Shown: piece after piece, positions 1 to 64,000 of the stretch
How the letters are laid out: each line of letters begins with the position of its first letter
Numbering within the stretch: the stretch's first letter is position 1
Assembly: GCA_002787235.1 (NCBI GenBank)
Contig: PCWG01000033.1
Location: 188,438-252,437 of the forward strand
Length of the DNA: 64,000 nucleotides
Direction: 5' to 3'
Origin: Nitrospinae bacterium CG11_big_fil_rev_8_21_14_0_20_45_15
Lineage (GTDB): Bacteria; Nitrospinota; Nitrospinia; Nitrospinales; VA-1
Notes under the pieces: model-generated
The model's database searches: none
Told to the model about the DNA's origin: nothing
The model's input: the letters and a program-made list of their open reading frames with translations, nothing else
Position numbers and translations under genes: made by a program

Positions 1-597
1 ACGGTCATTTAATTTCAGGGATTTGGTTAGAACTTCTTCCGCTTTGTCGTAATTTTTTGTCTTTCGATAAACCTCGGCGAGGTTGTCCAAAAAAAGAGTG
101 TTGCCGGGTGCCCAGTCCATGGCTTTTTCATAGTATTGAATGGCTAAATCGTATTTTTCTTCTTCTTTGTAGAGATTTGCAAGATTATTCAGTGCCTTGG
201 AGTCATCGTCATTGGGTAGAAGATCAATGGCTTTTTCCCAGTCGATTTTGGCCTGCTTTTTATCACCCAATGAATAATTGGCCATTCCAAGATTGATGTA
301 AGATTGCGTGTTTTTTGGGTCCAGTGCAATGGATTTCGTGAAAAGCTCTTTTGCCGGTTCGTATTGCTTCATTGCAAACTGGATGAGCCCTTTTTTTCGA
401 TAATATTTTGCTTCGCCGGGATTATTTGTGATGGCCAGATCAAATTCTTCAAGAGAGTTGTTCAAAAGAGAATTTTGGGCAAACTCCAGGCCCAGACGAT
501 AATGCGCTTCAGCCTGTTCCTTGTCGATCTGGGTTTCAGGGGAACCACAAGAGACCAGAAATAAAGCAACGATAAAAAATAGAGCTGAATGTTTCAT
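1..597 (-). CDS. TPR-repeat protein, C-terminus truncated by window edge
   Basis: Reverse strand is open from ATG at ~597 to the window edge; translation shows TPR-like motifs (e.g. NNLANLYKEEEKYDLAIQYYEKAMDWAPGN). Not in the ORF track, probably because it runs off the edge. Confidence 0.75.
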   Translation of the reverse strand, partial: MKHSALFFIVALFLVSCGSPETQIDKEQAEAHYRLGLEFAQNSLLNNSLEEFDLAITNNPGEAKYYRKKGLIQFAMKQYEPAKELFTKSIALDPKNTQSYINLGMANYSLGDKKQAKIDWEKAIDLLPNDDDSKALNNLANLYKEEEKYDLAIQYYEKAMDWAPGNTLFLDNLAEVYRKTKNYDKAEEVLTKSLKLNDR

Positions 598-626
598 GGG
601 GTAATCGGGCAAAGAGGAGAGGGTTG

Positions 627-661
627 AAAAAAAAAGAGGCCGACCAGAATGGCCGGCCTCT
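627..661 (-). terminator. Rho-independent terminator downstream of the 703-1260 gene
   Basis: Minus strand AGAGGCCGGCC-attct-GGTCGGCCTCT followed by a run of T. Confidence 0.85.
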
Positions 662-702
662 GAAAAGCTTGATCTAAAATCAAGAGGCACTAACTAAATA
701 GA

Positions 703-1260
703 TTAGTTGATACCGCTTGTAGAGTCGTGCAAGTCACCAATGAACTCCATGGCAAAACCGTTGGTTTGGCCGGATTGGTTCAAAACAACTACACCCCAAA
801 AAGACAGTTGGGTGATGTCACGTGTACCATTACCGGCACCAACAGACGTTGTTGCCGTGGGTGATGTTGCAACGGGGGTGAATCGCAAACTGCCTGCTCC
901 CGCGGTAGTCGCGGAATTAGTCACAGGAATACCCGCACTAGCAATGGTGTTACCCGTGCTAAAGATAAATACACGAGCGGTGGTTCCTGCATCAACCGTA
1001 AAACTGACCGATCCCAATGAAGAAGCATCGGTCCTGTTCAAAGCTTCAACAAATACACCGATCTGTGAAGCCATGTTGGACAGAGATGGATGGGATACAG
1101 CAACGAAGGAATAGTCGTCACTGCTATTCGCCTGGAAATACGGGGAAATGACCGCTGTACCTGCCAGTGGATTTACCGCATAGGCTTTCCCGGTACTTAA
1201 GCTAAAAAAAGTGACCAGAGCAAGGATCAGAAATCCTCGCGCCTTCAGCTTGGTTGTCAT
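703..1260 (-). CDS. Secreted hypothetical protein with signal peptide
   Basis: 185 aa; N-terminal signal peptide (LILALVTFFSLSTGKAYA); strong terminator downstream; Ser/Thr/Ala-rich mature region. Confidence 0.7.
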   Translation of the reverse strand: MTTKLKARGFLILALVTFFSLSTGKAYAVNPLAGTAVISPYFQANSSDDYSFVAVSHPSLSNMASQIGVFVEALNRTDASSLGSVSFTVDAGTTARVFIFSTGNTIASAGIPVTNSATTAGAGSLRFTPVATSPTATTSVGAGNGTRDITQLSFWGVVVLNQSGQTNGFAMEFIGDLHDSTSGIN

Positions 1261-1715
1261 TATAATATGTTCTCCTGATATATATATCTAAGATTGAATT
1301 AAGTTCAAATTTATTGCGCAATTGCAGTTAAAAAATAACACGAGGATTTTTTCCGGGAGCCTCCTTTCAGCAAAATAATTCACCATTATACATAAATAAC
1401 CTTCTACTAATTGTCGTCTATATTATTAAACTATTTCGATAAAGTCAAGATTCTTAGAATGAAAAGACTTGTAATTTATTAAAGAGTTTCCTGGAAGTAG
1501 TACTTCCCTTGATTCATTTTTTCCTTTAATATCAATAGCAAGTTCTTGATGATGCCTGCTTCTCGGTCAATGTGGTTAGAGCTGGCTTCATATGCTGATC
1601 GTCATAAAAGTATAAAAACTTTAATTAAATTTTAATAAAAATTTCATTTGAGCCGTTTGGGATCTTAGTTTTTTTACAGGCATTAAAAACAGTCTCATGG
1701 TATTGAAGATAGTAT

Positions 1716-2510
1716 ATGTCTATATATTTGAATAAAATGCTTTTGTGTGTGTTGCTGGTCTTGGCGGGAGGAGCCTTGCTGGGCGGATGCACCAGTGTCC
1801 CCGATTTAAAGAATATTCCTGAAGCTTCAATTGAGGACCGAAGTGCGGCCCGGAAGAAATTTCTTGAGGGGCGACAATTCTTATCTTTAAAGATGAACGC
1901 CCAGGCTCTTGAAAGTTTTGTGGATGCCATTAAGCTTGATCCTGGAAATGCTTCCTATTACTTTGCGGCAGGGGAAGTAAATTTTTCCGAAGAGCGATTG
2001 GATGCTGCAGAAAAATATTTCAAGTCGGCACTACAGATTGATCCTCGTTCCAAAGGAGTTTCTCGGGAATTGGGTCGCTTGTACATGTCGAAAGGGATGT
2101 GGGAAGAAGCGATCCAGAATTTTAAGCAGGATATAGAAATATCTGGAACCACATTTCCTCACGAGGTTTACAATTGGCTTGCACTGTCTTATTATCAATT
2201 AAATCAATTTGACAATGCTGAACGCGAATGGTTGACGGCCTTAAATTTCAGGGACAATGCAGATATTCGTTACAATTTGGGGATAGCCTATAAATCCAGG
2301 AAGGAATACGATAAGGCACTAAAGTCATTTGTTGCGGCTACACATTTGAATCCCGAATTTGTTTCTGCGCACTTCGAAGCGGCAATCCTTTTATACGGCA
2401 AACAACAATGGCTGGGTGCAAGGCAACATTTTGAGGAAGTGATTCGTTTCGATCCTAAAGGAGAGATGGCAATTCTTTCTCGCAAATACTTAAATGAGAT
2501 GGTGGAATAA
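1716..2510 (+). CDS. TPR-repeat lipoprotein (PilF/PilW-like)
   Basis: Lipobox LLGGC; consecutive TPR motifs; directly upstream of RodZ-like and PilT genes. Confidence 0.75.
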   Translation: MSIYLNKMLLCVLLVLAGGALLGGCTSVPDLKNIPEASIEDRSAARKKFLEGRQFLSLKMNAQALESFVDAIKLDPGNASYYFAAGEVNFSEERLDAAEKYFKSALQIDPRSKGVSRELGRLYMSKGMWEEAIQNFKQDIEISGTTFPHEVYNWLALSYYQLNQFDNAEREWLTALNFRDNADIRYNLGIAYKSRKEYDKALKSFVAATHLNPEFVSAHFEAAILLYGKQQWLGARQHFEEVIRFDPKGEMAILSRKYLNEMVE

Positions 2511-2518
2511 TAAAAAAC

Positions 2519-3433
2519 ATGCAGGGTAATTTTGGTAGTTTTTTGAAAAGCGAACGCGAATTACGAGGTATTTCACTTGAGGAAATTTCGGATGTTACTA
2601 AAGTTCGACTTACCTTTCTCAAGGCGATAGAGTCAAATAATTTTGATGAATTCCCAGGTGAAGTATTTATTAAAGGTTATATTCGCTCGTACGCCAAGGC
2701 GATTGGTTCTGACGTAGATGAAATTTTAAATATTTATGACGATGAAATAGGACGGGATAGAAAAGAAAAAATTCTGGAGCGTGAAAGGAAAGCACTTGAG
2801 GCTTCGGGAGGCGATGGAAGTTTCTTAAAATTTATTTTTTCTCTGGCATTGTTGATTGTGGTTGGCGCAGGCATTTATTTTGTATTTTATAATTTACCAG
2901 ATGACGGAAAAACAATGGTGGAGTCGGCAGGCGAATCGGAAAAACTATCGGTTGAAAAGTTTCCAGATTCCCCCCTTCCTCGGCCAGTGGATTCTTCCGT
3001 GAAGGTGGAAGCCGAGTCTTTGGGTGAGACAATACCTTCCTCTGAAAACAGTGGTGAAGTTGAGGCAGTCAAGCAGACGCAGTCAACGCCGACGGCTCAA
3101 GCGCAATTGATCGTAAATGATGAACAGGTAAAGAAAGAGGCGACAGCACCGGAAGAGCCTGTACTACCGTCTGCGGTGAATACTTTACATTCTCTGCAAA
3201 TTCAGGCAAAAGAAAAGTCGTGGTTTAGTTTGACTATAGACAATCTCACAGAAGAAAAATTTATTTTGCCGGCAGGAGCTCAAAAACAGTTCTCTGCAAG
3301 TGATAATTTTAAAATAACAATCGGTAACAGGGCGGGGGTGGTGTTGGTTTTAAATGGAAAGCCTGTGGTTATCCCCCCTGGGAAGCAGAATGTGGTTCGC
3401 GATTTTATTATTAACCCGAAAAAAGAAGAGTGA
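2519..3433 (+). CDS. RodZ-like protein: helix-turn-helix, TM, C-terminal DUF4115-like domain
   Basis: N-terminal HTH (GSFLKSERELRGISLEEISDVTKVRLTFLKAIESNNFDEFPGEVFIKGYIRSYAKAIG), TM segment, C-terminal WFSLTIDN...I.IGNRAGV..VLNGK pattern. Confidence 0.85.
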   Translation: MQGNFGSFLKSERELRGISLEEISDVTKVRLTFLKAIESNNFDEFPGEVFIKGYIRSYAKAIGSDVDEILNIYDDEIGRDRKEKILERERKALEASGGDGSFLKFIFSLALLIVVGAGIYFVFYNLPDDGKTMVESAGESEKLSVEKFPDSPLPRPVDSSVKVEAESLGETIPSSENSGEVEAVKQTQSTPTAQAQLIVNDEQVKKEATAPEEPVLPSAVNTLHSLQIQAKEKSWFSLTIDNLTEEKFILPAGAQKQFSASDNFKITIGNRAGVVLVLNGKPVVIPPGKQNVVRDFIINPKKEE

Positions 3434-3436
3434 TCC

Positions 3437-4510
3437 GTGGCGAAAATAGACGCTTTTTTTAAATTAATGAACGATGAAGGTGCCTCCGACTTGCACTTGG
3501 TCGCGGGTTCTCAGCCGGTACTTCGTATTCATGGAGACATGGAGCGAGTCAAGTTCAAGGTAATGGAAAATGACGAGCTCAAGGCCATGTTGTATGAAAT
3601 CGCACCTGAAAATAAAATCAAGGTATTTGAGGAAACCGGCGATGTGGATTTCGCTTATGAAATCCCAAATCTGGCGCGTTACCGAGCTAACTTTTTTCAG
3701 CAGAAATGGGGAGTTGGAGCTGTATTTCGAGAAATCCCCAGCACGATTCTGACTTCGGAGCAATTGGGATTGCCTTCAGTAATCACGAAACTGTCCATGT
3801 TGCATAAAGGGATGGTGCTGGTTACAGGTCCTACGGGTAGTGGTAAGTCCACTACGCTTGCGGCAATGATGGACTATGTCAATCGAAATAAAAAGAGTCA
3901 TATTATTACTGTAGAAGATCCGGTTGAGTTTGTGCATAAAAGTCAGGGCTGTGTGGTGAACCATCGCGAAGTAGGTATTCACACCAAAAGCTTCAAAGCG
4001 GCTTTGAAGGGTGCTTTGCGTGAGGACCCGGATATTATTCTGGTGGGTGAAATGCGCGATCTGGAGACCATCGAGCTGGCACTTGAAGCGGCTTCTACAG
4101 GCCATCTGGTTTTTGGAACCTTGCATACACAAAGTGCGGCGAAGACGGTAGACCGTGTTATTGACGTCTTCCCAGCGCATCAACAATCGCAGATTCGGAC
4201 CACGCTGTCTGAATCGTTGAAAGGTGTCATCGCTCAGAATTTGTTCAAACGCATCGATAAAAAAGGTAGAATGGCAGTGCTGGAAGTTCTGGTGGTTACA
4301 CCTGCAGTTTCTAACTTGATTCGAGAGGGTAAAACTTTTCAGATTCCATCTGCAATTCAAACAGGTAAAAAGTTCGGCATGCAGTCGTTGGACGATGCCA
4401 TTTTGGTGGCATTGAACGAGGGCAAAATCTCTCCAGAAGATGCCTATGACAAGTCTATCGTGAAAGAGCGGTTTGTTTCTTTCTTGAAGAAAGCACCAGA
4501 CTTCATTTAA
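3437..4510 (+). CDS. pilT: Type IV pilus retraction ATPase PilT
   Basis: Walker A GPTGSGKS, Asp/His boxes, ILVGEMRDLETIELALEAASTGHLVFGTLHT. Confidence 0.93.
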   Translation: MAKIDAFFKLMNDEGASDLHLVAGSQPVLRIHGDMERVKFKVMENDELKAMLYEIAPENKIKVFEETGDVDFAYEIPNLARYRANFFQQKWGVGAVFREIPSTILTSEQLGLPSVITKLSMLHKGMVLVTGPTGSGKSTTLAAMMDYVNRNKKSHIITVEDPVEFVHKSQGCVVNHREVGIHTKSFKAALKGALREDPDIILVGEMRDLETIELALEAASTGHLVFGTLHTQSAAKTVDRVIDVFPAHQQSQIRTTLSESLKGVIAQNLFKRIDKKGRMAVLEVLVVTPAVSNLIREGKTFQIPSAIQTGKKFGMQSLDDAILVALNEGKISPEDAYDKSIVKERFVSFLKKAPDFI

Positions 4511-4523
4511 ATAGCGAGGGTCT

Positions 4524-5687
4524 ATGAAAAAAGCAGAAATTGACCACATATTGACCACCATGCTGGAAGCGTTTGGAAATATTTCTGATCTGAACGTTAC
4601 GGTAGGCAAGCCTTTTCAGGTTGAGTCCTCTGGCCAATTAACGGGTGTGCCGATTGATCCACCCCTCCCTGAGATCACTCCGTTTCAAGCAGAAATCTTT
4701 GCAATGAATTTGATCAACTCCGATCGCAGATTGACGGAGATTCTGTTGCGTCAGGGATCATGCGATTGCTCTTATTTCCTTGTTGGGAAGGCACGTTTCA
4801 GGGTCAATATATTTTCTCAACGTGGATATTACACTACGGTTTTGAGAAAGTTGGAAACCCGTATCCCCTCTATCGAAGAATTGAAACTTCCGCCGCAATT
4901 TGGTAAGGCCGCAGAAGAAAAGAATGGCTTGATTTTAGTCACAGGTTCTACCGGGTCGGGTAAATCCACCACCCTTGCGGCTTTGCTGAACAAAATGAAT
5001 CTGGAAAAATCGATGCACATCATTACCCTCGAAGATCCTGTTGAGTTTGTTCATCCCCATAAAAAAGCAACCTTCAATCAACGTGAGTTGGGCAACGATT
5101 ACGATGCTTTTTCCAGCGGACTCCGGGCGGCTCTCCGGCAAGCACCCAAAGTCATCCTCGTGGGCGAAATGCGCGACAGAGAAACCGTTGAAATCGGTAT
5201 GAGTGCCGCCGAGACAGGCCATCTGGTATTGAGTACTTTGCATACCGTAGATGCGGGGCAAACCATCAACCGCATCGTTGGTATGTTTTCTCAAGAGGAA
5301 GAACAACAAATACGAATCCGGCTTGCAGACACCATTCGCTGGATTGTCTGTCAGCGTCTGTTGCCAAAAGTCGGAGGAGGTCGTGTCGCACTTTTAGAAA
5401 TCATGACTTCCAATATGCGTGTGAAAGATACGATCATCAACGGTGAAAGCGAAGGCAAGACATATTATGACATCATCACCAACGGCGATGCCTATGGCAT
5501 GTGGACCTTCGATCAGCACATTCTTAAACTGCTGGGTGAAGGTTTGATCACTGAAGATACGGCGATGGCCTACGCTTCTCGAAAAGCGATCGTTGGAAGA
5601 GGCATTGATCAGATCAAGGCCAAGCGGGGTGAAAAGACAACGGATATTGAAGGGCTGGGTATGGATGAAGACTACGGGGACGCCTGA
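4524..5687 (+). CDS. Second PilT/PilU-type ATPase
   Basis: Walker A GSTGSGKS, HIITLEDPVEFVH, VILVGEMRDRETVEIGMSAAETGHLVLSTLHT. Confidence 0.9.
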   Translation: MKKAEIDHILTTMLEAFGNISDLNVTVGKPFQVESSGQLTGVPIDPPLPEITPFQAEIFAMNLINSDRRLTEILLRQGSCDCSYFLVGKARFRVNIFSQRGYYTTVLRKLETRIPSIEELKLPPQFGKAAEEKNGLILVTGSTGSGKSTTLAALLNKMNLEKSMHIITLEDPVEFVHPHKKATFNQRELGNDYDAFSSGLRAALRQAPKVILVGEMRDRETVEIGMSAAETGHLVLSTLHTVDAGQTINRIVGMFSQEEEQQIRIRLADTIRWIVCQRLLPKVGGGRVALLEIMTSNMRVKDTIINGESEGKTYYDIITNGDAYGMWTFDQHILKLLGEGLITEDTAMAYASRKAIVGRGIDQIKAKRGEKTTDIEGLGMDEDYGDA

Positions 5688-5760
5688 GAATTTGTGCTTT
5701 GTAGAAACGTCTGAACCAAAACGGGCTTAAAAAAAGACTCAATCTAAAGGTCATATCATT

Positions 5761-6465
5761 ATGGAAATTTCTTGTAATTCATGTCAGAAAAAAATCAATA
5801 TTCCCGATGAAAAACTGCCAAAAGGTCAGGCTTTTAACGTCACCTGTCCCGCTTGCAAGACTAAAATCAGAGTAGATCAACACTTAACGTCAGCCGAAGC
5901 GAAAGAATCGCCCGAGAAACCCAAAGAAGAAAATCAGCCGGAACAAACGCCTCAGGAAGAGCCTGCCAATGCTCCTCAGATGGCAGTCATTGATGATTTT
6001 GTGGACGACGATGATAATGAATTGGTGATTTACGATGAGGGCGATCAGATCGCTTTGATATTAGACACAGAAAATAAAGATCTTTGGACAGATATTCTAA
6101 AGGCAAAAGATTATAAAATCCAATACGCAAAATCTCCAGAACAAGCGGTACATAAAATGAAATTCACCCAGTTTCATTTTGTTGCCTTGAGTGAAAATTT
6201 TGGCGGCGTGACTCTGGAAGAAAGCGCAATTTATCAAAGTATCATTCAACTGCCAATGAGTACGAGACGAAATGTTTTTGTCGCCTTGTCGGGGAACAAA
6301 TTTAAAACTTTGAATGATATGGAAGCATTTCAGTTCAGCGTCAATCTGGTGGTCAATGTGAAAGACTATGGAAAACTGGGAGATATCCTTAAAAAATCAA
6401 TTGGTGAGTACGAAATGTTTTACAAAGTCTTCAAAGAAACCTTAAAATCCATAGGTAAGGCTTGA
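5761..6465 (+). CDS. MJ0042-type zinc-ribbon protein with C-terminal receiver-like (degenerate) domain
   Basis: CNSC...CPAC zinc ribbon at N-terminus; C-terminal region resembles a CheY fold but lacks an obvious phospho-Asp. Confidence 0.65.
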   Translation: MEISCNSCQKKINIPDEKLPKGQAFNVTCPACKTKIRVDQHLTSAEAKESPEKPKEENQPEQTPQEEPANAPQMAVIDDFVDDDDNELVIYDEGDQIALILDTENKDLWTDILKAKDYKIQYAKSPEQAVHKMKFTQFHFVALSENFGGVTLEESAIYQSIIQLPMSTRRNVFVALSGNKFKTLNDMEAFQFSVNLVVNVKDYGKLGDILKKSIGEYEMFYKVFKETLKSIGKA

Positions 6466-6638
6466 GTATGAGTCTTGTGAGTCCGTAGTAGGCTTCTAAT
6501 ATTCAATATAGTTTCACCGTCAGAAAGTAGATTGTTAGTGAGCAGAGTTGAAGCACTTTTTCAGAGATTTCTTTTCTTATTCACTGCATTGATAGAAGTA
6601 TCCGCAAAGGGTATTTCGAATTGTTTTAGAGAGGACCT

Positions 6639-7061
6639 ATGAATTTTAAAGACACACCGATTCACCAGCGTTACTCCGACAAAGATGTGATCGTTTCGGA
6701 AGGTATCAAGAGCAATAACGCTTATGTTGTCTTATCTGGAAAAGTACATGTCACGAAGAAGGTAGATAAAAAAACCATTGTGATTGGTACTTTGGGTGAG
6801 GGCGAGGTTTTCGGAGAAATGGGATTGATCTCCGATAGCGTGCGTAGTGCCAATGTGGTAGCCATGGGAGATGTTGTGGTTGGTATTTTGGATAAAGAAT
6901 TATTTGAGAAAAATTTGCAAACTTTGCCCGAAGATTTTTCTGCTGTTTTAAAGGCATTGGTCACACGTTTGCGTTTGACGACGGACATGCTGGCGCGTAT
7001 TGGAATTGAGTTGAATAATACTCAAAGACAGCTTCATTCTTTTACCCTACACAACGACTGA
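6639..7061 (+). CDS. Cyclic nucleotide-binding domain protein
   Basis: YVVLSGKVHVTKK...LGEGEVFGEMGLISDSVRSANVVA, typical cNMP-binding core. Confidence 0.85.
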   Translation: MNFKDTPIHQRYSDKDVIVSEGIKSNNAYVVLSGKVHVTKKVDKKTIVIGTLGEGEVFGEMGLISDSVRSANVVAMGDVVVGILDKELFEKNLQTLPEDFSAVLKALVTRLRLTTDMLARIGIELNNTQRQLHSFTLHND

Positions 7062-7074
7062 TACCGTCCCTGAT

Positions 7075-8271
7075 ATGCCCACCTTTACTTATAAAGCCAC
7101 GGTAAAAGGAAAAGTCAAAAGCGGAACCATTGAGGCGGAAGACGAAAAGGACGCGACTCAGAAGCTCCGCCAACAGAAGATCCGTCCCACCTCTCTGAAG
7201 AAAAAATCGGGTGGCTTTGGTGATAAGATGAATAAAAAGCCTATCACCGGGCGCGATATTGTTCTCTTCACTCGCCAGTTCAGTACGATGGTTGACGCAG
7301 GTTTGCCGATTGTCCAATGTCTCGATATTTTAGGCAAAGGAGCCGAGAACAAGACTCTTGGCGAGATCATCATTCAAATCAAAGGTGGTATTGAAGTGGG
7401 CGGTAACCTGTCCAATTCCATGCGCAAGTTCCCTGATGTGTTTGACGATTTATTTTGTAACTTGATTGAAGCCGGTGAATTAGGCGGTATTCTCGATATT
7501 ATTCTACGTCGACTTTCTGAATATATTGAGAAATCAGAATCACTCAAAAAGAAAATCAAGTCCGCATTGGTCTATCCCTCCATGATTGTTTTCGTCGCTG
7601 TAAGCGTCGTTGCATTCTTGATGATATTTGTTATTCCCGCGTTTGCCGAAATGTTCAGCGGTGGTGGTGCCGAACTGCCCGGACCCACACAAATTGTAAT
7701 GGATGTCAGTGACCTGTTCCGAACCAAGTCGCACTATATGCTTGGAACTGTCATGCTGATATTTTTCGCAATAAAGCAAATTTACAAGACCGAAAAAGGA
7801 AGAATAATCATTGATCGTATCTTGTTGGCTCTGCCGGTGGTTGGAAACCTGGTGCAAAGAATTTCAGTCGCAAAATTCACTCGTACATTAGGAACGCTCA
7901 TTTCCAGTGGTGTTCCCCTGATCGAAGCTCTGGATATTTGCGCACGCACCGCAGGTAACAAGATCGTTGAAATAGCAGTATTCAAAACCATTGAAGCGAT
8001 CAAGGAAGGTGAAACGATTGCCGCTCCCTTGTCCCGCGAATCTGTATTTCCTATGATGGTTATTCAGATGATTGATGTTGGTGAGAACGCGGGTTCTCTT
8101 GATATCATGTTGATAAAAATTGCAGATTTTTATGATGAAGAAGTTGATATTGCTGTTGAAGCTATGACGGCTTTGTTGGAGCCGTTGTTGATGATTTTTC
8201 TAGGCATGGTCGTTGGTTTTATTGTTGTCGCCATGTATCTCCCGATCTTCAAAATGGGTGAAAGTATCTAA
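7075..8271 (+). CDS. pilC: Type II secretion F family / type IV pilus inner membrane platform protein PilC
   Basis: FTYKATVKGKVKSGTIEAED, FTRQFSTMVDAGLPIVQCLDIL, two T2SSF repeats, C-terminal LEPLLMIFLGMVVGFIVVAMYLPIF. Confidence 0.93.
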   Translation: MPTFTYKATVKGKVKSGTIEAEDEKDATQKLRQQKIRPTSLKKKSGGFGDKMNKKPITGRDIVLFTRQFSTMVDAGLPIVQCLDILGKGAENKTLGEIIIQIKGGIEVGGNLSNSMRKFPDVFDDLFCNLIEAGELGGILDIILRRLSEYIEKSESLKKKIKSALVYPSMIVFVAVSVVAFLMIFVIPAFAEMFSGGGAELPGPTQIVMDVSDLFRTKSHYMLGTVMLIFFAIKQIYKTEKGRIIIDRILLALPVVGNLVQRISVAKFTRTLGTLISSGVPLIEALDICARTAGNKIVEIAVFKTIEAIKEGETIAAPLSRESVFPMMVIQMIDVGENAGSLDIMLIKIADFYDEEVDIAVEAMTALLEPLLMIFLGMVVGFIVVAMYLPIFKMGESI

Positions 8272-8380
8272 CAGATTGGCATACAGCTTATGGCCTTCTG
8301 ACAGGTCGGGGGGCGGGTGATTTGCGATGGCGCACGATCTGCATTGGTATTCTTTTAACTAGCCCACGGCGGTACGCCCC

Positions 8381-10093
8381 ATGTCTGACATAGAAAGAGT
8401 CCTCGATAAGGAACTCCTGCTGAGAATCCGAACTATCATGATTCTCAGAGTGGTTCTATTGACAGGATTTTTGGTACTGGCACTGGTTTTCCAGAGAGAA
8501 GGCAGTTTCCCCGGTCCCATTGAACCCTTGAGTTTTGTATTGGGCAGTGCGTATTTTTTATCTGTTCTTTATGCGCTCCTGTATCTGTATTGCGAGAAAT
8601 TGCATTGGGTTGCTTCGATCCAGGCCAGTGGCGACTTGCTGGTTGTTGGTGGATTGATCTATGCCAGCGGCGGGATTGACAGCCCGCTTTCCTTCCTTTA
8701 TTTATTCGTCATCATTGCTACCAGCGTGGTATTGCCGCGTGCGGCCTGTTATATGGTCGCCGCTGGAGCCAGCATCATTTATGGCTTGTTGGTTGATTTG
8801 CAATATTTCAATGTGTTGGAACCCGTATCCTTGTTTAGAGAGTCGCATGTCAGCTTCGAGAGTGGTTATGGATTTTATATCATCACGCTCAACGTGGCTT
8901 CTTATTATGCGGTAGCGTATCTCGCTGGAATACTGGCGCACCGTCTCAGACTCATAAAAGAAGAACTGGCACTCAAGAATATTGATCTGGAAGAGCTACA
9001 GGCTTTCAATCGAAACATCATACAAAATATGGGAAACGGTCTGTTCACGACCAACTTCCAGGGCCGAGTCACTTCCATCAATCGTGCCGGAGAAGAAACA
9101 GCAGGTGCCACGCAAAGAGAAATTTTAGGTCGAGCTTGTTATGAAATTTTCCCGCTCCCCAGTTTGCGGCGTTTGATCGAGGCACCGGATGAATGCATTT
9201 TCCCGGAAGAGTTGTCGGGGCAATGTCAACGAATGGATGGGAAGCTTATATGGATTCGAATGACGATCAGCCATTTGGAGAGCCGTGATTCGATCGATGA
9301 GAGTCGTGGTTATATCGTCGTGTTTGAAGATCACACGGCAATGAAGCAAATGCAGGAAAAGATTTCGCAGGACGAACAAATGGCCGCGGTAGGTCGCATG
9401 TCGGCAGGATTGGCGCACGAAATCAGAAATCCATTGGCATCTCTCAGTGGTTCGATTCAGGTCATGCAGAAAGGTTTGCACTTGAATCCCACATATAAAA
9501 AGCTCATGGATATTGTCTTGCGAGAGACTGAAAGATTGAATGCCATTGTTTCTGATTTTCTAAATTACTCGCAACCCTCGAAAAACAGGAAGTCTGAAGT
9601 GGATATGACTTCTCTGGTTCAGGATGTTGTTACTTTGATGAAAAACAGTTCCGACTATCAGCCCTCAATAAGAATTGAACTGGAAAGTCCGGAGTCTGCA
9701 TTGTGGGCTCTTGCAGACGATCAGCAGATCCGGCAGGTATTGTGGAATTTATGCCGCAACGGAATCCAGGCGATGGAAGGTGACGGGATTTTGAAAGTCG
9801 CCCTCCGCTGGATATCAAAATCTGACAAAACAAATAAATTGGGTGAAGGAGCAATGATTGAAGTGGTAGATACCGGTTGCGGTATTTCAGAGGAACAGAT
9901 GAAAACCATTTTCGATCCCTTTTTCACGACCAAAGAGGATGGTGTGGGATTGGGGCTTGCCACGGTTTACCAAATCATTCATCAAAATGGCGGAACCATC
10001 AACGTGAAAAGTGAGGTGGGCAAGGGCACCAAGTTCAGCATTTTTCTTCCTCTTGAAGGGGTGAAGCCCAATCTGGTAACTCAAAGCAAATGA
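8381..10093 (+). CDS. PilS-like membrane sensor histidine kinase (PAS + HisKA + HATPase)
   Basis: N-terminal TM region, PAS, H-box AGLAHEIRNPLASLSG, N/G boxes; adjacent to pilC. Confidence 0.85.
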   Translation: MSDIERVLDKELLLRIRTIMILRVVLLTGFLVLALVFQREGSFPGPIEPLSFVLGSAYFLSVLYALLYLYCEKLHWVASIQASGDLLVVGGLIYASGGIDSPLSFLYLFVIIATSVVLPRAACYMVAAGASIIYGLLVDLQYFNVLEPVSLFRESHVSFESGYGFYIITLNVASYYAVAYLAGILAHRLRLIKEELALKNIDLEELQAFNRNIIQNMGNGLFTTNFQGRVTSINRAGEETAGATQREILGRACYEIFPLPSLRRLIEAPDECIFPEELSGQCQRMDGKLIWIRMTISHLESRDSIDESRGYIVVFEDHTAMKQMQEKISQDEQMAAVGRMSAGLAHEIRNPLASLSGSIQVMQKGLHLNPTYKKLMDIVLRETERLNAIVSDFLNYSQPSKNRKSEVDMTSLVQDVVTLMKNSSDYQPSIRIELESPESALWALADDQQIRQVLWNLCRNGIQAMEGDGILKVALRWISKSDKTNKLGEGAMIEVVDTGCGISEEQMKTIFDPFFTTKEDGVGLGLATVYQIIHQNGGTINVKSEVGKGTKFSIFLPLEGVKPNLVTQSK

Positions 10094-10143
10094 GCGAGGC
10101 TGACTCCTTTAGACAAGTCAGCCCGTGTCATAAATTTTCAAAC

Positions 10144-11154
10144 TTACGCTTCTGTTACCGACTCTCCACGTGTCCAACCGGGTACGAGTGAGCGTGGTTT
10201 TTTGTTGTCCAATGCGTCGAGGACATTATCGACGACCAGCAGAGCCATTTTGTTGCGGGTTTCCACACTGGCACTGCCTATGTGCGGCAGGAGCATCAGA
10301 TTTTCCAGCTCGGTCATTCCCTCCGTCAAAGCCGGTTCGTCTTCATACACGTCGAGGGCCGCTCCAGCGATTTGACCCGACTTCAACGCCGTCAACAGAG
10401 CCTTGTCGTCCACCACCTTGCCGCGTGCGGTGTGGATGAGGTAAGCAGAGTTTTTCATTATCCCAAACTCTTTTTCTCCGATCAGGTAACGGGTTTCTTC
10501 TGTCAAGGGAACGTGGAGGGTTATGAAGTCGGATTCGCGCAAGAGTTGATCCAACCCCACATACTCAGCCCGCAAGCTACGCTCAGTCGCCGAAGGCAGC
10601 GGATTTCTTTGATGATATAGCACGCGCATATTGAAACCCAGAGCACGACGGGCGACAGCGCGCCCGATCTCGCCGCAACCGACCACTCCCAATGTTTTGC
10701 CGTAAACGTCGGTGCCTAGAAACAGGTCGGATTTCCATCCCTTGAACTTATTGTCACGAGTGAAACGTTCTGAAGGAACAATGCGTCGGGCTGTTCCCAG
10801 TAGCATCGCCCAGGTCAAATCGGCTGTGGTTTCGTGTAATACGCCGGGAGTGTTGGTCACCCAGATGTTTTTGGATGCTGAATGGTTCACGTCGATATTG
10901 TTAAATCCGGCACCATAATTTGCGATCAGCTTTAAGTTTTTTCCTTTATCAATAATGTCCGAGTCGATTTTATCCGATAGAAAGGTAACGAGAGCATCAC
11001 TTCCTTCCGCAAGTTGCGATAAAGTCTCCGATGAGGGAGGCATATCGGTCTGATTGGTTTGCAATTGACATCGGGATTTGAGTTTTTCCAGAGCGATTTC
11101 TGGAAAACGATTGGTAATGGATACGACAGGCTTCAATTTGACCTCGCTAGGCAA
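10144..11154 (-). CDS. D-isomer-specific 2-hydroxyacid dehydrogenase (glyoxylate reductase-like)
   Basis: NYGAGFNNIDV, GVVGCGEIGRAVARRA, HVPLTEETRYLI, TARGKVVDDKALLTAL, PHIGSASVETR. Confidence 0.9.
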   Translation of the reverse strand: MPSEVKLKPVVSITNRFPEIALEKLKSRCQLQTNQTDMPPSSETLSQLAEGSDALVTFLSDKIDSDIIDKGKNLKLIANYGAGFNNIDVNHSASKNIWVTNTPGVLHETTADLTWAMLLGTARRIVPSERFTRDNKFKGWKSDLFLGTDVYGKTLGVVGCGEIGRAVARRALGFNMRVLYHQRNPLPSATERSLRAEYVGLDQLLRESDFITLHVPLTEETRYLIGEKEFGIMKNSAYLIHTARGKVVDDKALLTALKSGQIAGAALDVYEDEPALTEGMTELENLMLLPHIGSASVETRNKMALLVVDNVLDALDNKKPRSLVPGWTRGESVTEA

Positions 11155-11209
11155 TGGTTATTGTGAGATATTAAAAGAGCCATTTTAAGATTTATCTGGC
11201 CATAATCCC

Positions 11210-12646
11210 ATGAAAATTTTATTTTTAGTTCCACCTGAAATTCTACCGCTGGAATCATCCGTCCCCAAAGCTCTGGAAGGGGGGAAGGGTTATTATCCCA
11301 AGCTCGGCCTATTGTACGTTGCGGCCTACTACGAGCGCGCTACGGGAAATCGTCCGGTCTTCATTGATTGCCCGCCTGAAGGTGTGAATGAGGAAACTCT
11401 GTTAAAGCGTTTTCGTGAAATCAAGCCCGACATGGTGGCCATGAGCATCATGACCTTCAATCTCCTCGATGCTCTGTACACGGCAGATAAATTGAAGCAG
11501 GCGGACCCGAATGTAAAAATTTGTCTGGGTGGCCCCCACGTCAATCTCTATCCCGCAGAAACGTTGAAACAAAACGCTGTGGATTATGTTGTCTTTGGTG
11601 AAGGTGAAAAAATATTCACGCGTTTGATGACAACACTGGATGCCTGTGGACACGCTCCTGAAAAGCTGAAAACCATTCATGGACTGGGTTGGATGAATGA
11701 TGGGAAAGTGTACGTCAACGGTGCAGAAACGGAACTGGTGGAACTCGACGACCTGCCATTTCCCGCACGGCATCTTGTTGATATCAAGCAATACAACCAT
11801 CTCATCAGCGAAGGCAGGCAGTTTTTCACCATTCAGGCGACACGAGGATGCCCGGCGGCTTGCTCCTTCTGCGATATTCGCAAAACGCAGTTCCGGTGCC
11901 GTTCGCCTGAAAATGTCGTGCGTGAGGTTGAAGAGCTGGTAGAGCAGGGGGTAGACGATTTGTTCTTTGTCGATGACACCATCACCATTGATAAGAAAAA
12001 TCTCATGCAGACTCTGGAGCTGATGATCAAACGCGGAGTGAAGATCAATTATAAAATTTCGGCCCGTGTGGATACCATCCATCCCGAACTCCTCGCACTG
12101 CTCAAACGTTCCGGCTGTTACCGCATTCATTTCGGCATCGAGTCGGCGAGCCCGCGTCATTTGAAATACCTGCAAAAAGGCCAGACACCCGAAAAGACAA
12201 AACGCGCCTGTCAATGGACGCGCGAAGCGGGGATCGGTTTTTTTGCTTATATGATGATCGGTATCCCGCACGAAACACGGGAAGATATGATGGAGACGGT
12301 GGAATTTGCCAAAAGCATCAAACCTGATTACGCACAATTTTCAATTTGCACGCCTTACCCGAAAACGGAATTGTATTTTCAAATGTTGGGAGAAGGTATT
12401 CTGGATGAAGATTATTGGCAGAGATTTGCTGAAGCTCCCAGCCCCGATTTTAAAATCAAATTCTGGAACAAGGATTTTACAGAAGCTCAACTGCGAGAAT
12501 TGCAAGACGAATGTCATAGCCGATTCTATCGCAGTCCTGCCTACATCATGAAACAGATCACCAAAGTCAAATCCTGGTCTGACTTTACCGCCAAGGCGCG
12601 CATGGGAACCAAAATCCTCACCAGCCGCTTGATGAGTTCGCGCTGA
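11210..12646 (+). CDS. B12-binding domain radical SAM protein
   Basis: Cobalamin-binding-like N-terminus; radical SAM motif RGCPAACSFCDIRKTQFRCRSPENVV. Confidence 0.9.
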   Translation: MKILFLVPPEILPLESSVPKALEGGKGYYPKLGLLYVAAYYERATGNRPVFIDCPPEGVNEETLLKRFREIKPDMVAMSIMTFNLLDALYTADKLKQADPNVKICLGGPHVNLYPAETLKQNAVDYVVFGEGEKIFTRLMTTLDACGHAPEKLKTIHGLGWMNDGKVYVNGAETELVELDDLPFPARHLVDIKQYNHLISEGRQFFTIQATRGCPAACSFCDIRKTQFRCRSPENVVREVEELVEQGVDDLFFVDDTITIDKKNLMQTLELMIKRGVKINYKISARVDTIHPELLALLKRSGCYRIHFGIESASPRHLKYLQKGQTPEKTKRACQWTREAGIGFFAYMMIGIPHETREDMMETVEFAKSIKPDYAQFSICTPYPKTELYFQMLGEGILDEDYWQRFAEAPSPDFKIKFWNKDFTEAQLRELQDECHSRFYRSPAYIMKQITKVKSWSDFTAKARMGTKILTSRLMSSR

Positions 12647-12794
12647 TTTTCGGATAGATCTAATCAAAAGAACACGAGTCCGAAAAATTATTTGAGTGGT
12701 TCAATCCTTCCGGCGGTCCACCTCCTTCGCGGATGGAGAGTATAAAATCTTTCGTGCCGCTAGCACTTGCAATCCGATTAAGTCAAACTGAAGT

Positions 12795-12851
12795 CAAAAA
12801 AAATCCTTACCCTCTTTACCCCCTTTAGAGGATGTAAACAGGGCAAGGATT
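12795..12851 (-). terminator. Long terminator hairpin downstream of the SbtA-like gene
   Basis: Minus strand AATCCTTGCCCT...AGGGTAAGGATT followed by T-run; inner TTTAC/GTAAA pairing. Confidence 0.7.
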
Positions 12852-12961
12852 GCATTTACAAAATACCATTCCTTTCAATTTAAGGAGTTGATAGATACTG
12901 ACAATGTCGGACGATACTTACTCCAAGGTCGCGGCAAGCTGATCCAGACATAAGTACTCCA

Positions 12962-13978
12962 TCAAATCACCGCCATATGATTGGCAATCCAAAGATAAAT
13001 TGGGATACCAAACGCGATATTAAAAGGAAATGTGATTCCCAAGGATGCGGTGAGATATAAAGATGGATTGGCTTCGGGCAAGGACACTCGCATGGCCGCT
13101 GGTGCTGCAATGTAAGAAGCACTGGCCGCCATAACACCCATTAATGTCATCCCTCCGATTGAGAGCCCAGTCACCTGTCCAACCATAACACCGAGAAAAC
13201 CGCTGATAAGTGGAATCAGAATCCCAAAGAAAACGAGAAACACTCCTACATGTTTGATTTCCATCAGACGCCTTCCAGCAACAAGTCCCATTTCAAGCAT
13301 AAAAATACACAAAATGCCTTTGAAAGGTGCCCCAAAAAATGCCTCAGTGACATGGATTCCATCTTCCCCGGAAATAAAACCGATAACCAGCGATCCGGCC
13401 AGGATCAACGAACCTGTATTGGTTAAAGATTCATGCAGTGATGTCTTTAGCCAGGAATAGTCGTTAACATCAGATACCGTTGCATTTTCCCTTCGATCTT
13501 TCAGTTGAAGCGCGATTCTCGCCAGTAAAATTCCAGTTATGACACCAGTAGGCTCAAAAATAGCGAGAAACGCTGAAGTGTATCCTTCTGATGCAATATG
13601 TAGCTGGGAAAGAAATTGTGTTGCTGAGACAAATGTCACCGCACTTACAGAACCGTAGTGTCCGGCCACAGCCGCGGCATCATGAATATTAAACCCGCCC
13701 CACTTCCTGAGGATGTAATAACCGGCTATGGGAATTGATGTACCAAGAAAAAGGCATCCCATGACCGGCAAATAAATGGATAACAATCCGACGTGCTGAA
13801 TTTCCGCTCCACCTTTAAGACCAATCGCCGCCAACAAATAAAGGGTCAATCCAATATAAAGTGCATCTGGAATTTTCAGATCGGATTTAATAAGGGTGGC
13901 GAAAATTCCAAGAACAAAAAACAACGGCATGGGTGCTGTCAGGTTATATACAATGGCTTCAATCAGACTATGGTCCAT
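12962..13978 (-). CDS. Sodium-dependent bicarbonate transporter SbtA family
   Basis: Polytopic membrane protein resembling SbtA/DUF897 (LKSDLKIPDALYIGLTLYLLAAIGLKGGAEI; AAAVAGHYGSVSAVTF). Confidence 0.85.
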   Translation of the reverse strand: MDHSLIEAIVYNLTAPMPLFFVLGIFATLIKSDLKIPDALYIGLTLYLLAAIGLKGGAEIQHVGLLSIYLPVMGCLFLGTSIPIAGYYILRKWGGFNIHDAAAVAGHYGSVSAVTFVSATQFLSQLHIASEGYTSAFLAIFEPTGVITGILLARIALQLKDRRENATVSDVNDYSWLKTSLHESLTNTGSLILAGSLVIGFISGEDGIHVTEAFFGAPFKGILCIFMLEMGLVAGRRLMEIKHVGVFLVFFGILIPLISGFLGVMVGQVTGLSIGGMTLMGVMAASASYIAAPAAMRVSLPEANPSLYLTASLGITFPFNIAFGIPIYLWIANHMAVI

Positions 13979-14612
13979 ATCCTACCTCCAAAATATTAGT
14001 TTTTTTATAGCTCAGGCAAATATTAATGGAACCAAATTCCCAAGAATTGCCTTTGCTTTTTTAGTTTTAGAAAGTCTTACTTTAATTTTTCCGATACCTC
14101 TGTTTTACAATAATAAGATATGGAATCTGCTTGAAAAAACCTATTGCAGTAATCATTAGTTTTCGCTAGAGCTTCTAGGAATTTCGTGTAGGAATTGGAC
14201 TACAATAAAGCGGGCGTGGGTTAAAACCCATAATGTGCAGATCTGGGCAAGACTTAGGAAAAGTGGACTGGCAAAGAGTCTGTGATCTAATTTGCAGGTT
14301 CTGAGCAGACTTTTTCCCGATAGGATAAAATATTAAATAGTTACCGTGTGGTTTGGGAGTTCAATGAAGTTGGACAGTTTCAAAGGTATTTGCCAGTACA
14401 TGCGTAGTCTTTTGTTGAGACCGTCTTTTATGAATTGAGAATTCAACAATTTGCTTCCGCCCTTCATTTATATTTCAGGTTGCCAAAAGAAGCATTTGAT
14501 TTCCGGCCACGTAAAGACAGAGATGCCTGTTCAAATATTATTGATGTGTATTATCGATGTGATGGAATTTGTTTCGGAGGGGGTTCGAATTTATTCCCAA
14601 GGCCTCCGCCGT

Positions 14613-15416
14613 TTATTCCGCAGAGAATCTAACGTGGTAGCCCGTGTATTTGCGCAGATTGATGACACGATCCTCGAAGATCAGATACTGGCCCTTGATG
14701 CCGGTCAAGCGAGCTGTAAATTCTGGGATCTTGTCGAGATTGTGGCTGGTGATTTTTGGCGGAACGGATTCGATGGGGTAACGGAGGGTTTTTATTTCCT
14801 CATTCTTTAATACGTATTGTTGCAAGCCTTCGGGGATTTCCAAAAGTGCCTTGTCGCGCGCAGTTTTCAAATCGATTGCTTCCGCTTCCCCCTTCAGCAT
14901 TTTTCTCCAGTCGGTTTTATCGCTCATGGTTTTTGCCAAAGCTATTTCTATTTCACCAGACAAGCGTCGTTGCGGAACTTTGGCGATGATCACCGCTTGA
15001 AAAGCACCCTGGTCGATCCAGCGATCGGGAATATTTTTATGATGGGTGATGCCGACTTTGACACCGGATGTTTGTGAAAGGTAAACGAAATGATCGCTGT
15101 TGCAACGTGTTCTGAAAAATTCCTGATCGGCCTCGTTACCAAATTCGTGCTGACAGGTTTCCGGTTTCACCGAACACATGGCGTTCTCTGGCAGATCGCG
15201 TGCGCAGGGAAAGCAGTAGCCTTGATCGTATGACTTTTTCGTTGCGCGACCGCAGTGGATGCAGGTGATTTTGCCGTCAAACTTCATGGTGACATTTTTA
15301 CCGATACAGGGCGATATCGCGATGGGTTGCTCGTCCAGACTGAGATAGTAATAGATGGGCGTTTGCACATCGTAGGTCATTTTTCTGAGTTGTCCTTGTG
15401 CTTGCATTAAGGTCAT
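14613..15416 (-). CDS. DUF2797-like protein
   Basis: Cys motifs CIHCGRATKKSYDQGYCFPC, then YLSQTSGVKVGITHHKNIPDRWIDQGA. The ORF is open to 15488; the internal Met at 15416 looks the likelier start. Confidence 0.75.
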   Translation of the reverse strand: MTLMQAQGQLRKMTYDVQTPIYYYLSLDEQPIAISPCIGKNVTMKFDGKITCIHCGRATKKSYDQGYCFPCARDLPENAMCSVKPETCQHEFGNEADQEFFRTRCNSDHFVYLSQTSGVKVGITHHKNIPDRWIDQGAFQAVIIAKVPQRRLSGEIEIALAKTMSDKTDWRKMLKGEAEAIDLKTARDKALLEIPEGLQQYVLKNEEIKTLRYPIESVPPKITSHNLDKIPEFTARLTGIKGQYLIFEDRVINLRKYTGYHVRFSAE

Positions 15417-15623
15417 TCCTGGATTGGATTTACAATTGGTTTTTGTTTTTTTGTTTATTGGTAAAATAATAGAGAGCCCATAACGCAAAACTGGAACTTA
15501 AAATCAGAGTGAGCGCGTCGAAGACCATAAAAGCCAATAAAAGCAGGAAAAAATAAACCAGTATCGATTTCATTTTGCCAACACCTCAGAGCTGAAACGA
15601 AATAAAAATCATCTCATCTATCA

Positions 15624-16343
15624 TCAGGGGCCCATGATGGAGAGCCAGTCCTGCAGGCTCGATATTGTGAGGTAGGAGTTGGTTCGCCTCACTTCGCCCA
15701 TCTCAGCAAAGCCTGTTGTGCCGCCGTAGTTGTGGCCGGGATAGAGAATGGTATCGTTTGAAATTTTCGCAAGTCGTCGTGTGAGGGTATGATACAACTC
15801 CTCACTGTTGCCGCCGGGAAGGTCCACACGACCGCACCCTTGCAGGAACAGAGTGTCTCCGGCGAGCAGGGAGTCCTTCACTTTGAAGCATTGCGATCCC
15901 GGTGTGTGCCCCGGTGTGTGCATGAATTCAATATCGATCTCGCCGACTTTCATCGTGTCACCACCGTCCACTTGCTTCATATCCGAATCCGAAATTCCTG
16001 TGATTTGTTTGAGGCCCGCCGCTTCATGCTTGTTGACGTAAACAGGAACCGGACTCTTTTCCATCAATTCAGCCAGCCCCGTGATATTCATTCCGAATAT
16101 TTCTCCCCCGACATGATCGGGGTGATAATGCGTGACGAGAGCACCGGTCAAGGTCATATCGTCTTCAGCGACGAGATTTAGAATATCGGGGATGTCCCAT
16201 GCGGGATCGATCACCACGCATTCCTTGCTTTCGCGGTCGCCGATCAGATAGATAAAATTAGCCATTTGACGAGCCGAAGTGTTTCGCGCCCCAATATCCA
16301 CTCCAGAAAGAAGTTGTTTAAAGTAGATTCGGCTTTCGTTCAT
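15624..16343 (-). CDS. MBL-fold metallo-hydrolase (glyoxalase II-like)
   Basis: THYHPDHVGGE, HTPGHTPGSQCF, GDTLFLQGCGRVDLPGG, PGHNYG. Confidence 0.9.
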   Translation of the reverse strand: MNESRIYFKQLLSGVDIGARNTSARQMANFIYLIGDRESKECVVIDPAWDIPDILNLVAEDDMTLTGALVTHYHPDHVGGEIFGMNITGLAELMEKSPVPVYVNKHEAAGLKQITGISDSDMKQVDGGDTMKVGEIDIEFMHTPGHTPGSQCFKVKDSLLAGDTLFLQGCGRVDLPGGNSEELYHTLTRRLAKISNDTILYPGHNYGGTTGFAEMGEVRRTNSYLTISSLQDWLSIMGP

Positions 16344-16662
16344 TCAGGTGTCTCCTGTTTTTTTAAATTCTTGGATTAAACGGGCAAATGCAATGGTATG
16401 TTTCATTGAGAAACTAACAGGAACAACGATACCAGATTCAAGCTCTTATGAAAGCAGGTTTTTTGCAAAAAATGATTGTCCTGAAAAAGTATTTACTTTG
16501 GATTTTACGAGTTGAATGCGAGTCTTGTTGATCCTAGAATATAGGATGTCCATTGTATAATGTCGCAAAGTAAAAGAGCTTTCGTATTTTACGTGATATG
16601 CTGAGAGTCACTAGCGTTGTAGACACGCATATTGAATCCTTTATTTGTTATGGAGATTGACG

Positions 16663-17022
16663 ATGCAATTTATTCATGAGTTCATGAGTTCCCCTGTAAT
16701 CAGTCTTGATGCGCAGGCAACTGCTCAAGAGGCTAGCAAATTGATGTGTGACAAAAAAATCAGTTCGATTCTTGTTAAAGAGGGGAACGAATATGTTGGG
16801 ATCATTACAAAATCGGATCTGGTCAAAAAAATCGTTGCAGAAGGTCTGGATTCGAAAAGCACCCACATAGGTTCCATCATGTCCAAGCCCCTTTTGTCGT
16901 TGGAGCAATACACAAGGCGCGGTGAGGCTTACGAATATATGCGTGAGCACAAGATCAAACATTTAGTGGTGACCTTGGCAAACGAAGTGGTTGGAATCAT
17001 AACCGTTGAAAATATGGTTTGA
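16663..17022 (+). CDS. CBS domain pair protein
   Basis: Tandem CBS motifs (SPVISLDAQATAQEASKLM...VGIITKSDLVKKIV; KHLVVTLANEVVGIITVENMV). The ORF track begins at a TTG (16645); the ATG at 16663 follows a GGAGA motif. Confidence 0.85.
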   Translation: MQFIHEFMSSPVISLDAQATAQEASKLMCDKKISSILVKEGNEYVGIITKSDLVKKIVAEGLDSKSTHIGSIMSKPLLSLEQYTRRGEAYEYMREHKIKHLVVTLANEVVGIITVENMV

Positions 17023-17084
17023 ACTATCCGTGGGGATGTTGCATTAAACCGTTCAATTCAAATTTTGGTGATTTGCTGATGTAG

Positions 17085-18275
17085 TTAGAGTCTGTTACAC
17101 AGTTTCTTCATAACGAGAGGTGACAGTAAAGTAGTAAAAGCGATCACTATAACCAACGCGGCGTAAATCTCATTATTGAGAATTTTGCTTTCTCGTCCCA
17201 GTTCAGCGAAGATAAGTCCAACTTCACCTCGCGGGATCATAGCGGTACCAATTATCCAACGAGTGTTCCATGATTCTTGAATAAGCCAGGGGCCCGCTAA
17301 TTTACCTATTATAGCGACGACCATCAGTGTCATTGAAAAGATCCAAATGAATGAGGAACTCCAATCGATCTGACGCAGGTTTAAAGATAAACCGACCACT
17401 ACAAAAAATATTGGAGTGAACAAGTAGATGATCGGTTCCATTTCTTTTTCAACGTGCTCGGCAAAAGATTGATCGGCATGCAATGCGGCACCGAAGGGTA
17501 AAACGAAGCGTCTGGATAGAGCGAGACCGGCCGCGAAACCACCTAGTATTTCGGGGGCACCCAAGATATGGGCCAGCCAGGCAAAGAATAAAACCAGTGA
17601 AACGATCATGGTAGGAATCAAGCCGGGAATTTCTGTGGTCGAATTGAAGTGCTTGATGATAGCAGACATCGATTTGGCCGCTATGGGAGCGGCAATGAAG
17701 AAAGTGCTTAAAAATAGAATGACTTTGCTTGCATTTCCCAGAGAAACCCCCCCGCCAATGGAGAACTCATAAAGTAGTGCCAGAAGGACAACTCCCATCA
17801 CATCATCCAGAATCGCCGCGCCTAATATTATCTGGCCCTCTGGGGTCTGATCGCGCTTAAGGTCTGTTAGAACACGAGCGGTGATGCCAATACTAGTCGC
17901 AGTGAGTGTTCCGCCAATAAATAATGAGACAAGCAGTGAAAGACCAAACACCCCATATCCAACGCTGAAACCAAGGATGAGAGGTAAAACGAAACCTGTT
18001 AAGGCAACCACTAGAGACTTGGTACCTGCCCGGACCAGTTTCTGTGGATCGGTTTCTAAACCAACCTTGAACAAAAGGAGGATAATACCAATTTCGGCCA
18101 TGAGTTTTATAGCTTCAAAAGGTTGAATCCATCCGAGCAAACTGGGGCCTAATACGATGCCTGCCAGCAACTCACCAATGACAGCAGGAATCTTTAGTCT
18201 TACAGCCAGCTCTGCAAAGATTCGTGCCGTAAGAAGGATGACGAGCAGAAGTAGAAAAAAATGATGAGTTTGCAT
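17085..18275 (-). CDS. CPA2 family cation:proton antiporter (NapA/KefB-like)
   Basis: 12-TM-like protein with AVIGELLAGIVLGPSLLG, GATLTATSIGITARVL, GAAILDDVMGVVLLAL. Confidence 0.9.
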   Translation of the reverse strand: MQTHHFFLLLLVILLTARIFAELAVRLKIPAVIGELLAGIVLGPSLLGWIQPFEAIKLMAEIGIILLLFKVGLETDPQKLVRAGTKSLVVALTGFVLPLILGFSVGYGVFGLSLLVSLFIGGTLTATSIGITARVLTDLKRDQTPEGQIILGAAILDDVMGVVLLALLYEFSIGGGVSLGNASKVILFLSTFFIAAPIAAKSMSAIIKHFNSTTEIPGLIPTMIVSLVLFFAWLAHILGAPEILGGFAAGLALSRRFVLPFGAALHADQSFAEHVEKEMEPIIYLFTPIFFVVVGLSLNLRQIDWSSSFIWIFSMTLMVVAIIGKLAGPWLIQESWNTRWIIGTAMIPRGEVGLIFAELGRESKILNNEIYAALVIVIAFTTLLSPLVMKKLCNRL

Positions 18276-18374
18276 TGTGGTGCGATAATGGTTTGACCTG
18301 TAAAGTCCACAAGAACGATTTCCAAACAGAAAACCTGTCTCTTATTAAACCTGTAAAAATGAATCCAAATTTAT

Positions 18375-19151
18375 CTATTTGAGTGCCTGATTCAGCAACA
18401 ATGCGAGACGGACGCCTGCCTGACGAATCCGCAAATCAACAATTTCCCGACTGCGCCGGATGTATTCCTTGCTCATCGGAGTGGTTAATTTGTAAACATG
18501 ATCTATCGCAAAAAGCCGCGATTCATTGATCCATATTTCGGCAGATAGATTTCCCCATTCTTCAATGGATTGAGGAGTGATGCCAAGATTCAGGCGTTCT
18601 GCATAGCCAGGCATTTTACCATAGCCCCCCTGTAACAGCCCGCTATCCCAAAGCGCATGGAGATTGGTCTTGTCGCCACGAAATTGAATGGGGATGGAAT
18701 TCCCTCCACGATCATTACGGTTTCCTGCATGCAGAGGTTGATGCGCGTCCCCCACAAGATGCGCCAGGTATTTGATAGCCGTTGTTTTTTCTTCATTGCT
18801 TGCCGTGTTGTTTTTCAGCACTTGAGTGAAAGTGATTATTTTTTCAACGACACATTCCCCGGTTTTACAATCGCGATTCTTTTCATAAAAAAGTTTTCCC
18901 TCCGCGATATTGACGTAATGCCAGGGTCCCTGCTTTTTCTTTTTTCGGACTGTGTCAGCCCACTTTGCAACTCTTTCGAGACGACGTATGTTGTAACGGT
19001 TTGTAAGAGTTTTTTTTATTTCGGGAGTTAAATGCTGGTCGGCAATCCAACCTATGGCTTGATGCGCCTGAGGCCCCCAGGCAAAGGCATTGGGAGCGGT
19101 AAATAATAGTACGGTGAGGAAAATCAAACCCGTTGAAATTAATTTTTTCAT
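18375..19151 (-). CDS. Secreted S1/P1-type nuclease
   Basis: Signal peptide MKKLISTGLIFLTVLLFTAPNAFA followed by WGPQAHQAIGWIADQHL; HYVNI; YLAHLVGDAHQPLHAGNRNDRGGNSIPI. ORF track extends to 19229; the Met at 19151 begins the signal peptide. Confidence 0.9.
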   Translation of the reverse strand: MKKLISTGLIFLTVLLFTAPNAFAWGPQAHQAIGWIADQHLTPEIKKTLTNRYNIRRLERVAKWADTVRKKKKQGPWHYVNIAEGKLFYEKNRDCKTGECVVEKIITFTQVLKNNTASNEEKTTAIKYLAHLVGDAHQPLHAGNRNDRGGNSIPIQFRGDKTNLHALWDSGLLQGGYGKMPGYAERLNLGITPQSIEEWGNLSAEIWINESRLFAIDHVYKLTTPMSKEYIRRSREIVDLRIRQAGVRLALLLNQALK

Positions 19152-19283
19152 AGTTCCTTTTCGTTTTTCTGCAAATTGACTTCCTTTACTCCATAGGCTA
19201 ACCTTCACCTTATTGTCAGAGGATAGCATTTTTAAAGTTACTCTCGAATATTTTCAGCACAATACTTCTTTGTAGGTTGAGTC

Positions 19284-20009
19284 TTGCCCTCTATTTCTAC
19301 AGTTTTTTATACGATCCGATTCTGGTTTCTGGCATTTATTCTTACCTTTGTGTTGAGCCTGACCGCTGTGGTCGTGCGATTGTTTGATCCCTCGGGCAAT
19401 CTTTCACATAAAGTTTCGGCACTGTGGTGCCGCTTGCTGTGTGAGTGGAACGGTGTGGAGGTGACGCTTGAGGGGATGGAAAATGTGGACCGGGAGCACC
19501 CGCAAATTTTCCTGGCGAATCATCAGGGCTATTTCGATATTTTTGCGCTGTCAGGGTATCTGCCGGTGCAGATCCGATGGGTTGCCAAGGCCAGCTTGTT
19601 CAAAGTGCCGTTTCTTGGCTGGGCCATGCGCGCTTCGGATTATGTGAGTGTGGCCAGGGACGATAGAAAAAATGCTTACAAGGCGTTCTTGGCATCGCTT
19701 GAGAAAGTGAAATCCGGTGCCTCAATCATTATTTTCCCTGAGGGCACGCGTTCCAAAGATGGAAGCATTGGACCTTTTAAAAAGGGCAGTGGCTTGCTGG
19801 CGACACGTTCCGGTGCCCCTGTCATTCCTACAACGCTGATTGGAAGCTACGATATCATTCAGAAGGGGAGTGCCTGGATCAAGCCGGGTCGGGTAAAAAT
19901 CATCCTTTCTCCGCCGATAAAAATGGATTCTAAAAGTGATGACAAGGGGGAAGGGGAGCTTGACCGGATTCGCGGGATCATTTGTGAAAATTTTGAGCAA
20001 GGCATTTAG
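19284..20009 (+). CDS. plsC: 1-acyl-sn-glycerol-3-phosphate acyltransferase (PlsC family)
   Basis: NHQGYFDIFAL (HX4D-like: NHQGYFD), FPEGTRSKDGSIGPFKKG, VIPTTLIG. TTG start. Confidence 0.88.
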   Translation: MPSISTVFYTIRFWFLAFILTFVLSLTAVVVRLFDPSGNLSHKVSALWCRLLCEWNGVEVTLEGMENVDREHPQIFLANHQGYFDIFALSGYLPVQIRWVAKASLFKVPFLGWAMRASDYVSVARDDRKNAYKAFLASLEKVKSGASIIIFPEGTRSKDGSIGPFKKGSGLLATRSGAPVIPTTLIGSYDIIQKGSAWIKPGRVKIILSPPIKMDSKSDDKGEGELDRIRGIICENFEQGI

Positions 20010-20152
20010 GCCAAAATAAAACGCCCCACTGTAAGTCCTCAAATTCATGATGGGGGACTCACAGCAGGGCCGACTGGTTTGCGCACGATTTGCAAAGTGT
20101 TTTGCAAAAGTGCCGCCTGATCGCTACTGCTCAAAGAGCGACAGCTCTATGC

Positions 20153-20680
20153 TCAGGCACTTTTTTTTTCTTTTTGGATGAATTCCCAAATTTCGGAAGG
20201 ATGGTTTCTGAGATCTTCCAGATTTCTCCAAACTCCTCGAATCATGCCGGTTTTATCAATGACAAAGGTTGTGCGGTCGATGATTTTAGTCATTTTCCCC
20301 AAATCGTCTATCTCTTTGATAACGCCATAAGCCTCGGTTGCTTTTTTGTATTCATCGGCCAGAAGGGTGAATCCCAATTGGTAGATTTCGATGAATTGCT
20401 GATGCGAGTTGACACCGTTCCAGCTACATCCCAAGACTTCTACATCCCGCTTTTTGAATTTACGGTTCCATTCATTGAACCCGATCATCAGGCGAGTGTC
20501 TTCCGGACTGCTGTCTTGCGCGTAGAAGCACAGAACAACCCATTTTTTGTCCAGAAAGTCCTTGAGCTTGATCATGACCTTCTCTTCAGCAGAAGGGCTG
20601 GTTTCCCCCGCTTTGTAACCGTATACGGCAGGCAGGTCGAATCCGGGAGCCCGGTCGCCAACCTCTAGTTCATCCGGCAT
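20153..20680 (-). CDS. Peroxiredoxin (AhpC/TSA family)
   Basis: GDRAPGFDLPAV..., thioredoxin-like fold pattern, VLGCSWNGVNSHQQF, RTTFVIDKTGMIRGVWRN. Confidence 0.85.
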   Translation of the reverse strand: MPDELEVGDRAPGFDLPAVYGYKAGETSPSAEEKVMIKLKDFLDKKWVVLCFYAQDSSPEDTRLMIGFNEWNRKFKKRDVEVLGCSWNGVNSHQQFIEIYQLGFTLLADEYKKATEAYGVIKEIDDLGKMTKIIDRTTFVIDKTGMIRGVWRNLEDLRNHPSEIWEFIQKEKKSA

Positions 20681-20710
20681 AATATCCTCTACAGAATGGG
20701 TTTGCGACGA

Positions 20711-21031
20711 TTATTCGCCAAATGCGGCTTTGAGCAAAGGCTCAACTTCGCCTTTGGCTTCCATTTCGTCCAGAATGTCGGTATCGCCGTAGAATTTGCC
20801 GTCGATAAAAACTTTGGGGAGCGTCGGCCAGTTGGTCATCTTGTTCAAGGCTTCTCTTTTTTGCATATTCTCCAAAACATTCACTACTTCAAAAGGATAT
20901 CCATATTTTGAGAAAAACTGGATGGTCTCTACAGTGAAACCGCATTGAGGTGCGGTTCGTGTGCCTTTTCCATAGATCAAAATTTTATTGTTTTTAACTT
21001 CTTCTTTTATTTCATCGTCTAAATTGGACAT
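20711..21031 (-). CDS. Grx4-type monothiol glutaredoxin
   Basis: ILIYGKGTRTAPQCGFTVETIQFF, NWPTLPKVFIDGKFYGDTDIL. Active-site motif reads CGFT rather than CGFS. Confidence 0.9.
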   Translation of the reverse strand: MSNLDDEIKEEVKNNKILIYGKGTRTAPQCGFTVETIQFFSKYGYPFEVVNVLENMQKREALNKMTNWPTLPKVFIDGKFYGDTDILDEMEAKGEVEPLLKAAFGE

Positions 21032-21098
21032 CTTATGCTCCTATTGCAATCATTGGGTTAAAAGTTATGTTTAATAGGATCGCTTGTGTGAGCGATTT

Positions 21099-21332
21099 TT
21101 ATTCAGGTGTGGCTGTTTTAATTTCTGCGGCATGAATCCGACCATCCTGCATTGCGGGATTCAGGGTTTCTTGAACGGCTCGGTGCCGCTCCATGATATT
21201 CATGCTCTCAAACGCTTTTGAGGTAACGTGGATGATGAAGTGATCCTTCATGCCTGTTTTATCCATGACATTCACATCTGCGTCTGGAATGCCTGATTGT
21301 ACGAGGCCGATCAAATTTTCGATACTGATCAT
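21099..21332 (-). CDS. BolA family protein
   Basis: MKDHFIIHVTSKAFESMNIMERHRAVQETLNPAM...IHAAEIKTATP; next to the Grx4-type glutaredoxin. Confidence 0.9.
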   Translation of the reverse strand: MISIENLIGLVQSGIPDADVNVMDKTGMKDHFIIHVTSKAFESMNIMERHRAVQETLNPAMQDGRIHAAEIKTATPE

Positions 21333-21584
21333 TGACGTCTATTTCTCCTTTGGATGGTTATCCAACCCATTGGGCTGTAGTTGTTTTGATTCAAATTATT
21401 TAAAAAGGTTTTATGGAAGGGGCAAGAAAATTTACGGTCCTTAAAAAAAAATGCCTCAAATGGCTGGTACAGCTAAAAAACACTGCGAAATCCATTCAAC
21501 ACGAATTCTTTGTAGAACCGTATATTACCATCAAATTCGCCCACAATCAAAAGGATGAATGTTCTGGCAGTAAGCTTTGCGACT

Positions 21585-22595
21585 TTAGAATTGTTTCAGA
21601 AAGCGGAGGTCATTTTCGTAAAAGAGGCGGATGTCATGTATCCCGAATTTGAGCATGGCAATGCGCTCGATTCCTAAACCGAAAGCAAAACCCGTCCACT
21701 CTTCAGGATCGTAATTGACCGCGTTGAACACCGCGGGGTCAACCATTCCCGCACCGAGGATCTCCAGCCATCCGGTTTGTGAGCAGACGCGACAGCCCTG
21801 GCCTTTGCACATCACACATTGAATATCCACTTCAGCACTGGGGCAGGTAAAGGGAAAAAAGCTGGGGCGAAAGCGTAATTTTGTGTTTGCACCAAATACC
21901 TTTTGCAGGAATTGATCCATGATCCCTTTCAGATGGCTGAATGAAACGCCTTTATCGACCATCAAACCCTCAATCTGGTGAAACATGGGGGTGTGAGAAA
22001 TATCGGAATCGCAACGGTAAACTTTTCCGGGTGCGATGATGCGAAGAGGAGGCCGGCAATTTTCCATGACATGAATCTGCACCGGCGAGGTGTGCGTGCG
22101 GAGTACGGTTTCTTCTTCCACATAAAAGGTATCCTGCATATCCCGAGCGGGATGTTCCTTGGGAATATTGAGAGCCTCAAAATTATAGTATTCGGTTTCG
22201 ATCTCAGGGCCTTCTTCAACTGAAAATCCAAGGCTGTAAAATATAGAGATGATTTCTTCTGTCACCTGCGTGACGGGGTGCTGAGAACCAAAAGCTTGTC
22301 GGCGTCCTGGAAGCGTCGGATCAAAAGCAGAGCGGGTACTCGCCTTGGGCTGGAGGACGGAGCCGTCTTCAATTTCCTTTAATCTGGACTCGATATAGAC
22401 TTTGAGGTCGTTCAAATGTTTACCGGCCTCGCGTTTTTGATCAGGGGTGAGGGATTTCAGCTCTTTCATTGCCAGTGAAAGACTGCCCTTCTTGCCAATA
22501 TAGTCGGAACGAAGCCGTTGCCATTGCTCGGGTGTAGAAACGGAGGGTGCCTGCGAGTCGAACTCGATACGGATTTGTTTCAATTGGTCTTGCAT
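21585..22595 (-). CDS. pheS: Phenylalanyl-tRNA synthetase alpha subunit
   Basis: HPVTQVTEEIISIFYSLGF, EHPARDMQDTFYV, LRTHTSPVQIHVM, GLGIERIAMLKFGIHDIRLFYENDLRFLKQF. Confidence 0.97.
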   Translation of the reverse strand: MQDQLKQIRIEFDSQAPSVSTPEQWQRLRSDYIGKKGSLSLAMKELKSLTPDQKREAGKHLNDLKVYIESRLKEIEDGSVLQPKASTRSAFDPTLPGRRQAFGSQHPVTQVTEEIISIFYSLGFSVEEGPEIETEYYNFEALNIPKEHPARDMQDTFYVEEETVLRTHTSPVQIHVMENCRPPLRIIAPGKVYRCDSDISHTPMFHQIEGLMVDKGVSFSHLKGIMDQFLQKVFGANTKLRFRPSFFPFTCPSAEVDIQCVMCKGQGCRVCSQTGWLEILGAGMVDPAVFNAVNYDPEEWTGFAFGLGIERIAMLKFGIHDIRLFYENDLRFLKQF

Positions 22596-23042
22596 AATTT
22601 TGGTGGCCAGGTTCTCTGTGAAAATGGATAATCGCTACCGCTCCTGTAATGCAAGGCTTCTGTTTGCCAGCCCCAGGCTTTATCTGTTCTGTTGTTTTGA
22701 AACCAATTTCTGCTGGTAGGTGTGAAAATTCTTCGATCGAGCAGGATCAGTAGTTTTCAACGATTGCCACGCCTGGGTTCATACTCCAGAGAGAAAAACG
22801 GTATGCGCGTTGGCAGGAGAAGGGATTTTTATGATTGTGCGAAATTACGGGAACGCTGGTAAACGCACACGCTTCTACCGCTCAGACGGGTGTCACCTGC
22901 GTCCAGAGGTGGCGTTTGAGGGGCCACAAATGGCAACCCATCAGCTACTTCCATGATGGGTTGCGCGAAATGATGGACGCAACTAAACTCGATCCGCAAA
23001 ACACACGGACTCTCTGGCTTGATACCTTTGCCGAGACGTTGC

Positions 23043-23411
23043 CTATGCAGGAACGGCTTGCAAATGTTCGCGTGCTGTCTTTGTCAATGCCCTGAAGGAT
23101 GCTTCATTTTCAATAGCCATATTGGACAAAACTTTTCGGTCCAGCTCGATATTGGCTTTTTTGAGTCCATGCATGAACTTGCTGTAGGTCAGACCTTCAG
23201 CGCGAACAGCGGCATTGATTCGTGCAATCCACAGACGACGGAAATCTCGTTTTCTAACACGTCTGTCGCGGTAAGCATAGCTAAGAGCTTTGAGTACGGC
23301 TTCTTTAGCTTTGCGATAGTTTCTGCTTCGCATACCGCGAAATCCCTTTGCCAACTTCAGGATTTTTTTGCGGCGATTTCTTGATATTGTTCCGTTAACT
23401 GCTCGGGCCAT
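23043..23411 (-). CDS. rplT: 50S ribosomal protein L20
   Basis: [26 protein letters not shown]...[49 protein letters not shown]. Confidence 0.97.
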
Positions 23412-23461
23412 CTGATTCTCCTTTAATTTCCGTCAATGCGTTGTTCTGAGTACAAGGGATG

Positions 23462-23659
23462 TTAGGCATAGGGAGTCAAACGTTTCACACGTTTGGCGGC
23501 TCCACCTGTCAAGATATCCGATTTTCTCAGATTTCTTTTTCTCTTGGTCGTTTTTGAAGTCAGGATATGGCTGGTGAAGGCTTTATTGCGCTTGATTTTG
23601 CCTGTTCCTGTTCTGGAAAAACGTTTGGCTGTGCTTTTGTGGGTCTTCATTTTAGGCAT
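23462..23659 (-). CDS. rpmI: 50S ribosomal protein L35
   Basis: [46 protein letters not shown]. Confidence 0.95.
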
Positions 23660-23704
23660 AATATTATCTTTCGTAGTTCTTTTAGCTAAGCGATTTAAAA
23701 ACTG

Positions 23705-24220
23705 TTATTTTTTCTTCGTATTTGGGGCCAATACCATCATCAAGGTTCTTCCTTCTTGCTTGGAAGATTGTTCCACAATGGTGGTTTCTTCAGTTTCTTT
23801 TACGATTCTATCCAGTATCTCTTGCCCCTTATTGCGGTGAACAATTTCGCGACCGCGAAAAAAGATCACTACTTTAACTTTATCTCCGGCTTCTATGAAG
23901 CGACGCACATGCTTGAGCTTGAAATCATAGTCGTGTTCATCGGTTGTCGGTCGAAATTTGACTTCTTTCAGATGAATAATTTTTTGATTTTTCTTAGCTT
24001 CGTGGGCGCGTTTGCTCTGTCGATACTTGAACTTGCCATAATCCATCACTCGACAAACAGGAGGTACGGCATTTGGCGCAACTTCCACCAAATCCATTTC
24101 TTGGTCTTTGGCTAACGCGAGAGCTTCGGGTACCGACATTGTGCCTAGGGGATCGCCATTCTCTGCGATGACGCTCACTTCCTTGGCACGAATCATTTGG
24201 TTTATGCGTTGCTTTTTAAT
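23705..24220 (-). CDS. infC: Translation initiation factor IF-3, probable ATT (AUU) start
   Basis: IF3 sequence (DLVEVAPNAVPPVCRVMDYGKFKYRQSKRAHEAKKNQKIIHLKEVKFRP). The ORF track starts at ATG 24196, but in-frame KKQRINQ precedes it, beginning at ATT 24220..24218 with a GAAGGAG Shine-Dalgarno 7 nt upstream. Confidence 0.9.
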   Translation of the reverse strand: MKKQRINQMIRAKEVSVIAENGDPLGTMSVPEALALAKDQEMDLVEVAPNAVPPVCRVMDYGKFKYRQSKRAHEAKKNQKIIHLKEVKFRPTTDEHDYDFKLKHVRRFIEAGDKVKVVIFFRGREIVHRNKGQEILDRIVKETEETTIVEQSSKQEGRTLMMVLAPNTKKK

Positions 24221-24292
24221 TAAGAAACTCCTTCGTAGTAATAAATTATCGCTAATACCTGCTCGATCATTGCTTGTCTAAAGCCAAGCGGA

Positions 24293-26047
24293 TCATTCAA
24301 GTATATCTATGTACTTTTCTTCTATTTCCCGTTTTAGGGTTTCTAGAAACGCCTCAATTTTAAGCGTTTCCGTCAGCTTGGAGCGTCGCTTTCTTACAGC
24401 GATCACCTGATCCTCTGCTTCCTGACTTCCCAAAACAATCATATATGGGATTTTCTGCATTTGGGCCTCTCTGATTTTGAACCCAATCTTTTCATTTCGC
24501 AAGTCTTTTTCAACACGAATTCCTTCTTTTTTCAGTTTTTGTGCAACTTCTTCTGAATATTCGTGGTGCGCGTCGGTGATGGGAAGGATTATGACTTGTA
24601 CGGGGGCCATCCATAATGGGAAGGCTCCGGCATAATGTTCGATCAAACATCCGAAAAATCTTTCCAATGAACCCATCAGAGCACGATGAATCATGACAGG
24701 TTGACAACGTTTGCCATCTTCCTCAATGTAGCTGATTTCGAAACGATGCGGCAGGTTGAAATCGACCTGAATGGTGGAAACTTGCCAAAATCGGTTGAGG
24801 CTGTCTTTGATTTTAATGTCTATCTTGGGTCCGTAAAAAACGCCTTCGCCAGGATCGACTTCGTATTCGATCCCTGTGGTTTTAAGGGCGTTTTCCAGTG
24901 CGCTGGTTGCACTTTCCCAATCGCTCTCAGCTCCGACAAATTTTTCGGGTCGGGTGCTTAAGTAAACTTTGTATTCGTGGAACCCGAAAGACTTTAATAT
25001 GAAAAGAATAAAGTCGAGGGTTTTTGAAATTTCTTCTTCGATCTGGTTGAATCGGCAAAACAGATGCGCGTCGTCTTGTGTGAAACCGCGCACACGCAAT
25101 AACCCGTGCAATGCACCGGAGCGTTCGTAACGGTAGACGGTTCCCAATTCGGCGAAGCGGATAGGGAGGTCGCGATAACTTCGCAGTCGGCTTTGGAAGA
25201 TTTGGATATGGAACGGACAGTTCATGGGTTTCATCACATATTCTTTGCCCTCGATATCCATGGGCGAAAAAATATTCTCTTTGTAAAATTCCATGTGTCC
25301 GCTGGTTTTCCATAAATCAACTCGTGCGGCGTGCGGGGTGTAAACCAGTTCGTAGCCGTTGGCAAAATGTTCGTTTTTCCAGAACTCTTCGATCAGATGA
25401 CGTATTCGTGCGCCTTTGGGATGCCATAAGATGAGTCCAGGGCCAATGTCGTCATTCATCGTGTACAGGTCGAGCTCTTTGCCCAGTTTTCGATGATCGC
25501 GCTTTTTGGCCTCTTCGAGCCGTGTGATATAGGCTTTCAGTTCTTTTTTGTCGTTCCAGGCAGTGCCGTAAATGCGTTGCAAAACCGGGTTGCGTTCGTC
25601 TCCACGCCAGTAGGCGGAGGAGGTGTGCAATAGCTTGAAAACGGGGATGTCTTTCGTCGATCCGACATGCGGTCCGCGACAAAGGTCGGTGAACTCGCCC
25701 TGACTGTAAGTGGTTATGGTTTCGCCATCGGGGAAACTTTCGATAATTTCTACCTTGAATGACTCGCCCATCTCTTTGAATTTCTTAATCGCTTCGTCGC
25801 GGGGAATCTCTTTGCGTACGATTTCCAAACCTTTTTTGGAAAGCTCAAGCATACGAGCTTCAATCGTTGCCAGATCTTCGGGAACAAAAGGCGTGGGGCG
25901 TTGAAAGTCGTAATAAAATCCGTCTTCTATGACCGGGCCGATGGTGACTTTGGTTTCCGGAAAAAGCTGTTGTACGGCTTGCGCCATCAAGTGGGCGGCA
26001 CTGTGACGAATGGTTTCGAGATCGTATTTTATCTTTGGGTCATTCAT
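24293..26047 (-). CDS. thrS: Threonyl-tRNA synthetase without N-terminal TGS domain
   Basis: Starts directly at IRHSAAHLMAQAVQQLFP (editing domain); class II motifs MNCPFHIQIFQ, FRFRxAELGTVYRYE-like, PVMIHRALMGSLERFFG. Confidence 0.95.
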   Translation of the reverse strand: MNDPKIKYDLETIRHSAAHLMAQAVQQLFPETKVTIGPVIEDGFYYDFQRPTPFVPEDLATIEARMLELSKKGLEIVRKEIPRDEAIKKFKEMGESFKVEIIESFPDGETITTYSQGEFTDLCRGPHVGSTKDIPVFKLLHTSSAYWRGDERNPVLQRIYGTAWNDKKELKAYITRLEEAKKRDHRKLGKELDLYTMNDDIGPGLILWHPKGARIRHLIEEFWKNEHFANGYELVYTPHAARVDLWKTSGHMEFYKENIFSPMDIEGKEYVMKPMNCPFHIQIFQSRLRSYRDLPIRFAELGTVYRYERSGALHGLLRVRGFTQDDAHLFCRFNQIEEEISKTLDFILFILKSFGFHEYKVYLSTRPEKFVGAESDWESATSALENALKTTGIEYEVDPGEGVFYGPKIDIKIKDSLNRFWQVSTIQVDFNLPHRFEISYIEEDGKRCQPVMIHRALMGSLERFFGCLIEHYAGAFPLWMAPVQVIILPITDAHHEYSEEVAQKLKKEGIRVEKDLRNEKIGFKIREAQMQKIPYMIVLGSQEAEDQVIAVRKRRSKLTETLKIEAFLETLKREIEEKYIDILE

Positions 26048-26192
26048 AAATTATAAAGATACCATTAACCCTTTGTTTGCAACAGTTAAAGGGTGGCTTG
26101 TTGTTGCCGTTTTTCTGTTCGGAGACTGTCTGGATATTTGAAAGAAAGGAATTCAGTCTGTTTCGGAAAGCTAAATGTCTTTCAACGAAAAA

Positions 26193-26264
26193 TAGGCACG
26201 GGCGGTTTCGAACCGCCGACCCCTTGCATGTCAAGCAAGTACTCTACCCCTGAGCTACGCGCCT
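26193..26264 (-). tRNA. tRNA-Val (anticodon GAC)
   Basis: Minus strand AGGCGCGTAGCTCAGGGGTAGAGTACTTGCTTGACATGCAAGGGGTCGGCGGTTCGAAACCGCCCGTGCCTA folds as a cloverleaf with anticodon loop TTGACAT. Confidence 0.95.
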
Positions 26265-26470
26265 GAATTTCCAAACGATTGGTGGGTATTTTAAGGTCAA
26301 ACCGGATTTTGTCAAGAAAAAACCCTTGGCCTGTTACCGGGAATCGTGTTCATGATGTTTTGAACAATCTGCCGACTTATAAATATGAAGTGTTTTGATC
26401 GTTGCACACCTGTTTTCCGAAGCTCATCTCTTTGATTTTAGATCAGTAAGAGTCAGCATTCAAATATATT

Positions 26471-26755
26471 TCAGGGGGTGGTGCTTCCTTCGCTGTCGGT
26501 CTCTTCGTTTTCAAACTGAAAACGTTCGTTGAGTGTGTGCAGATCCTTCTTGTTTTTATTGATCTTTTTTAAAAGCTGACGCGATTCGTCATCGGGGAAG
26601 AGGGCGTTCAAATCTTTGTCGGCATCTGGAAACAGGACATTGAGGTCAATCCCAATTTCTTCAACTGGAGGTTGAGAGGATGCCTCTGTTGTCAATGGGC
26701 CTTCTTCTTGCGATTGATTTTCTTGACTATCGGGTAATTGTTGATTGTCTTCCAT
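26471..26755 (-). CDS. Small acidic hypothetical protein
   Basis: 94 aa; contains the partial repeat DLNVLFPDAD / DLNALFPDDE. Confidence 0.5.
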   Translation of the reverse strand: MEDNQQLPDSQENQSQEEGPLTTEASSQPPVEEIGIDLNVLFPDADKDLNALFPDDESRQLLKKINKNKKDLHTLNERFQFENEETDSEGSTTP

Positions 26756-26774
26756 GATTTTATTCTTTCATTTT

Positions 26775-27257
26775 TTAGAAACGAGCGAGCCAAACTCCAC
26801 AAAAAGCGGCGAGTACAATGGCTCCCAGAGACAGGACGCCCAGTTGTTGCATTTTTTTCAGGACGCTGGGAACAAGTGCGCGGTTTTCTGGAACGAGATC
26901 GAGATGCTCGATGCGTGTGCGTAATGAAAATGCGGAATACACGCTGAGAAAAAATGCGGCGATCACAAATATCATTTTGAAGCCGAACAGATTGTAATAA
27001 CCGGCTTTCAGGTTGACTTGATTGGCGTAATTTTCCATCAGGTAATAGACACCTGAGCCGATGAGCACAATCACGCAAACAAACACCGTCGGTGCGAGGG
27101 TTTCGAAAGCTTTGTAGCTGACACTGTGTTCTTCCGCTGTTTTGGGCTGGGGAATTTTTTGCATTGCGGGCAGAAAGAGCAAAAGGGTATAGGTCAAACT
27201 TCCAATGGCCACGCCTGCGGCGGCAAGGTGTATGAATATGATGATGTTGTTCGTCAT
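26775..27257 (-). CDS. Small integral membrane protein (CopD-like)
   Basis: Four predicted TM segments (IIIFIHLAAAGVAIGSLTYTLLLFL...); upstream of the acidic ORF and next to pepA. Confidence 0.65.
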   Translation of the reverse strand: MTNNIIIFIHLAAAGVAIGSLTYTLLLFLPAMQKIPQPKTAEEHSVSYKAFETLAPTVFVCVIVLIGSGVYYLMENYANQVNLKAGYYNLFGFKMIFVIAAFFLSVYSAFSLRTRIEHLDLVPENRALVPSVLKKMQQLGVLSLGAIVLAAFCGVWLARF

Positions 27258-27263
27258 TGCAGA

Positions 27264-28790
27264 TCAGGAAATATTTTCAAGATAGTGAATGAGTAGTCGC
27301 ACGCCAAAACCGGAGGCTCCTTTGGGAATATAGGGCTTGTCCAGTTCCCAGGCAACGCCTGCGATGTCTAAATGAGCCCAAGGAGTCTTGTCGTCAACAA
27401 AGGCTTTTAAAAATGCGGCGGCGGTGATGGTTCCTGCTCCAACATTGGGTGCCGAGATATTTTTCAGATCGGCGATGTCGCTTTTGACCGCTTTTTCGTG
27501 CTCTTCCCACAAAGGCAGGTTCCAAAGTCGTTCGCCGCTGGTTTCTCCGCTTGCGATCAATTGTTGAATGAGGTCTGCATTGTTGCCGATGACAGCACCG
27601 GCCTGATGGCCGAGAGCGACTACGCAGGCACCGGTCAGGGTAGCGAGATCAATCACCGCTCGGGGTTTGTATCTTGCTGAATAAGTCAGCGCATCGGCGA
27701 GTACGAGACGGCCTTCTGCATCGGTGTTCAATACTTCGATGGTTTTGCCTGACATGGATTTGAGAATATCTCCGGGCTTGATGGCATTGCCACTTGGCAT
27801 ATTCTCAGCGGCAGGCACGAGACCCACTACATTGATGGGGAGTTTGAGGCTGGCCGCGGCTTGCAAGGCACCAATGGTTGCGGCTCCTCCTGACATGTCC
27901 ATCTTCATTTCACCCATATTGGCCGATGGTTTGATGGAGATGCCACCGGTGTCGAAGGTGATTCCTTTGCCGACAATGACAACGGGGGCCTGCTTCTTGG
28001 GTCCGCCCTTGTACTCCATCACAATCAGAGCGGGAGGCTCAGTGCTTCCCTGGCTGACACCCAGCAGGGCTCCCATGCCGAATTTTTCCATTTCCTTACG
28101 GCCCAGAATCTTGCAGGTGAATTGATTCGCACGCGCGACTTTTTTTGCGGTTTGCGCAAGAAAGGTTGGTGTGGCGCGGTTGCCGGGATGTGAGATGAGA
28201 TCACGTGCGGTGAACACGGCGTCAACAATTTTGTGGGCTTTTTGTGCGGACTTGCGCGCGATGGCTTGATTTGAAGCATCGGTCAAAAGTGAAAGCTCTT
28301 CCAAACTGTCGTTTTGATTCTTGGATTTTTTGTCTTTGCTTTTGTATTCCTCAAAACGGTACAAACTGAGAAGGGCTCCCTCAGCAAGGGCGCATGCAAT
28401 ATGTTCAGGTTCTATTTTGAGATTATTTTTTTTGTCACCTGTCAAATCGGGAACAGCGAGAGAAAGAGACGTGGTTTTGTTTTTTTCAATTTGTTTGAGT
28501 GCGGTTGCAGAAGCTTGTCGTAATTTTTCCGCAGTGACTTCTTTGTCGGGTCCCAATCCCACGAGTAAAATGGCTTTGGGTTTGATGTTTCCCAAAGTGT
28601 CCAGCCACAGTGTTTGATTTGCCTTTCCTTCAAAACGTTTATTTTTATAGGCTGAGGAAATTGCGCCATTTAATTTTTGATCGATCTCTTTCAACGTTGC
28701 ATCGGGTTTTTCCTCTTCAGGACGAAATAGAGTCAAACAGTCCGTATTATGGGAGATAAACGCATCGGTTTTTATTTTTATGGGTTTCAT
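27264..28790 (-). CDS. pepA: Leucyl aminopeptidase
   Basis: GKGITFDTGGISIKPSANMGEMKMDMSGGAATIGA, EVLNTDAEGRLVLADAL. Confidence 0.96.
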   Translation of the reverse strand: MKPIKIKTDAFISHNTDCLTLFRPEEEKPDATLKEIDQKLNGAISSAYKNKRFEGKANQTLWLDTLGNIKPKAILLVGLGPDKEVTAEKLRQASATALKQIEKNKTTSLSLAVPDLTGDKKNNLKIEPEHIACALAEGALLSLYRFEEYKSKDKKSKNQNDSLEELSLLTDASNQAIARKSAQKAHKIVDAVFTARDLISHPGNRATPTFLAQTAKKVARANQFTCKILGRKEMEKFGMGALLGVSQGSTEPPALIVMEYKGGPKKQAPVVIVGKGITFDTGGISIKPSANMGEMKMDMSGGAATIGALQAAASLKLPINVVGLVPAAENMPSGNAIKPGDILKSMSGKTIEVLNTDAEGRLVLADALTYSARYKPRAVIDLATLTGACVVALGHQAGAVIGNNADLIQQLIASGETSGERLWNLPLWEEHEKAVKSDIADLKNISAPNVGAGTITAAAFLKAFVDDKTPWAHLDIAGVAWELDKPYIPKGASGFGVRLLIHYLENIS

Positions 28791-28959
28791 GCTGGAAGTG
28801 GATTTGAAAGATTAAAGGGTAGCTTTATTGAATTTGCGCGGCTACTGGGTATTTGTCGAAAACAAATAAAACTTTTGAGCTTAGAATTCTAACTCTTATG
28901 CAGGATGGCAATCAACACCAAAATTTTAGCGAATTTTTGGGTTGGTTGCTTTATGAAAA

Positions 28960-30060
28960 TCATTCTTTGTACGCTGGGAAATCTGTGTATCCTTCTTTCT
29001 CAAATGAATACCATAGGCTCAGGTCGGCCTCTGGTGCCAATGGCCAGCCATTGTAAAATCGTTCTACCAGGTCGGGATTACTGATAAAAGGTCGACCGAA
29101 GGCGATCATATCGGCACTATTATTTGCGATGGCAAGTTCAGCTGAGTCTTGTGTGTAGCCGCAATTCCCGATCAGGGGACCGCTGAAAACTTTTCTGAAA
29201 TCATTTAGAGTCATAGGCTCGCCCAACTCATGGAAGCCAAAAACAAGTCCATCCAGCACATGGAGATAAGCCAGGCCAATCGGGGCAAGTTGCGTTGCTA
29301 TATATGTGAAGGTTTCCCTGAAATCGGGGGACCCCATATCATTGAAGATACCGTTGGGACTCAATCGGGCACCGACTCGATTTGCGGGCCAGATTTCTGT
29401 TATTGCGGTGACCACTTCCTTGAGGAAACGGAATCGATTTGCAATGCTCCCGCCATAAATATCGGTGCGTTTGTTTGTTTTTGATTGTAGAAATTGATCG
29501 ATGAGATAGCCATTTGCGGAATGAATTTCTACGCCGTCAAACCCCGCTTCTTTTGCACGTCTTGCCGCTTGTTTGTAGTCATCCACGATTGATGGAATTT
29601 CTTCTGTGTCAAGAGCGCGAGGTGTCTCGTATGCGACTTTCCCCAGTGGTGTGCGAATGTATTCTTCATTCAACTTGATGGCAGAGGGGGCAACGGGCAG
29701 TTCGCCTTCATGGAAAGAGCTGTGAGAGGCGCGACCCATGTGCCAGAGCTGGAGAAATATTTTGGACCCTTTATCGTGAACGGCTTGAGTGACCTGTTTC
29801 CATGCTTCTGCTTGTTCATCCAGATAAATTCCGGGCGAATTGAGCCAGCCAATGGCTTGTTTGGATATGACGGTTGCTTCGGAGATCAGCAAGCCGGCGG
29901 ACGCTCTTTGAGCATAATACTCGGCCATCAAGCTGTTTGGCATTCTGCTTGTCCCTGCTCGGGCGCGGGTCAAGGGAGCCAGTACCACACGATTTTTCAG
30001 TTCCAGATCATCCAATTGAATCGGACTGAGTAGATGGGGTGATTTTGATTTGCTTGTCAT
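28960..30060 (-). CDS. Alkene reductase / Old Yellow Enzyme family NADH:flavin oxidoreductase
   Basis: LKNRVVLAPLTRARAGTSRMPN, QLWHMGRASH, GFDGVEIHSANGYLIDQFLQSKTNKRTDIYGGSIANRFRF, NSADMIAFGRPFISNPDLVERF. Confidence 0.93.
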   Translation of the reverse strand: MTSKSKSPHLLSPIQLDDLELKNRVVLAPLTRARAGTSRMPNSLMAEYYAQRASAGLLISEATVISKQAIGWLNSPGIYLDEQAEAWKQVTQAVHDKGSKIFLQLWHMGRASHSSFHEGELPVAPSAIKLNEEYIRTPLGKVAYETPRALDTEEIPSIVDDYKQAARRAKEAGFDGVEIHSANGYLIDQFLQSKTNKRTDIYGGSIANRFRFLKEVVTAITEIWPANRVGARLSPNGIFNDMGSPDFRETFTYIATQLAPIGLAYLHVLDGLVFGFHELGEPMTLNDFRKVFSGPLIGNCGYTQDSAELAIANNSADMIAFGRPFISNPDLVERFYNGWPLAPEADLSLWYSFEKEGYTDFPAYKE

Positions 30061-30177
30061 CGAAAAAGATTCCTGACTGTATAAAGTAGTGTCTTCGAAT
30101 TTTAATTGAATTTAAAAATATCCACCGATTTCAAAATCTATCTGCCGGCAAATCAACTGTCTTTAGCTTGACAAGTT

Positions 30178-30195
30178 AACTGCCAGTTGGCAGTT
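30178..30195. promoter_or_regulatory. Palindromic operator-like site between OYE and putP
   Basis: Perfect inverted repeat AACTGCC-agtt-GGCAGTT, just downstream of a TTGACA (-35-like, 30168-30173). Confidence 0.55.
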
Positions 30196-30237
30196 TATCA
30201 ATATGAAAGTTACTACTCCAACGGGAAAATTTTTTGT

Positions 30238-31671
30238 ATGACAGAATTCAGCGGTACGACCGCCTTTGTATTTTTCATTTATGTTCTGATCATGCTTGCA
30301 ATAGGGTGGAGGTCGTCGCGTGGCACTCAGACCTCTGAAGGCTTTTTTTTAGCAGACCGTTCGTTCAAAGCCTGGGTCACCGCCATTGGCTCCACTGCCA
30401 GTTCGGAAAGTGCCTGGGCGGTTTTGGGAACGGTTGGGATGGCCTATAAAGATGGATTCTCAGTTTTCTGGTTTCTTCCAGGTTGTTTGTTGGGTTATGC
30501 ACTGAACTGGTTTTGTATTGCCGAACGGTTGCGCAAGATTTCCCGTGAATCGAATGCCATCACCCTGCCGGATTATTTCCAATCTTATTTTCAAGACTCC
30601 ACACATACCTTGCGGATCTTGTCCGCCGTCATCATCTTTTCTTGCATGATGGCTTATATCGCGGCGCAATTGACGGCAATCGGAAAGACCTTCGATGCTG
30701 TTTTTGGAGTCCCCCATATTCTGAGTATCCCTGTGGGAGGGGCCATTGTCATTGGTTATACGATGACGGGTGGGTTCCGCGCAGTTGCCTGGACGGATTT
30801 TGTGCAAGGGCTCATCATGGCTTGCGGGCTGGTTTTGCTATCGCTCGTTGCACTGAACGCTTTGGGTGGGTTTTCGAGCATGGTGCAAAAGGTGAATGTC
30901 GTGGATCCTGTAGCGTTGACCTGGATGGGTGGAAAGAGTGTCAGCGCATTCTTTGGGATGGTGATTGGTTTGTTGGGAATCGGTCTGGGTTATCCCGGGC
31001 AACCGCATGTGTTGAATCGTTATATGGCGGCGAAAGATTCCCGCACGATTCGTTTGGGCGTCTGGATTGCATTGGGCTGGGGGTTGACAATGTATAGCTC
31101 GGCGATCCTGCTTGGGATTTGTGGCAAAGTGTTGTTTCCCGGTTTGGAAGATCCCGAACACCTTTTTCCGCTTGCGGCGCAAAGCCTCCTGCCGACGGTT
31201 CTGGGTGCGATTGTATTGACAGGCGTGCTGGCGGCTATCATGTCAACAGTAAGTGCACAAATCATTGTGGCAACATCGACGATGGCGCACGACGTTTATT
31301 CTAAAATTTTAAATCGTGAAGCGGATGCCCGATCGATCGTTTTTATCAGCCGGGCGACTGTTCTGGTTTTAGGTGTCGGCTCCTGTCTCGTTGCACTTGG
31401 CGAGACACATGTGATTTTCTGGTTCGTGTTGTTTGCATGGTCGGGTTTGGGCGCGAGTTTCGGACCCCTCATGCTCTGGACTTTGTATTCGAAGAAGGTA
31501 ACTCGCAAGGGTGCGATTGCAGGAATGTTAACGGGGTTTTCAGTGACGGTGCTATGGAAAATAACGGGACTTTCGGAAAGCGTGATCTACGAGTTGCCAC
31601 CTGCTTTTTTTCTCTCTGCTCTGGTCATCTGGTTTTTCAACCGCTCTGAAGTGTCTGTTGATCAAGCGTAA
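30238..31671 (+). CDS. Sodium:solute symporter family (PutP-like)
   Basis: SSF features: GFFLADRSFKAWVTAIGSTASSESAWAVLGTVGMAYKDGFSVFW, GGFRAVAWTDFVQGLIM, GYPGQPHVLNRYMAAKD. The track start 30187 is a TTG inside the palindrome; ATG 30238 is more plausible. Confidence 0.9.
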   Translation: MTEFSGTTAFVFFIYVLIMLAIGWRSSRGTQTSEGFFLADRSFKAWVTAIGSTASSESAWAVLGTVGMAYKDGFSVFWFLPGCLLGYALNWFCIAERLRKISRESNAITLPDYFQSYFQDSTHTLRILSAVIIFSCMMAYIAAQLTAIGKTFDAVFGVPHILSIPVGGAIVIGYTMTGGFRAVAWTDFVQGLIMACGLVLLSLVALNALGGFSSMVQKVNVVDPVALTWMGGKSVSAFFGMVIGLLGIGLGYPGQPHVLNRYMAAKDSRTIRLGVWIALGWGLTMYSSAILLGICGKVLFPGLEDPEHLFPLAAQSLLPTVLGAIVLTGVLAAIMSTVSAQIIVATSTMAHDVYSKILNREADARSIVFISRATVLVLGVGSCLVALGETHVIFWFVLFAWSGLGASFGPLMLWTLYSKKVTRKGAIAGMLTGFSVTVLWKITGLSESVIYELPPAFFLSALVIWFFNRSEVSVDQA

Positions 31672-33529
31672 AGATTCTAGCCTTTCATTTTTAGAAAGCA
31701 GAAGAGTGTCGTCTTTGAGACAAAGAATATTTTATTTTATTCCCATAGTGGCTGTGAACTTTTGGGTCTATTTTCCTGCGCTTTACCATTTTCCCCGTGC
31801 TGACACCTTTATGTATACCGGGAGTGTTGCAGGGAAAGAGGGATTCTTTGAATTGGTCTTCGGTCAGTATTCGTTGAATCGCAATATGTTGTTCAATGCG
31901 GGGGATAGCTTTTTATTTCGCCCAGTTTATTATGCCTGGCTGGGATTTGAAAAATGGTCGTCGGGCTACGATTTTTTTTATTGGCATCTTTTGGGTTGTG
32001 GACTTCACCTGTTATTGATGTGGTTTGTTTTGAAGTTATTTTATCTCGTACGGGGAGATATCTTTTCGATCATTGGAACATTGTTTTGTTCCACGCTATT
32101 CATTGGAATGGATGCAGTGATTTGGGAAATAGTCACTCCCTATCTTTGGGGTTTTGTGTTTTTGTTCTGCGCTCTCAACGCTATTTACGAGCAGAAACCC
32201 GGGCTGTTGCCTAACACGCAGAAAATCATTTGGGCAACGTTTTTTTTGACTGTAGGAACTTTTGCTTATGAATTGATAATCCCATTTGGAATGGTTTTTT
32301 CATTTTATTTATGGCTATGTCTTGGAAGATTGAAAATCAATGAACATTTTTATACGACTGAAACGGTATATAAAACCCCCTGGTTTTGGATTGCACTGCC
32401 TTGTTTGGCACCGCTGATTTATTTGTCCGTCGATTGTTTAGATAGTTTTTTTAATCCGTACAATTCCGGGGTGATTCATGTCTTGGGAAACGAAAATCTT
32501 TCCAGGACCTTGCCTTATGCTTTCATACTTACGAGTTGGTATTTATTTGCAGGTCTCTTTCCATATTTATACGATGTGACGGCTGGCGATCGGCTGATTG
32601 CGCAAGTACCGAAATTTTTACAAGAACTCCCGGGTGTGTTTCAATTCAACGGTGGAATAAATGCCATTTCTATCACCACGGGAGTGATAATCGTTGGAAT
32701 GATTTGGGCAATCTTACGACCGGGAAGAGACAACGTCAAGCGTTGGTTGCAACGTCCTGATTGGAATTGGCGTTTCAGTTTATTTGCTTTCATGCTGTTG
32801 GGAATGCTTATTACGGGGCTGGTTTTGGGGCGAATGAATGAGCGTGGAATTGGCTATATGTTGAGTTGTGGTCATTATCCGTATTTTTTCTGGTTATTTT
32901 TTGTTCTTCTTCTAATTTCTTTAGTGCCCTCGAATAAGAGTTCTCAAAGAGTTCATTCCCATTTCATTAAGTGGAGTTTCGGGGGATTGTGTGTCTTACT
33001 CATTAGTCTGAATTCGTTGCGTGTTTATGACATGAATTTGAGAACTCAAAGCAAATTTTTTCCTGTGGGGGAGGTTATGCAAAGCCTTGACCGTTTTGTT
33101 CAGAGAAAAAAAATAGAACCCGGCTTTTCTTTTAAAATCATCAAAGCATCGGTTTACGATCAAAATTTATTTTGGTTGCACAAGCAAGATGGAGCGCGTG
33201 AGCAGAATTGGAATATGTCCGGCGCGCTCTATTGGAATTATATGGATGATGTTGCCCCTAAATACTTGATGATTGCGAAACCTGCAAGCCTTGGAGGCAT
33301 TTACACCGAAATTCCAGTCGAGTTTTTGAAAAACTCCTGGGAGTCTTTTCGCAAATTCCGAGGTTATAGAATTTTTGAGTACAATGGGGCTTCTTATGGC
33401 ATATTCAGCTCGACTCATGAATGGAATGCCAAGAATATTTTTCAGTCTGGCAAGGCAGTATTGTGTGAAGTTTCAGTAGAAGAAATAGTTGTAAAAATTG
33501 AAAAGAAAATTCCAACCAGTACGCTATAA
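31658..33529 (+). CDS. Polytopic membrane protein, glycosyltransferase-like (GT-C type) hypothetical
   Basis: 623 aa, many TM helices, long soluble C-terminus; GT-C call is by general architecture only. Confidence 0.6.
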   Translation: MIKRKDSSLSFLESRRVSSLRQRIFYFIPIVAVNFWVYFPALYHFPRADTFMYTGSVAGKEGFFELVFGQYSLNRNMLFNAGDSFLFRPVYYAWLGFEKWSSGYDFFYWHLLGCGLHLLLMWFVLKLFYLVRGDIFSIIGTLFCSTLFIGMDAVIWEIVTPYLWGFVFLFCALNAIYEQKPGLLPNTQKIIWATFFLTVGTFAYELIIPFGMVFSFYLWLCLGRLKINEHFYTTETVYKTPWFWIALPCLAPLIYLSVDCLDSFFNPYNSGVIHVLGNENLSRTLPYAFILTSWYLFAGLFPYLYDVTAGDRLIAQVPKFLQELPGVFQFNGGINAISITTGVIIVGMIWAILRPGRDNVKRWLQRPDWNWRFSLFAFMLLGMLITGLVLGRMNERGIGYMLSCGHYPYFFWLFFVLLLISLVPSNKSSQRVHSHFIKWSFGGLCVLLISLNSLRVYDMNLRTQSKFFPVGEVMQSLDRFVQRKKIEPGFSFKIIKASVYDQNLFWLHKQDGAREQNWNMSGALYWNYMDDVAPKYLMIAKPASLGGIYTEIPVEFLKNSWESFRKFRGYRIFEYNGASYGIFSSTHEWNAKNIFQSGKAVLCEVSVEEIVVKIEKKIPTSTL

Positions 33530-34766
33530 CACCATGCTCAATTTCTATGGACATGTGAAAAATTCTTGTCGGCAGACAATCATTTATGGTCCTGTCTTTT
33601 TTCTCGGTGTATTTTCTGCTTCGGTCCTGGTGTTGTTATTATTCTTAACATCGAACAAGGCGGTCGGTATTTTTTTGTCCAATCAATTTCGTTACGATTA
33701 TTATCAATTATGGGATAACCAGATTGCAAAATCGCCTTATTTTGTAGATTGGAGCGGGATTGAATTGGATGCAGGTTCACTTCGATCTCAATATTATATT
33801 CGCAAGCACCGGCCCAGTTTTTATTACTCTTATTTCGGCATTAATTTTAAACCTGACCGCTGGTCTACCTTCCTTACTTTGTCCCCAAAGGTTAAATTTG
33901 CAGGTTATGATCAGCATTACTTCAAGCGGTCCATTGACTCAATTTTTGAGAATCCAGAATTTAATCTGCAGTCGCGTCCTGTTAAAAAAGTTAAAGAGAA
34001 ATGGTTGGCTTTAAAGAAAATTGATGTGTTGTTTGAAAAAATCCAATTGAGAAATATTTGGATTGAAATGGTGCAGGCCGGATGGGATTTTCGAATCAAA
34101 GAAGTGCTGGTAAAAAACCTTTACATTAAAAAAGGGCAAATATTTTTTGACTCTTTGATGATGCTTGGGCCGGATTTTGAATTGCATGCATCCCGGCCTT
34201 ATGTTCGAGGTAAGGTTCAATCTGGCAACCTGCAATTGAATTTGATGCCTGCGTATGGCGGAGCATTAAAGCAGAGGATTGCATTGGTGGGGAATTTTAC
34301 CAGTACCTTAAATCACCTGAGATTTAATTTGGTGGGTCTGGACGGTCGTATCGCCATCAAGTCCGATGAGCAGGGTCAACACAGATTGATCTTTAAAGAT
34401 TTCCCGGTGGACGATTATTTTCCCGATGCAGGTTTGAATAAAATTTTAGCAGCTGAATTTGTTTTCGGGCGTGAATATGATTTTGATCCTGGTGAGTGGA
34501 TGGTGGATTTGGCTCAGGTCGCAGTAAATGGTGATACGTTTGAAATTACTCCTAAGGTGTACATGATTAAAAAAGAGCAAGAGGGTGGCGACCCTCAACA
34601 CCGAATATTTCTATACCAGGCGCGTTTGAGTGGCATAACTCAAGATCGGTCAAAAGTTTTAAATTGGGTTTGGGAGAGTGTGTATTTCCCGAAAAAAGAA
34701 ATCCCGGCTTGGAAACTTGTAGGTTCTGCCAAAACAGAAATCAAAGTCAAAGTTTCGACGAATTAA
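33498..34766 (+). CDS. Hypothetical envelope protein with one N-terminal TM
   Basis: N-terminal TM (VFFLGVFSASVLVLLLFLTSN), large beta-rich-looking remainder; true start may be ATG 33534. Confidence 0.55.
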   Translation: MKRKFQPVRYNTMLNFYGHVKNSCRQTIIYGPVFFLGVFSASVLVLLLFLTSNKAVGIFLSNQFRYDYYQLWDNQIAKSPYFVDWSGIELDAGSLRSQYYIRKHRPSFYYSYFGINFKPDRWSTFLTLSPKVKFAGYDQHYFKRSIDSIFENPEFNLQSRPVKKVKEKWLALKKIDVLFEKIQLRNIWIEMVQAGWDFRIKEVLVKNLYIKKGQIFFDSLMMLGPDFELHASRPYVRGKVQSGNLQLNLMPAYGGALKQRIALVGNFTSTLNHLRFNLVGLDGRIAIKSDEQGQHRLIFKDFPVDDYFPDAGLNKILAAEFVFGREYDFDPGEWMVDLAQVAVNGDTFEITPKVYMIKKEQEGGDPQHRIFLYQARLSGITQDRSKVLNWVWESVYFPKKEIPAWKLVGSAKTEIKVKVSTN

Positions 34767-34784
34767 ATCTTTCCCCGCAAAAAT

Positions 34785-37136
34785 ATGAAAATCATAGCCA
34801 TTCTCCTCGCGGGTTTTTCTTTCCCAGTCTTCCTTGGCTATTTTATTTTTTTTAATGACAAAGCAACGCCATTGTTGACGCTGGCCATCGTTTTCTCGGT
34901 GGCACCTGCATATTGTTGGCGCAAGACAAGGTCTTTGACCCTGCCCATTATAGGATTGCTATTCCTTCATAGTCTTTTTTTTAGAACGTATCTCAATGGG
35001 GGGGTATCGCTTTGTCATGATTCTTATACAGCAACAAAGCTGACGTCATTTCTTAGAGAATGGCATGTGGAGGGATTTGATTTAGGTTGGAACCCTTTTT
35101 TAGGTGCGGGACAACCGTTGTATTTGTTTTCAAATTTTTTACATTATTTAGTGTCAGAGTTTTTTATTCAATACAGCAGAATTTTTGATTTGGAAATCAG
35201 CGACAATCAATTGAACAATCTGATTTTCATATCGGGACATTATTATGCATCCGTTGGATTGGTATTATTACTACGATTATTGGTTTCCAATGCGGTTCTG
35301 ACCTTATTTGGAATGAGTGCCTTTCTGTTTGGAGGATTATTTTATAATAATATTGTCCAACACTATGCGACTCAAATAGTTTACCCAATTGTTTATTCCC
35401 TGTTTTTTCTAGTTCATTTTTTAAAGTACCGCAGGGTATCCAGCCTGTTCCTTTTCTTTTTATTTTTTGGGGGCTTCGCCAATAATTATATTCCCGTTTA
35501 CTTTGGGATTCCGTTGGTGCTGTTTTTCTTGTCCTGGTGTGTTGCCCAACCAACCAATGGGTTGCCTTTGAAGCAGTGGCTACAGGCGATTCGTAAAAAA
35601 ATATTCACAATACCTTTGCTAGCGAAGATTCCACAGCTTGTTTTGTGTGGGATCATCTTTTTGATTACAGCCGGCCCCATTGCTTTTTTGTACCTTGAAA
35701 TAGGTGACTATGTGAGTCCCACTCGTGGATTTAATGAGGCAGGAGATGTTAATACGCAGGGATATGGAACTCAAGGATCAGTCAATGCTCCATTGACGGG
35801 ATACAAAATTTTGTATGAAAAGAAAGGTGATCCCGGGCGCGGCGGGATCCCGTTTCATCATACAAGCTTCATCGGGATTCCCACGTTCTTATTTGTTGGG
35901 CTTCCTTTTTTCTTATTGCTTCAAAGGACGAAAAAGGAAAATTCATTTTCAGGTTATAGAGAATTCTGGTCACGTGTTTTTGCGATAGCACTGGTTGCGG
36001 TCATGATAATGGGTGCGGGTAAAGACTCTTCTTTTTGGAGTGTCTATGTGGATTATCTGCCCTTTGGCAGTACCATTCGTCATTCAGCAGGTTTTGCGGC
36101 TATCGGAACTGTATTCGTTATTATTTTATCGGTTTGTGGTTTTCATTTGTTTTTAAATCGCCATATCCCATTTTTTCAGAAGTTGTTATCTCTTGGATTT
36201 GGTTTGATGTTTTTGATGTTTGCTGATTTGAACGCCATAGACGCGAGTGTGACAGTGGTGTCAGGGCTGGGTCTCCTGGTTACCCTATTTATTATCCATG
36301 GTAAAAAATGCAAACAGTCTGTTCTAACTTTCATACCGCTCTTTTTTTTACTCGTATTGTTTGTTGATCTTGGCGTTTATACCTTCAAATACACCTCTTT
36401 GGGATTTTGTGAACTCCGTGAAGAGCCACCAGAAACGTTTGTTTATCCTCATATCTGGAAATCAGTATGTGATCCGTGTACAGACCCGATTCCATTCAAT
36501 CTTCACCCAATAAGAGACAAGGAAATTATATGGTCGCACCCCAACGATGATTTTATGTTTTTGCTTCAGAAAAATTTTGGGACTTTTTTAAAGGATGTGG
36601 TTCGCCCCATTGGAAATTTACAAGGCGACCTTTTTTATATCTTGCGGAATAAGGAGGATTGGGACCCCACCCAGTTAAAAACTATTCCTGACCCATCAAG
36701 TTCATTTTTAAAGTTGCAGTTGCCAGAATTTGGAGAGATTGAATGGGCTGAAGAGGTTTCTCCAAACAGGATCGAGATTGTTGTATCTGCGAGAAACCCA
36801 GCATGGTTGCTCAGGATGGAAAATTTTCACACGAGTTGGAAAGCATTTGTTGACGGGGAGGAAGTGGATATTGCGAAAGTGAAACCAGATTTTCAGATGA
36901 TCAGGCTTCCTTCAGGAAGACATCGTGTGGAATTCATATTTACATCAAACTATACAAAGATTAGGAATGCTTCTTTATTTGCAGTGACGGCAGGTTGGAT
37001 ATTTATGTTGATCTGGATGGGGAATGGCGCAGGTGAGATTACGATTCGAGGAGGTGGACGATTGACTGAGAATCAATGTGTCTGGATATTGAATTCTATC
37101 CTTGGGGCTCTGTTAATCTACCTCTGGCTTATTTGA
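34785..37136 (+). CDS. YfhO-like large polytopic membrane protein
   Basis: 783 aa, ~12 TM; C-terminal NPAWLLRMENFHTSWKAFVDGEEVDIAKVKPDFQMIRLPSGRHRVEFIFTSNYTKI matches the YfhO-type C-terminal pattern. Confidence 0.7.
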   Translation: MKIIAILLAGFSFPVFLGYFIFFNDKATPLLTLAIVFSVAPAYCWRKTRSLTLPIIGLLFLHSLFFRTYLNGGVSLCHDSYTATKLTSFLREWHVEGFDLGWNPFLGAGQPLYLFSNFLHYLVSEFFIQYSRIFDLEISDNQLNNLIFISGHYYASVGLVLLLRLLVSNAVLTLFGMSAFLFGGLFYNNIVQHYATQIVYPIVYSLFFLVHFLKYRRVSSLFLFFLFFGGFANNYIPVYFGIPLVLFFLSWCVAQPTNGLPLKQWLQAIRKKIFTIPLLAKIPQLVLCGIIFLITAGPIAFLYLEIGDYVSPTRGFNEAGDVNTQGYGTQGSVNAPLTGYKILYEKKGDPGRGGIPFHHTSFIGIPTFLFVGLPFFLLLQRTKKENSFSGYREFWSRVFAIALVAVMIMGAGKDSSFWSVYVDYLPFGSTIRHSAGFAAIGTVFVIILSVCGFHLFLNRHIPFFQKLLSLGFGLMFLMFADLNAIDASVTVVSGLGLLVTLFIIHGKKCKQSVLTFIPLFFLLVLFVDLGVYTFKYTSLGFCELREEPPETFVYPHIWKSVCDPCTDPIPFNLHPIRDKEIIWSHPNDDFMFLLQKNFGTFLKDVVRPIGNLQGDLFYILRNKEDWDPTQLKTIPDPSSSFLKLQLPEFGEIEWAEEVSPNRIEIVVSARNPAWLLRMENFHTSWKAFVDGEEVDIAKVKPDFQMIRLPSGRHRVEFIFTSNYTKIRNASLFAVTAGWIFMLIWMGNGAGEITIRGGGRLTENQCVWILNSILGALLIYLWLI

Positions 37137-37165
37137 GAGGGAAATATTTGTCGTCATTGCTGGCA

Positions 37166-39097
37166 TCAAGGCAAATCACTTTCCGATAGAGAAGCGGGGA
37201 GCAGGCTGAAGCCTGCCGAGTTGTCTGCGGGTGTCAGGGATTGAGTCTTTTGTTTTTGAATAGAATTTAAAAATTCCTGTGTTTCATTAGCCAACTGGGT
37301 TTGTCTCGATCTTGAAAATAGGGAAAAAGCTTTGCGCCCGTAAAGTTCGGCATTTTTAAAGTCACCCATGCCCTCATAAATTTCTCCCAGAATCATGCTC
37401 AAACGACCATCCAAAGGGCGTCTTTCCAAAGCCATCTTATAAGCCACGATGGCAAGCTCTGCTCCACCAGGAATCAGATCGGAATCTTTTTTAAATAACA
37501 GCGATCTGTCTGCTCTGTTCAATGAATCCAGAAAGCGTTGCGAGTCCATATAAAGGTTTCCTAATTGCATCAATGCCGGGGTTTCTGAAACCTGCCGGCG
37601 CACCAGTTTTTGCTGGATGCCTTTGATCTCAGTAGAAAATTTTCGCAGTACGGCTCGCTGGCCTTCGTGGCGTTCCTCTTCGAGCTTGCGCAAGCGTTCA
37701 AGTTCTCTCTCCTGTGCAAGGTCTTCCTCGTCAAGAGCTTCTTCCGCAAGAAAAATATCTCCTGCTTCGAGTTGTTTGAAACCACGTATGCCTGCAACAG
37801 ACTTGGCTTTCCGTCCTAAATTTTGTTCAGCACCTTGACCGCCTTTTTCGCCCTCTACCCCGGCCTGTTTCGCAAGTGTAAACTTTCGACCTCTGGTTAT
37901 ACGCTCAGCTTCTTTTTTTTGGCCGGATGATTTGGAAATTTGTTTTTTTTCTGTCGAAGATTGTCCTCGTAGTTTTATTTGAGCACTCTCTTTTCCAATC
38001 CGGCGTTTATCCCGTCTTAGTTTATCATTGTATTTAGGAGAGGCTTGACGCTTGAGTCTATTGGTAATTTTTGTTTGTTGTCTCTCTTTAATTTCTTTTG
38101 TATTGGTTTTGGCGACACGCAATTGCCGGTTCCCTGTTTTCCGTGCATTTTTGATCACGGATTCTTGTTCGAGTTTCTCTTTAATCAACTGTCCTCTGTT
38201 GGCAATCTGATTATCAATCAAATTTCTTTTGACCTTTTCGCCAATATTATGTGATTGGGTTTTATGTTTCCGCATTTCGTCCAAAACAGAAGAAGTATCT
38301 GCAAGAGATGTTTTTTTCGCATCCTGGGCGATCCCGCGAAAAATTTCTTTTGAGTCTGCCAACACATCAGAAGTGCCTGCAAGAGCAGATTTTTTTGCAT
38401 CATGGGTGATGTTTAGAATCTCTTTTTTGGCTTTTTCTTGTTCGATTCGCGCCTTTTGCAACCCAGAGGCAATTTCTTTTCTAACTTCTTGTAAAAGCCG
38501 TTGTTGTTCATTTTTATCGATCGCATTATCGGTTTTGGATTGCTCAAGGATTTTTGCATTTTCCTCATTTATTTTGTTGTATTCACTTCTGGATTCCACG
38601 ATTGCCTTGTTCATCTCGTCAGTACTTTTGGCGGAAATATCTTTTTGTTCCTGTAATGCAGCGGCGGCATCTTCTTGAATTTTTTTTGCAGAAGATTTGT
38701 AATCTTCCAGATCCTTTTTTGTCTTTTCTCTTTCTTTAATCGCTTCGTTTCTTACTGTGTTTAGAATATTGGAACTGCCCCCTTGTTCTTGAGCCATTTC
38801 CCTTTTAAGCTCGGCCATTTCTTTTTTTAGCTTTATTTGTTCCAGCCGGATTTCTTCTTTGATTTCTTCAATCAAAGCCTTAACTTCTTCTTTAATTCCA
38901 TCCAGTTCTTCTTTCAGAGCTTGTTTTTCTGCCTGTTCATCTTTAGGGATGGCCGCAAATGCGGTCCCTGTATGAAGAAAAACGAGAATAAAAGCAGTGA
39001 TCAATGGGATGAAACGAATCATAATTTCATTGGGAGTCGTATGAGCTAATGTTTTAGTCTGAATACGTTTTATTGTGTGAAATACTCCTGCTTGCAA
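37166..39097 (-). CDS. Secreted coiled-coil/TPR protein
   Basis: Signal-like segment (FIPLITAFILVFLHTGTAFAA), long charged coiled coil, C-terminal TPR-like region. Confidence 0.65.
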   Translation of the reverse strand: MQAGVFHTIKRIQTKTLAHTTPNEIMIRFIPLITAFILVFLHTGTAFAAIPKDEQAEKQALKEELDGIKEEVKALIEEIKEEIRLEQIKLKKEMAELKREMAQEQGGSSNILNTVRNEAIKEREKTKKDLEDYKSSAKKIQEDAAAALQEQKDISAKSTDEMNKAIVESRSEYNKINEENAKILEQSKTDNAIDKNEQQRLLQEVRKEIASGLQKARIEQEKAKKEILNITHDAKKSALAGTSDVLADSKEIFRGIAQDAKKTSLADTSSVLDEMRKHKTQSHNIGEKVKRNLIDNQIANRGQLIKEKLEQESVIKNARKTGNRQLRVAKTNTKEIKERQQTKITNRLKRQASPKYNDKLRRDKRRIGKESAQIKLRGQSSTEKKQISKSSGQKKEAERITRGRKFTLAKQAGVEGEKGGQGAEQNLGRKAKSVAGIRGFKQLEAGDIFLAEEALDEEDLAQERELERLRKLEEERHEGQRAVLRKFSTEIKGIQQKLVRRQVSETPALMQLGNLYMDSQRFLDSLNRADRSLLFKKDSDLIPGGAELAIVAYKMALERRPLDGRLSMILGEIYEGMGDFKNAELYGRKAFSLFSRSRQTQLANETQEFLNSIQKQKTQSLTPADNSAGFSLLPASLSESDLP

Positions 39098-39325
39098 ACC
39101 ACTGTACTTGTAATTGAGTGTTTTGCGAATGAAGTCTTATCTTACCAAAGTATCGGCACTTGAGCGAAAACCTTGAAAATGGAATGTCTTTTTAAAGGGT
39201 AGCACTTTGGCAAAGGTGCAAATTTAGAAAAAGCTTCTTTGTCTTGATAAATTAGTTTACACTGCAAGACGGTGTTTCACAATGTGCGGGCTTTATTAAA
39301 AATTACAATTGGTTTTTCACAACTC

Positions 39326-40609
39326 ATGCTGGATCGGCTTATAAAAATTCTGTTGGTTGAGGACGATGAAGACGATATTTTTCTTTTTCGTGAGTTGATC
39401 AGTGGGGAGGAGTTGAATCCGTCTCCTATAATAAGTATCCGCCAATCAGGTGGCACCGTTCTGGAATTTTTGGACAAAGAAGACTGTGATATTTGTTTTT
39501 TCGACTATCGTCTGGGGGCCACTGATGGAATTGATCTGATCACAAAGGTGCGTGAAAAGCATTCACATATTCCAATCATCCTTTTAACAGGAATGGGCGA
39601 TCAGAAAGTTGCTGTTGAGGCAATGAAGGCGGGTGCAAACGATTACCTTTCAAAAGAAAAGTTAACGGGCGAATCACTGATTCATAGTATGCGATATTGT
39701 TTGGAGATTGCTGAGGAGGCGAAAAAACGCAAGCAGGCAGAAGAAGAGTTGCGACAATCTCATTTGCAACTGATAAGTGCCCACCAAAAATCTCAGGAAT
39801 CTCTCAAAAAACTTCAAAATGCTCAAAACCAGATTTTAATTTCGGAAAAACTGGCAGGAGTAGGGCGATTGGCGGCAGGTATTTGCCACGAAATACTCAA
39901 TCCCCTGAATATCATTTCTGGCCATTCACAGGCCTTGATGATGGAGAGAGGGAAAGACAGTGCCTTGATGCAGGATCTTAAATCCATTATGGAAGAGATT
40001 CACAGAATACAGAAAATCATCAGCAGTCTTTTGAAGTTTTCTCGTAAGGATGGGGTGGAACTGAAGCCTGTAAATTTGAAGGCTGAACTTGAATCTGTCT
40101 TGTTAGTGGTGGAGAAAGATTTACAGTTGGGGGGAATCGTTTTGGACAGCTGTATTGGTGCTGATTTACCGGAAGCCCTCATTGATGCGGGACGTATGCG
40201 ACAAGTTTTTTTAAATCTAATCAACAATGCTAAACATTCCATGCCTGCGGGGGGGACATTAACACTCACCACAGAAGTTCTCACCAAGGAAAGGCGTTTG
40301 TATAAGCGTAGCGGTAAAGTTCCATTGAACCCCAATATCATAAGAATAAAATTTTCGGATACGGGGATTGGTATTAAAGCGGTGGATATGAAAAATATAT
40401 TTGAACCTTTTTTCACAACCAAGCCCGAAGATCAGGGAACGGGCCTGGGATTAGCCATTTGTCACTCTATTGTCAGCAAGCATGGTGGAACTCTTGATGT
40501 TGAAAGTGTCTGGGGTGAAGGCTCTACATTTTGTATTGATTTGCCTATCATCACCACTATGGAAGAAAATACAATCCTAAACGACTCCGAAGACAGCTCT
40601 GATTTTTAG
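39326..40609 (+). CDS. Response regulator-histidine kinase hybrid (REC + HisKA + HATPase)
   Basis: KILLVEDDEDD, FFDYRLG, ILLTGMG; H-box AAGICHEILNPLNIISGHSQ; G-boxes. Track starts at 39272; the internal Met at 39326 precedes the REC domain. Confidence 0.85.
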   Translation: MLDRLIKILLVEDDEDDIFLFRELISGEELNPSPIISIRQSGGTVLEFLDKEDCDICFFDYRLGATDGIDLITKVREKHSHIPIILLTGMGDQKVAVEAMKAGANDYLSKEKLTGESLIHSMRYCLEIAEEAKKRKQAEEELRQSHLQLISAHQKSQESLKKLQNAQNQILISEKLAGVGRLAAGICHEILNPLNIISGHSQALMMERGKDSALMQDLKSIMEEIHRIQKIISSLLKFSRKDGVELKPVNLKAELESVLLVVEKDLQLGGIVLDSCIGADLPEALIDAGRMRQVFLNLINNAKHSMPAGGTLTLTTEVLTKERRLYKRSGKVPLNPNIIRIKFSDTGIGIKAVDMKNIFEPFFTTKPEDQGTGLGLAICHSIVSKHGGTLDVESVWGEGSTFCIDLPIITTMEENTILNDSEDSSDF

Positions 40610-40830
40610 TAAATCAGCGGGGGCAAAGCAAAATCCAAACCTCTCCAAGTTTTTTTCCCATCGCAGTTCTCTCCTTAAAGCGGGTCCGGGTAAAATTTAC
40701 CGATAGTGGAATTTCTTTCCGGTGTCAATCCCCCAAATTCAGATACTTTCCATTCTTGAGTTTTTTTAAATCGTTTGTTTATGTTTATTTAGATTAATTT
40801 CTATGGTTTGGCACAAGCTTTGCTATTTGA

Positions 40831-42423
40831 TTGGAAAAGAATATTATTCACCTATTTTTTCGAGATAATACATTGGCAAACGCAACGGCAATATTAGCGG
40901 CTTTCACTCCTAAGGCACCGGTTGAGCCGACGGCTCCAACGTCATCTCAGGATAGTTTTGCGGATGGTGATAATTTTAAAAATATTTTGAAGGATGCTGT
41001 GAATTCAAAGTCGGAACAAGAATCGAGATTCAACGATTCGAAACAGTCAGATATCAAACAGGCGGATATCAAACAAGCAGATGTCAAACAGACGGATGTC
41101 AAACAGACTGATAAAAGCGGTGTTGATAAGACGGTCAACAGTTCGACTGAAAATAAATTTTCAACAAATGATAGTAACGAAACGGTAGCGGTTGAAAGTT
41201 CTCAGGATACAGCGGCGAATACGAAGCAGGCTTTGAGTGATGAAAAGGCCTTGATAAAAGATTTGGAAAACCTTGGCTTGTCTCGTGAGCAGATCGATGC
41301 CTTACTTCAAGCGATCAAGTCGGGTGATGCGACTCAAGCATCGGCATTCATACAGAATTTGATTGCTCCGGAGCTTGGCAATTTGACAGCGGGGTCTTCC
41401 GCAAATGATAACGATCTGTTATCTCCTCAGGCAATAACCGAGCGCTTTCAACAAAATAAAGATCAAGCCATCGAGTTGGTCAAAAAGCTACAGTTGAGCC
41501 AATCTGAACAAGAAGAAGCATTAGCGGATGCGAAAGGTCAGGATAAACTGCCTTTACAAAAGCCAGAGGAGAATTCTAAACCGGATTTCTTCACTCAGTT
41601 GGGTCTAAAGTCTAATAAGGCAGAGTCATCGAAAGGCTCGGAATCTCAATCAAAACAGGCACAGGATTCGGCTAAACAAGCAGAAGTTCCGAAAAGTGAT
41701 TTGGAACCTCGTATCACTGTTGCTTCAGATGCTGGTGAGAAAAAATCATCTCAAGATCAAGGGAACAGAGAACCTTTGATTGACCTAAAAATTCAGGGCT
41801 CGCAATTTTCTTCCAGCCAATCCAAGGACGGTACGGTCGGGTTGAAAGGTCCAGAAGGCATGAAAGCTACGCTGGAGGCGCCTCCAACTGTGATCCAGGC
41901 CAACGGCGAATCTTCGTCGAAGGCTACCGAAGGGGTCAAGTCTTTCATCTCAGAAACCTTCTCGGGCCGCGGCCCTGCAGATACTAAGATCGTCCAACAG
42001 ATCGTTGAGAAATTTACCGTTCGATCTAATGGGGATCAGAATAATATCAAGCTGAGGCTTGATCCGCCTTCTCTGGGTTCGGTGCGTATGAATATTTCTA
42101 CGGTGGGCGACTCTGTTCGTACCACGATCGTCGTGGAAAGCCATGCGGTGAAACAGGCCATCGAAAATAATATATCTCAATTGAAAGATTCGTTGAGTGC
42201 CCAGGGATTGGATGCGGAACAGATCAACGTCAGTGTGGGGGGCGAAGGTTTTAACGATAACGGAAACAATAATGAGTCTTTTTCAAAACGAGATACGGCT
42301 TCACACATTTCTTTTGAAAGCTTCCTGGGAAATGATGTTCCAGAGACTTCTTTTGTACCACCGGCAAACCCTGCGTTAACTCATTTTGTTGAAGAAAGCA
42401 CTTCTTTGAGTGTGCTTGCTTAA
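40831..42423 (+). CDS. fliK: Flagellar hook-length control protein FliK
   Basis: C-terminal FliK domain (IKLRLDPPSLGSVRMNISTVGDSVRTTIVVESHAVKQAIENNISQLKDSLSAQGLDAEQINVSV) and flgD/flgE immediately downstream. Start may be TTG 40873. Confidence 0.88.
   Translation: MEKNIIHLFFRDNTLANATAILAAFTPKAPVEPTAPTSSQDSFADGDNFKNILKDAVNSKSEQESRFNDSKQSDIKQADIKQADVKQTDVKQTDKSGVDKTVNSSTENKFSTNDSNETVAVESSQDTAANTKQALSDEKALIKDLENLGLSREQIDALLQAIKSGDATQASAFIQNLIAPELGNLTAGSSANDNDLLSPQAITERFQQNKDQAIELVKKLQLSQSEQEEALADAKGQDKLPLQKPEENSKPDFFTQLGLKSNKAESSKGSESQSKQAQDSAKQAEVPKSDLEPRITVASDAGEKKSSQDQGNREPLIDLKIQGSQFSSSQSKDGTVGLKGPEGMKATLEAPPTVIQANGESSSKATEGVKSFISETFSGRGPADTKIVQQIVEKFTVRSNGDQNNIKLRLDPPSLGSVRMNISTVGDSVRTTIVVESHAVKQAIENNISQLKDSLSAQGLDAEQINVSVGGEGFNDNGNNNESFSKRDTASHISFESFLGNDVPETSFVPPANPALTHFVEESTSLSVLA
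41041..41115 (+). repeat. Five tandem 15-bp units within fliK
   Basis: aaacagtcagatatc / aaacaggcggatatc / aaacaagcagatgtc / aaacagacggatgtc / aaacagactgataaa, encoding (KQ[SAT]D[IVK])n. Confidence 0.9.
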
Positions 42424-42457
42424 CTAATATTTTCGTATATTTGTGGAGAATTAAGTC

Positions 42458-43126
42458 ATGGCTCAATCGGTTAATTTTGTACCTACAGACAACACAGCAT
42501 CACAAATCACAGGTGCTCAAAGCAAGCAACTTGGCAAGGAAGATTTTTTGAAATTGCTGGTCGCTCAGCTTTCAACTCAGGATCCGTTGAATCCGGTCGA
42601 AGGTCAGGAATTTACCGCACAATTGGCGCAATTCAGTTCTCTGGAGCAAATGTCGAACGTCAATAAAAACCTTGAAGAGATTCAAAAATTCAATGTGTCG
42701 ATGGTCAATTCCTCTGCACTCGACCTCATTGGCAAGAAGGTCAATGCTCCGGGTAATACGTTTGATCATAATGAGGGAGAAGCTTCGGCACTTTCATTCA
42801 ATCTGGATGGGGAGGCCGCTTCTGTATCGATCGATATTTTTGATAGTACCGGATTAAAGGTAGATTCTATCAAGTTGACTCAACAGGGTGCGGGTCTGCA
42901 AACGGCGATTTGGGATGGCACGGATAAATCTGGAAAACTCTTGCCTAAAGGAAACTATTCCTTCGCTGTAGCGGCGGAAGACAGTGTTGGCAATGTGGTA
43001 CCGACAGAGTTGTTCAGTTCGGGATTGGTAAAGGACGTGATTTTAGAAAATGACAAAGCCTATGCCGTAGTAAATGGCCAAAAACTTGATACTAAAGATA
43101 TTACAAAAATAAGCATCAACCAATAG
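42458..43126 (+). CDS. flgD: Flagellar basal-body rod modification protein FlgD
   Basis: LGKEDFLKLLVAQLSTQDPLNPVEGQEFTAQLAQFSSLEQMSNVNKNLE. Confidence 0.95.
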   Translation: MAQSVNFVPTDNTASQITGAQSKQLGKEDFLKLLVAQLSTQDPLNPVEGQEFTAQLAQFSSLEQMSNVNKNLEEIQKFNVSMVNSSALDLIGKKVNAPGNTFDHNEGEASALSFNLDGEAASVSIDIFDSTGLKVDSIKLTQQGAGLQTAIWDGTDKSGKLLPKGNYSFAVAAEDSVGNVVPTELFSSGLVKDVILENDKAYAVVNGQKLDTKDITKISINQ

Positions 43127-43143
43127 GATAGAGGAGAGACGTT

Positions 43144-44415
43144 ATGGGAGGATTGGTCAGTTCATTATTCACTGGTGTCAGTGGGTTGCTTGGGAATTCC
43201 CAGGCGATGAACATCATCGGTGATAATATATCCAACGTGAATACGGTTGGTTTTAAGGGGAGCAAGGCGGTTTTCAGTGATATCTTCAGTACGATTTTGA
43301 CCAATGGTTCAACGACGAGCCAGGTGGGACGTGGTTCGCAGTTGCAGGGGGTTCTTCAATCTTTCAGTCAAGGTTCGTTTGAGGCTTCGTCCAATGCTTT
43401 GGATTTGGCGGTGGATGGTAGTGGTTTCTTTGTAACCAATAATGGTACTTCCAATTTCTACACACGTGCGGGCCAATTTCGGTTGAATGAAGGTGGTTTG
43501 GTTCAATCGATCACGGGTGAGATTCTTCAAGGTCAGCAAATTACTAACGGGGTTACTTCGGCGACAGTCAGTAATATTGATCTTGCGGGTGTGCAATCCT
43601 CTCCACAGGCATCCACTTCATTCACTTTGGGGGCTAATTTGGATGTTTCTGCTTCGGCGGGAACAACTTTTACTTCGCCTATCACCTTGTTCAATTCTGT
43701 GGGTGATACCACGATCATGAGTTTCGCCTGGACCAAGGCGGCAACACCTTCCAATACCTGGGGTTTCAATTTATCTTCCAGTTCAGGTACGGTGGCTACG
43801 GTCAATGGCGGTGCGGTTTCTTCGGGATCGGTTACTTTTGACAGTTCGGGTGTGTTGTCTTCTGTGACGGCTGGAGGATCGGCACTTTCATCTCTTGCCG
43901 ATATTCCTATTGTTATCAGTTTTACTGGGAGCAACCCAACGGCGGCAAATTTGAGTGTGAATTGGGACATTGCGACGGCTTCCGCATCGAATGGAAAGCT
44001 GACGGGCTTTGCCGCAGATTCCAACAACAACTCTCTCGTTCAAGATGGTTTCACAACGGGTACTTTGACGGGTCTTTCGGTGGATGGTGAAGGAAAAATC
44101 AGTGGCTTGTTCAACAACGGTCAAACGGAACAGTTGTTTCAAGTGACACTGGCAGATTTCCTTGCGCCTTCAGGACTCACTCGAAGAGGATCGAATTTGT
44201 TCAGCGAATCTCAGCAGTCTGGTCAGCCCACATTGGGTTTTGCTGGGTCGGGTGGTCTGGGTAGCATCATTGGCAACACGCTTGAGCTTTCCAACGTCGA
44301 TCTTGCGAGCGAATTTGTTACGATGATTCAGACTCAACAGGCATTTCAGGCCGCTGCACGAATCATTTCTACAACGGATGATTTGCTGACGGAAACGGTC
44401 AATCTGGTAAGATAA
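43144..44415 (+). CDS. flgE: Flagellar hook protein FlgE
   Basis: SLFTGVSGLLGNSQAMNIIGDNISNVNTVGFKGSKAVFSD; C-terminal ASEFVTMIQTQQAFQAAARIISTTDDLLTETVNLVR. Confidence 0.95.
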   Translation: MGGLVSSLFTGVSGLLGNSQAMNIIGDNISNVNTVGFKGSKAVFSDIFSTILTNGSTTSQVGRGSQLQGVLQSFSQGSFEASSNALDLAVDGSGFFVTNNGTSNFYTRAGQFRLNEGGLVQSITGEILQGQQITNGVTSATVSNIDLAGVQSSPQASTSFTLGANLDVSASAGTTFTSPITLFNSVGDTTIMSFAWTKAATPSNTWGFNLSSSSGTVATVNGGAVSSGSVTFDSSGVLSSVTAGGSALSSLADIPIVISFTGSNPTAANLSVNWDIATASASNGKLTGFAADSNNNSLVQDGFTTGTLTGLSVDGEGKISGLFNNGQTEQLFQVTLADFLAPSGLTRRGSNLFSESQQSGQPTLGFAGSGGLGSIIGNTLELSNVDLASEFVTMIQTQQAFQAAARIISTTDDLLTETVNLVR

Positions 44416-44433
44416 TATTTTACTTCATTTTAA

Positions 44434-44472
44434 AGGCGACTCTGGACTTGAGGTTCAGGGTCGCTTTTTTTA
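44434..44472 (+). terminator. Rho-independent terminator after flgE
   Basis: GCGACTCTGGAC-ttgag-GTTCAGGGTCGC followed by a T-run. Confidence 0.8.
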
Positions 44473-44541
44473 TTTGATTTATCCGCGTTACTCAGTGATT
44501 TGTTATTGGCTGAGCTGTACTGCATCTGTTAGATTAAGTGC

Positions 44542-45450
44542 ATGAACAGGGATTTGCATATATCCGAAGTTAAAAACGCCACATCTCTCCGCTTCAACAC
44601 ACTTTGGAAACAGAATTACCAGACGAATCATTCAGCGATTCTTAAAAATCCGGGCATTCTGGTTTTGCGAAAACGTTTTGATGGGGTTCCCGGGATTGTT
44701 GTGGGTGCGGGGCCTTCTCTGGAAAAAAACATTGCTCTTTTAAATCGGGTTTCTGGAAAGGCTGTCATCATCGCCAGTGATGCGGCTATGAAACCGCTTT
44801 TGCAACATGGCATCATTCCTTCCTTTGTCATCAGTCTGGACCCTCAAGATGATATTTTAAAATTTTTCACAGGTGAGAATACGCAGAGGATGATTCTGGT
44901 GGCACCTTCTGTGGTTCATCCGCGAATTTTGGACCTTTGGGCAGGCCGGGTACTTTTTTATCATCAACATGCGCCAGACATATCTGTTTTGACTCAAATT
45001 CAGAATTTAAGTCCAAAGATTGGTGTTTTGACGCCCGGTGGCACGGTGCTATCGGTGGCTTGCGATCTTGCTTTTCAAATGGGCTGCAATCCTATCCTTT
45101 TTTTGGGTCAAGATCTGGCTTGGGCAGGCAAAACAACTCATTCTCGCCTGGGCTCTGCGGGGGATGTTCCGTTTGAGTCAACGTTGATTCGTCAGCAGGA
45201 AAACATTGTTTATGAGGAGGATATTTTTGGGAAAAAACTCGCGACACTTAAAAGCATGTCGGTGTCGAAGGAATGGTTCCATTGGGCCTTTGCCAATTGG
45301 GATCGGGGCACTCCCATCACTTATCTTAATTGCAGTGAGTCGGGAATTATGAAAAAGGGTTGTGTGGTTCTTCCGTTTCGCGAAGCTATTTACAAGTATT
45401 GCCGTAAAAAAGTAAATGTCGAATGGACGTTAAAAAAGGCACTCAAATAG
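44542..45450 (+). CDS. DUF115/MAF-like motility-associated protein
   Basis: GIVVGAGPSLEKNIALL...AVIIASDAAMKPLLQHGIIPSFVISLDPQ...LFLGQDLAW, typical of the 6-hydroxymethylpterin pyrophosphokinase-like / Maf flagellin-modification family. Confidence 0.8.
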   Translation: MNRDLHISEVKNATSLRFNTLWKQNYQTNHSAILKNPGILVLRKRFDGVPGIVVGAGPSLEKNIALLNRVSGKAVIIASDAAMKPLLQHGIIPSFVISLDPQDDILKFFTGENTQRMILVAPSVVHPRILDLWAGRVLFYHQHAPDISVLTQIQNLSPKIGVLTPGGTVLSVACDLAFQMGCNPILFLGQDLAWAGKTTHSRLGSAGDVPFESTLIRQQENIVYEEDIFGKKLATLKSMSVSKEWFHWAFANWDRGTPITYLNCSESGIMKKGCVVLPFREAIYKYCRKKVNVEWTLKKALK

Positions 45451-45490
45451 GTTGTCTGACTGACTGGATAGTGCAAAGGCTTTGTCTGTT

Positions 45491-46312
45491 TTAAAGAGAA
45501 GTTTTTGCGCATCGTACCCCTTGCCATACTTTGAATATCTCTGGAGGGTCATTGAAGCGATAAGTTGTTCTCATATAATAGGCTTTGTAATACCAGTTCC
45601 CACCGCGCAAAACTTTGCTGTCTCCCTCATCGGGGCCTTGTGGGTTTCGCTCTGGCGAGGTGCTGTAATAATCTCCTGAGTACCAGTCGGCAACCCATTC
45701 CCAAACATTTCCTGCCATATGGTGAGCACCGTAAGGTGATTTCCCGAGCGGCAATGCGTCGACTTCCTCCATCGCTTTGAATTGATATTCGGAAAATTTC
45801 CTTCTGAAGGTAACGCGGTCATTTGTGGGAAACTCGTTGCCCCAAGGGAAAATCCTTTCGTCGGTTCCACGTGCGGCTTTTTCCCACTCGGCTTCGGTTG
45901 GTAATCGTTTGCCTTTCCAATTGCAATAGGAAGCGGCTCCATACCAGGATATTCTATTGGCGGGGTAGTGCTCCAGTCCTTCTCGTGGGCGATATTTTCC
46001 TTCTTCAAAAACGATGGTCACGGCAGGCCCTGGTTCGAAATATCGCTTTGCGTCTTCGGGATGCGAGTTTAAAAATTCAGAAAATTCCTCTGCGCTTGCT
46101 TCGTAAGCGTCTATCCAGAAGGTATCCAAAAATACTTTATGGACCGGTTCTTCATCGACATCGCCCCATGATTCGTCATTTTCGATAACGAATCCCATGG
46201 TGAATTCTCCTTCGGGCACTTGAACCATGGGGGAAGAGTGGGTGCATGCTGACAGGAGGATCAGACAAACAAGGCTGATCCAGTTTGTGATATTGAATTT
46301 TAAAAATTTCAT
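45491..46312 (-). CDS. SUMF1/formylglycine-generating-enzyme-like lipoprotein
   Basis: Lipobox LLSAC; VPEGEFTMG, RISWYGAASYCNWKGKRLPTEAEWEKAARG, GNVWEWVADWYSGDYY, VLRGGNW. Track start 46357; Met 46312 begins the signal peptide. Confidence 0.9.
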   Translation of the reverse strand: MKFLKFNITNWISLVCLILLSACTHSSPMVQVPEGEFTMGFVIENDESWGDVDEEPVHKVFLDTFWIDAYEASAEEFSEFLNSHPEDAKRYFEPGPAVTIVFEEGKYRPREGLEHYPANRISWYGAASYCNWKGKRLPTEAEWEKAARGTDERIFPWGNEFPTNDRVTFRRKFSEYQFKAMEEVDALPLGKSPYGAHHMAGNVWEWVADWYSGDYYSTSPERNPQGPDEGDSKVLRGGNWYYKAYYMRTTYRFNDPPEIFKVWQGVRCAKTSL

Positions 46313-46379
46313 GTTGATGGAGGGAATGAAGTCAAATGGCTTTGCAATTTCTTTCAACCATTAAGAAGATATCATTTTG

Positions 46380-46604
46380 TTATTTGATGTGGGAATCGTC
46401 GCAGAAAGGGCGGTTTTTTGTTTTAAAGCATTTACAGATTTTGTAGGTCTTGTTTTTATCCAGTGAAACGACGACCGGTTCTTTACCGCCACCCAATGTA
46501 TGGTGGGAAGCGTCGCAATAGGGCCAATGCCGAGATTGCATACAAGTGCAAACCAGAATTTCTTCTTCGCCGGTTAATTCTTCTGGTCCAATTTGATCGG
46601 TCAT
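46380..46604 (-). CDS. Tandem CDGSH-type iron-sulfur protein
   Basis: CTCMQSRHWPYCDASH and CKCFKTKNRPFCDDSH, both fitting the CxCx2[ST]x3PxCDx[SAT]H pattern. Confidence 0.88.
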   Translation of the reverse strand: MTDQIGPEELTGEEEILVCTCMQSRHWPYCDASHHTLGGGKEPVVVSLDKNKTYKICKCFKTKNRPFCDDSHIK

Positions 46605-46661
46605 AATTCTTTTTTTAATAAGTTGGTTTCAATGTTTTTGCATTGAATTGCAGGGCTGTAT

Positions 46662-47048
46662 TCAGTCCAGCTGGGGTTGTTTGCTAGGATCGTCTTCCAC
46701 ATCTTCCATTTTCTTATCAAAGAGTTTGTGAGACAAGATCCAGGAACCCCAGGCAACGCCGATAACCGTTCCTCCTCCAATGGAAGCCCATAATGTGGTG
46801 TTGCCTGATTCGGACATGCCGCGTAAGAAAACAAACATTCCCAGGGGCAGGGACATTACAAAGCCAAAACAAGTCAGTAACATGGCACTGCGGGCAAAGT
46901 ATTTTGGGCGTACGTCTACATTGAGCTCTGGAAGGTATTTGTGGTTCTCTTCATTTGCCATGTCCAGAAGTGGTTCTTCGCCTTCACATTTGGGGCAGAA
47001 TTTACCGCCCCAAAATGAATTTTTACATTTCAAACAAAATTTAACCAT
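46662..47048 (-). CDS. Zinc-ribbon, two-TM membrane protein
   Basis: CLKCKNSFWGGKFCPKCEGE at N-terminus; two hydrophobic segments. Confidence 0.65.
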   Translation of the reverse strand: MVKFCLKCKNSFWGGKFCPKCEGEEPLLDMANEENHKYLPELNVDVRPKYFARSAMLLTCFGFVMSLPLGMFVFLRGMSESGNTTLWASIGGGTVIGVAWGSWILSHKLFDKKMEDVEDDPSKQPQLD

Positions 47049-47238
47049 CGTCTAACCGTCGAAGAATGTAATAGATTTTTAGGAATGTTACCTGATTTGT
47101 ACGCAAAAGATCAATGATGAAGTAAAAAGCGTGCTGTGTGAGGGGTGCGACCGGAAAACTTCGATGCAGGTTTTGAACGGATAGGGAAGGAAAGGATGGA
47201 ACCTGGAAGTTTTTGAATAAAAGTTTTATCGTTAAAAA

Positions 47239-48105
47239 TCAGGCGGCCTGTAAAAATGCACCCGAAGAACTTTTGAATTTTGGAATGATCTGATTTTTAA
47301 ATAGATCGTCCAACTGCTGGTGGGTAAGGCCTGTGATCTTAAGTGAATTCTGATCTAAAACAGGGGGAAGCGGTTCAATGGTGCTTCCAACGCAATAAGA
47401 TTTAGTGTAATGATCTGCAAGGTGGATAATAGAGATTTCCAGTTTGAAATGGTTTGCTCTAGTGGGTTGATGATGGTATCTGGCAATTTTTTGGTAAAGA
47501 AGTGGCAATCCCCAGGTTTGTAACAAGCGTTCTCCAACTAAAGAATGATCGAAACCGAGTACAATCCATTCGGCATCATTCAGAGGCATTTTTGTTTCTA
47601 TACAATGCTTGACAACTTCCTCCACTTTCTCTGGAATTTTAAGGCATAAAAAAAGCAAACCAGCGTTATGTAATAAGCCACTAATAAAAATTTTTTCGTC
47701 TATGGATTGAGATTGGTTTACTTGATCTGAGATTTCTCTGGATGCGAAAGCACAACACAAACTGTGCTCCCAAAAAGCGCGCATTGAAATCACCTTATTG
47801 GACATTCCTTTAAATCTTTCAACGAGGAGTGTGGAGAAAGCTAAATCTTTTATTTCGTTTAATCCCAGAATGGTCAGTGCGTGTGAAATAGTTTCGATTT
47901 TACTTGAAGGGGCATAATAAGGGGTATTCGCAATAGACAGTAATCGCGCTGTCAAATTGGTATCCGTGCGAATAACGTTTCCAATATCATTGAAGGTACT
48001 GCAAGGATTATCAACGACGTCCTGAAGTTGATAGAAAATATCCGGCAGAGTCGCAATTTCGATCTCTCCTTCGAACAATTTATTAAATTTTGACAAATTT
48101 GACAC
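47239..48105 (-). CDS. HDOD domain protein
   Basis: LPDIFYQLQDVVDNPCSTFNDIGNVIRTDTNLTARLLSIANTPYYAPSSKIETISHALTILGLNEIKDLAFS. Confidence 0.9.
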   Translation of the reverse strand: MSNLSKFNKLFEGEIEIATLPDIFYQLQDVVDNPCSTFNDIGNVIRTDTNLTARLLSIANTPYYAPSSKIETISHALTILGLNEIKDLAFSTLLVERFKGMSNKVISMRAFWEHSLCCAFASREISDQVNQSQSIDEKIFISGLLHNAGLLFLCLKIPEKVEEVVKHCIETKMPLNDAEWIVLGFDHSLVGERLLQTWGLPLLYQKIARYHHQPTRANHFKLEISIIHLADHYTKSYCVGSTIEPLPPVLDQNSLKITGLTHQQLDDLFKNQIIPKFKSSSGAFLQAA

Positions 48106-48434
48106 GAGGTATTTTCCCGCTTTCAGTGTCGTACAGACAATAAGAAGCCTATTTTTTTATAGCTATAAACGACTATTATTGTATACCATTTACATTATTT
48201 TAGACTCTTTGCGGGGTGGTTACAATAGGTTTTTAAGCAGTTTCGAAGGCGTGAGCTTAGGAATTTTTTATGCTCAAATAGATTGTTATCAGGTGAGTTT
48301 CAATTTTTTAAAATTCGGATGATGTGGACAGGCAGATTGTGTTGGATTGATTTCAGTATGAAAAATGTACATGGTGTAAGTTTTTATTCTTATTGACCGA
48401 TAAGTTTTATAAATAAAATTTTGAAGGGAGATAA

Positions 48435-48620
48435 GTGATGGAGGACTTGGTAAAAAGTGAGGAAGCAGGTCAAAATATGTGGTCTCCTAAACCTAAGTCC
48501 AGGGAGCATGTAGAGGAATTATTGCGAAGGCAAAATATCAACACGTTTGTTGAAATTTATGGAAAAGATGTTTTTAAAAAATTTAGAAAAAACAGGGTTC
48601 CAATTTCCAAACGGACTTGA
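48435..48620 (+). CDS. Small hypothetical protein (61 aa)
   Basis: Intact ORF with GAAGGGAGA Shine-Dalgarno-like sequence before ATG. Confidence 0.4.
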   Translation: MMEDLVKSEEAGQNMWSPKPKSREHVEELLRRQNINTFVEIYGKDVFKKFRKNRVPISKRT

Positions 48621-48711
48621 AAAAAATTTTTTATCTGAAAATGACTCTACATGGTATGAAAGATCAGAATCTTGATCTCTGTTAATTAAGATTAGTTTGG
48701 ATTTTGAAGAG

Positions 48712-49875
48712 CTACGCAGGCAAGCTTTCCTGTGTGTTTTTAAATGCGGGGAGCTCTAAAGTGAAGCAACTTCCCTCATCAAGTTTGCTTTCTACTTTGA
48801 TTTTACCGTTCATGATTTCAGTCAATTTTTTTACTGTTGTGAGACCCATTCCGACGCCACCCACAATTGTTTTATGATGTTCCTGTCTGAAAAATGGCTC
48901 AAATATTCGTTCGGTAAGCTCCTGAGGGATTCCTTCTCCTGTATCCTTGATTGAAGTTAACACGAGTCCATCCTGCTGACTCATGTCCACCGTCACATTC
49001 CCTGCTTCCTTGTTGTACTTGATGGCATTGAGTAAGAGAGCGATCAGAATCTGTTTGATGCGTCGTTTCTCACCTTTCACAATAAGAGTTTCATTGGTCG
49101 TGGCATTGTTGATGAGAGTTATTTGCCTTTTTTTTGCTTCGGGAGCGACGGCGTCGAGGGCTTCTTCAAGTGCTGGTTTTAAAGAAACTTTTCCTGATAG
49201 AATCTTTAAGTTTCCCGTATCTAAATCAGTTACATCGAGAACCTCTTCAATCATTTTGAGTAAATGTTTCCCGGCATCTATGATTAGATTCATGTGTTTT
49301 TTTTGTTCTTCTGTCAACCCTGGGGGCTGGCTCATTTCCAATAGTTGAGCAAAACCAAGCACTGAGTTCAAGGGTGTCTTAAGCTCATGGCTCATTCGAG
49401 ACAGAAATTCTGACTTTGCGATACTATCTTCTTTGGCTTCATGCATTGACAGAATCGCATTTTTCAAATCTTTTGTAATTTTATGCAACTGCAATTGAGT
49501 TTCTATTCGGGCCAGCAGTTCTTCCATGCAGAATGGTTTTGTAATATAATCGGCTCCACCAACGGAGAACCCTTCAACAATATCTTTTGTCTCTATTTTT
49601 GCAGTGATGAAAATGATGGGAATGTCCCGGGTGGATTGATCGGCTTTAAGTCTTTGACAGGTTTCAAATCCATTGATTCCGGGCATCATGATATCGAGTA
49701 AAATAAGATCGGGCTGGGTTTTGGGAATTGTTTTCAGTGCGATTTCACCACTTGGTGCCATCAATATATTAAACCCGTAGTGAGTCAATGTTTTTTTCAG
49801 AATATCCACATTGGCAGGTGTGTCGTCCACGATCAGAATTTTCATTCCAGTGAACTCGTGTTTTAATTTTGGCAT
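48712..49875 (-). CDS. Response regulator-histidine kinase hybrid
   Basis: KILIVDDTPANVDILKK, ILLDIMMPGINGFE; H-box SRMSHELKTPLNSVLGFAQ; HATPase GVGMGLTTVKKL. Confidence 0.92.
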   Translation of the reverse strand: MPKLKHEFTGMKILIVDDTPANVDILKKTLTHYGFNILMAPSGEIALKTIPKTQPDLILLDIMMPGINGFETCQRLKADQSTRDIPIIFITAKIETKDIVEGFSVGGADYITKPFCMEELLARIETQLQLHKITKDLKNAILSMHEAKEDSIAKSEFLSRMSHELKTPLNSVLGFAQLLEMSQPPGLTEEQKKHMNLIIDAGKHLLKMIEEVLDVTDLDTGNLKILSGKVSLKPALEEALDAVAPEAKKRQITLINNATTNETLIVKGEKRRIKQILIALLLNAIKYNKEAGNVTVDMSQQDGLVLTSIKDTGEGIPQELTERIFEPFFRQEHHKTIVGGVGMGLTTVKKLTEIMNGKIKVESKLDEGSCFTLELPAFKNTQESLPA

Positions 49876-49950
49876 ACCTGTTTCCTGTAATTTTTCTTCG
49901 CCGGGTATTTATCTTGCTGACTTTTCGGTTTGTTATGTGTCAAAAAAACT

Positions 49951-52818
49951 TTATTTTTTAGAAACAATAGAATCAATTTTCTCGATGAATTGAGGGATAT
50001 TGATTGGCTTTGGAATATAGTCCTCAAATCCTGCCTTCATGGTTTCTTTGATATCGGTTGCCATCGCGTTGGCACTGATGGCCATTATCGGGATTTTAAA
50101 AGTCAAAGGATTCTGTTTGAGTATTCTGCATGCTTCGATACCGCTCATTCCGGGTAGGTTGATATCCATTAAGATAAGATCTGGTTTTTGGCTGATGGCA
50201 AGTTCAATACCCGTATCAGCATTTGTAGCCATAATCAATATAAGGTTTTCTTTAATCATCAAAGCTTGTTGAACCAGTGTCATGTTGGTGGCGTTATCTT
50301 CAATATAGAGAATCTTGATTGCTTGTTCTGAAATTTCTGGAAGTGCAGAGTCGGCAGGTGAGACAATTGCGAGGCCGTCTGTTTTGGACTCTGGCTTGCT
50401 AAGTCGAAATTCCACATGGAAATCACTCCCTTTCCCCGGCGTACTTTCGAAATTAAGATGCCCTGCCATCAATTCAACGAATTTTTTTGTTATAGAAAGT
50501 CCAATTCCTGTTCCTTCAATTCCTGAGGCATCGGCACCCAAACGATTAAAATTTTCAAAGATATTATCTTTTTGATCCTTTGGAATTCCTAATCCTGTAT
50601 CGCTAACAGTTATCCGCAAAAAATCAGGGGTTGCCACGCTAAGCTTTACCAGAACCTTGCCATTCTCAATGTTGTATTTGATTGCATTGGAAATGAGGTT
50701 GAGCATCACCTGTTTAAAACGAATCTTGTCCACGATGATGTTCTGATTTGACAGCTCGTTTCGCTCATACTCTAAAACAACTCTGTATTTTGTTGCCAGA
50801 GGATTGGATAGCAGGATCACATCATTCAGCAAATCCCCTACAGGCAATGGTGCTAGAGAAAGATTTACTTTATCGGCCTCAATACGCGTTAAATCGAGAA
50901 TCTCGTTAATGAGTTCCAATAAATGCTCTCCCGATTTGGAAATATTTTTAATGTTCTCTATTTGGTTGGGATTCATTGAGTTCTGTTGCATTAATAACAA
51001 TTGGGCGAATCCCAATATGGAGTTCAGGGGCGTTCGGAACTCATGACTCATGTTGGATAAGAAATTTGATTTGGCTCGATTGGCTTTTTCGGCAGATTCT
51101 TTTGCCATGATCAGCTGATTTTCGGCATGCTTTCGCTCGGTTATGTCTTGAGCGACGGCAAAGAAGACCGTTTCAAGGTCCTGCTCAAGAAATTGCAAAC
51201 GGATTTCAATGGGGTACTCAGAGCCATTTTTGCGCTTATGAAACGTTGTGAATATAATTTCAGATTTAGTTTTTTCAAGTAAAGGTTTTGTAAGAATTTT
51301 AAAATTCTCTTGAGTCATATCTCGTTTGATGTCCAATGGAGTCATTTGTAAAAGTTCTTCCATCGAGTAACCGAGATTGTCTAAAGCGGCTTTGTTGACC
51401 ATCTTAAATTTGTAAGTCAACGCATCAAAAACATAAATTTCGTTTGAGGTGGAGTTAAGCACCCGGCTGAAACGAAGTATCTCCTCATCGGCATGCTTGC
51501 GTTCAGTGATATCCCGTAACGTTCCAATGTAAATCACTGCATCTTTGATTGTCATCACAGATACGCCCAAATCCAAAGGGAATGTGGAACCGTTTTTACG
51601 CAAACCGACTACTTCACGTCCTACACCTATGATTTTGCTTTTACCGGTTTCTGCATATTTTTGAAGGTATTCATCGTGCTCGCTGTGATAGGGCTCGGGC
51701 ATGAGCATCTTGACATTTTTCCCAATCATCTCAGAACTCGAATATCCAAACATTCGTTCAGCGGCAGGGTTGAATGTTTCTATTTGTCCTTTGAAATTGA
51801 TTGTTATCAGACCATCCAGAACATTGTCGGTGATACTTTTGAGGTAATACTCTTTTTCGAGAATACTTCGTGTTACATCCTCAACACGATCTTCAAGTTT
51901 TGAGTAAGCTTTGATCAACTCGAAATTGTTAGATTCCAATTCCTGGTTTTGAAGTTCTATTTTTTTATTAAGGGATGCAATTGAAAGTTCTCTTTCCTTG
52001 ATCAGTTTTTTTAGTTTTAAGTGTGAATGAACTCTGGCCAATACCTCCTCTTCGTGAAAAGGTTTGGTAATATAGTCCACCGCTCCAACTGCAAATCCGT
52101 TGAGATAATTCTCGGTTTCGTTGCAGGCAGATATGAAAATTATGGGAATATCCTGAGTTGTTTGATTTGACTTGAGTCTGCGGCAGGTTTCAAAACCATC
52201 GATTCTACCTGGCATCATAATGTCCATTAGAATCAAATCAGGGAATGTCTTGCCTGCGATTTCAAGAGCAATTTCGCCACTGGGAGCAAAGGAGATATTT
52301 AATTTCATGAGGGTCAGCATACTTCTTAACACAGTGATGCTGTTCGGGTTGTCATCTACAACCAACACCTTCATCCCCGTTACTTCGTCAAAAGGTACGG
52401 TAAATTTTTTATTGGATGAAATGCCTGATGTTATCGATTTGTCGTTTCCCAACACTTTACTGAAAGTGGCTGCAAGCAACTCAGGAGTTAGAGCAGACTT
52501 GGATATGAAATCATCTGCTCCGATTTCCTCAATAGAATTTAAAATGGCGGGATTGTCATGGGCGGTGATTATGATGACAGGTACTTGAGGCTGGAGTTCC
52601 TTTATTTTTTTTAAGATTGCAGGGGCTGTGCTGTCGCTTAAAAGGTAGTCGAGTAATACGTAATCAAATTTTTTGATTTTTACACACTCAATGGCCTCTG
52701 CGCCATTTTCGACCTCTTCTATTTGCATTTCAGCATCTACTTCTTTGAGTATTAGCTTTAGCAGAAAGCGAAATTCTGACCGATCGTCAATGATGAGTAT
52801 TTTGCAATTTTGTTTCAA
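49951..52818 (-). CDS. Multi-domain hybrid histidine kinase (REC-REC-PAS-PAS-HisKA-HATPase-REC)
   Basis: Three receiver domains (LLDYLLSD; LMDIMMPGRIDGFE; LMDINLPGMSGIE), two PAS, H-box SNMSHEFRTPLNSILGFAQ. Confidence 0.93.
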   Translation of the reverse strand: MKQNCKILIIDDRSEFRFLLKLILKEVDAEMQIEEVENGAEAIECVKIKKFDYVLLDYLLSDSTAPAILKKIKELQPQVPVIIITAHDNPAILNSIEEIGADDFISKSALTPELLAATFSKVLGNDKSITSGISSNKKFTVPFDEVTGMKVLVVDDNPNSITVLRSMLTLMKLNISFAPSGEIALEIAGKTFPDLILMDIMMPGRIDGFETCRRLKSNQTTQDIPIIFISACNETENYLNGFAVGAVDYITKPFHEEEVLARVHSHLKLKKLIKERELSIASLNKKIELQNQELESNNFELIKAYSKLEDRVEDVTRSILEKEYYLKSITDNVLDGLITINFKGQIETFNPAAERMFGYSSSEMIGKNVKMLMPEPYHSEHDEYLQKYAETGKSKIIGVGREVVGLRKNGSTFPLDLGVSVMTIKDAVIYIGTLRDITERKHADEEILRFSRVLNSTSNEIYVFDALTYKFKMVNKAALDNLGYSMEELLQMTPLDIKRDMTQENFKILTKPLLEKTKSEIIFTTFHKRKNGSEYPIEIRLQFLEQDLETVFFAVAQDITERKHAENQLIMAKESAEKANRAKSNFLSNMSHEFRTPLNSILGFAQLLLMQQNSMNPNQIENIKNISKSGEHLLELINEILDLTRIEADKVNLSLAPLPVGDLLNDVILLSNPLATKYRVVLEYERNELSNQNIIVDKIRFKQVMLNLISNAIKYNIENGKVLVKLSVATPDFLRITVSDTGLGIPKDQKDNIFENFNRLGADASGIEGTGIGLSITKKFVELMAGHLNFESTPGKGSDFHVEFRLSKPESKTDGLAIVSPADSALPEISEQAIKILYIEDNATNMTLVQQALMIKENLILIMATNADTGIELAISQKPDLILMDINLPGMSGIEACRILKQNPLTFKIPIMAISANAMATDIKETMKAGFEDYIPKPINIPQFIEKIDSIVSKK

Positions 52819-53129
52819 ATTTACAGATCCTTAGTTCAGATGAAAATCAAACTTTTCCCTATAATTGCATCATCCGAACTGTCAATGATGGCTGATAAAA
52901 AGGCTTGGTTTTTTCTAGTTATATCAAACATCATGAAGACCTAAGGAAAGACGAAATTTTGGGTTGGGAAATTCGCTGCCAAAATAAATCGAGCATGGAT
53001 AATCCCTGTTAAAAATTATCTGAGTGCTAAATAAAATCAATTTTTTGCCCGTAGTTAAATTTGCAGGAGAAGGAAGTTTACTCGGGCAAAAGACATTATA
53101 CTTTCCTGACAGGGGAAACAGTTTTACAG

Positions 53130-54188
53130 CTAATCAGAATCTGAGAATTGAGATTTAATTTTCAGAACCTCAGGGAGAATTTTTTTAAAAGAAGTGACGA
53201 GATTGGGATCCAGTATGGTGCCGCTGACTTTTTCCATTTCCATGATGGAGTCCTCTACGGACCATGCATTTTTATACGGTCGTTCGGAAGTCAGAGCATC
53301 GAAAATATCACTGGTGGTTACAATCCTGGCTTCCAGTGATATTTCCTCACCTTTCAAACCATTGGGATACCCAGTGCCGTCAAATTTTTCGTGATGTTGA
53401 AGTGCCATTTGTTGAGCCATCTGTAGTAGCTCAGATTTATCGGCGGATAGTATTTCCGCACCAATGGCGGTATGAGTTTTCATGATTTTCCATTCATCAT
53501 GGTTGAGCTTTCCAGGCTTTAGGAGAATGCTATCGGGGATACCAATTTTCCCAATATCGTGCATGGGAGCGGCGTTGAGAATCAAATCGCAATGCTCCTC
53601 ACCGAGCCCGACATTTTTTGCAAGCAGAGACGAAAAGCGGCTCATTCGAATGACGTGATTTCCGGTTTCGTTATCCCGGTATTCAGCGGCGCGTCCCAAT
53701 CTTTGAATAACGGAAAGTCGCGTGCTGTGCAATTCTTCAGTTCGTTCTTTTACCTTTTGTTCGAGAATTATGTTTTGGTTGCTGACTTCTTTTTGCAGTA
53801 AGTAACCTTCTAAAAGATTGTTGACTCGAGTCAGCATCTCTAAAAGGTTGATGGGTTTCCCCATGAAATCCTTACCCCCACTGCTCAATGCCCTCAAACA
53901 AATGTCATTATCTTGTTCTGCCGTCAAAATCAGGATAGGCAAGTAGGCATCTTTATTGAATTCCTTCAATTGCCTCATCACTTCGAAACCATCCAGATAA
54001 GGCATTCTTAAATCCAGCAAGATGATATCCGGGGCAAACTCTTTGTAGATTTCAAGCACCTCTCTGGAGTCAGTAGTGGCTCGAATGTTTAGATAACCGT
54101 GTTGTAACAAAACCTGGCGCAACAGTTCTACATTTCTCGGTTCGTCATCAACGATGAAGATTCGTGCGTTTTTTATTTTATTTTCCAT
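53130..54188 (-). CDS. Response regulator with HD-GYP domain (RpfG-like)
   Basis: REC domain (IILLDLRMPYLDG) and HDIGKIGIPD...HHEKFDGTGYPNGLKGEEISLEARI. Confidence 0.93.
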   Translation of the reverse strand: MENKIKNARIFIVDDEPRNVELLRQVLLQHGYLNIRATTDSREVLEIYKEFAPDIILLDLRMPYLDGFEVMRQLKEFNKDAYLPILILTAEQDNDICLRALSSGGKDFMGKPINLLEMLTRVNNLLEGYLLQKEVSNQNIILEQKVKERTEELHSTRLSVIQRLGRAAEYRDNETGNHVIRMSRFSSLLAKNVGLGEEHCDLILNAAPMHDIGKIGIPDSILLKPGKLNHDEWKIMKTHTAIGAEILSADKSELLQMAQQMALQHHEKFDGTGYPNGLKGEEISLEARIVTTSDIFDALTSERPYKNAWSVEDSIMEMEKVSGTILDPNLVTSFKKILPEVLKIKSQFSDSD

Positions 54189-54194
54189 AATTGC

Positions 54195-56204
54195 TTACTG
54201 TTCTGATCTTGATGAAACAATTTTTTGCAAGTCGCTCGCCAGCTTCGATAGTTCGGCGGCGGCAGACTGGGTGTCACTGGCCCCGGAGGTCGTACTCTCT
54301 GCGGCACTCGCTACCCCTGCAATATTTTCGGTGATTTCACTGCTTCCTCTGGATGCTTCCGCAACGCTTCTTTGCATTTCACTGGTGGTGGCAGTTTGTT
54401 CTTCCACCGCACTGGCAATCGTAGAAGAAATATCGTTGATCTGATTGATGACTTGAGAAATAGACGCAATGGAGTCTATCGCTTGAGTGGTATTGTTTTG
54501 AATCGCCTCAATCTTTTTACTGATATCCTCTGTAGCTTTGGCCGTTTCTTTAGCCAATTCCTTAACCTCATTAGCAACAACAGCAAATCCTTTACCCGCT
54601 TCTCCAGCCCTGGCCGCTTCGATTGTGGCATTCAGCGCAAGAAGGTTGGTTTGCTCTGCAATCGAAGTAATGACCTTGATAACTTCGCTGATTTCTGATG
54701 AAGCTGTACCAAGATCACTGACAATTGTATTTGCCGATTGAGCCATTTTAACCGCGTCACCTGTTACTTGAGCCGCTTCGTTTGCATTTTGTGCGATTTC
54801 CCGGATGCTGGAACTCATTTCCTCTGTCCCTGTTGCCACGGTTTGCACGTTTCTGCTCACTTCTTCGCAAGCGGTTGCAACCACATTGGCCTGTGCAGAC
54901 GTTTCCTCTGCATTGCCCGCCATTTGCTGGCTGGTCGCCGTCAGTTCTTCAGCCGCTCCCGCCAGCGTTTGAGCTGTTTCAGTGACCTGTCTCATCACTT
55001 CTTTTTCGCGTTCCTCCAACTCCCGTCTTTCAGTGATGGATTCCCAAGTCACCATAGGACCAACATAATTACCTTCTTTATCGTTGACGGCTGAAACGAT
55101 GATTGACAATAGATGCGGACCGACTTGGATTTCTGAGCTCAAGGGTAAGTTTTTTGGATCAGACAATATCTTTCTTTGATACGAAGGGTTTTGATGAAAA
55201 ATATCGATGGATCGACCGATCAAATCGTCGGCTTTGAAAGGTAAATATTGTTCAAATCCTCTAAGAAGGGTTTTTGTCGCGGTATTGAGGTAGACGACAT
55301 TGAAGTTTTTGTCAGCCCTTAGAATATTGATCGGAGCATCATCCACCATGGCCTTGACTTGAGTCATCTCGTTGTCGATCCTTAACCTGTCGGTGATGAC
55401 ATCCCAGGTGACCATGGGACCAATATAATTATTGCTGTCGTCGTAAATAGGACTTGTCAGAAGATCAAGTATTTCTGGGCCCAACTGTATTTTCGTCTGG
55501 TAGGGCAAGTTTCTGGGGTCTGACAATAGAGCTCGTTGATGGGCTGGGTTTTTATGGAAAATATCAATACACTGACCGAGCATATTTTCGGCTTTGCAGG
55601 GAAGGTATTGCTCAAGGGTTTTAAGCGTTTTGATTGAAGAAGGATTGATGTACCGAATTTTAAATTCATTTTTATCTGCAAAAATGACATTTACCGGAGC
55701 GTTCTGCATCATCGAACTGACTTCTGTGGCTTTTTGCTCGACTTTTTTCTTTTCTGTAACATTTTCCCAGTTCACGATGTAGCCGGTTGCTTCTCCCTGG
55801 GAGTTCAAAATTGCGTTGACATGAGCCGCAAGTGTGACCGTGCCAAATGAAAATTCGGCGACATGAGGAAGGGATTTGGGATTCAGCAAAATCTTCTCAA
55901 TCTTGTCAGGATCTTTATGAAATTGATGGATGGATCGGCCAACAATATCATTTATAGCAATTTTAAAGGCTTTCTGAATCTCATCAGCAATGGCGGTCAA
56001 TGTTTCAATAGCCTTTGGGTTGGCGTATATCAGAATGAATTTGGTGTCAGCAATTAAAACGTTTGATTGAATGCTATCAAAGGCAGAATGAAGCCCCGTT
56101 ACGCTTTCCATCAACGACACATTCTGTTTCGGAGCACTACCGAACAGGTTGGAAAGGAAACCGGTAGATTTGACTGGATGGCTCGATACGTTTTGATCGC
56201 TCAT
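54195..56204 (-). CDS. Soluble methyl-accepting chemotaxis protein with three PAS domains
   Basis: Three related PAS blocks ([11 protein letters not shown] / [11 protein letters not shown] / [11 protein letters not shown]) then MCP signalling tip [40 protein letters not shown]; no TM segments seen. Confidence 0.92.
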
Positions 56205-56935
56205 TTTAAATTCCTTTAATAGACGCTAATTTTATATAAAAGGGCAGATTGGTTTTGAAATTCAGTTGAAAAAAATAAACGGTAGCCATTATCAACCGAT
56301 GACGTTCGCATCAAGTTGATATTGATTTGGCGCAAATTCATAGCCGATACACTGTAACAGTTTAGGTAGATTAGCAGGACGCCTCCACTCCTGCCACAAC
56401 AAAAATAAAAGATAATTATTTTTTAGCTGCTGATAAATTGACCAGCATTTGAGACGTTTGTCTTACTGATTTTAATTTTCAGTAGTGACTGCTAAAATCA
56501 AGTCTATAAATATTTATAACAGATTTTGGTTTGTTGTTTTGATACAATTGAGTCACAATTTTCTCCACTCAGCGTCCTGAAAAGCGGGGTGTTCCGCTCA
56601 AGATCAAGGTCATAAAAGGGAACTACAGATTGTTCTGTACTGCATCCTGTATTTCGGTACGAATTAGACCCGACGGAAGTCTCAAATATCTTTTTCAGCA
56701 ATTTAATAAAGACTGAGAAAGTGAGTCAATCGTTGCTTGCAAAAGAAGGTTTTTGTATATCTATCAAGAGAGATATTTTTTTGTCCAAAGTTATTCTCTT
56801 TAAAATTGAAAAAAATCACAATGAACGCAGATATTTTGAGCGAAAACCACAGCCATTGATTATGGATTCTTCTATAGATATCCGCAAAATTTTTGAGGGC
56901 GTGGTGGTGATACCACATACCAGAGGTTAAAATCT

Positions 56936-57730
56936 ATGTGGCATTGGCTTCGTGATTATCGCCGAAAAAAAATATTGGCCACTCCTTTCCCAGAGGAGTG
57001 GGATACGCTCATTCAAAGTAATATCCAATATTACCAGCACCTCAACAAAGAAGAAAAAAAGCGTCTGCAGGATCTCATCCAAATTTTTATAGCCGAAAAG
57101 TATTGGGAGGGGTGCAACGGCCTCGAAATGACCGACGAAATTCGCGTTCTGATCGCCGCCCACGCGTGCCTGATGATACTCGCGTTGCCAAACGATTATT
57201 ACCGCAACGTGGAAACCATTTACGTGTATCCCACAACAATCTTTTCTTCCGAAAGACCCCTGGGTTATTTTGAATTTCGCACGACCCCAGTGCGTGGCCC
57301 CATGCCCATTCTGGGCGAGGCCCATCATAGCGGTCCCGTCGTACTTGTCTGGGACGCAGTGAAAAGAGAAACCCGGCATCCGGAACAAGGTCATAATGTG
57401 GTCTATCACGAATTCGCACATAAACTGGACATGCTCGATGGCAGTGCCGATGGCACGCCCCTGCTGGCAACTCACGAAGAATATCAGAGGTGGTGCGATG
57501 TTTGCTCCGAAGAGTACCTGGAGCTATGCGCTAAGGTGGAACGTGGCAAACCTACTTTTTTTGATGATTATGGGGCAACGAATGAAGCGGAGTTTTTCGC
57601 CGTAGTGACGGAATACTTCTTTTGCAAACCCGAAAAAATGCAACACCATCACCCAAAACTCTATCAGGTCTTAAAAGATTTTTACCGTCAAGACCCGGCG
57701 CAGAGAGTGACGAACAATCAACAAGCATAG
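56936..57730 (+). CDS. mtfA: MtfA-type zinc peptidase (M90 family)
   Basis: VVYHEFAHKLDMLDGSADGTP (HExxH), full-length MtfA-like architecture. Confidence 0.9.
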   Translation: MWHWLRDYRRKKILATPFPEEWDTLIQSNIQYYQHLNKEEKKRLQDLIQIFIAEKYWEGCNGLEMTDEIRVLIAAHACLMILALPNDYYRNVETIYVYPTTIFSSERPLGYFEFRTTPVRGPMPILGEAHHSGPVVLVWDAVKRETRHPEQGHNVVYHEFAHKLDMLDGSADGTPLLATHEEYQRWCDVCSEEYLELCAKVERGKPTFFDDYGATNEAEFFAVVTEYFFCKPEKMQHHHPKLYQVLKDFYRQDPAQRVTNNQQA

Positions 57731-57955
57731 CCTGCCCTAACCGCCGCTTCCTCAGCGAAACTCCTCTACAAATCAGAGCAAGTATCAACTTTGCTCTGCA
57801 ACCCAAAATGAAAGCACGGTAAAAATGGGATGCTGTCCTCCATCCACTGCGAACGACAGCAAAAAATGAAACTACCGGGTGTCTAGAAAACCTGGGGCGT
57901 ATCACTCTTTAACACTAAAAAACATTAAATTTGCTACCCTTACCGCTACCCAAAG

Positions 57956-57990
57956 TAAAAACGGCTTACAGAGATACTCTGTAAACCGTT
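57956..57990 (-). terminator. Terminator hairpin downstream of the tRNA-Thr remnant
   Basis: Minus strand AACGGTTTACAGAG-TAT-CTCTGTAAGCCGTT followed by T residues. Confidence 0.8.
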
Positions 57991-58001
57991 ATTTTATATG
58001 A

Positions 58002-58044
58002 AGCCAACGCGCGGAATTGAACCGCGGACCTACTGATTACGAAT
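58002..58044 (-). pseudogene. 3' half of tRNA-Thr(CGT): probable attachment-site remnant of an integrated island
   Basis: Minus strand ATTCGTAATCAGTAGGTCCGCGGTTCAATTCCGCGCGTTGGCT: anticodon loop/3' stem, complete T-arm (CGCGG-TTCAATT-CCGCG) and acceptor 3' strand; no D-arm or 5' acceptor strand upstream. Confidence 0.82.
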
Positions 58045-58233
58045 TATAAATTGACGTTTTTCGGAAGTTGTTGTATTCAGGCCGTTTTCCCTTATCTGCT
58101 TTATTTTCAGGTAGTTTCAGGCGTTCCATAGTTTCCACTAATTCCATAAATTCTGCCCTTTTGGATAATTTCTATCATAATTTTATCATAGTCCGACCTA
58201 CTGATTCTGTAGTAGCAGGTCGAATTTATTAAT

Positions 58234-59511
58234 TCAATTTAAAAAAATTGTAATAATATTTTTTCCATTACCCTTGCTAGTATTAACAGCTTGATCAGCA
58301 TTATTAAAAGCAGCAACAATATTTTTCACATCTAAACATTCAGCAATTCCTATACTCAGAGTAATAATAAGTTTTTCCGGTTTGCCTCTCTCAGTGTATA
58401 TAATGGGGTTTTGTCTCAAATCATCCGCAACCCTTTGCATCATACCCTTTGCTTCATCAAGGGAAAAGTCTTGACATAAGACAGAAAATTCATCGCCACC
58501 AAATCTATAAACCTTATCCCGTGGTCGTATTTTTTTCCTTATAACACTCGCAGTACGCTTAATGGCTTCATCACCAAAAGAATGACTATAGTTATCATTT
58601 ATATTTTTAAAATTATCGATGTCGATAAAAATACATGCGATAGGAACTCCGACCGGTCTGGTTTTATTTTCAATGTCCTGCATATCTTGAAGGTAAAGAC
58701 TCTTATTTCCAGTTTGGGTCAGTGGGTCCACAAAACCTAATTGATTTATAGCAGGTTTAGAAAGGAGTTCGCGAACTGGTCCTGGCCGGCAATCACATGG
58801 CAATAAGGTGCATACAACGCAAAAACCCGGGTAAGCTCTCCAAAGCGATTCACTTGGGAATTCAGTTATTTTTTTACTTTTTGGATCAATATAAAGGTTT
58901 GTCACCAGAGCAAACCACCATGCGAAAAAATCTGCCAATTCATTGTCAAAGTTTGAAGGATATAAATGATAAAACCTAATCGTTTCTGCCACTTCAGAAA
59001 GTTCTTCAATCAGCCGCGTATGCATATAATGCAAGCTATCAATATCTGAAGGTTCACTTGATTTGTTTCCCCAAGAATTTTCGTATATAGCTCTAAACAT
59101 AACTTGATAATCATCAACTCTCTTTTTGCTGGCGGGATATTGATCTTTAAAAAAAATATCAAGTTTACCTTGGTCTAAATTGGATTTTTTCCCAGAAATG
59201 CATTTGCATGGCTTAGAACAACAATATGGGCAAACACTTGGGAATTTCGTAAAAATCAACCTCTCTAAATCCGCCTCATTCCGTTTTACTTGCTTTAGGA
59301 GCGCAACTGCCCAAGCAAAAATCTTAGGCAAAAACTTCTTTGCTTCATCAACATCATTCTTCTTAAATAGAAACTTACCAAATGCTCCACATACCTCTGT
59401 TAAATGGACAAATATTTCAGAGGCAGTTTTATTATAATTTTGCGAATTGCCATATATTTCATAAAGCATTTTAACCCACTCATTGAGATTTTGATCCTTG
59501 TGATAGGGCAT
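58234..59511 (-). CDS. Duplicated MazG-like/Cys-motif repeats fused to a GGDEF domain
   Basis: C-terminal FIDIDNFKNINDNYSHSFGDEAI...YRFGGDEFSVL (intact GGDEF). N-terminal repeats each end in a Cys cluster: CPYCCSKPCKC and CVVCTLLPCDC; the second repeat has EELSE...ELAD as in MazG-like NTP pyrophosphohydrolases. Confidence 0.85.
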   Translation of the reverse strand: MPYHKDQNLNEWVKMLYEIYGNSQNYNKTASEIFVHLTEVCGAFGKFLFKKNDVDEAKKFLPKIFAWAVALLKQVKRNEADLERLIFTKFPSVCPYCCSKPCKCISGKKSNLDQGKLDIFFKDQYPASKKRVDDYQVMFRAIYENSWGNKSSEPSDIDSLHYMHTRLIEELSEVAETIRFYHLYPSNFDNELADFFAWWFALVTNLYIDPKSKKITEFPSESLWRAYPGFCVVCTLLPCDCRPGPVRELLSKPAINQLGFVDPLTQTGNKSLYLQDMQDIENKTRPVGVPIACIFIDIDNFKNINDNYSHSFGDEAIKRTASVIRKKIRPRDKVYRFGGDEFSVLCQDFSLDEAKGMMQRVADDLRQNPIIYTERGKPEKLIITLSIGIAECLDVKNIVAAFNNADQAVNTSKGNGKNIITIFLN

Positions 59512-59534
59512 ATTATAAACCTATGAAAGAATTT

Positions 59535-62500
59535 TCAATTTGGTAGTGTAATTTTGTAAAAGGAAGTAGGCCCAACCCCTGCTGTAAACTTGATTGGATT
59601 AAAGTCTTTCGGCTCAACATAGTAGCATTGTGCTACTTTCAATGAGGCACTTAAAACTGAACATGCAACCGCTTGTATTTTTGATCCTGTTAATCCTAAT
59701 TCAAAATTAAAACCTCTGTCCATATACCATTCTTTGTAACATCTAAATAAAAATTTAATCGCTTCATTTATATCGTTGCTATCGATTTCGCTTATTTCTG
59801 CACTGGTAAATTCTCCTGCCGCAACATTAGCAGCTATTTTTGCTAACTTCCCTCTAGGGGTTTTGCTAATTGGGGTCCCAATTTCAAATCTGTCGTATTC
59901 TTTACTTGATATCAAACCAAATAACCTTTTATGTTTTGGAGATGAAAATGCACACAATACTTTCCTTCTTGATTCGTCTGCTTCTGATGGAAGAAGATTG
60001 ATTAAAGAGTATGGTTGCTCTTCCCCTGTCAAGATATTTTCCATTTCTTCCAGAATTTTGAAATGGTCATCTGATTTTCCAGCATCTAATAATTTTTCCA
60101 AGTGCGCATCCAAGGGATAATGTTGCTCGGCTTTTGTGTGACAAATCCATACTTGTCGCTTCGAAATCAGACTTTCTCTAATTGTCCCAAAAATTACAGG
60201 TTTTGCTAAACCAGTAATATCCACCATTCTTCTCTGCACAGAAGAGTCCAATTCCTTATCCCAATTATTAGAGTAATCAATTACCCTGTAATCGATTTTT
60301 TCCTTGTCCAATAAATCGAGCATTTCCTTAGATTTTCCCTCATGCTTATATTTTATAGCCAAAACTTCCTTAGGTTTTGCTATCTCTAATATCACTTTTA
60401 ATGACTCTAAAGTACGTGACTCAAATCCCAGCCCAAGAATCAATTGGTCTATTGGCTTAAAGTTATCTTGCTTTGGTTCAATTGTTTCTATTAAAGGTAA
60501 CTTCAGCTTTAAAAATTCTTGGTTTTCTTCTGAAAAGTAAATTTGGCTTTTGTTTTCTTCGGCGGGTTTTTCTAATTCGTCAAAAAGCGTACGCTGCCTA
60601 ATTGTATTTAAAGCGTCTGATTTTTTTTCAGAAACCACAATAGATTGAATTTCGATTTCCTCTTCACTGTCATCTAAATCATCCTCATCTGAGGTTTCTT
60701 CCTTCACCAAATTTCGAAGGAGTATCTCTTTCCCCTCCTCTGAGCTTTTCATGTTCAACCAAAGTTCCAACTCTTCCCCTGACAATTCGAATCGATCACT
60801 TTCTGCTAGTCCTATATATTTAACCAATCCATAAATTTTTCTGTACGTCAGTTTAAACTGCCTAATTGGATCAGTATCTCTTACTTTTGCCCTAGGCCCG
60901 GAAGTACCCCCAGCAAACACAAAAAGACCAGCATCAATTAATTCTCGTAGTTTTCTGTACTGCTTTTCCTTGTCTCCCGAAGTTATACGAACATATAAAG
61001 AGAGATATTGACGCAATCTTTTTCTTTCTACTCGTTTTTTTATAATGTCCTGATAAGATTGATACATTAATTCATACGAAGCTTCAGCGAAGGAATCTGA
61101 ATAATCCTTTAAAAACCCCTCTTGCCTGAAGTGCTTTAACCCAAATAATCTTTTAGCTGAAAACTCTTGATATGATTCCGATTGTATTTGCTTAGAAATA
61201 GGACTTTCATTTTTATAATTCCTCAAAAAGGATTCATAAAGGCTAATTACATCTCCTATATCTCCGACACACACACGAGATAAAGCAGTAATTCCGTAAT
61301 ACACTCTTTTTCTCTCACTTGAGGTACTTGATGATGAAACAATCGTATTCGCAATGTTGGCGAGACTAGTATCACCAAGTAATTCCGAGGGTGAAATTGG
61401 ACCTTCCCCCCCTGACAATTTATCTTTTGGATGGGCAGGCCAGATCTCTGCACGCTTTTTTAAAATGTCACCTACAAAATATTTGCCACCATTTTTTTTA
61501 CTCTTTATTTTCCTGTAAACTTCGGCACCAAGATCAAACACCTTATAGTCACGATCTTCACCAGGCTGCTCCAACTTGCCTGGTACATCAAAAGCAAGCT
61601 CTATAGTTTGAATTTCTGATGATATTTTGAATGCACAGTTTTGATCATGAAAAAGAAGATGAGATAATATGGGTTCAACATTTTCTTTCATCAAATATCG
61701 GGTTGAAACATCATCCAACAAAAATAGAATATATGATTCGCCCCACAATGATGAGCACTCTAAAATTATTCTTGCTAGATGAGGAAATGCTTGGGCAGAT
61801 TCAATAGTAAAATCTAAGGGGATCCCATTTCTATTTAGTTCAATTTCAATTTCTAAAAGAACATATCGCAAGTCACTTAATGTTATAACGCTTTTTAATC
61901 TTGCCTTAAAATTTTCATCAAGAGGTATATAGTCAGATACTGCTTTTGAAATTTTAGAATGAGCTAAATTGCTTACTTGGTCCCGGCTGATTTCTTTTAA
62001 ATGCGAAAGAGCATCTACAGCACCTTTAGCATAACCAATGTACAATCGAGCTATTTGTATATCAATCGTGTTTGTATCTTTAGATTTTTTATCTTTAGAT
62101 AAAGTACCTTTTATTTCTTGAGCGGCCATATATAAGCCAACAAAATTATCCTCTTTTAATCGCTTAATAGTTTCTTCCGCATTTTCTTCGAGCCTCCTAA
62201 CTGCAGCTCTTGCGTGGAATTGCATTGCTTTCAAAAGCATGGTTTTCCCACAACCTCGCATGCCAGTGATAATTAGATGTCCATGACTGGAAACACTTTT
62301 TAACCAGGCATCATCAGGGTCTACTAAAAGCTTTGGAACGAACCATGGAGCTAAAGTTTGTGCATTATAGGAGTCGCCAAAGCTACTAATTTTTAATGGA
62401 TTTTTCCAAGGCGAAGAAGTAAAAAAAACCCCTTCTTTAATTTGATTAATTATATCTTCACTGTTTGGGGTACGTTGATTCTCAATATTTGGTAGTAAAT

Positions 62501-63293
62501 TCTGGATTATGCCTTGGAAAACTCCTGCCAAGCGGAAATCAGAGTCACTCGTTTTATCTGGGTCAATTAGTAATTTTTCTGTCATTACTTTTAAATGATC
62601 TGCTATCCAATGAATATCTCCAAGTCTTTTATCTTTTATGCTTTTACTTTCGTCCGAAACAGAACCCAAATCAATTGCTATTGCTCTCAAAGTTGGGTCC
62701 AATTCACCAGCCCGCCGTGAGTCATCTTTTAACGATTTAATTAATATATTTCCACCATGGAGATCGTTGTGGTTTACTCTTTTATTTTCAAGCTCCTCCC
62801 GTATTCGAAATAAATCAATAGCAATTTGTGCCGAAGAAAGTGCATTAAGTTGTAATTTCCCTTCAAAATATTCTTCTAAAGGATTTCCATCAATATAATC
62901 TAAAACAGCTACTTGGCACATGATGGAAGATTTCCCAAAATCTAAAGAAATTGGATCTGCAATGAGATCCTTTATCCCAACCACATATTCCGTGTCACGT
63001 GCAACCTCCTTATGTTTAACGCACTCAGCTTTAAAATCTTTTTTAAAAAATTTATAAATTTCAAATGGTGCTATTTTTAAAACACATTCAGTTTTTAAAA
63101 AACCATACTCTGCAATATACGCTGATGAATAAAATCCTCTTGCAAGAGGCTTAATAATTTTGTACCCATTTATCTCTTCCGGATACTCTTTTAAAGGAAA
63201 GTCATATGGCTTGCTACATATGGGACATAAATCATTTAATGATTTATCAGAGTAATCTTCACGAGGACAGATAAAGCATGAATATCTAGCCAA
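59535..63293 (-). CDS. Zinc ribbon + protein kinase-like + ORC-CDC6/AAA-like ATPase + winged helix + C-terminal Rossmann-type (possible CARF-like) repeats
   Basis: Zn ribbon CFICPRED...LCPICSKPYD; kinase LARGFYSSAY, CVLKIAP, VNHNDLHGGNILI, AIDLGSV; Walker A ITGMRGCGKTMLL; Walker B YILFLLDDV; C-terminal LILGLGFESRT and LGLTGSKIQAVACSVLSASLKVAQCYYVEP. Track start 63338; TTG 63293 follows GAGGAGG with 6-nt spacing and fits better. Confidence 0.8.
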   Translation of the reverse strand: MARYSCFICPREDYSDKSLNDLCPICSKPYDFPLKEYPEEINGYKIIKPLARGFYSSAYIAEYGFLKTECVLKIAPFEIYKFFKKDFKAECVKHKEVARDTEYVVGIKDLIADPISLDFGKSSIMCQVAVLDYIDGNPLEEYFEGKLQLNALSSAQIAIDLFRIREELENKRVNHNDLHGGNILIKSLKDDSRRAGELDPTLRAIAIDLGSVSDESKSIKDKRLGDIHWIADHLKVMTEKLLIDPDKTSDSDFRLAGVFQGIIQNLLPNIENQRTPNSEDIINQIKEGVFFTSSPWKNPLKISSFGDSYNAQTLAPWFVPKLLVDPDDAWLKSVSSHGHLIITGMRGCGKTMLLKAMQFHARAAVRRLEENAEETIKRLKEDNFVGLYMAAQEIKGTLSKDKKSKDTNTIDIQIARLYIGYAKGAVDALSHLKEISRDQVSNLAHSKISKAVSDYIPLDENFKARLKSVITLSDLRYVLLEIEIELNRNGIPLDFTIESAQAFPHLARIILECSSLWGESYILFLLDDVSTRYLMKENVEPILSHLLFHDQNCAFKISSEIQTIELAFDVPGKLEQPGEDRDYKVFDLGAEVYRKIKSKKNGGKYFVGDILKKRAEIWPAHPKDKLSGGEGPISPSELLGDTSLANIANTIVSSSSTSSERKRVYYGITALSRVCVGDIGDVISLYESFLRNYKNESPISKQIQSESYQEFSAKRLFGLKHFRQEGFLKDYSDSFAEASYELMYQSYQDIIKKRVERKRLRQYLSLYVRITSGDKEKQYRKLRELIDAGLFVFAGGTSGPRAKVRDTDPIRQFKLTYRKIYGLVKYIGLAESDRFELSGEELELWLNMKSSEEGKEILLRNLVKEETSDEDDLDDSEEEIEIQSIVVSEKKSDALNTIRQRTLFDELEKPAEENKSQIYFSEENQEFLKLKLPLIETIEPKQDNFKPIDQLILGLGFESRTLESLKVILEIAKPKEVLAIKYKHEGKSKEMLDLLDKEKIDYRVIDYSNNWDKELDSSVQRRMVDITGLAKPVIFGTIRESLISKRQVWICHTKAEQHYPLDAHLEKLLDAGKSDDHFKILEEMENILTGEEQPYSLINLLPSEADESRRKVLCAFSSPKHKRLFGLISSKEYDRFEIGTPISKTPRGKLAKIAANVAAGEFTSAEISEIDSNDINEAIKFLFRCYKEWYMDRGFNFELGLTGSKIQAVACSVLSASLKVAQCYYVEPKDFNPIKFTAGVGPTSFYKITLPN

Positions 63294-64000
63294 TTTGTAC
63301 CTCCTCAAAACGAGCTTTAAATATACTCTTTGGGCCAATTCGAAAGTTTAGATTCAAATCTTCCTGAATGTCTCTTGAATTTTTATTAGTAATTCTGTAG
63401 GTAGCCAAACATTCTCCCTTCTTAAAATAAGAATCCGGTCGACTGCGCAATATTACCCCGCATGGATCTGGGAAAACACAACTGTTGGTTTTAGAGTGAT
63501 TTTGAAACTTTACCAAAGTGTTCCTTAATCCCTGCAAATTCAAATTCAAGAACCCATCTGAATTGGCATACACTTTGTAGGCATGCTCTCTGTCTAGATT
63601 ATTAGCTATTTCCTCAAATGCCGAGAAACTTGCCCCTTGAGCTGTCAGGTTTTTTGCAAAAATGTCAGCCAAGGTTTTTTCACTAGGCTGTTCAACCCTG
63701 TTTATGTTTAATGTTGACTTGGCCATTAAGAAACATTGCCTATTATGTTCGACAAGTTTGTTGTCAGCTTGCCCAGTAAATATTTTGTGCAAACCAACAA
63801 GGGCCTCTTTTCTGCCAATGTATTCTTGATATGGCAAGTTACCATCCGTTAAAAAACAGGTGGCTTTTAGACCAAGCTCTTTTGCAACCTTGCAAAATTC
63901 AATTGAATTTTTTTTAGCTGCTTTCCAATTCGTACCAAAATTTCCAAAATCAGACACACGGACATCCAAACCTACTCTTGTTAATCCCACTGCGATTTTT
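63286..64000 (-). CDS. Thymidine/pyrimidine-nucleoside phosphorylase-like protein, N-terminus beyond window
   Basis: KIAVGLTRVGLDVRVSDFGNF..., ATCFLTDGNLPYQEYIGRKEALVGLHKIFTG, C-terminal PDPCGVILRSRPDSYFKKGECLATYRI resembling the PYNP C-terminal domain. Frame is open to the window edge. Confidence 0.65.
   Translation of the reverse strand, partial: KIAVGLTRVGLDVRVSDFGNFGTNWKAAKKNSIEFCKVAKELGLKATCFLTDGNLPYQEYIGRKEALVGLHKIFTGQADNKLVEHNRQCFLMAKSTLNINRVEQPSEKTLADIFAKNLTAQGASFSAFEEIANNLDREHAYKVYANSDGFLNLNLQGLRNTLVKFQNHSKTNSCVFPDPCGVILRSRPDSYFKKGECLATYRITNKNSRDIQEDLNLNFRIGPKSIFKARFEEVQIG

What the first reader, a model, noticed from the sequence alone, without database searches (positions are those of the whole stretch)
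58234..64000. Candidate undescribed nucleotide-signalling conflict system: phosphorylase-like / kinase-ATPase-Rossmann / MazG-GGDEF operon
Seen in sequence: three tightly packed minus-strand genes (8-bp overlap, then a 23-bp gap) at the start of a tRNA-integrated region. They encode (1) a thymidine-phosphorylase-like enzyme, (2) a ~1250-aa Zn-ribbon/kinase/P-loop ATPase/Rossmann protein, and (3) a MazG-like-GGDEF fusion. Established: GGDEF/cyclase-type domains make nucleotide messengers (c-di-GMP; cOA by Cas10 in type III CRISPR), CARF-type Rossmann domains sense such messengers, and MazG domains hydrolyse NTPs. Inference: the fusion makes or edits a nucleotide signal, the large protein senses it and couples it to phosphorylation/ATPase activity, and the phosphorylase alters nucleoside pools during phage infection. 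No close named system comes to mind, though related modules may already be catalogued.
Basis: partly seen in the sequence, partly recalled or inferred. Interest (0 to 1): 0.93.

Follow-up and report, generated by a model that had tools for sequence, protein, structure and literature searches.

The report
Restriction-linked CARF kinase operon, mobile island
A recently acquired bacterial gene cluster places a known but uncharacterised sensor-kinase protein of antiviral defence beside a DNA-methylating enzyme, an altered nucleoside enzyme and a c-di-GMP-making enzyme, and could show what such sensors detect outside CRISPR.

Summary
The window end cuts the first gene, and a fourth operon gene, a cytosine-5 DNA methyltransferase, lies just outside.

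The large protein is not undescribed. It matches PADLOC model PDLC01925 (CARF6--CARF_STK_AAA) over its full length at 1392 bits, and Makarova 2014 describes this architecture. I found no characterised function for it.

The three-gene set does not recur in five related loci. The phosphorylase-like gene occurs in one other, and the MazG-like/GGDEF fusion in none. What recurs is a DNA methyltransferase in all five other loci, fused and split. This points to a restriction-modification-linked signalling module with variable nucleotide-metabolism accessories.

The phosphorylase-like protein keeps the base-binding residues of pyrimidine phosphorylases but lacks most phosphate-binding ones. The GGDEF domain has every residue expected of a c-di-GMP synthase.

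That the CARF half senses this cyclase's product is inference only. Verdict: a new variant of a known, uncharacterised kind of defence gene; moderate interest.

The parts
57983..58045 (-). 3' part of a tRNA-Thr(CGT) gene, taken as the attachment-site remnant at the island edge
   Evidence: 62 bp at 92% to the intact tRNA-Thr on G000:C7, 48 bp at 98% to a fragment next to a tyrosine integrase on G000:C14; same 46-47-bp sequence flanks a 9.4-kb integrase-bearing insertion in G047
58234..59511 (-). MazG-like (two copies, first degenerate, each followed by CxxCx4CxC) fused to a GGDEF diguanylate cyclase domain, 425 aa
   Evidence: GGDEF E 9e-31; MazG E 0.0043 for the second copy alone, below cut-off; internal duplication 0 of 2000 shuffles, 41 of 2000 with Cys masked
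58984..59007 (-). EELSEVAE, first half of the MazG metal-binding signature (ExxD follows at residues 191-194)
58486..58527 (-). GGDEF catalytic loop with RPRD inhibitory site five residues upstream
   Evidence: aligned with PleD (RAID...GGEEF); positions
59535..63293 (-). Zn-ribbon / kinase / ORC-CDC6-like P-loop ATPase / tandem Rossmann (CARF6) protein, 1252 aa, TTG start
   Evidence: PADLOC PDLC01925 CARF6--CARF_STK_AAA, 1392.6 bits, profile 2-1185 of 1187; PF24389 ORC-CDC6-like E 1.8e-25
63216..63278 (-). Zn ribbon, CxxC...CxxC
   Evidence: residues 6-26; conserved (one Cys to His) in the two close homologues only
62748..62771 (-). kinase catalytic motif HNDLHGGN (HxDxHxxN)
   Evidence: HxDxHxxN conserved in six of six homologues
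62241..62264 (-). Walker A GMRGCGKT, with arginine inside the P-loop
   Evidence: RGCGK conserved in six of six homologues; arginine in P-loop named as family feature in PMC4012209
59538..60437 (-). C-terminal half: two tandem Rossmann-like domains, GFE motif in the first, TGSK (CARF) motif in the second
   Evidence: AF2 model pLDDT 58; Foldseek: Cam1 CARF domain probability 1.00, Csm6 0.97; PADLOC CARF6 match
63286..64000 (-). pyrimidine-nucleoside-phosphorylase-like protein, C-terminal part; complete gene is 403 aa and ends about 64497, beyond the window. A C5 DNA methyltransferase (346 aa) follows upstream at about 64506-65546
   Evidence: TIGR02644 E 1.9e-30 but 106 of 409 cut-off bits; methyltransferase PF00145 E 6e-65; gene positions

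Best explanation
What it is: a mobile, restriction-modification-linked signalling operon of the STK-ORC/AAA-CARF6 kind, sitting at the edge of a tRNA-Thr island. Gene order is C5 DNA methyltransferase, phosphorylase-like protein, CARF6-STK-AAA protein, MazG-like/GGDEF protein. How it most likely works (inferred): the methyltransferase marks self DNA. The ORC/Cdc6-like ATPase engages foreign or damaged DNA. The CARF half reads a nucleotide ligand that reports infection. Together they switch the kinase domain on, and phosphorylation of host or partner proteins arrests growth or activates an effector. The phosphorylase-like protein probably binds a pyrimidine nucleoside or nucleotide and tunes or removes the ligand, rather than doing ordinary phosphorolysis. 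The MazG-GGDEF protein is a locus-specific accessory that makes c-di-GMP and may also hydrolyse NTPs. Identity and methyltransferase linkage are well supported (about 0.9). The functional chain is inference (about 0.3).
For: Full-length family match; architecture described in Makarova 2014. A DNA methyltransferase lies beside the module in all six loci examined: window (Dcm), Christiangramia (Vsr+Dcm), Loktanella plasmid (Dcm+NaeI 0.9 kb downstream), unnamed G1273 (N6/N4 MTase directly upstream), Bradyrhizobium plasmid (Mrr nuclease and N6/N4 MTase, then kinase, ORC-AAA and CARF6 as three separate adjacent genes), G003 (N6/N4 MTase upstream). Kinase and ATPase catalytic motifs are conserved in fused and split forms alike, so the three domains travel as a functional unit. 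CARF fold supported by Foldseek. Only two PF00145 methyltransferases exist in the whole genome, so adjacency is not trivially likely. Island edge and low GC show joint acquisition.
Against: Only six loci, three of them close, and G003 is cut by its contig end. In the window no restriction nuclease is seen beside the methyltransferase, but the contig ends 1.7 kb upstream of it. The HxDxHxxN motif resembles ABC1/APH-type kinases as well as protein kinases (ABC1 weak match), so the kinase substrate could be a small molecule. The CARF model is of low confidence. No functional data.
Confidence: 0.5

Rival explanations
1. One reading: a self-contained nucleotide-signalling circuit in which the GGDEF protein makes the messenger, the CARF half senses it, and the phosphorylase shifts nucleoside pools.
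For: GGDEF domain is canonical: Mg-binding DID, guanine-contacting N and D, GGDEF loop and RPRD inhibitory site all align with PleD. It is encoded 23 bp downstream on the same strand, with the same low GC (0.356 against 0.354), inside the island. CARF domains sense cyclic nucleotides in type III CRISPR (PMC12669027 and others).
Against: The fusion is absent from all five other loci, the other 76 genomes of its phylum, and plasmids, so the sensor must work without it there. No CARF is known to me to bind c-di-GMP. The genome has other GGDEF candidates (12 first-look candidates), so c-di-GMP would be a poor private signal.
Confidence: 0.2
2. The MazG-GGDEF gene is a passenger: an ordinary diguanylate cyclase caught at the end of the island, with no role in the defence module.
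For: Found only here. Many cyclases in the genome. Last gene of the run, next to the attachment remnant.
Against: 23-bp gap, same strand and same composition as the module. Its N-terminal half is unlike any other protein found, and a MazG nucleotide hydrolase fits a nucleotide-centred operon.
Confidence: 0.3
3. The cassette acts on nucleotide pools directly: the kinase domain is a small-molecule kinase and, with the phosphorylase-like and MazG-like proteins, it depletes or traps pyrimidine nucleotides that phage needs.
For: HxDxHxxN motif typical of ABC1/APH-like kinases. Pyrimidine-base site R147/S162/K166 conserved. A thymidylate synthase gene thyX lies beside the split version in Bradyrhizobium.
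Against: Best matches of the kinase region among solved structures, by sequence, are protein Ser/Thr kinases, including PknG. The phosphorylase has lost most phosphate-binding residues. thyX is one case.
Confidence: 0.12

Closest known systems
CARF6--CARF_STK_AAA (PADLOC PDLC01925); Zn-ribbon/STK/AAA+/CARF family of Makarova et al. 2014 (PMC4012209)
   Same: Same domain order, full-length profile match, arginine within the P-loop, Zn ribbon, TGSK-type CARF motif
   Different: That paper gives no partner genes for this family in the passages I could read. Here it is part of an operon with a C5 methyltransferase, phosphorylase-like and MazG-GGDEF genes. The 2020 CARF classification was not readable, so its context notes are unchecked
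MzaABCDE and MORC/Z1/AIPR restriction-modification loci (PMC2292703, PMC9523054)
   Same: The nearest relative (Christiangramia, L003) carries Vsr, Dcm, the phosphorylase-like gene and CARF6-STK-AAA directly upstream of MzaBCDE homologues
   Different: None of MzaB-E is in the readable stretch around the window's operon
MADS (methylation-associated defence, mad1-8; own knowledge)
   Same: A DNA methyltransferase with a Ser/Thr kinase and an ATPase; weak PADLOC matches to mad6 (L004) and mad8 (window, E 0.004)
   Different: No other mad genes; single fused kinase-ATPase-CARF protein; matches far weaker than to PDLC01925
Type III CRISPR cyclic-oligoadenylate effectors and CBASS
   Same: A CARF-type sensor and a nucleotide-messenger enzyme in one operon
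   Different: Cyclase is a canonical diguanylate cyclase, not Cas10 or a CD-NTase; output is a kinase, not a nuclease or pore; no cas genes beside it
Pyrimidine-nucleoside phosphorylase (TIGR02644)
   Same: Fold-level homologue over about 350 residues; base-binding R, S and K kept
   Different: 106 of 409 cut-off bits; phosphate-binding K81, S110 and T120 replaced by I, G and G in both homologues

Membership tests
CARF6-STK-AAA (PDLC01925) | full-length profile match | tested here: met
   1392.6 bits, profile 2-1185 of 1187
CARF6-STK-AAA (PDLC01925) | intact kinase catalytic residues and P-loop with internal arginine | tested here: met
   K, HxDxHxxN, D of the DFG position, RGCGK and DD conserved across homologues
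CARF6-STK-AAA (PDLC01925) | CARF domain binds a cyclic nucleotide | not testable with these tools
   fold supported only: Foldseek Cam1 1.00, Csm6 0.97, from a model with pLDDT 58
CARF6-STK-AAA (PDLC01925) | wHTH domain named in Makarova 2014 | not tested
   no Pfam match seen; region between AAA and CARF not modelled
Type III CRISPR cOA effector | cas10/cas genes in the locus | tested here: not met
   neighbours identified include none; rest of genome not searched
CBASS | CD-NTase in the operon | tested here: not met
   only nucleotide cyclase is a GGDEF domain; no PADLOC CBASS match
Diguanylate cyclase | GGDEF loop, Mg and guanine contacts, above curated cut-off | tested here: met
   TIGR00254 115.7 bits against a cut-off of 37.4; residues aligned to PleD
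MazG nucleotide pyrophosphohydrolase | profile score above cut-off | tested here: not met
   17.7 bits against a cut-off of 22 for the isolated domain
MazG nucleotide pyrophosphohydrolase | EExxE(12-28)ExxD motif | tested here: met
   E169, E170, E173 and E191, D194, 17 residues between
Pyrimidine-nucleoside phosphorylase | base-binding Arg, Ser, Lys | tested here: met
   R147, S162, K166 align with R168, S183, K187 of 1brw and are invariant
Pyrimidine-nucleoside phosphorylase | phosphate-binding Lys, Ser, Thr | tested here: not met
   K81 to I62, S110 to G91, T120 to G99; catalytic-role assignment from own knowledge
MADS | mad1-8 gene set | tested here: not met
   no strong mad matches
MzaABCDE | mzaB-E genes | tested here: inconclusive
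   present in L003, none beside the window's operon, whose contig ends 1.7 kb past the methyltransferase

The most novel reading that the evidence does not exclude
A restriction-modification-linked defence operon in which a CARF-type sensor is switched by a messenger from a GGDEF enzyme (c-di-GMP or a variant) instead of Cas10-made cyclic oligoadenylate, edited by a MazG domain fused to the cyclase and by a re-tooled pyrimidine-phosphorylase fold, with a kinase as the output.
Probability: 0.13. Interest if true: 0.85.

Novelty: new variant of a known kind. Interest (0 to 1): 0.48.

Why it matters
What CARF domains sense outside type III CRISPR is open. This locus supplies a CARF-kinase protein with a candidate messenger enzyme, a candidate messenger editor and a constant DNA methyltransferase partner in one operon, so the ligand question becomes a simple binding and deletion experiment. 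The methyltransferase linkage, seen in fused and split forms across several bacterial groups, gives the catalogued but uncharacterised CARF6-STK-AAA family a concrete functional context.

Tried and rejected
Hoped to show three-gene co-occurrence: rejected, none of the five other loci has it. Scans of viral contigs with the large protein, its homologues, the phosphorylase alignment and a degenerate LLDDVSTRYL pattern gave no relative; phage records none. MazG-GGDEF scans of viral contigs returned only generic GGDEF proteins. AlphaFold of MazG-GGDEF without an alignment failed (pLDDT 38), so no fold evidence for MazG. ORFs on the opposite strand inside the operon were ignored as frame echoes. 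Intact tRNA-Val at 26193 considered as the integration site and rejected: it lies 32 kb away amid core genes. RNA folding of the 188 bp between attachment remnant and operon is unremarkable (z -0.6), and promoter/terminator hits are at chance level. A genome-wide cas10 search was not possible within caps.
Full report
Observation. The GGDEF-fusion gene is 58234-59511. The large gene runs from a TTG at 63293 to 59535 (1252 aa, behind a GAGGAGG ribosome-binding site), and the phosphorylase-like gene ends at 63286. The 8-bp overlap and 23-bp gap are exact. The window cuts the phosphorylase-like gene; the contig (G000:C17, which ends 3.2 kb past the window and 1.7 kb past the methyltransferase) shows it to be 403 aa, preceded within 9 bp by a fourth same-strand gene, a C5 DNA methyltransferase of 346 aa. 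A divergent gene of unknown family follows, and then the contig ends.

Island. No intact tRNA is near, but 57983-58045 is the 3' part of a tRNA-Thr(CGT). It matches the intact gene on contig C7 and, at 98% over 48 bp, a fragment beside a tyrosine integrase on contig C14. In the congener G047 the intact tRNA-Thr and a second copy of the same fragment bracket a 9.4-kb insertion with an integrase, a C5 methyltransferase and a SIR2-like protein (the SIR2 and methyltransferase labels there are from reading the sequence). GC falls from 0.437 to 0.357 across the fragment, and third-position GC from about 0.45-0.53 in nearby core genes to 0.26-0.33 in the operon. The neighbouring MtfA gene is followed by quite different genes in both congeners.

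Large protein. PADLOC gives a full-length match, PDLC01925 CARF6--CARF_STK_AAA, 1392.6 bits. Makarova et al. [quoted passage not shown] Zn ribbon, kinase motifs, RGCGKT P-loop and CARF match that description here. Pfam names the ATPase ORC-CDC6-like. A model of the C-terminal half from two sequences (pLDDT 58) shows two tandem alternating alpha/beta domains. Among its Foldseek matches the Cam1 CARF domain has probability 1.00 and Csm6 0.97; lower-probability matches with long alignments are not meaningful. So the protein belongs to a known, catalogued and, as far as I could read, experimentally untouched family.

Relatives and neighbourhoods. Full-length relatives: Christiangramia crocea (41-43%) and a Loktanella salsilacus plasmid (38-40%). 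Catalytic motifs are conserved throughout: HxDxHxxN, RGCGK[TS], DD, and GFE and GSK where the CARF half is present. Every one of these six loci (window included) has a DNA methyltransferase beside the module: C5 enzymes in window, Christiangramia (with Vsr) and Loktanella (with NaeI); N6/N4 enzymes in G1273, Bradyrhizobium (with an Mrr-type nuclease) and G003. The Christiangramia locus continues into MzaB, C, D and E homologues, known defence genes (PMC9523054, PMC2292703). The family is rare: at E 1e-12 it is in 1 of 77 genomes of the window's phylum and in 1-2 of about 400 in each of four overlapping draws around Christiangramia, each of which included the Christiangramia genome itself; in 2 of 72,556 plasmids, one of them distant; and in no phage record.

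Partners. The phosphorylase-like gene occurs directly upstream of the large gene in the window and in Christiangramia (43% identity) and in no other locus. It is homologous to pyrimidine-nucleoside phosphorylases but scores 106 of 409 cut-off bits. The alignment with structure 1brw keeps R168, S183 and K187, which bind the base, and replaces K81, S110 and T120, which bind phosphate, by I, G and G; both homologues agree. Residue roles are from my knowledge of the family. Ordinary phosphorolysis is therefore doubtful; binding or another chemistry on a pyrimidine compound is more likely. The MazG-GGDEF protein was found only here. Its N-terminal half is an internal duplication (0 of 2000 shuffles, 41 of 2000 with cysteines masked), the second copy carrying the MazG signature at a sub-threshold score. 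Its GGDEF domain has all residues expected for c-di-GMP synthesis and product inhibition.

Mechanism. Shown: composition, order, joint acquisition, family membership of the large protein, recurrent methyltransferase linkage, intact kinase and ATPase motifs. Inferred: that methylation status or foreign DNA gates the ATPase, that a nucleotide ligand gates the CARF half, and that phosphorylation is the output. The GGDEF-to-CARF signal is possible but cannot be general for the family, since the other loci lack the cyclase.

Verdict. The claim of an undescribed three-gene system is not supported. It is a new variant, with unusual accessories, of the uncharacterised CARF6-STK-AAA kind, now tied to restriction-modification.

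Noticed in passing
L063 (G047:C1:350000-366000), 3878-3952 and 13344-13389: tRNA-Thr(CGT) and a direct repeat of its 3' part flank a 9.4-kb insertion with tyrosine integrase, C5 methyltransferase and SIR2-like gene: this tRNA looks like a defence-island hotspot in the genus.
   Followed up: partly
L060 (G000:C14:9000-14936), 179-5752: Type I restriction genes (HsdS- and HsdM-like by reading), an ATPase and a tyrosine integrase end at another copy of the tRNA-Thr fragment in the window's own genome.
   Followed up: partly
L003, 1948-16482 (Christiangramia crocea): Vsr, Dcm, phosphorylase-like and CARF6-STK-AAA genes run directly into MzaBCDE homologues: a composite defence operon.
   Followed up: partly
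L066, 4649-12834 (Bradyrhizobium quebecense plasmid): Split version: Mrr-type nuclease, N6/N4 methyltransferase, kinase, ORC-ATPase and CARF6 as adjacent genes, followed by thyX (thymidylate synthase).
   Followed up: partly
L004, 8616-11023 (Loktanella plasmid): Upstream of CARF6-STK-AAA: a DPPW-containing protein without a Pfam match and a PUA-like/metallophosphoesterase fusion.
   Followed up: no
window 57800-58010: Short sequences dispersed in many copies in the genus (81-95% identity), next to the attachment remnant, ending in a strong hairpin followed by T.
   Followed up: no
L002:9223-10053 (about window 65785-66615, outside the window): Divergent 276-aa gene beyond the methyltransferase with no Pfam or PHROGs match.
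   Followed up: no
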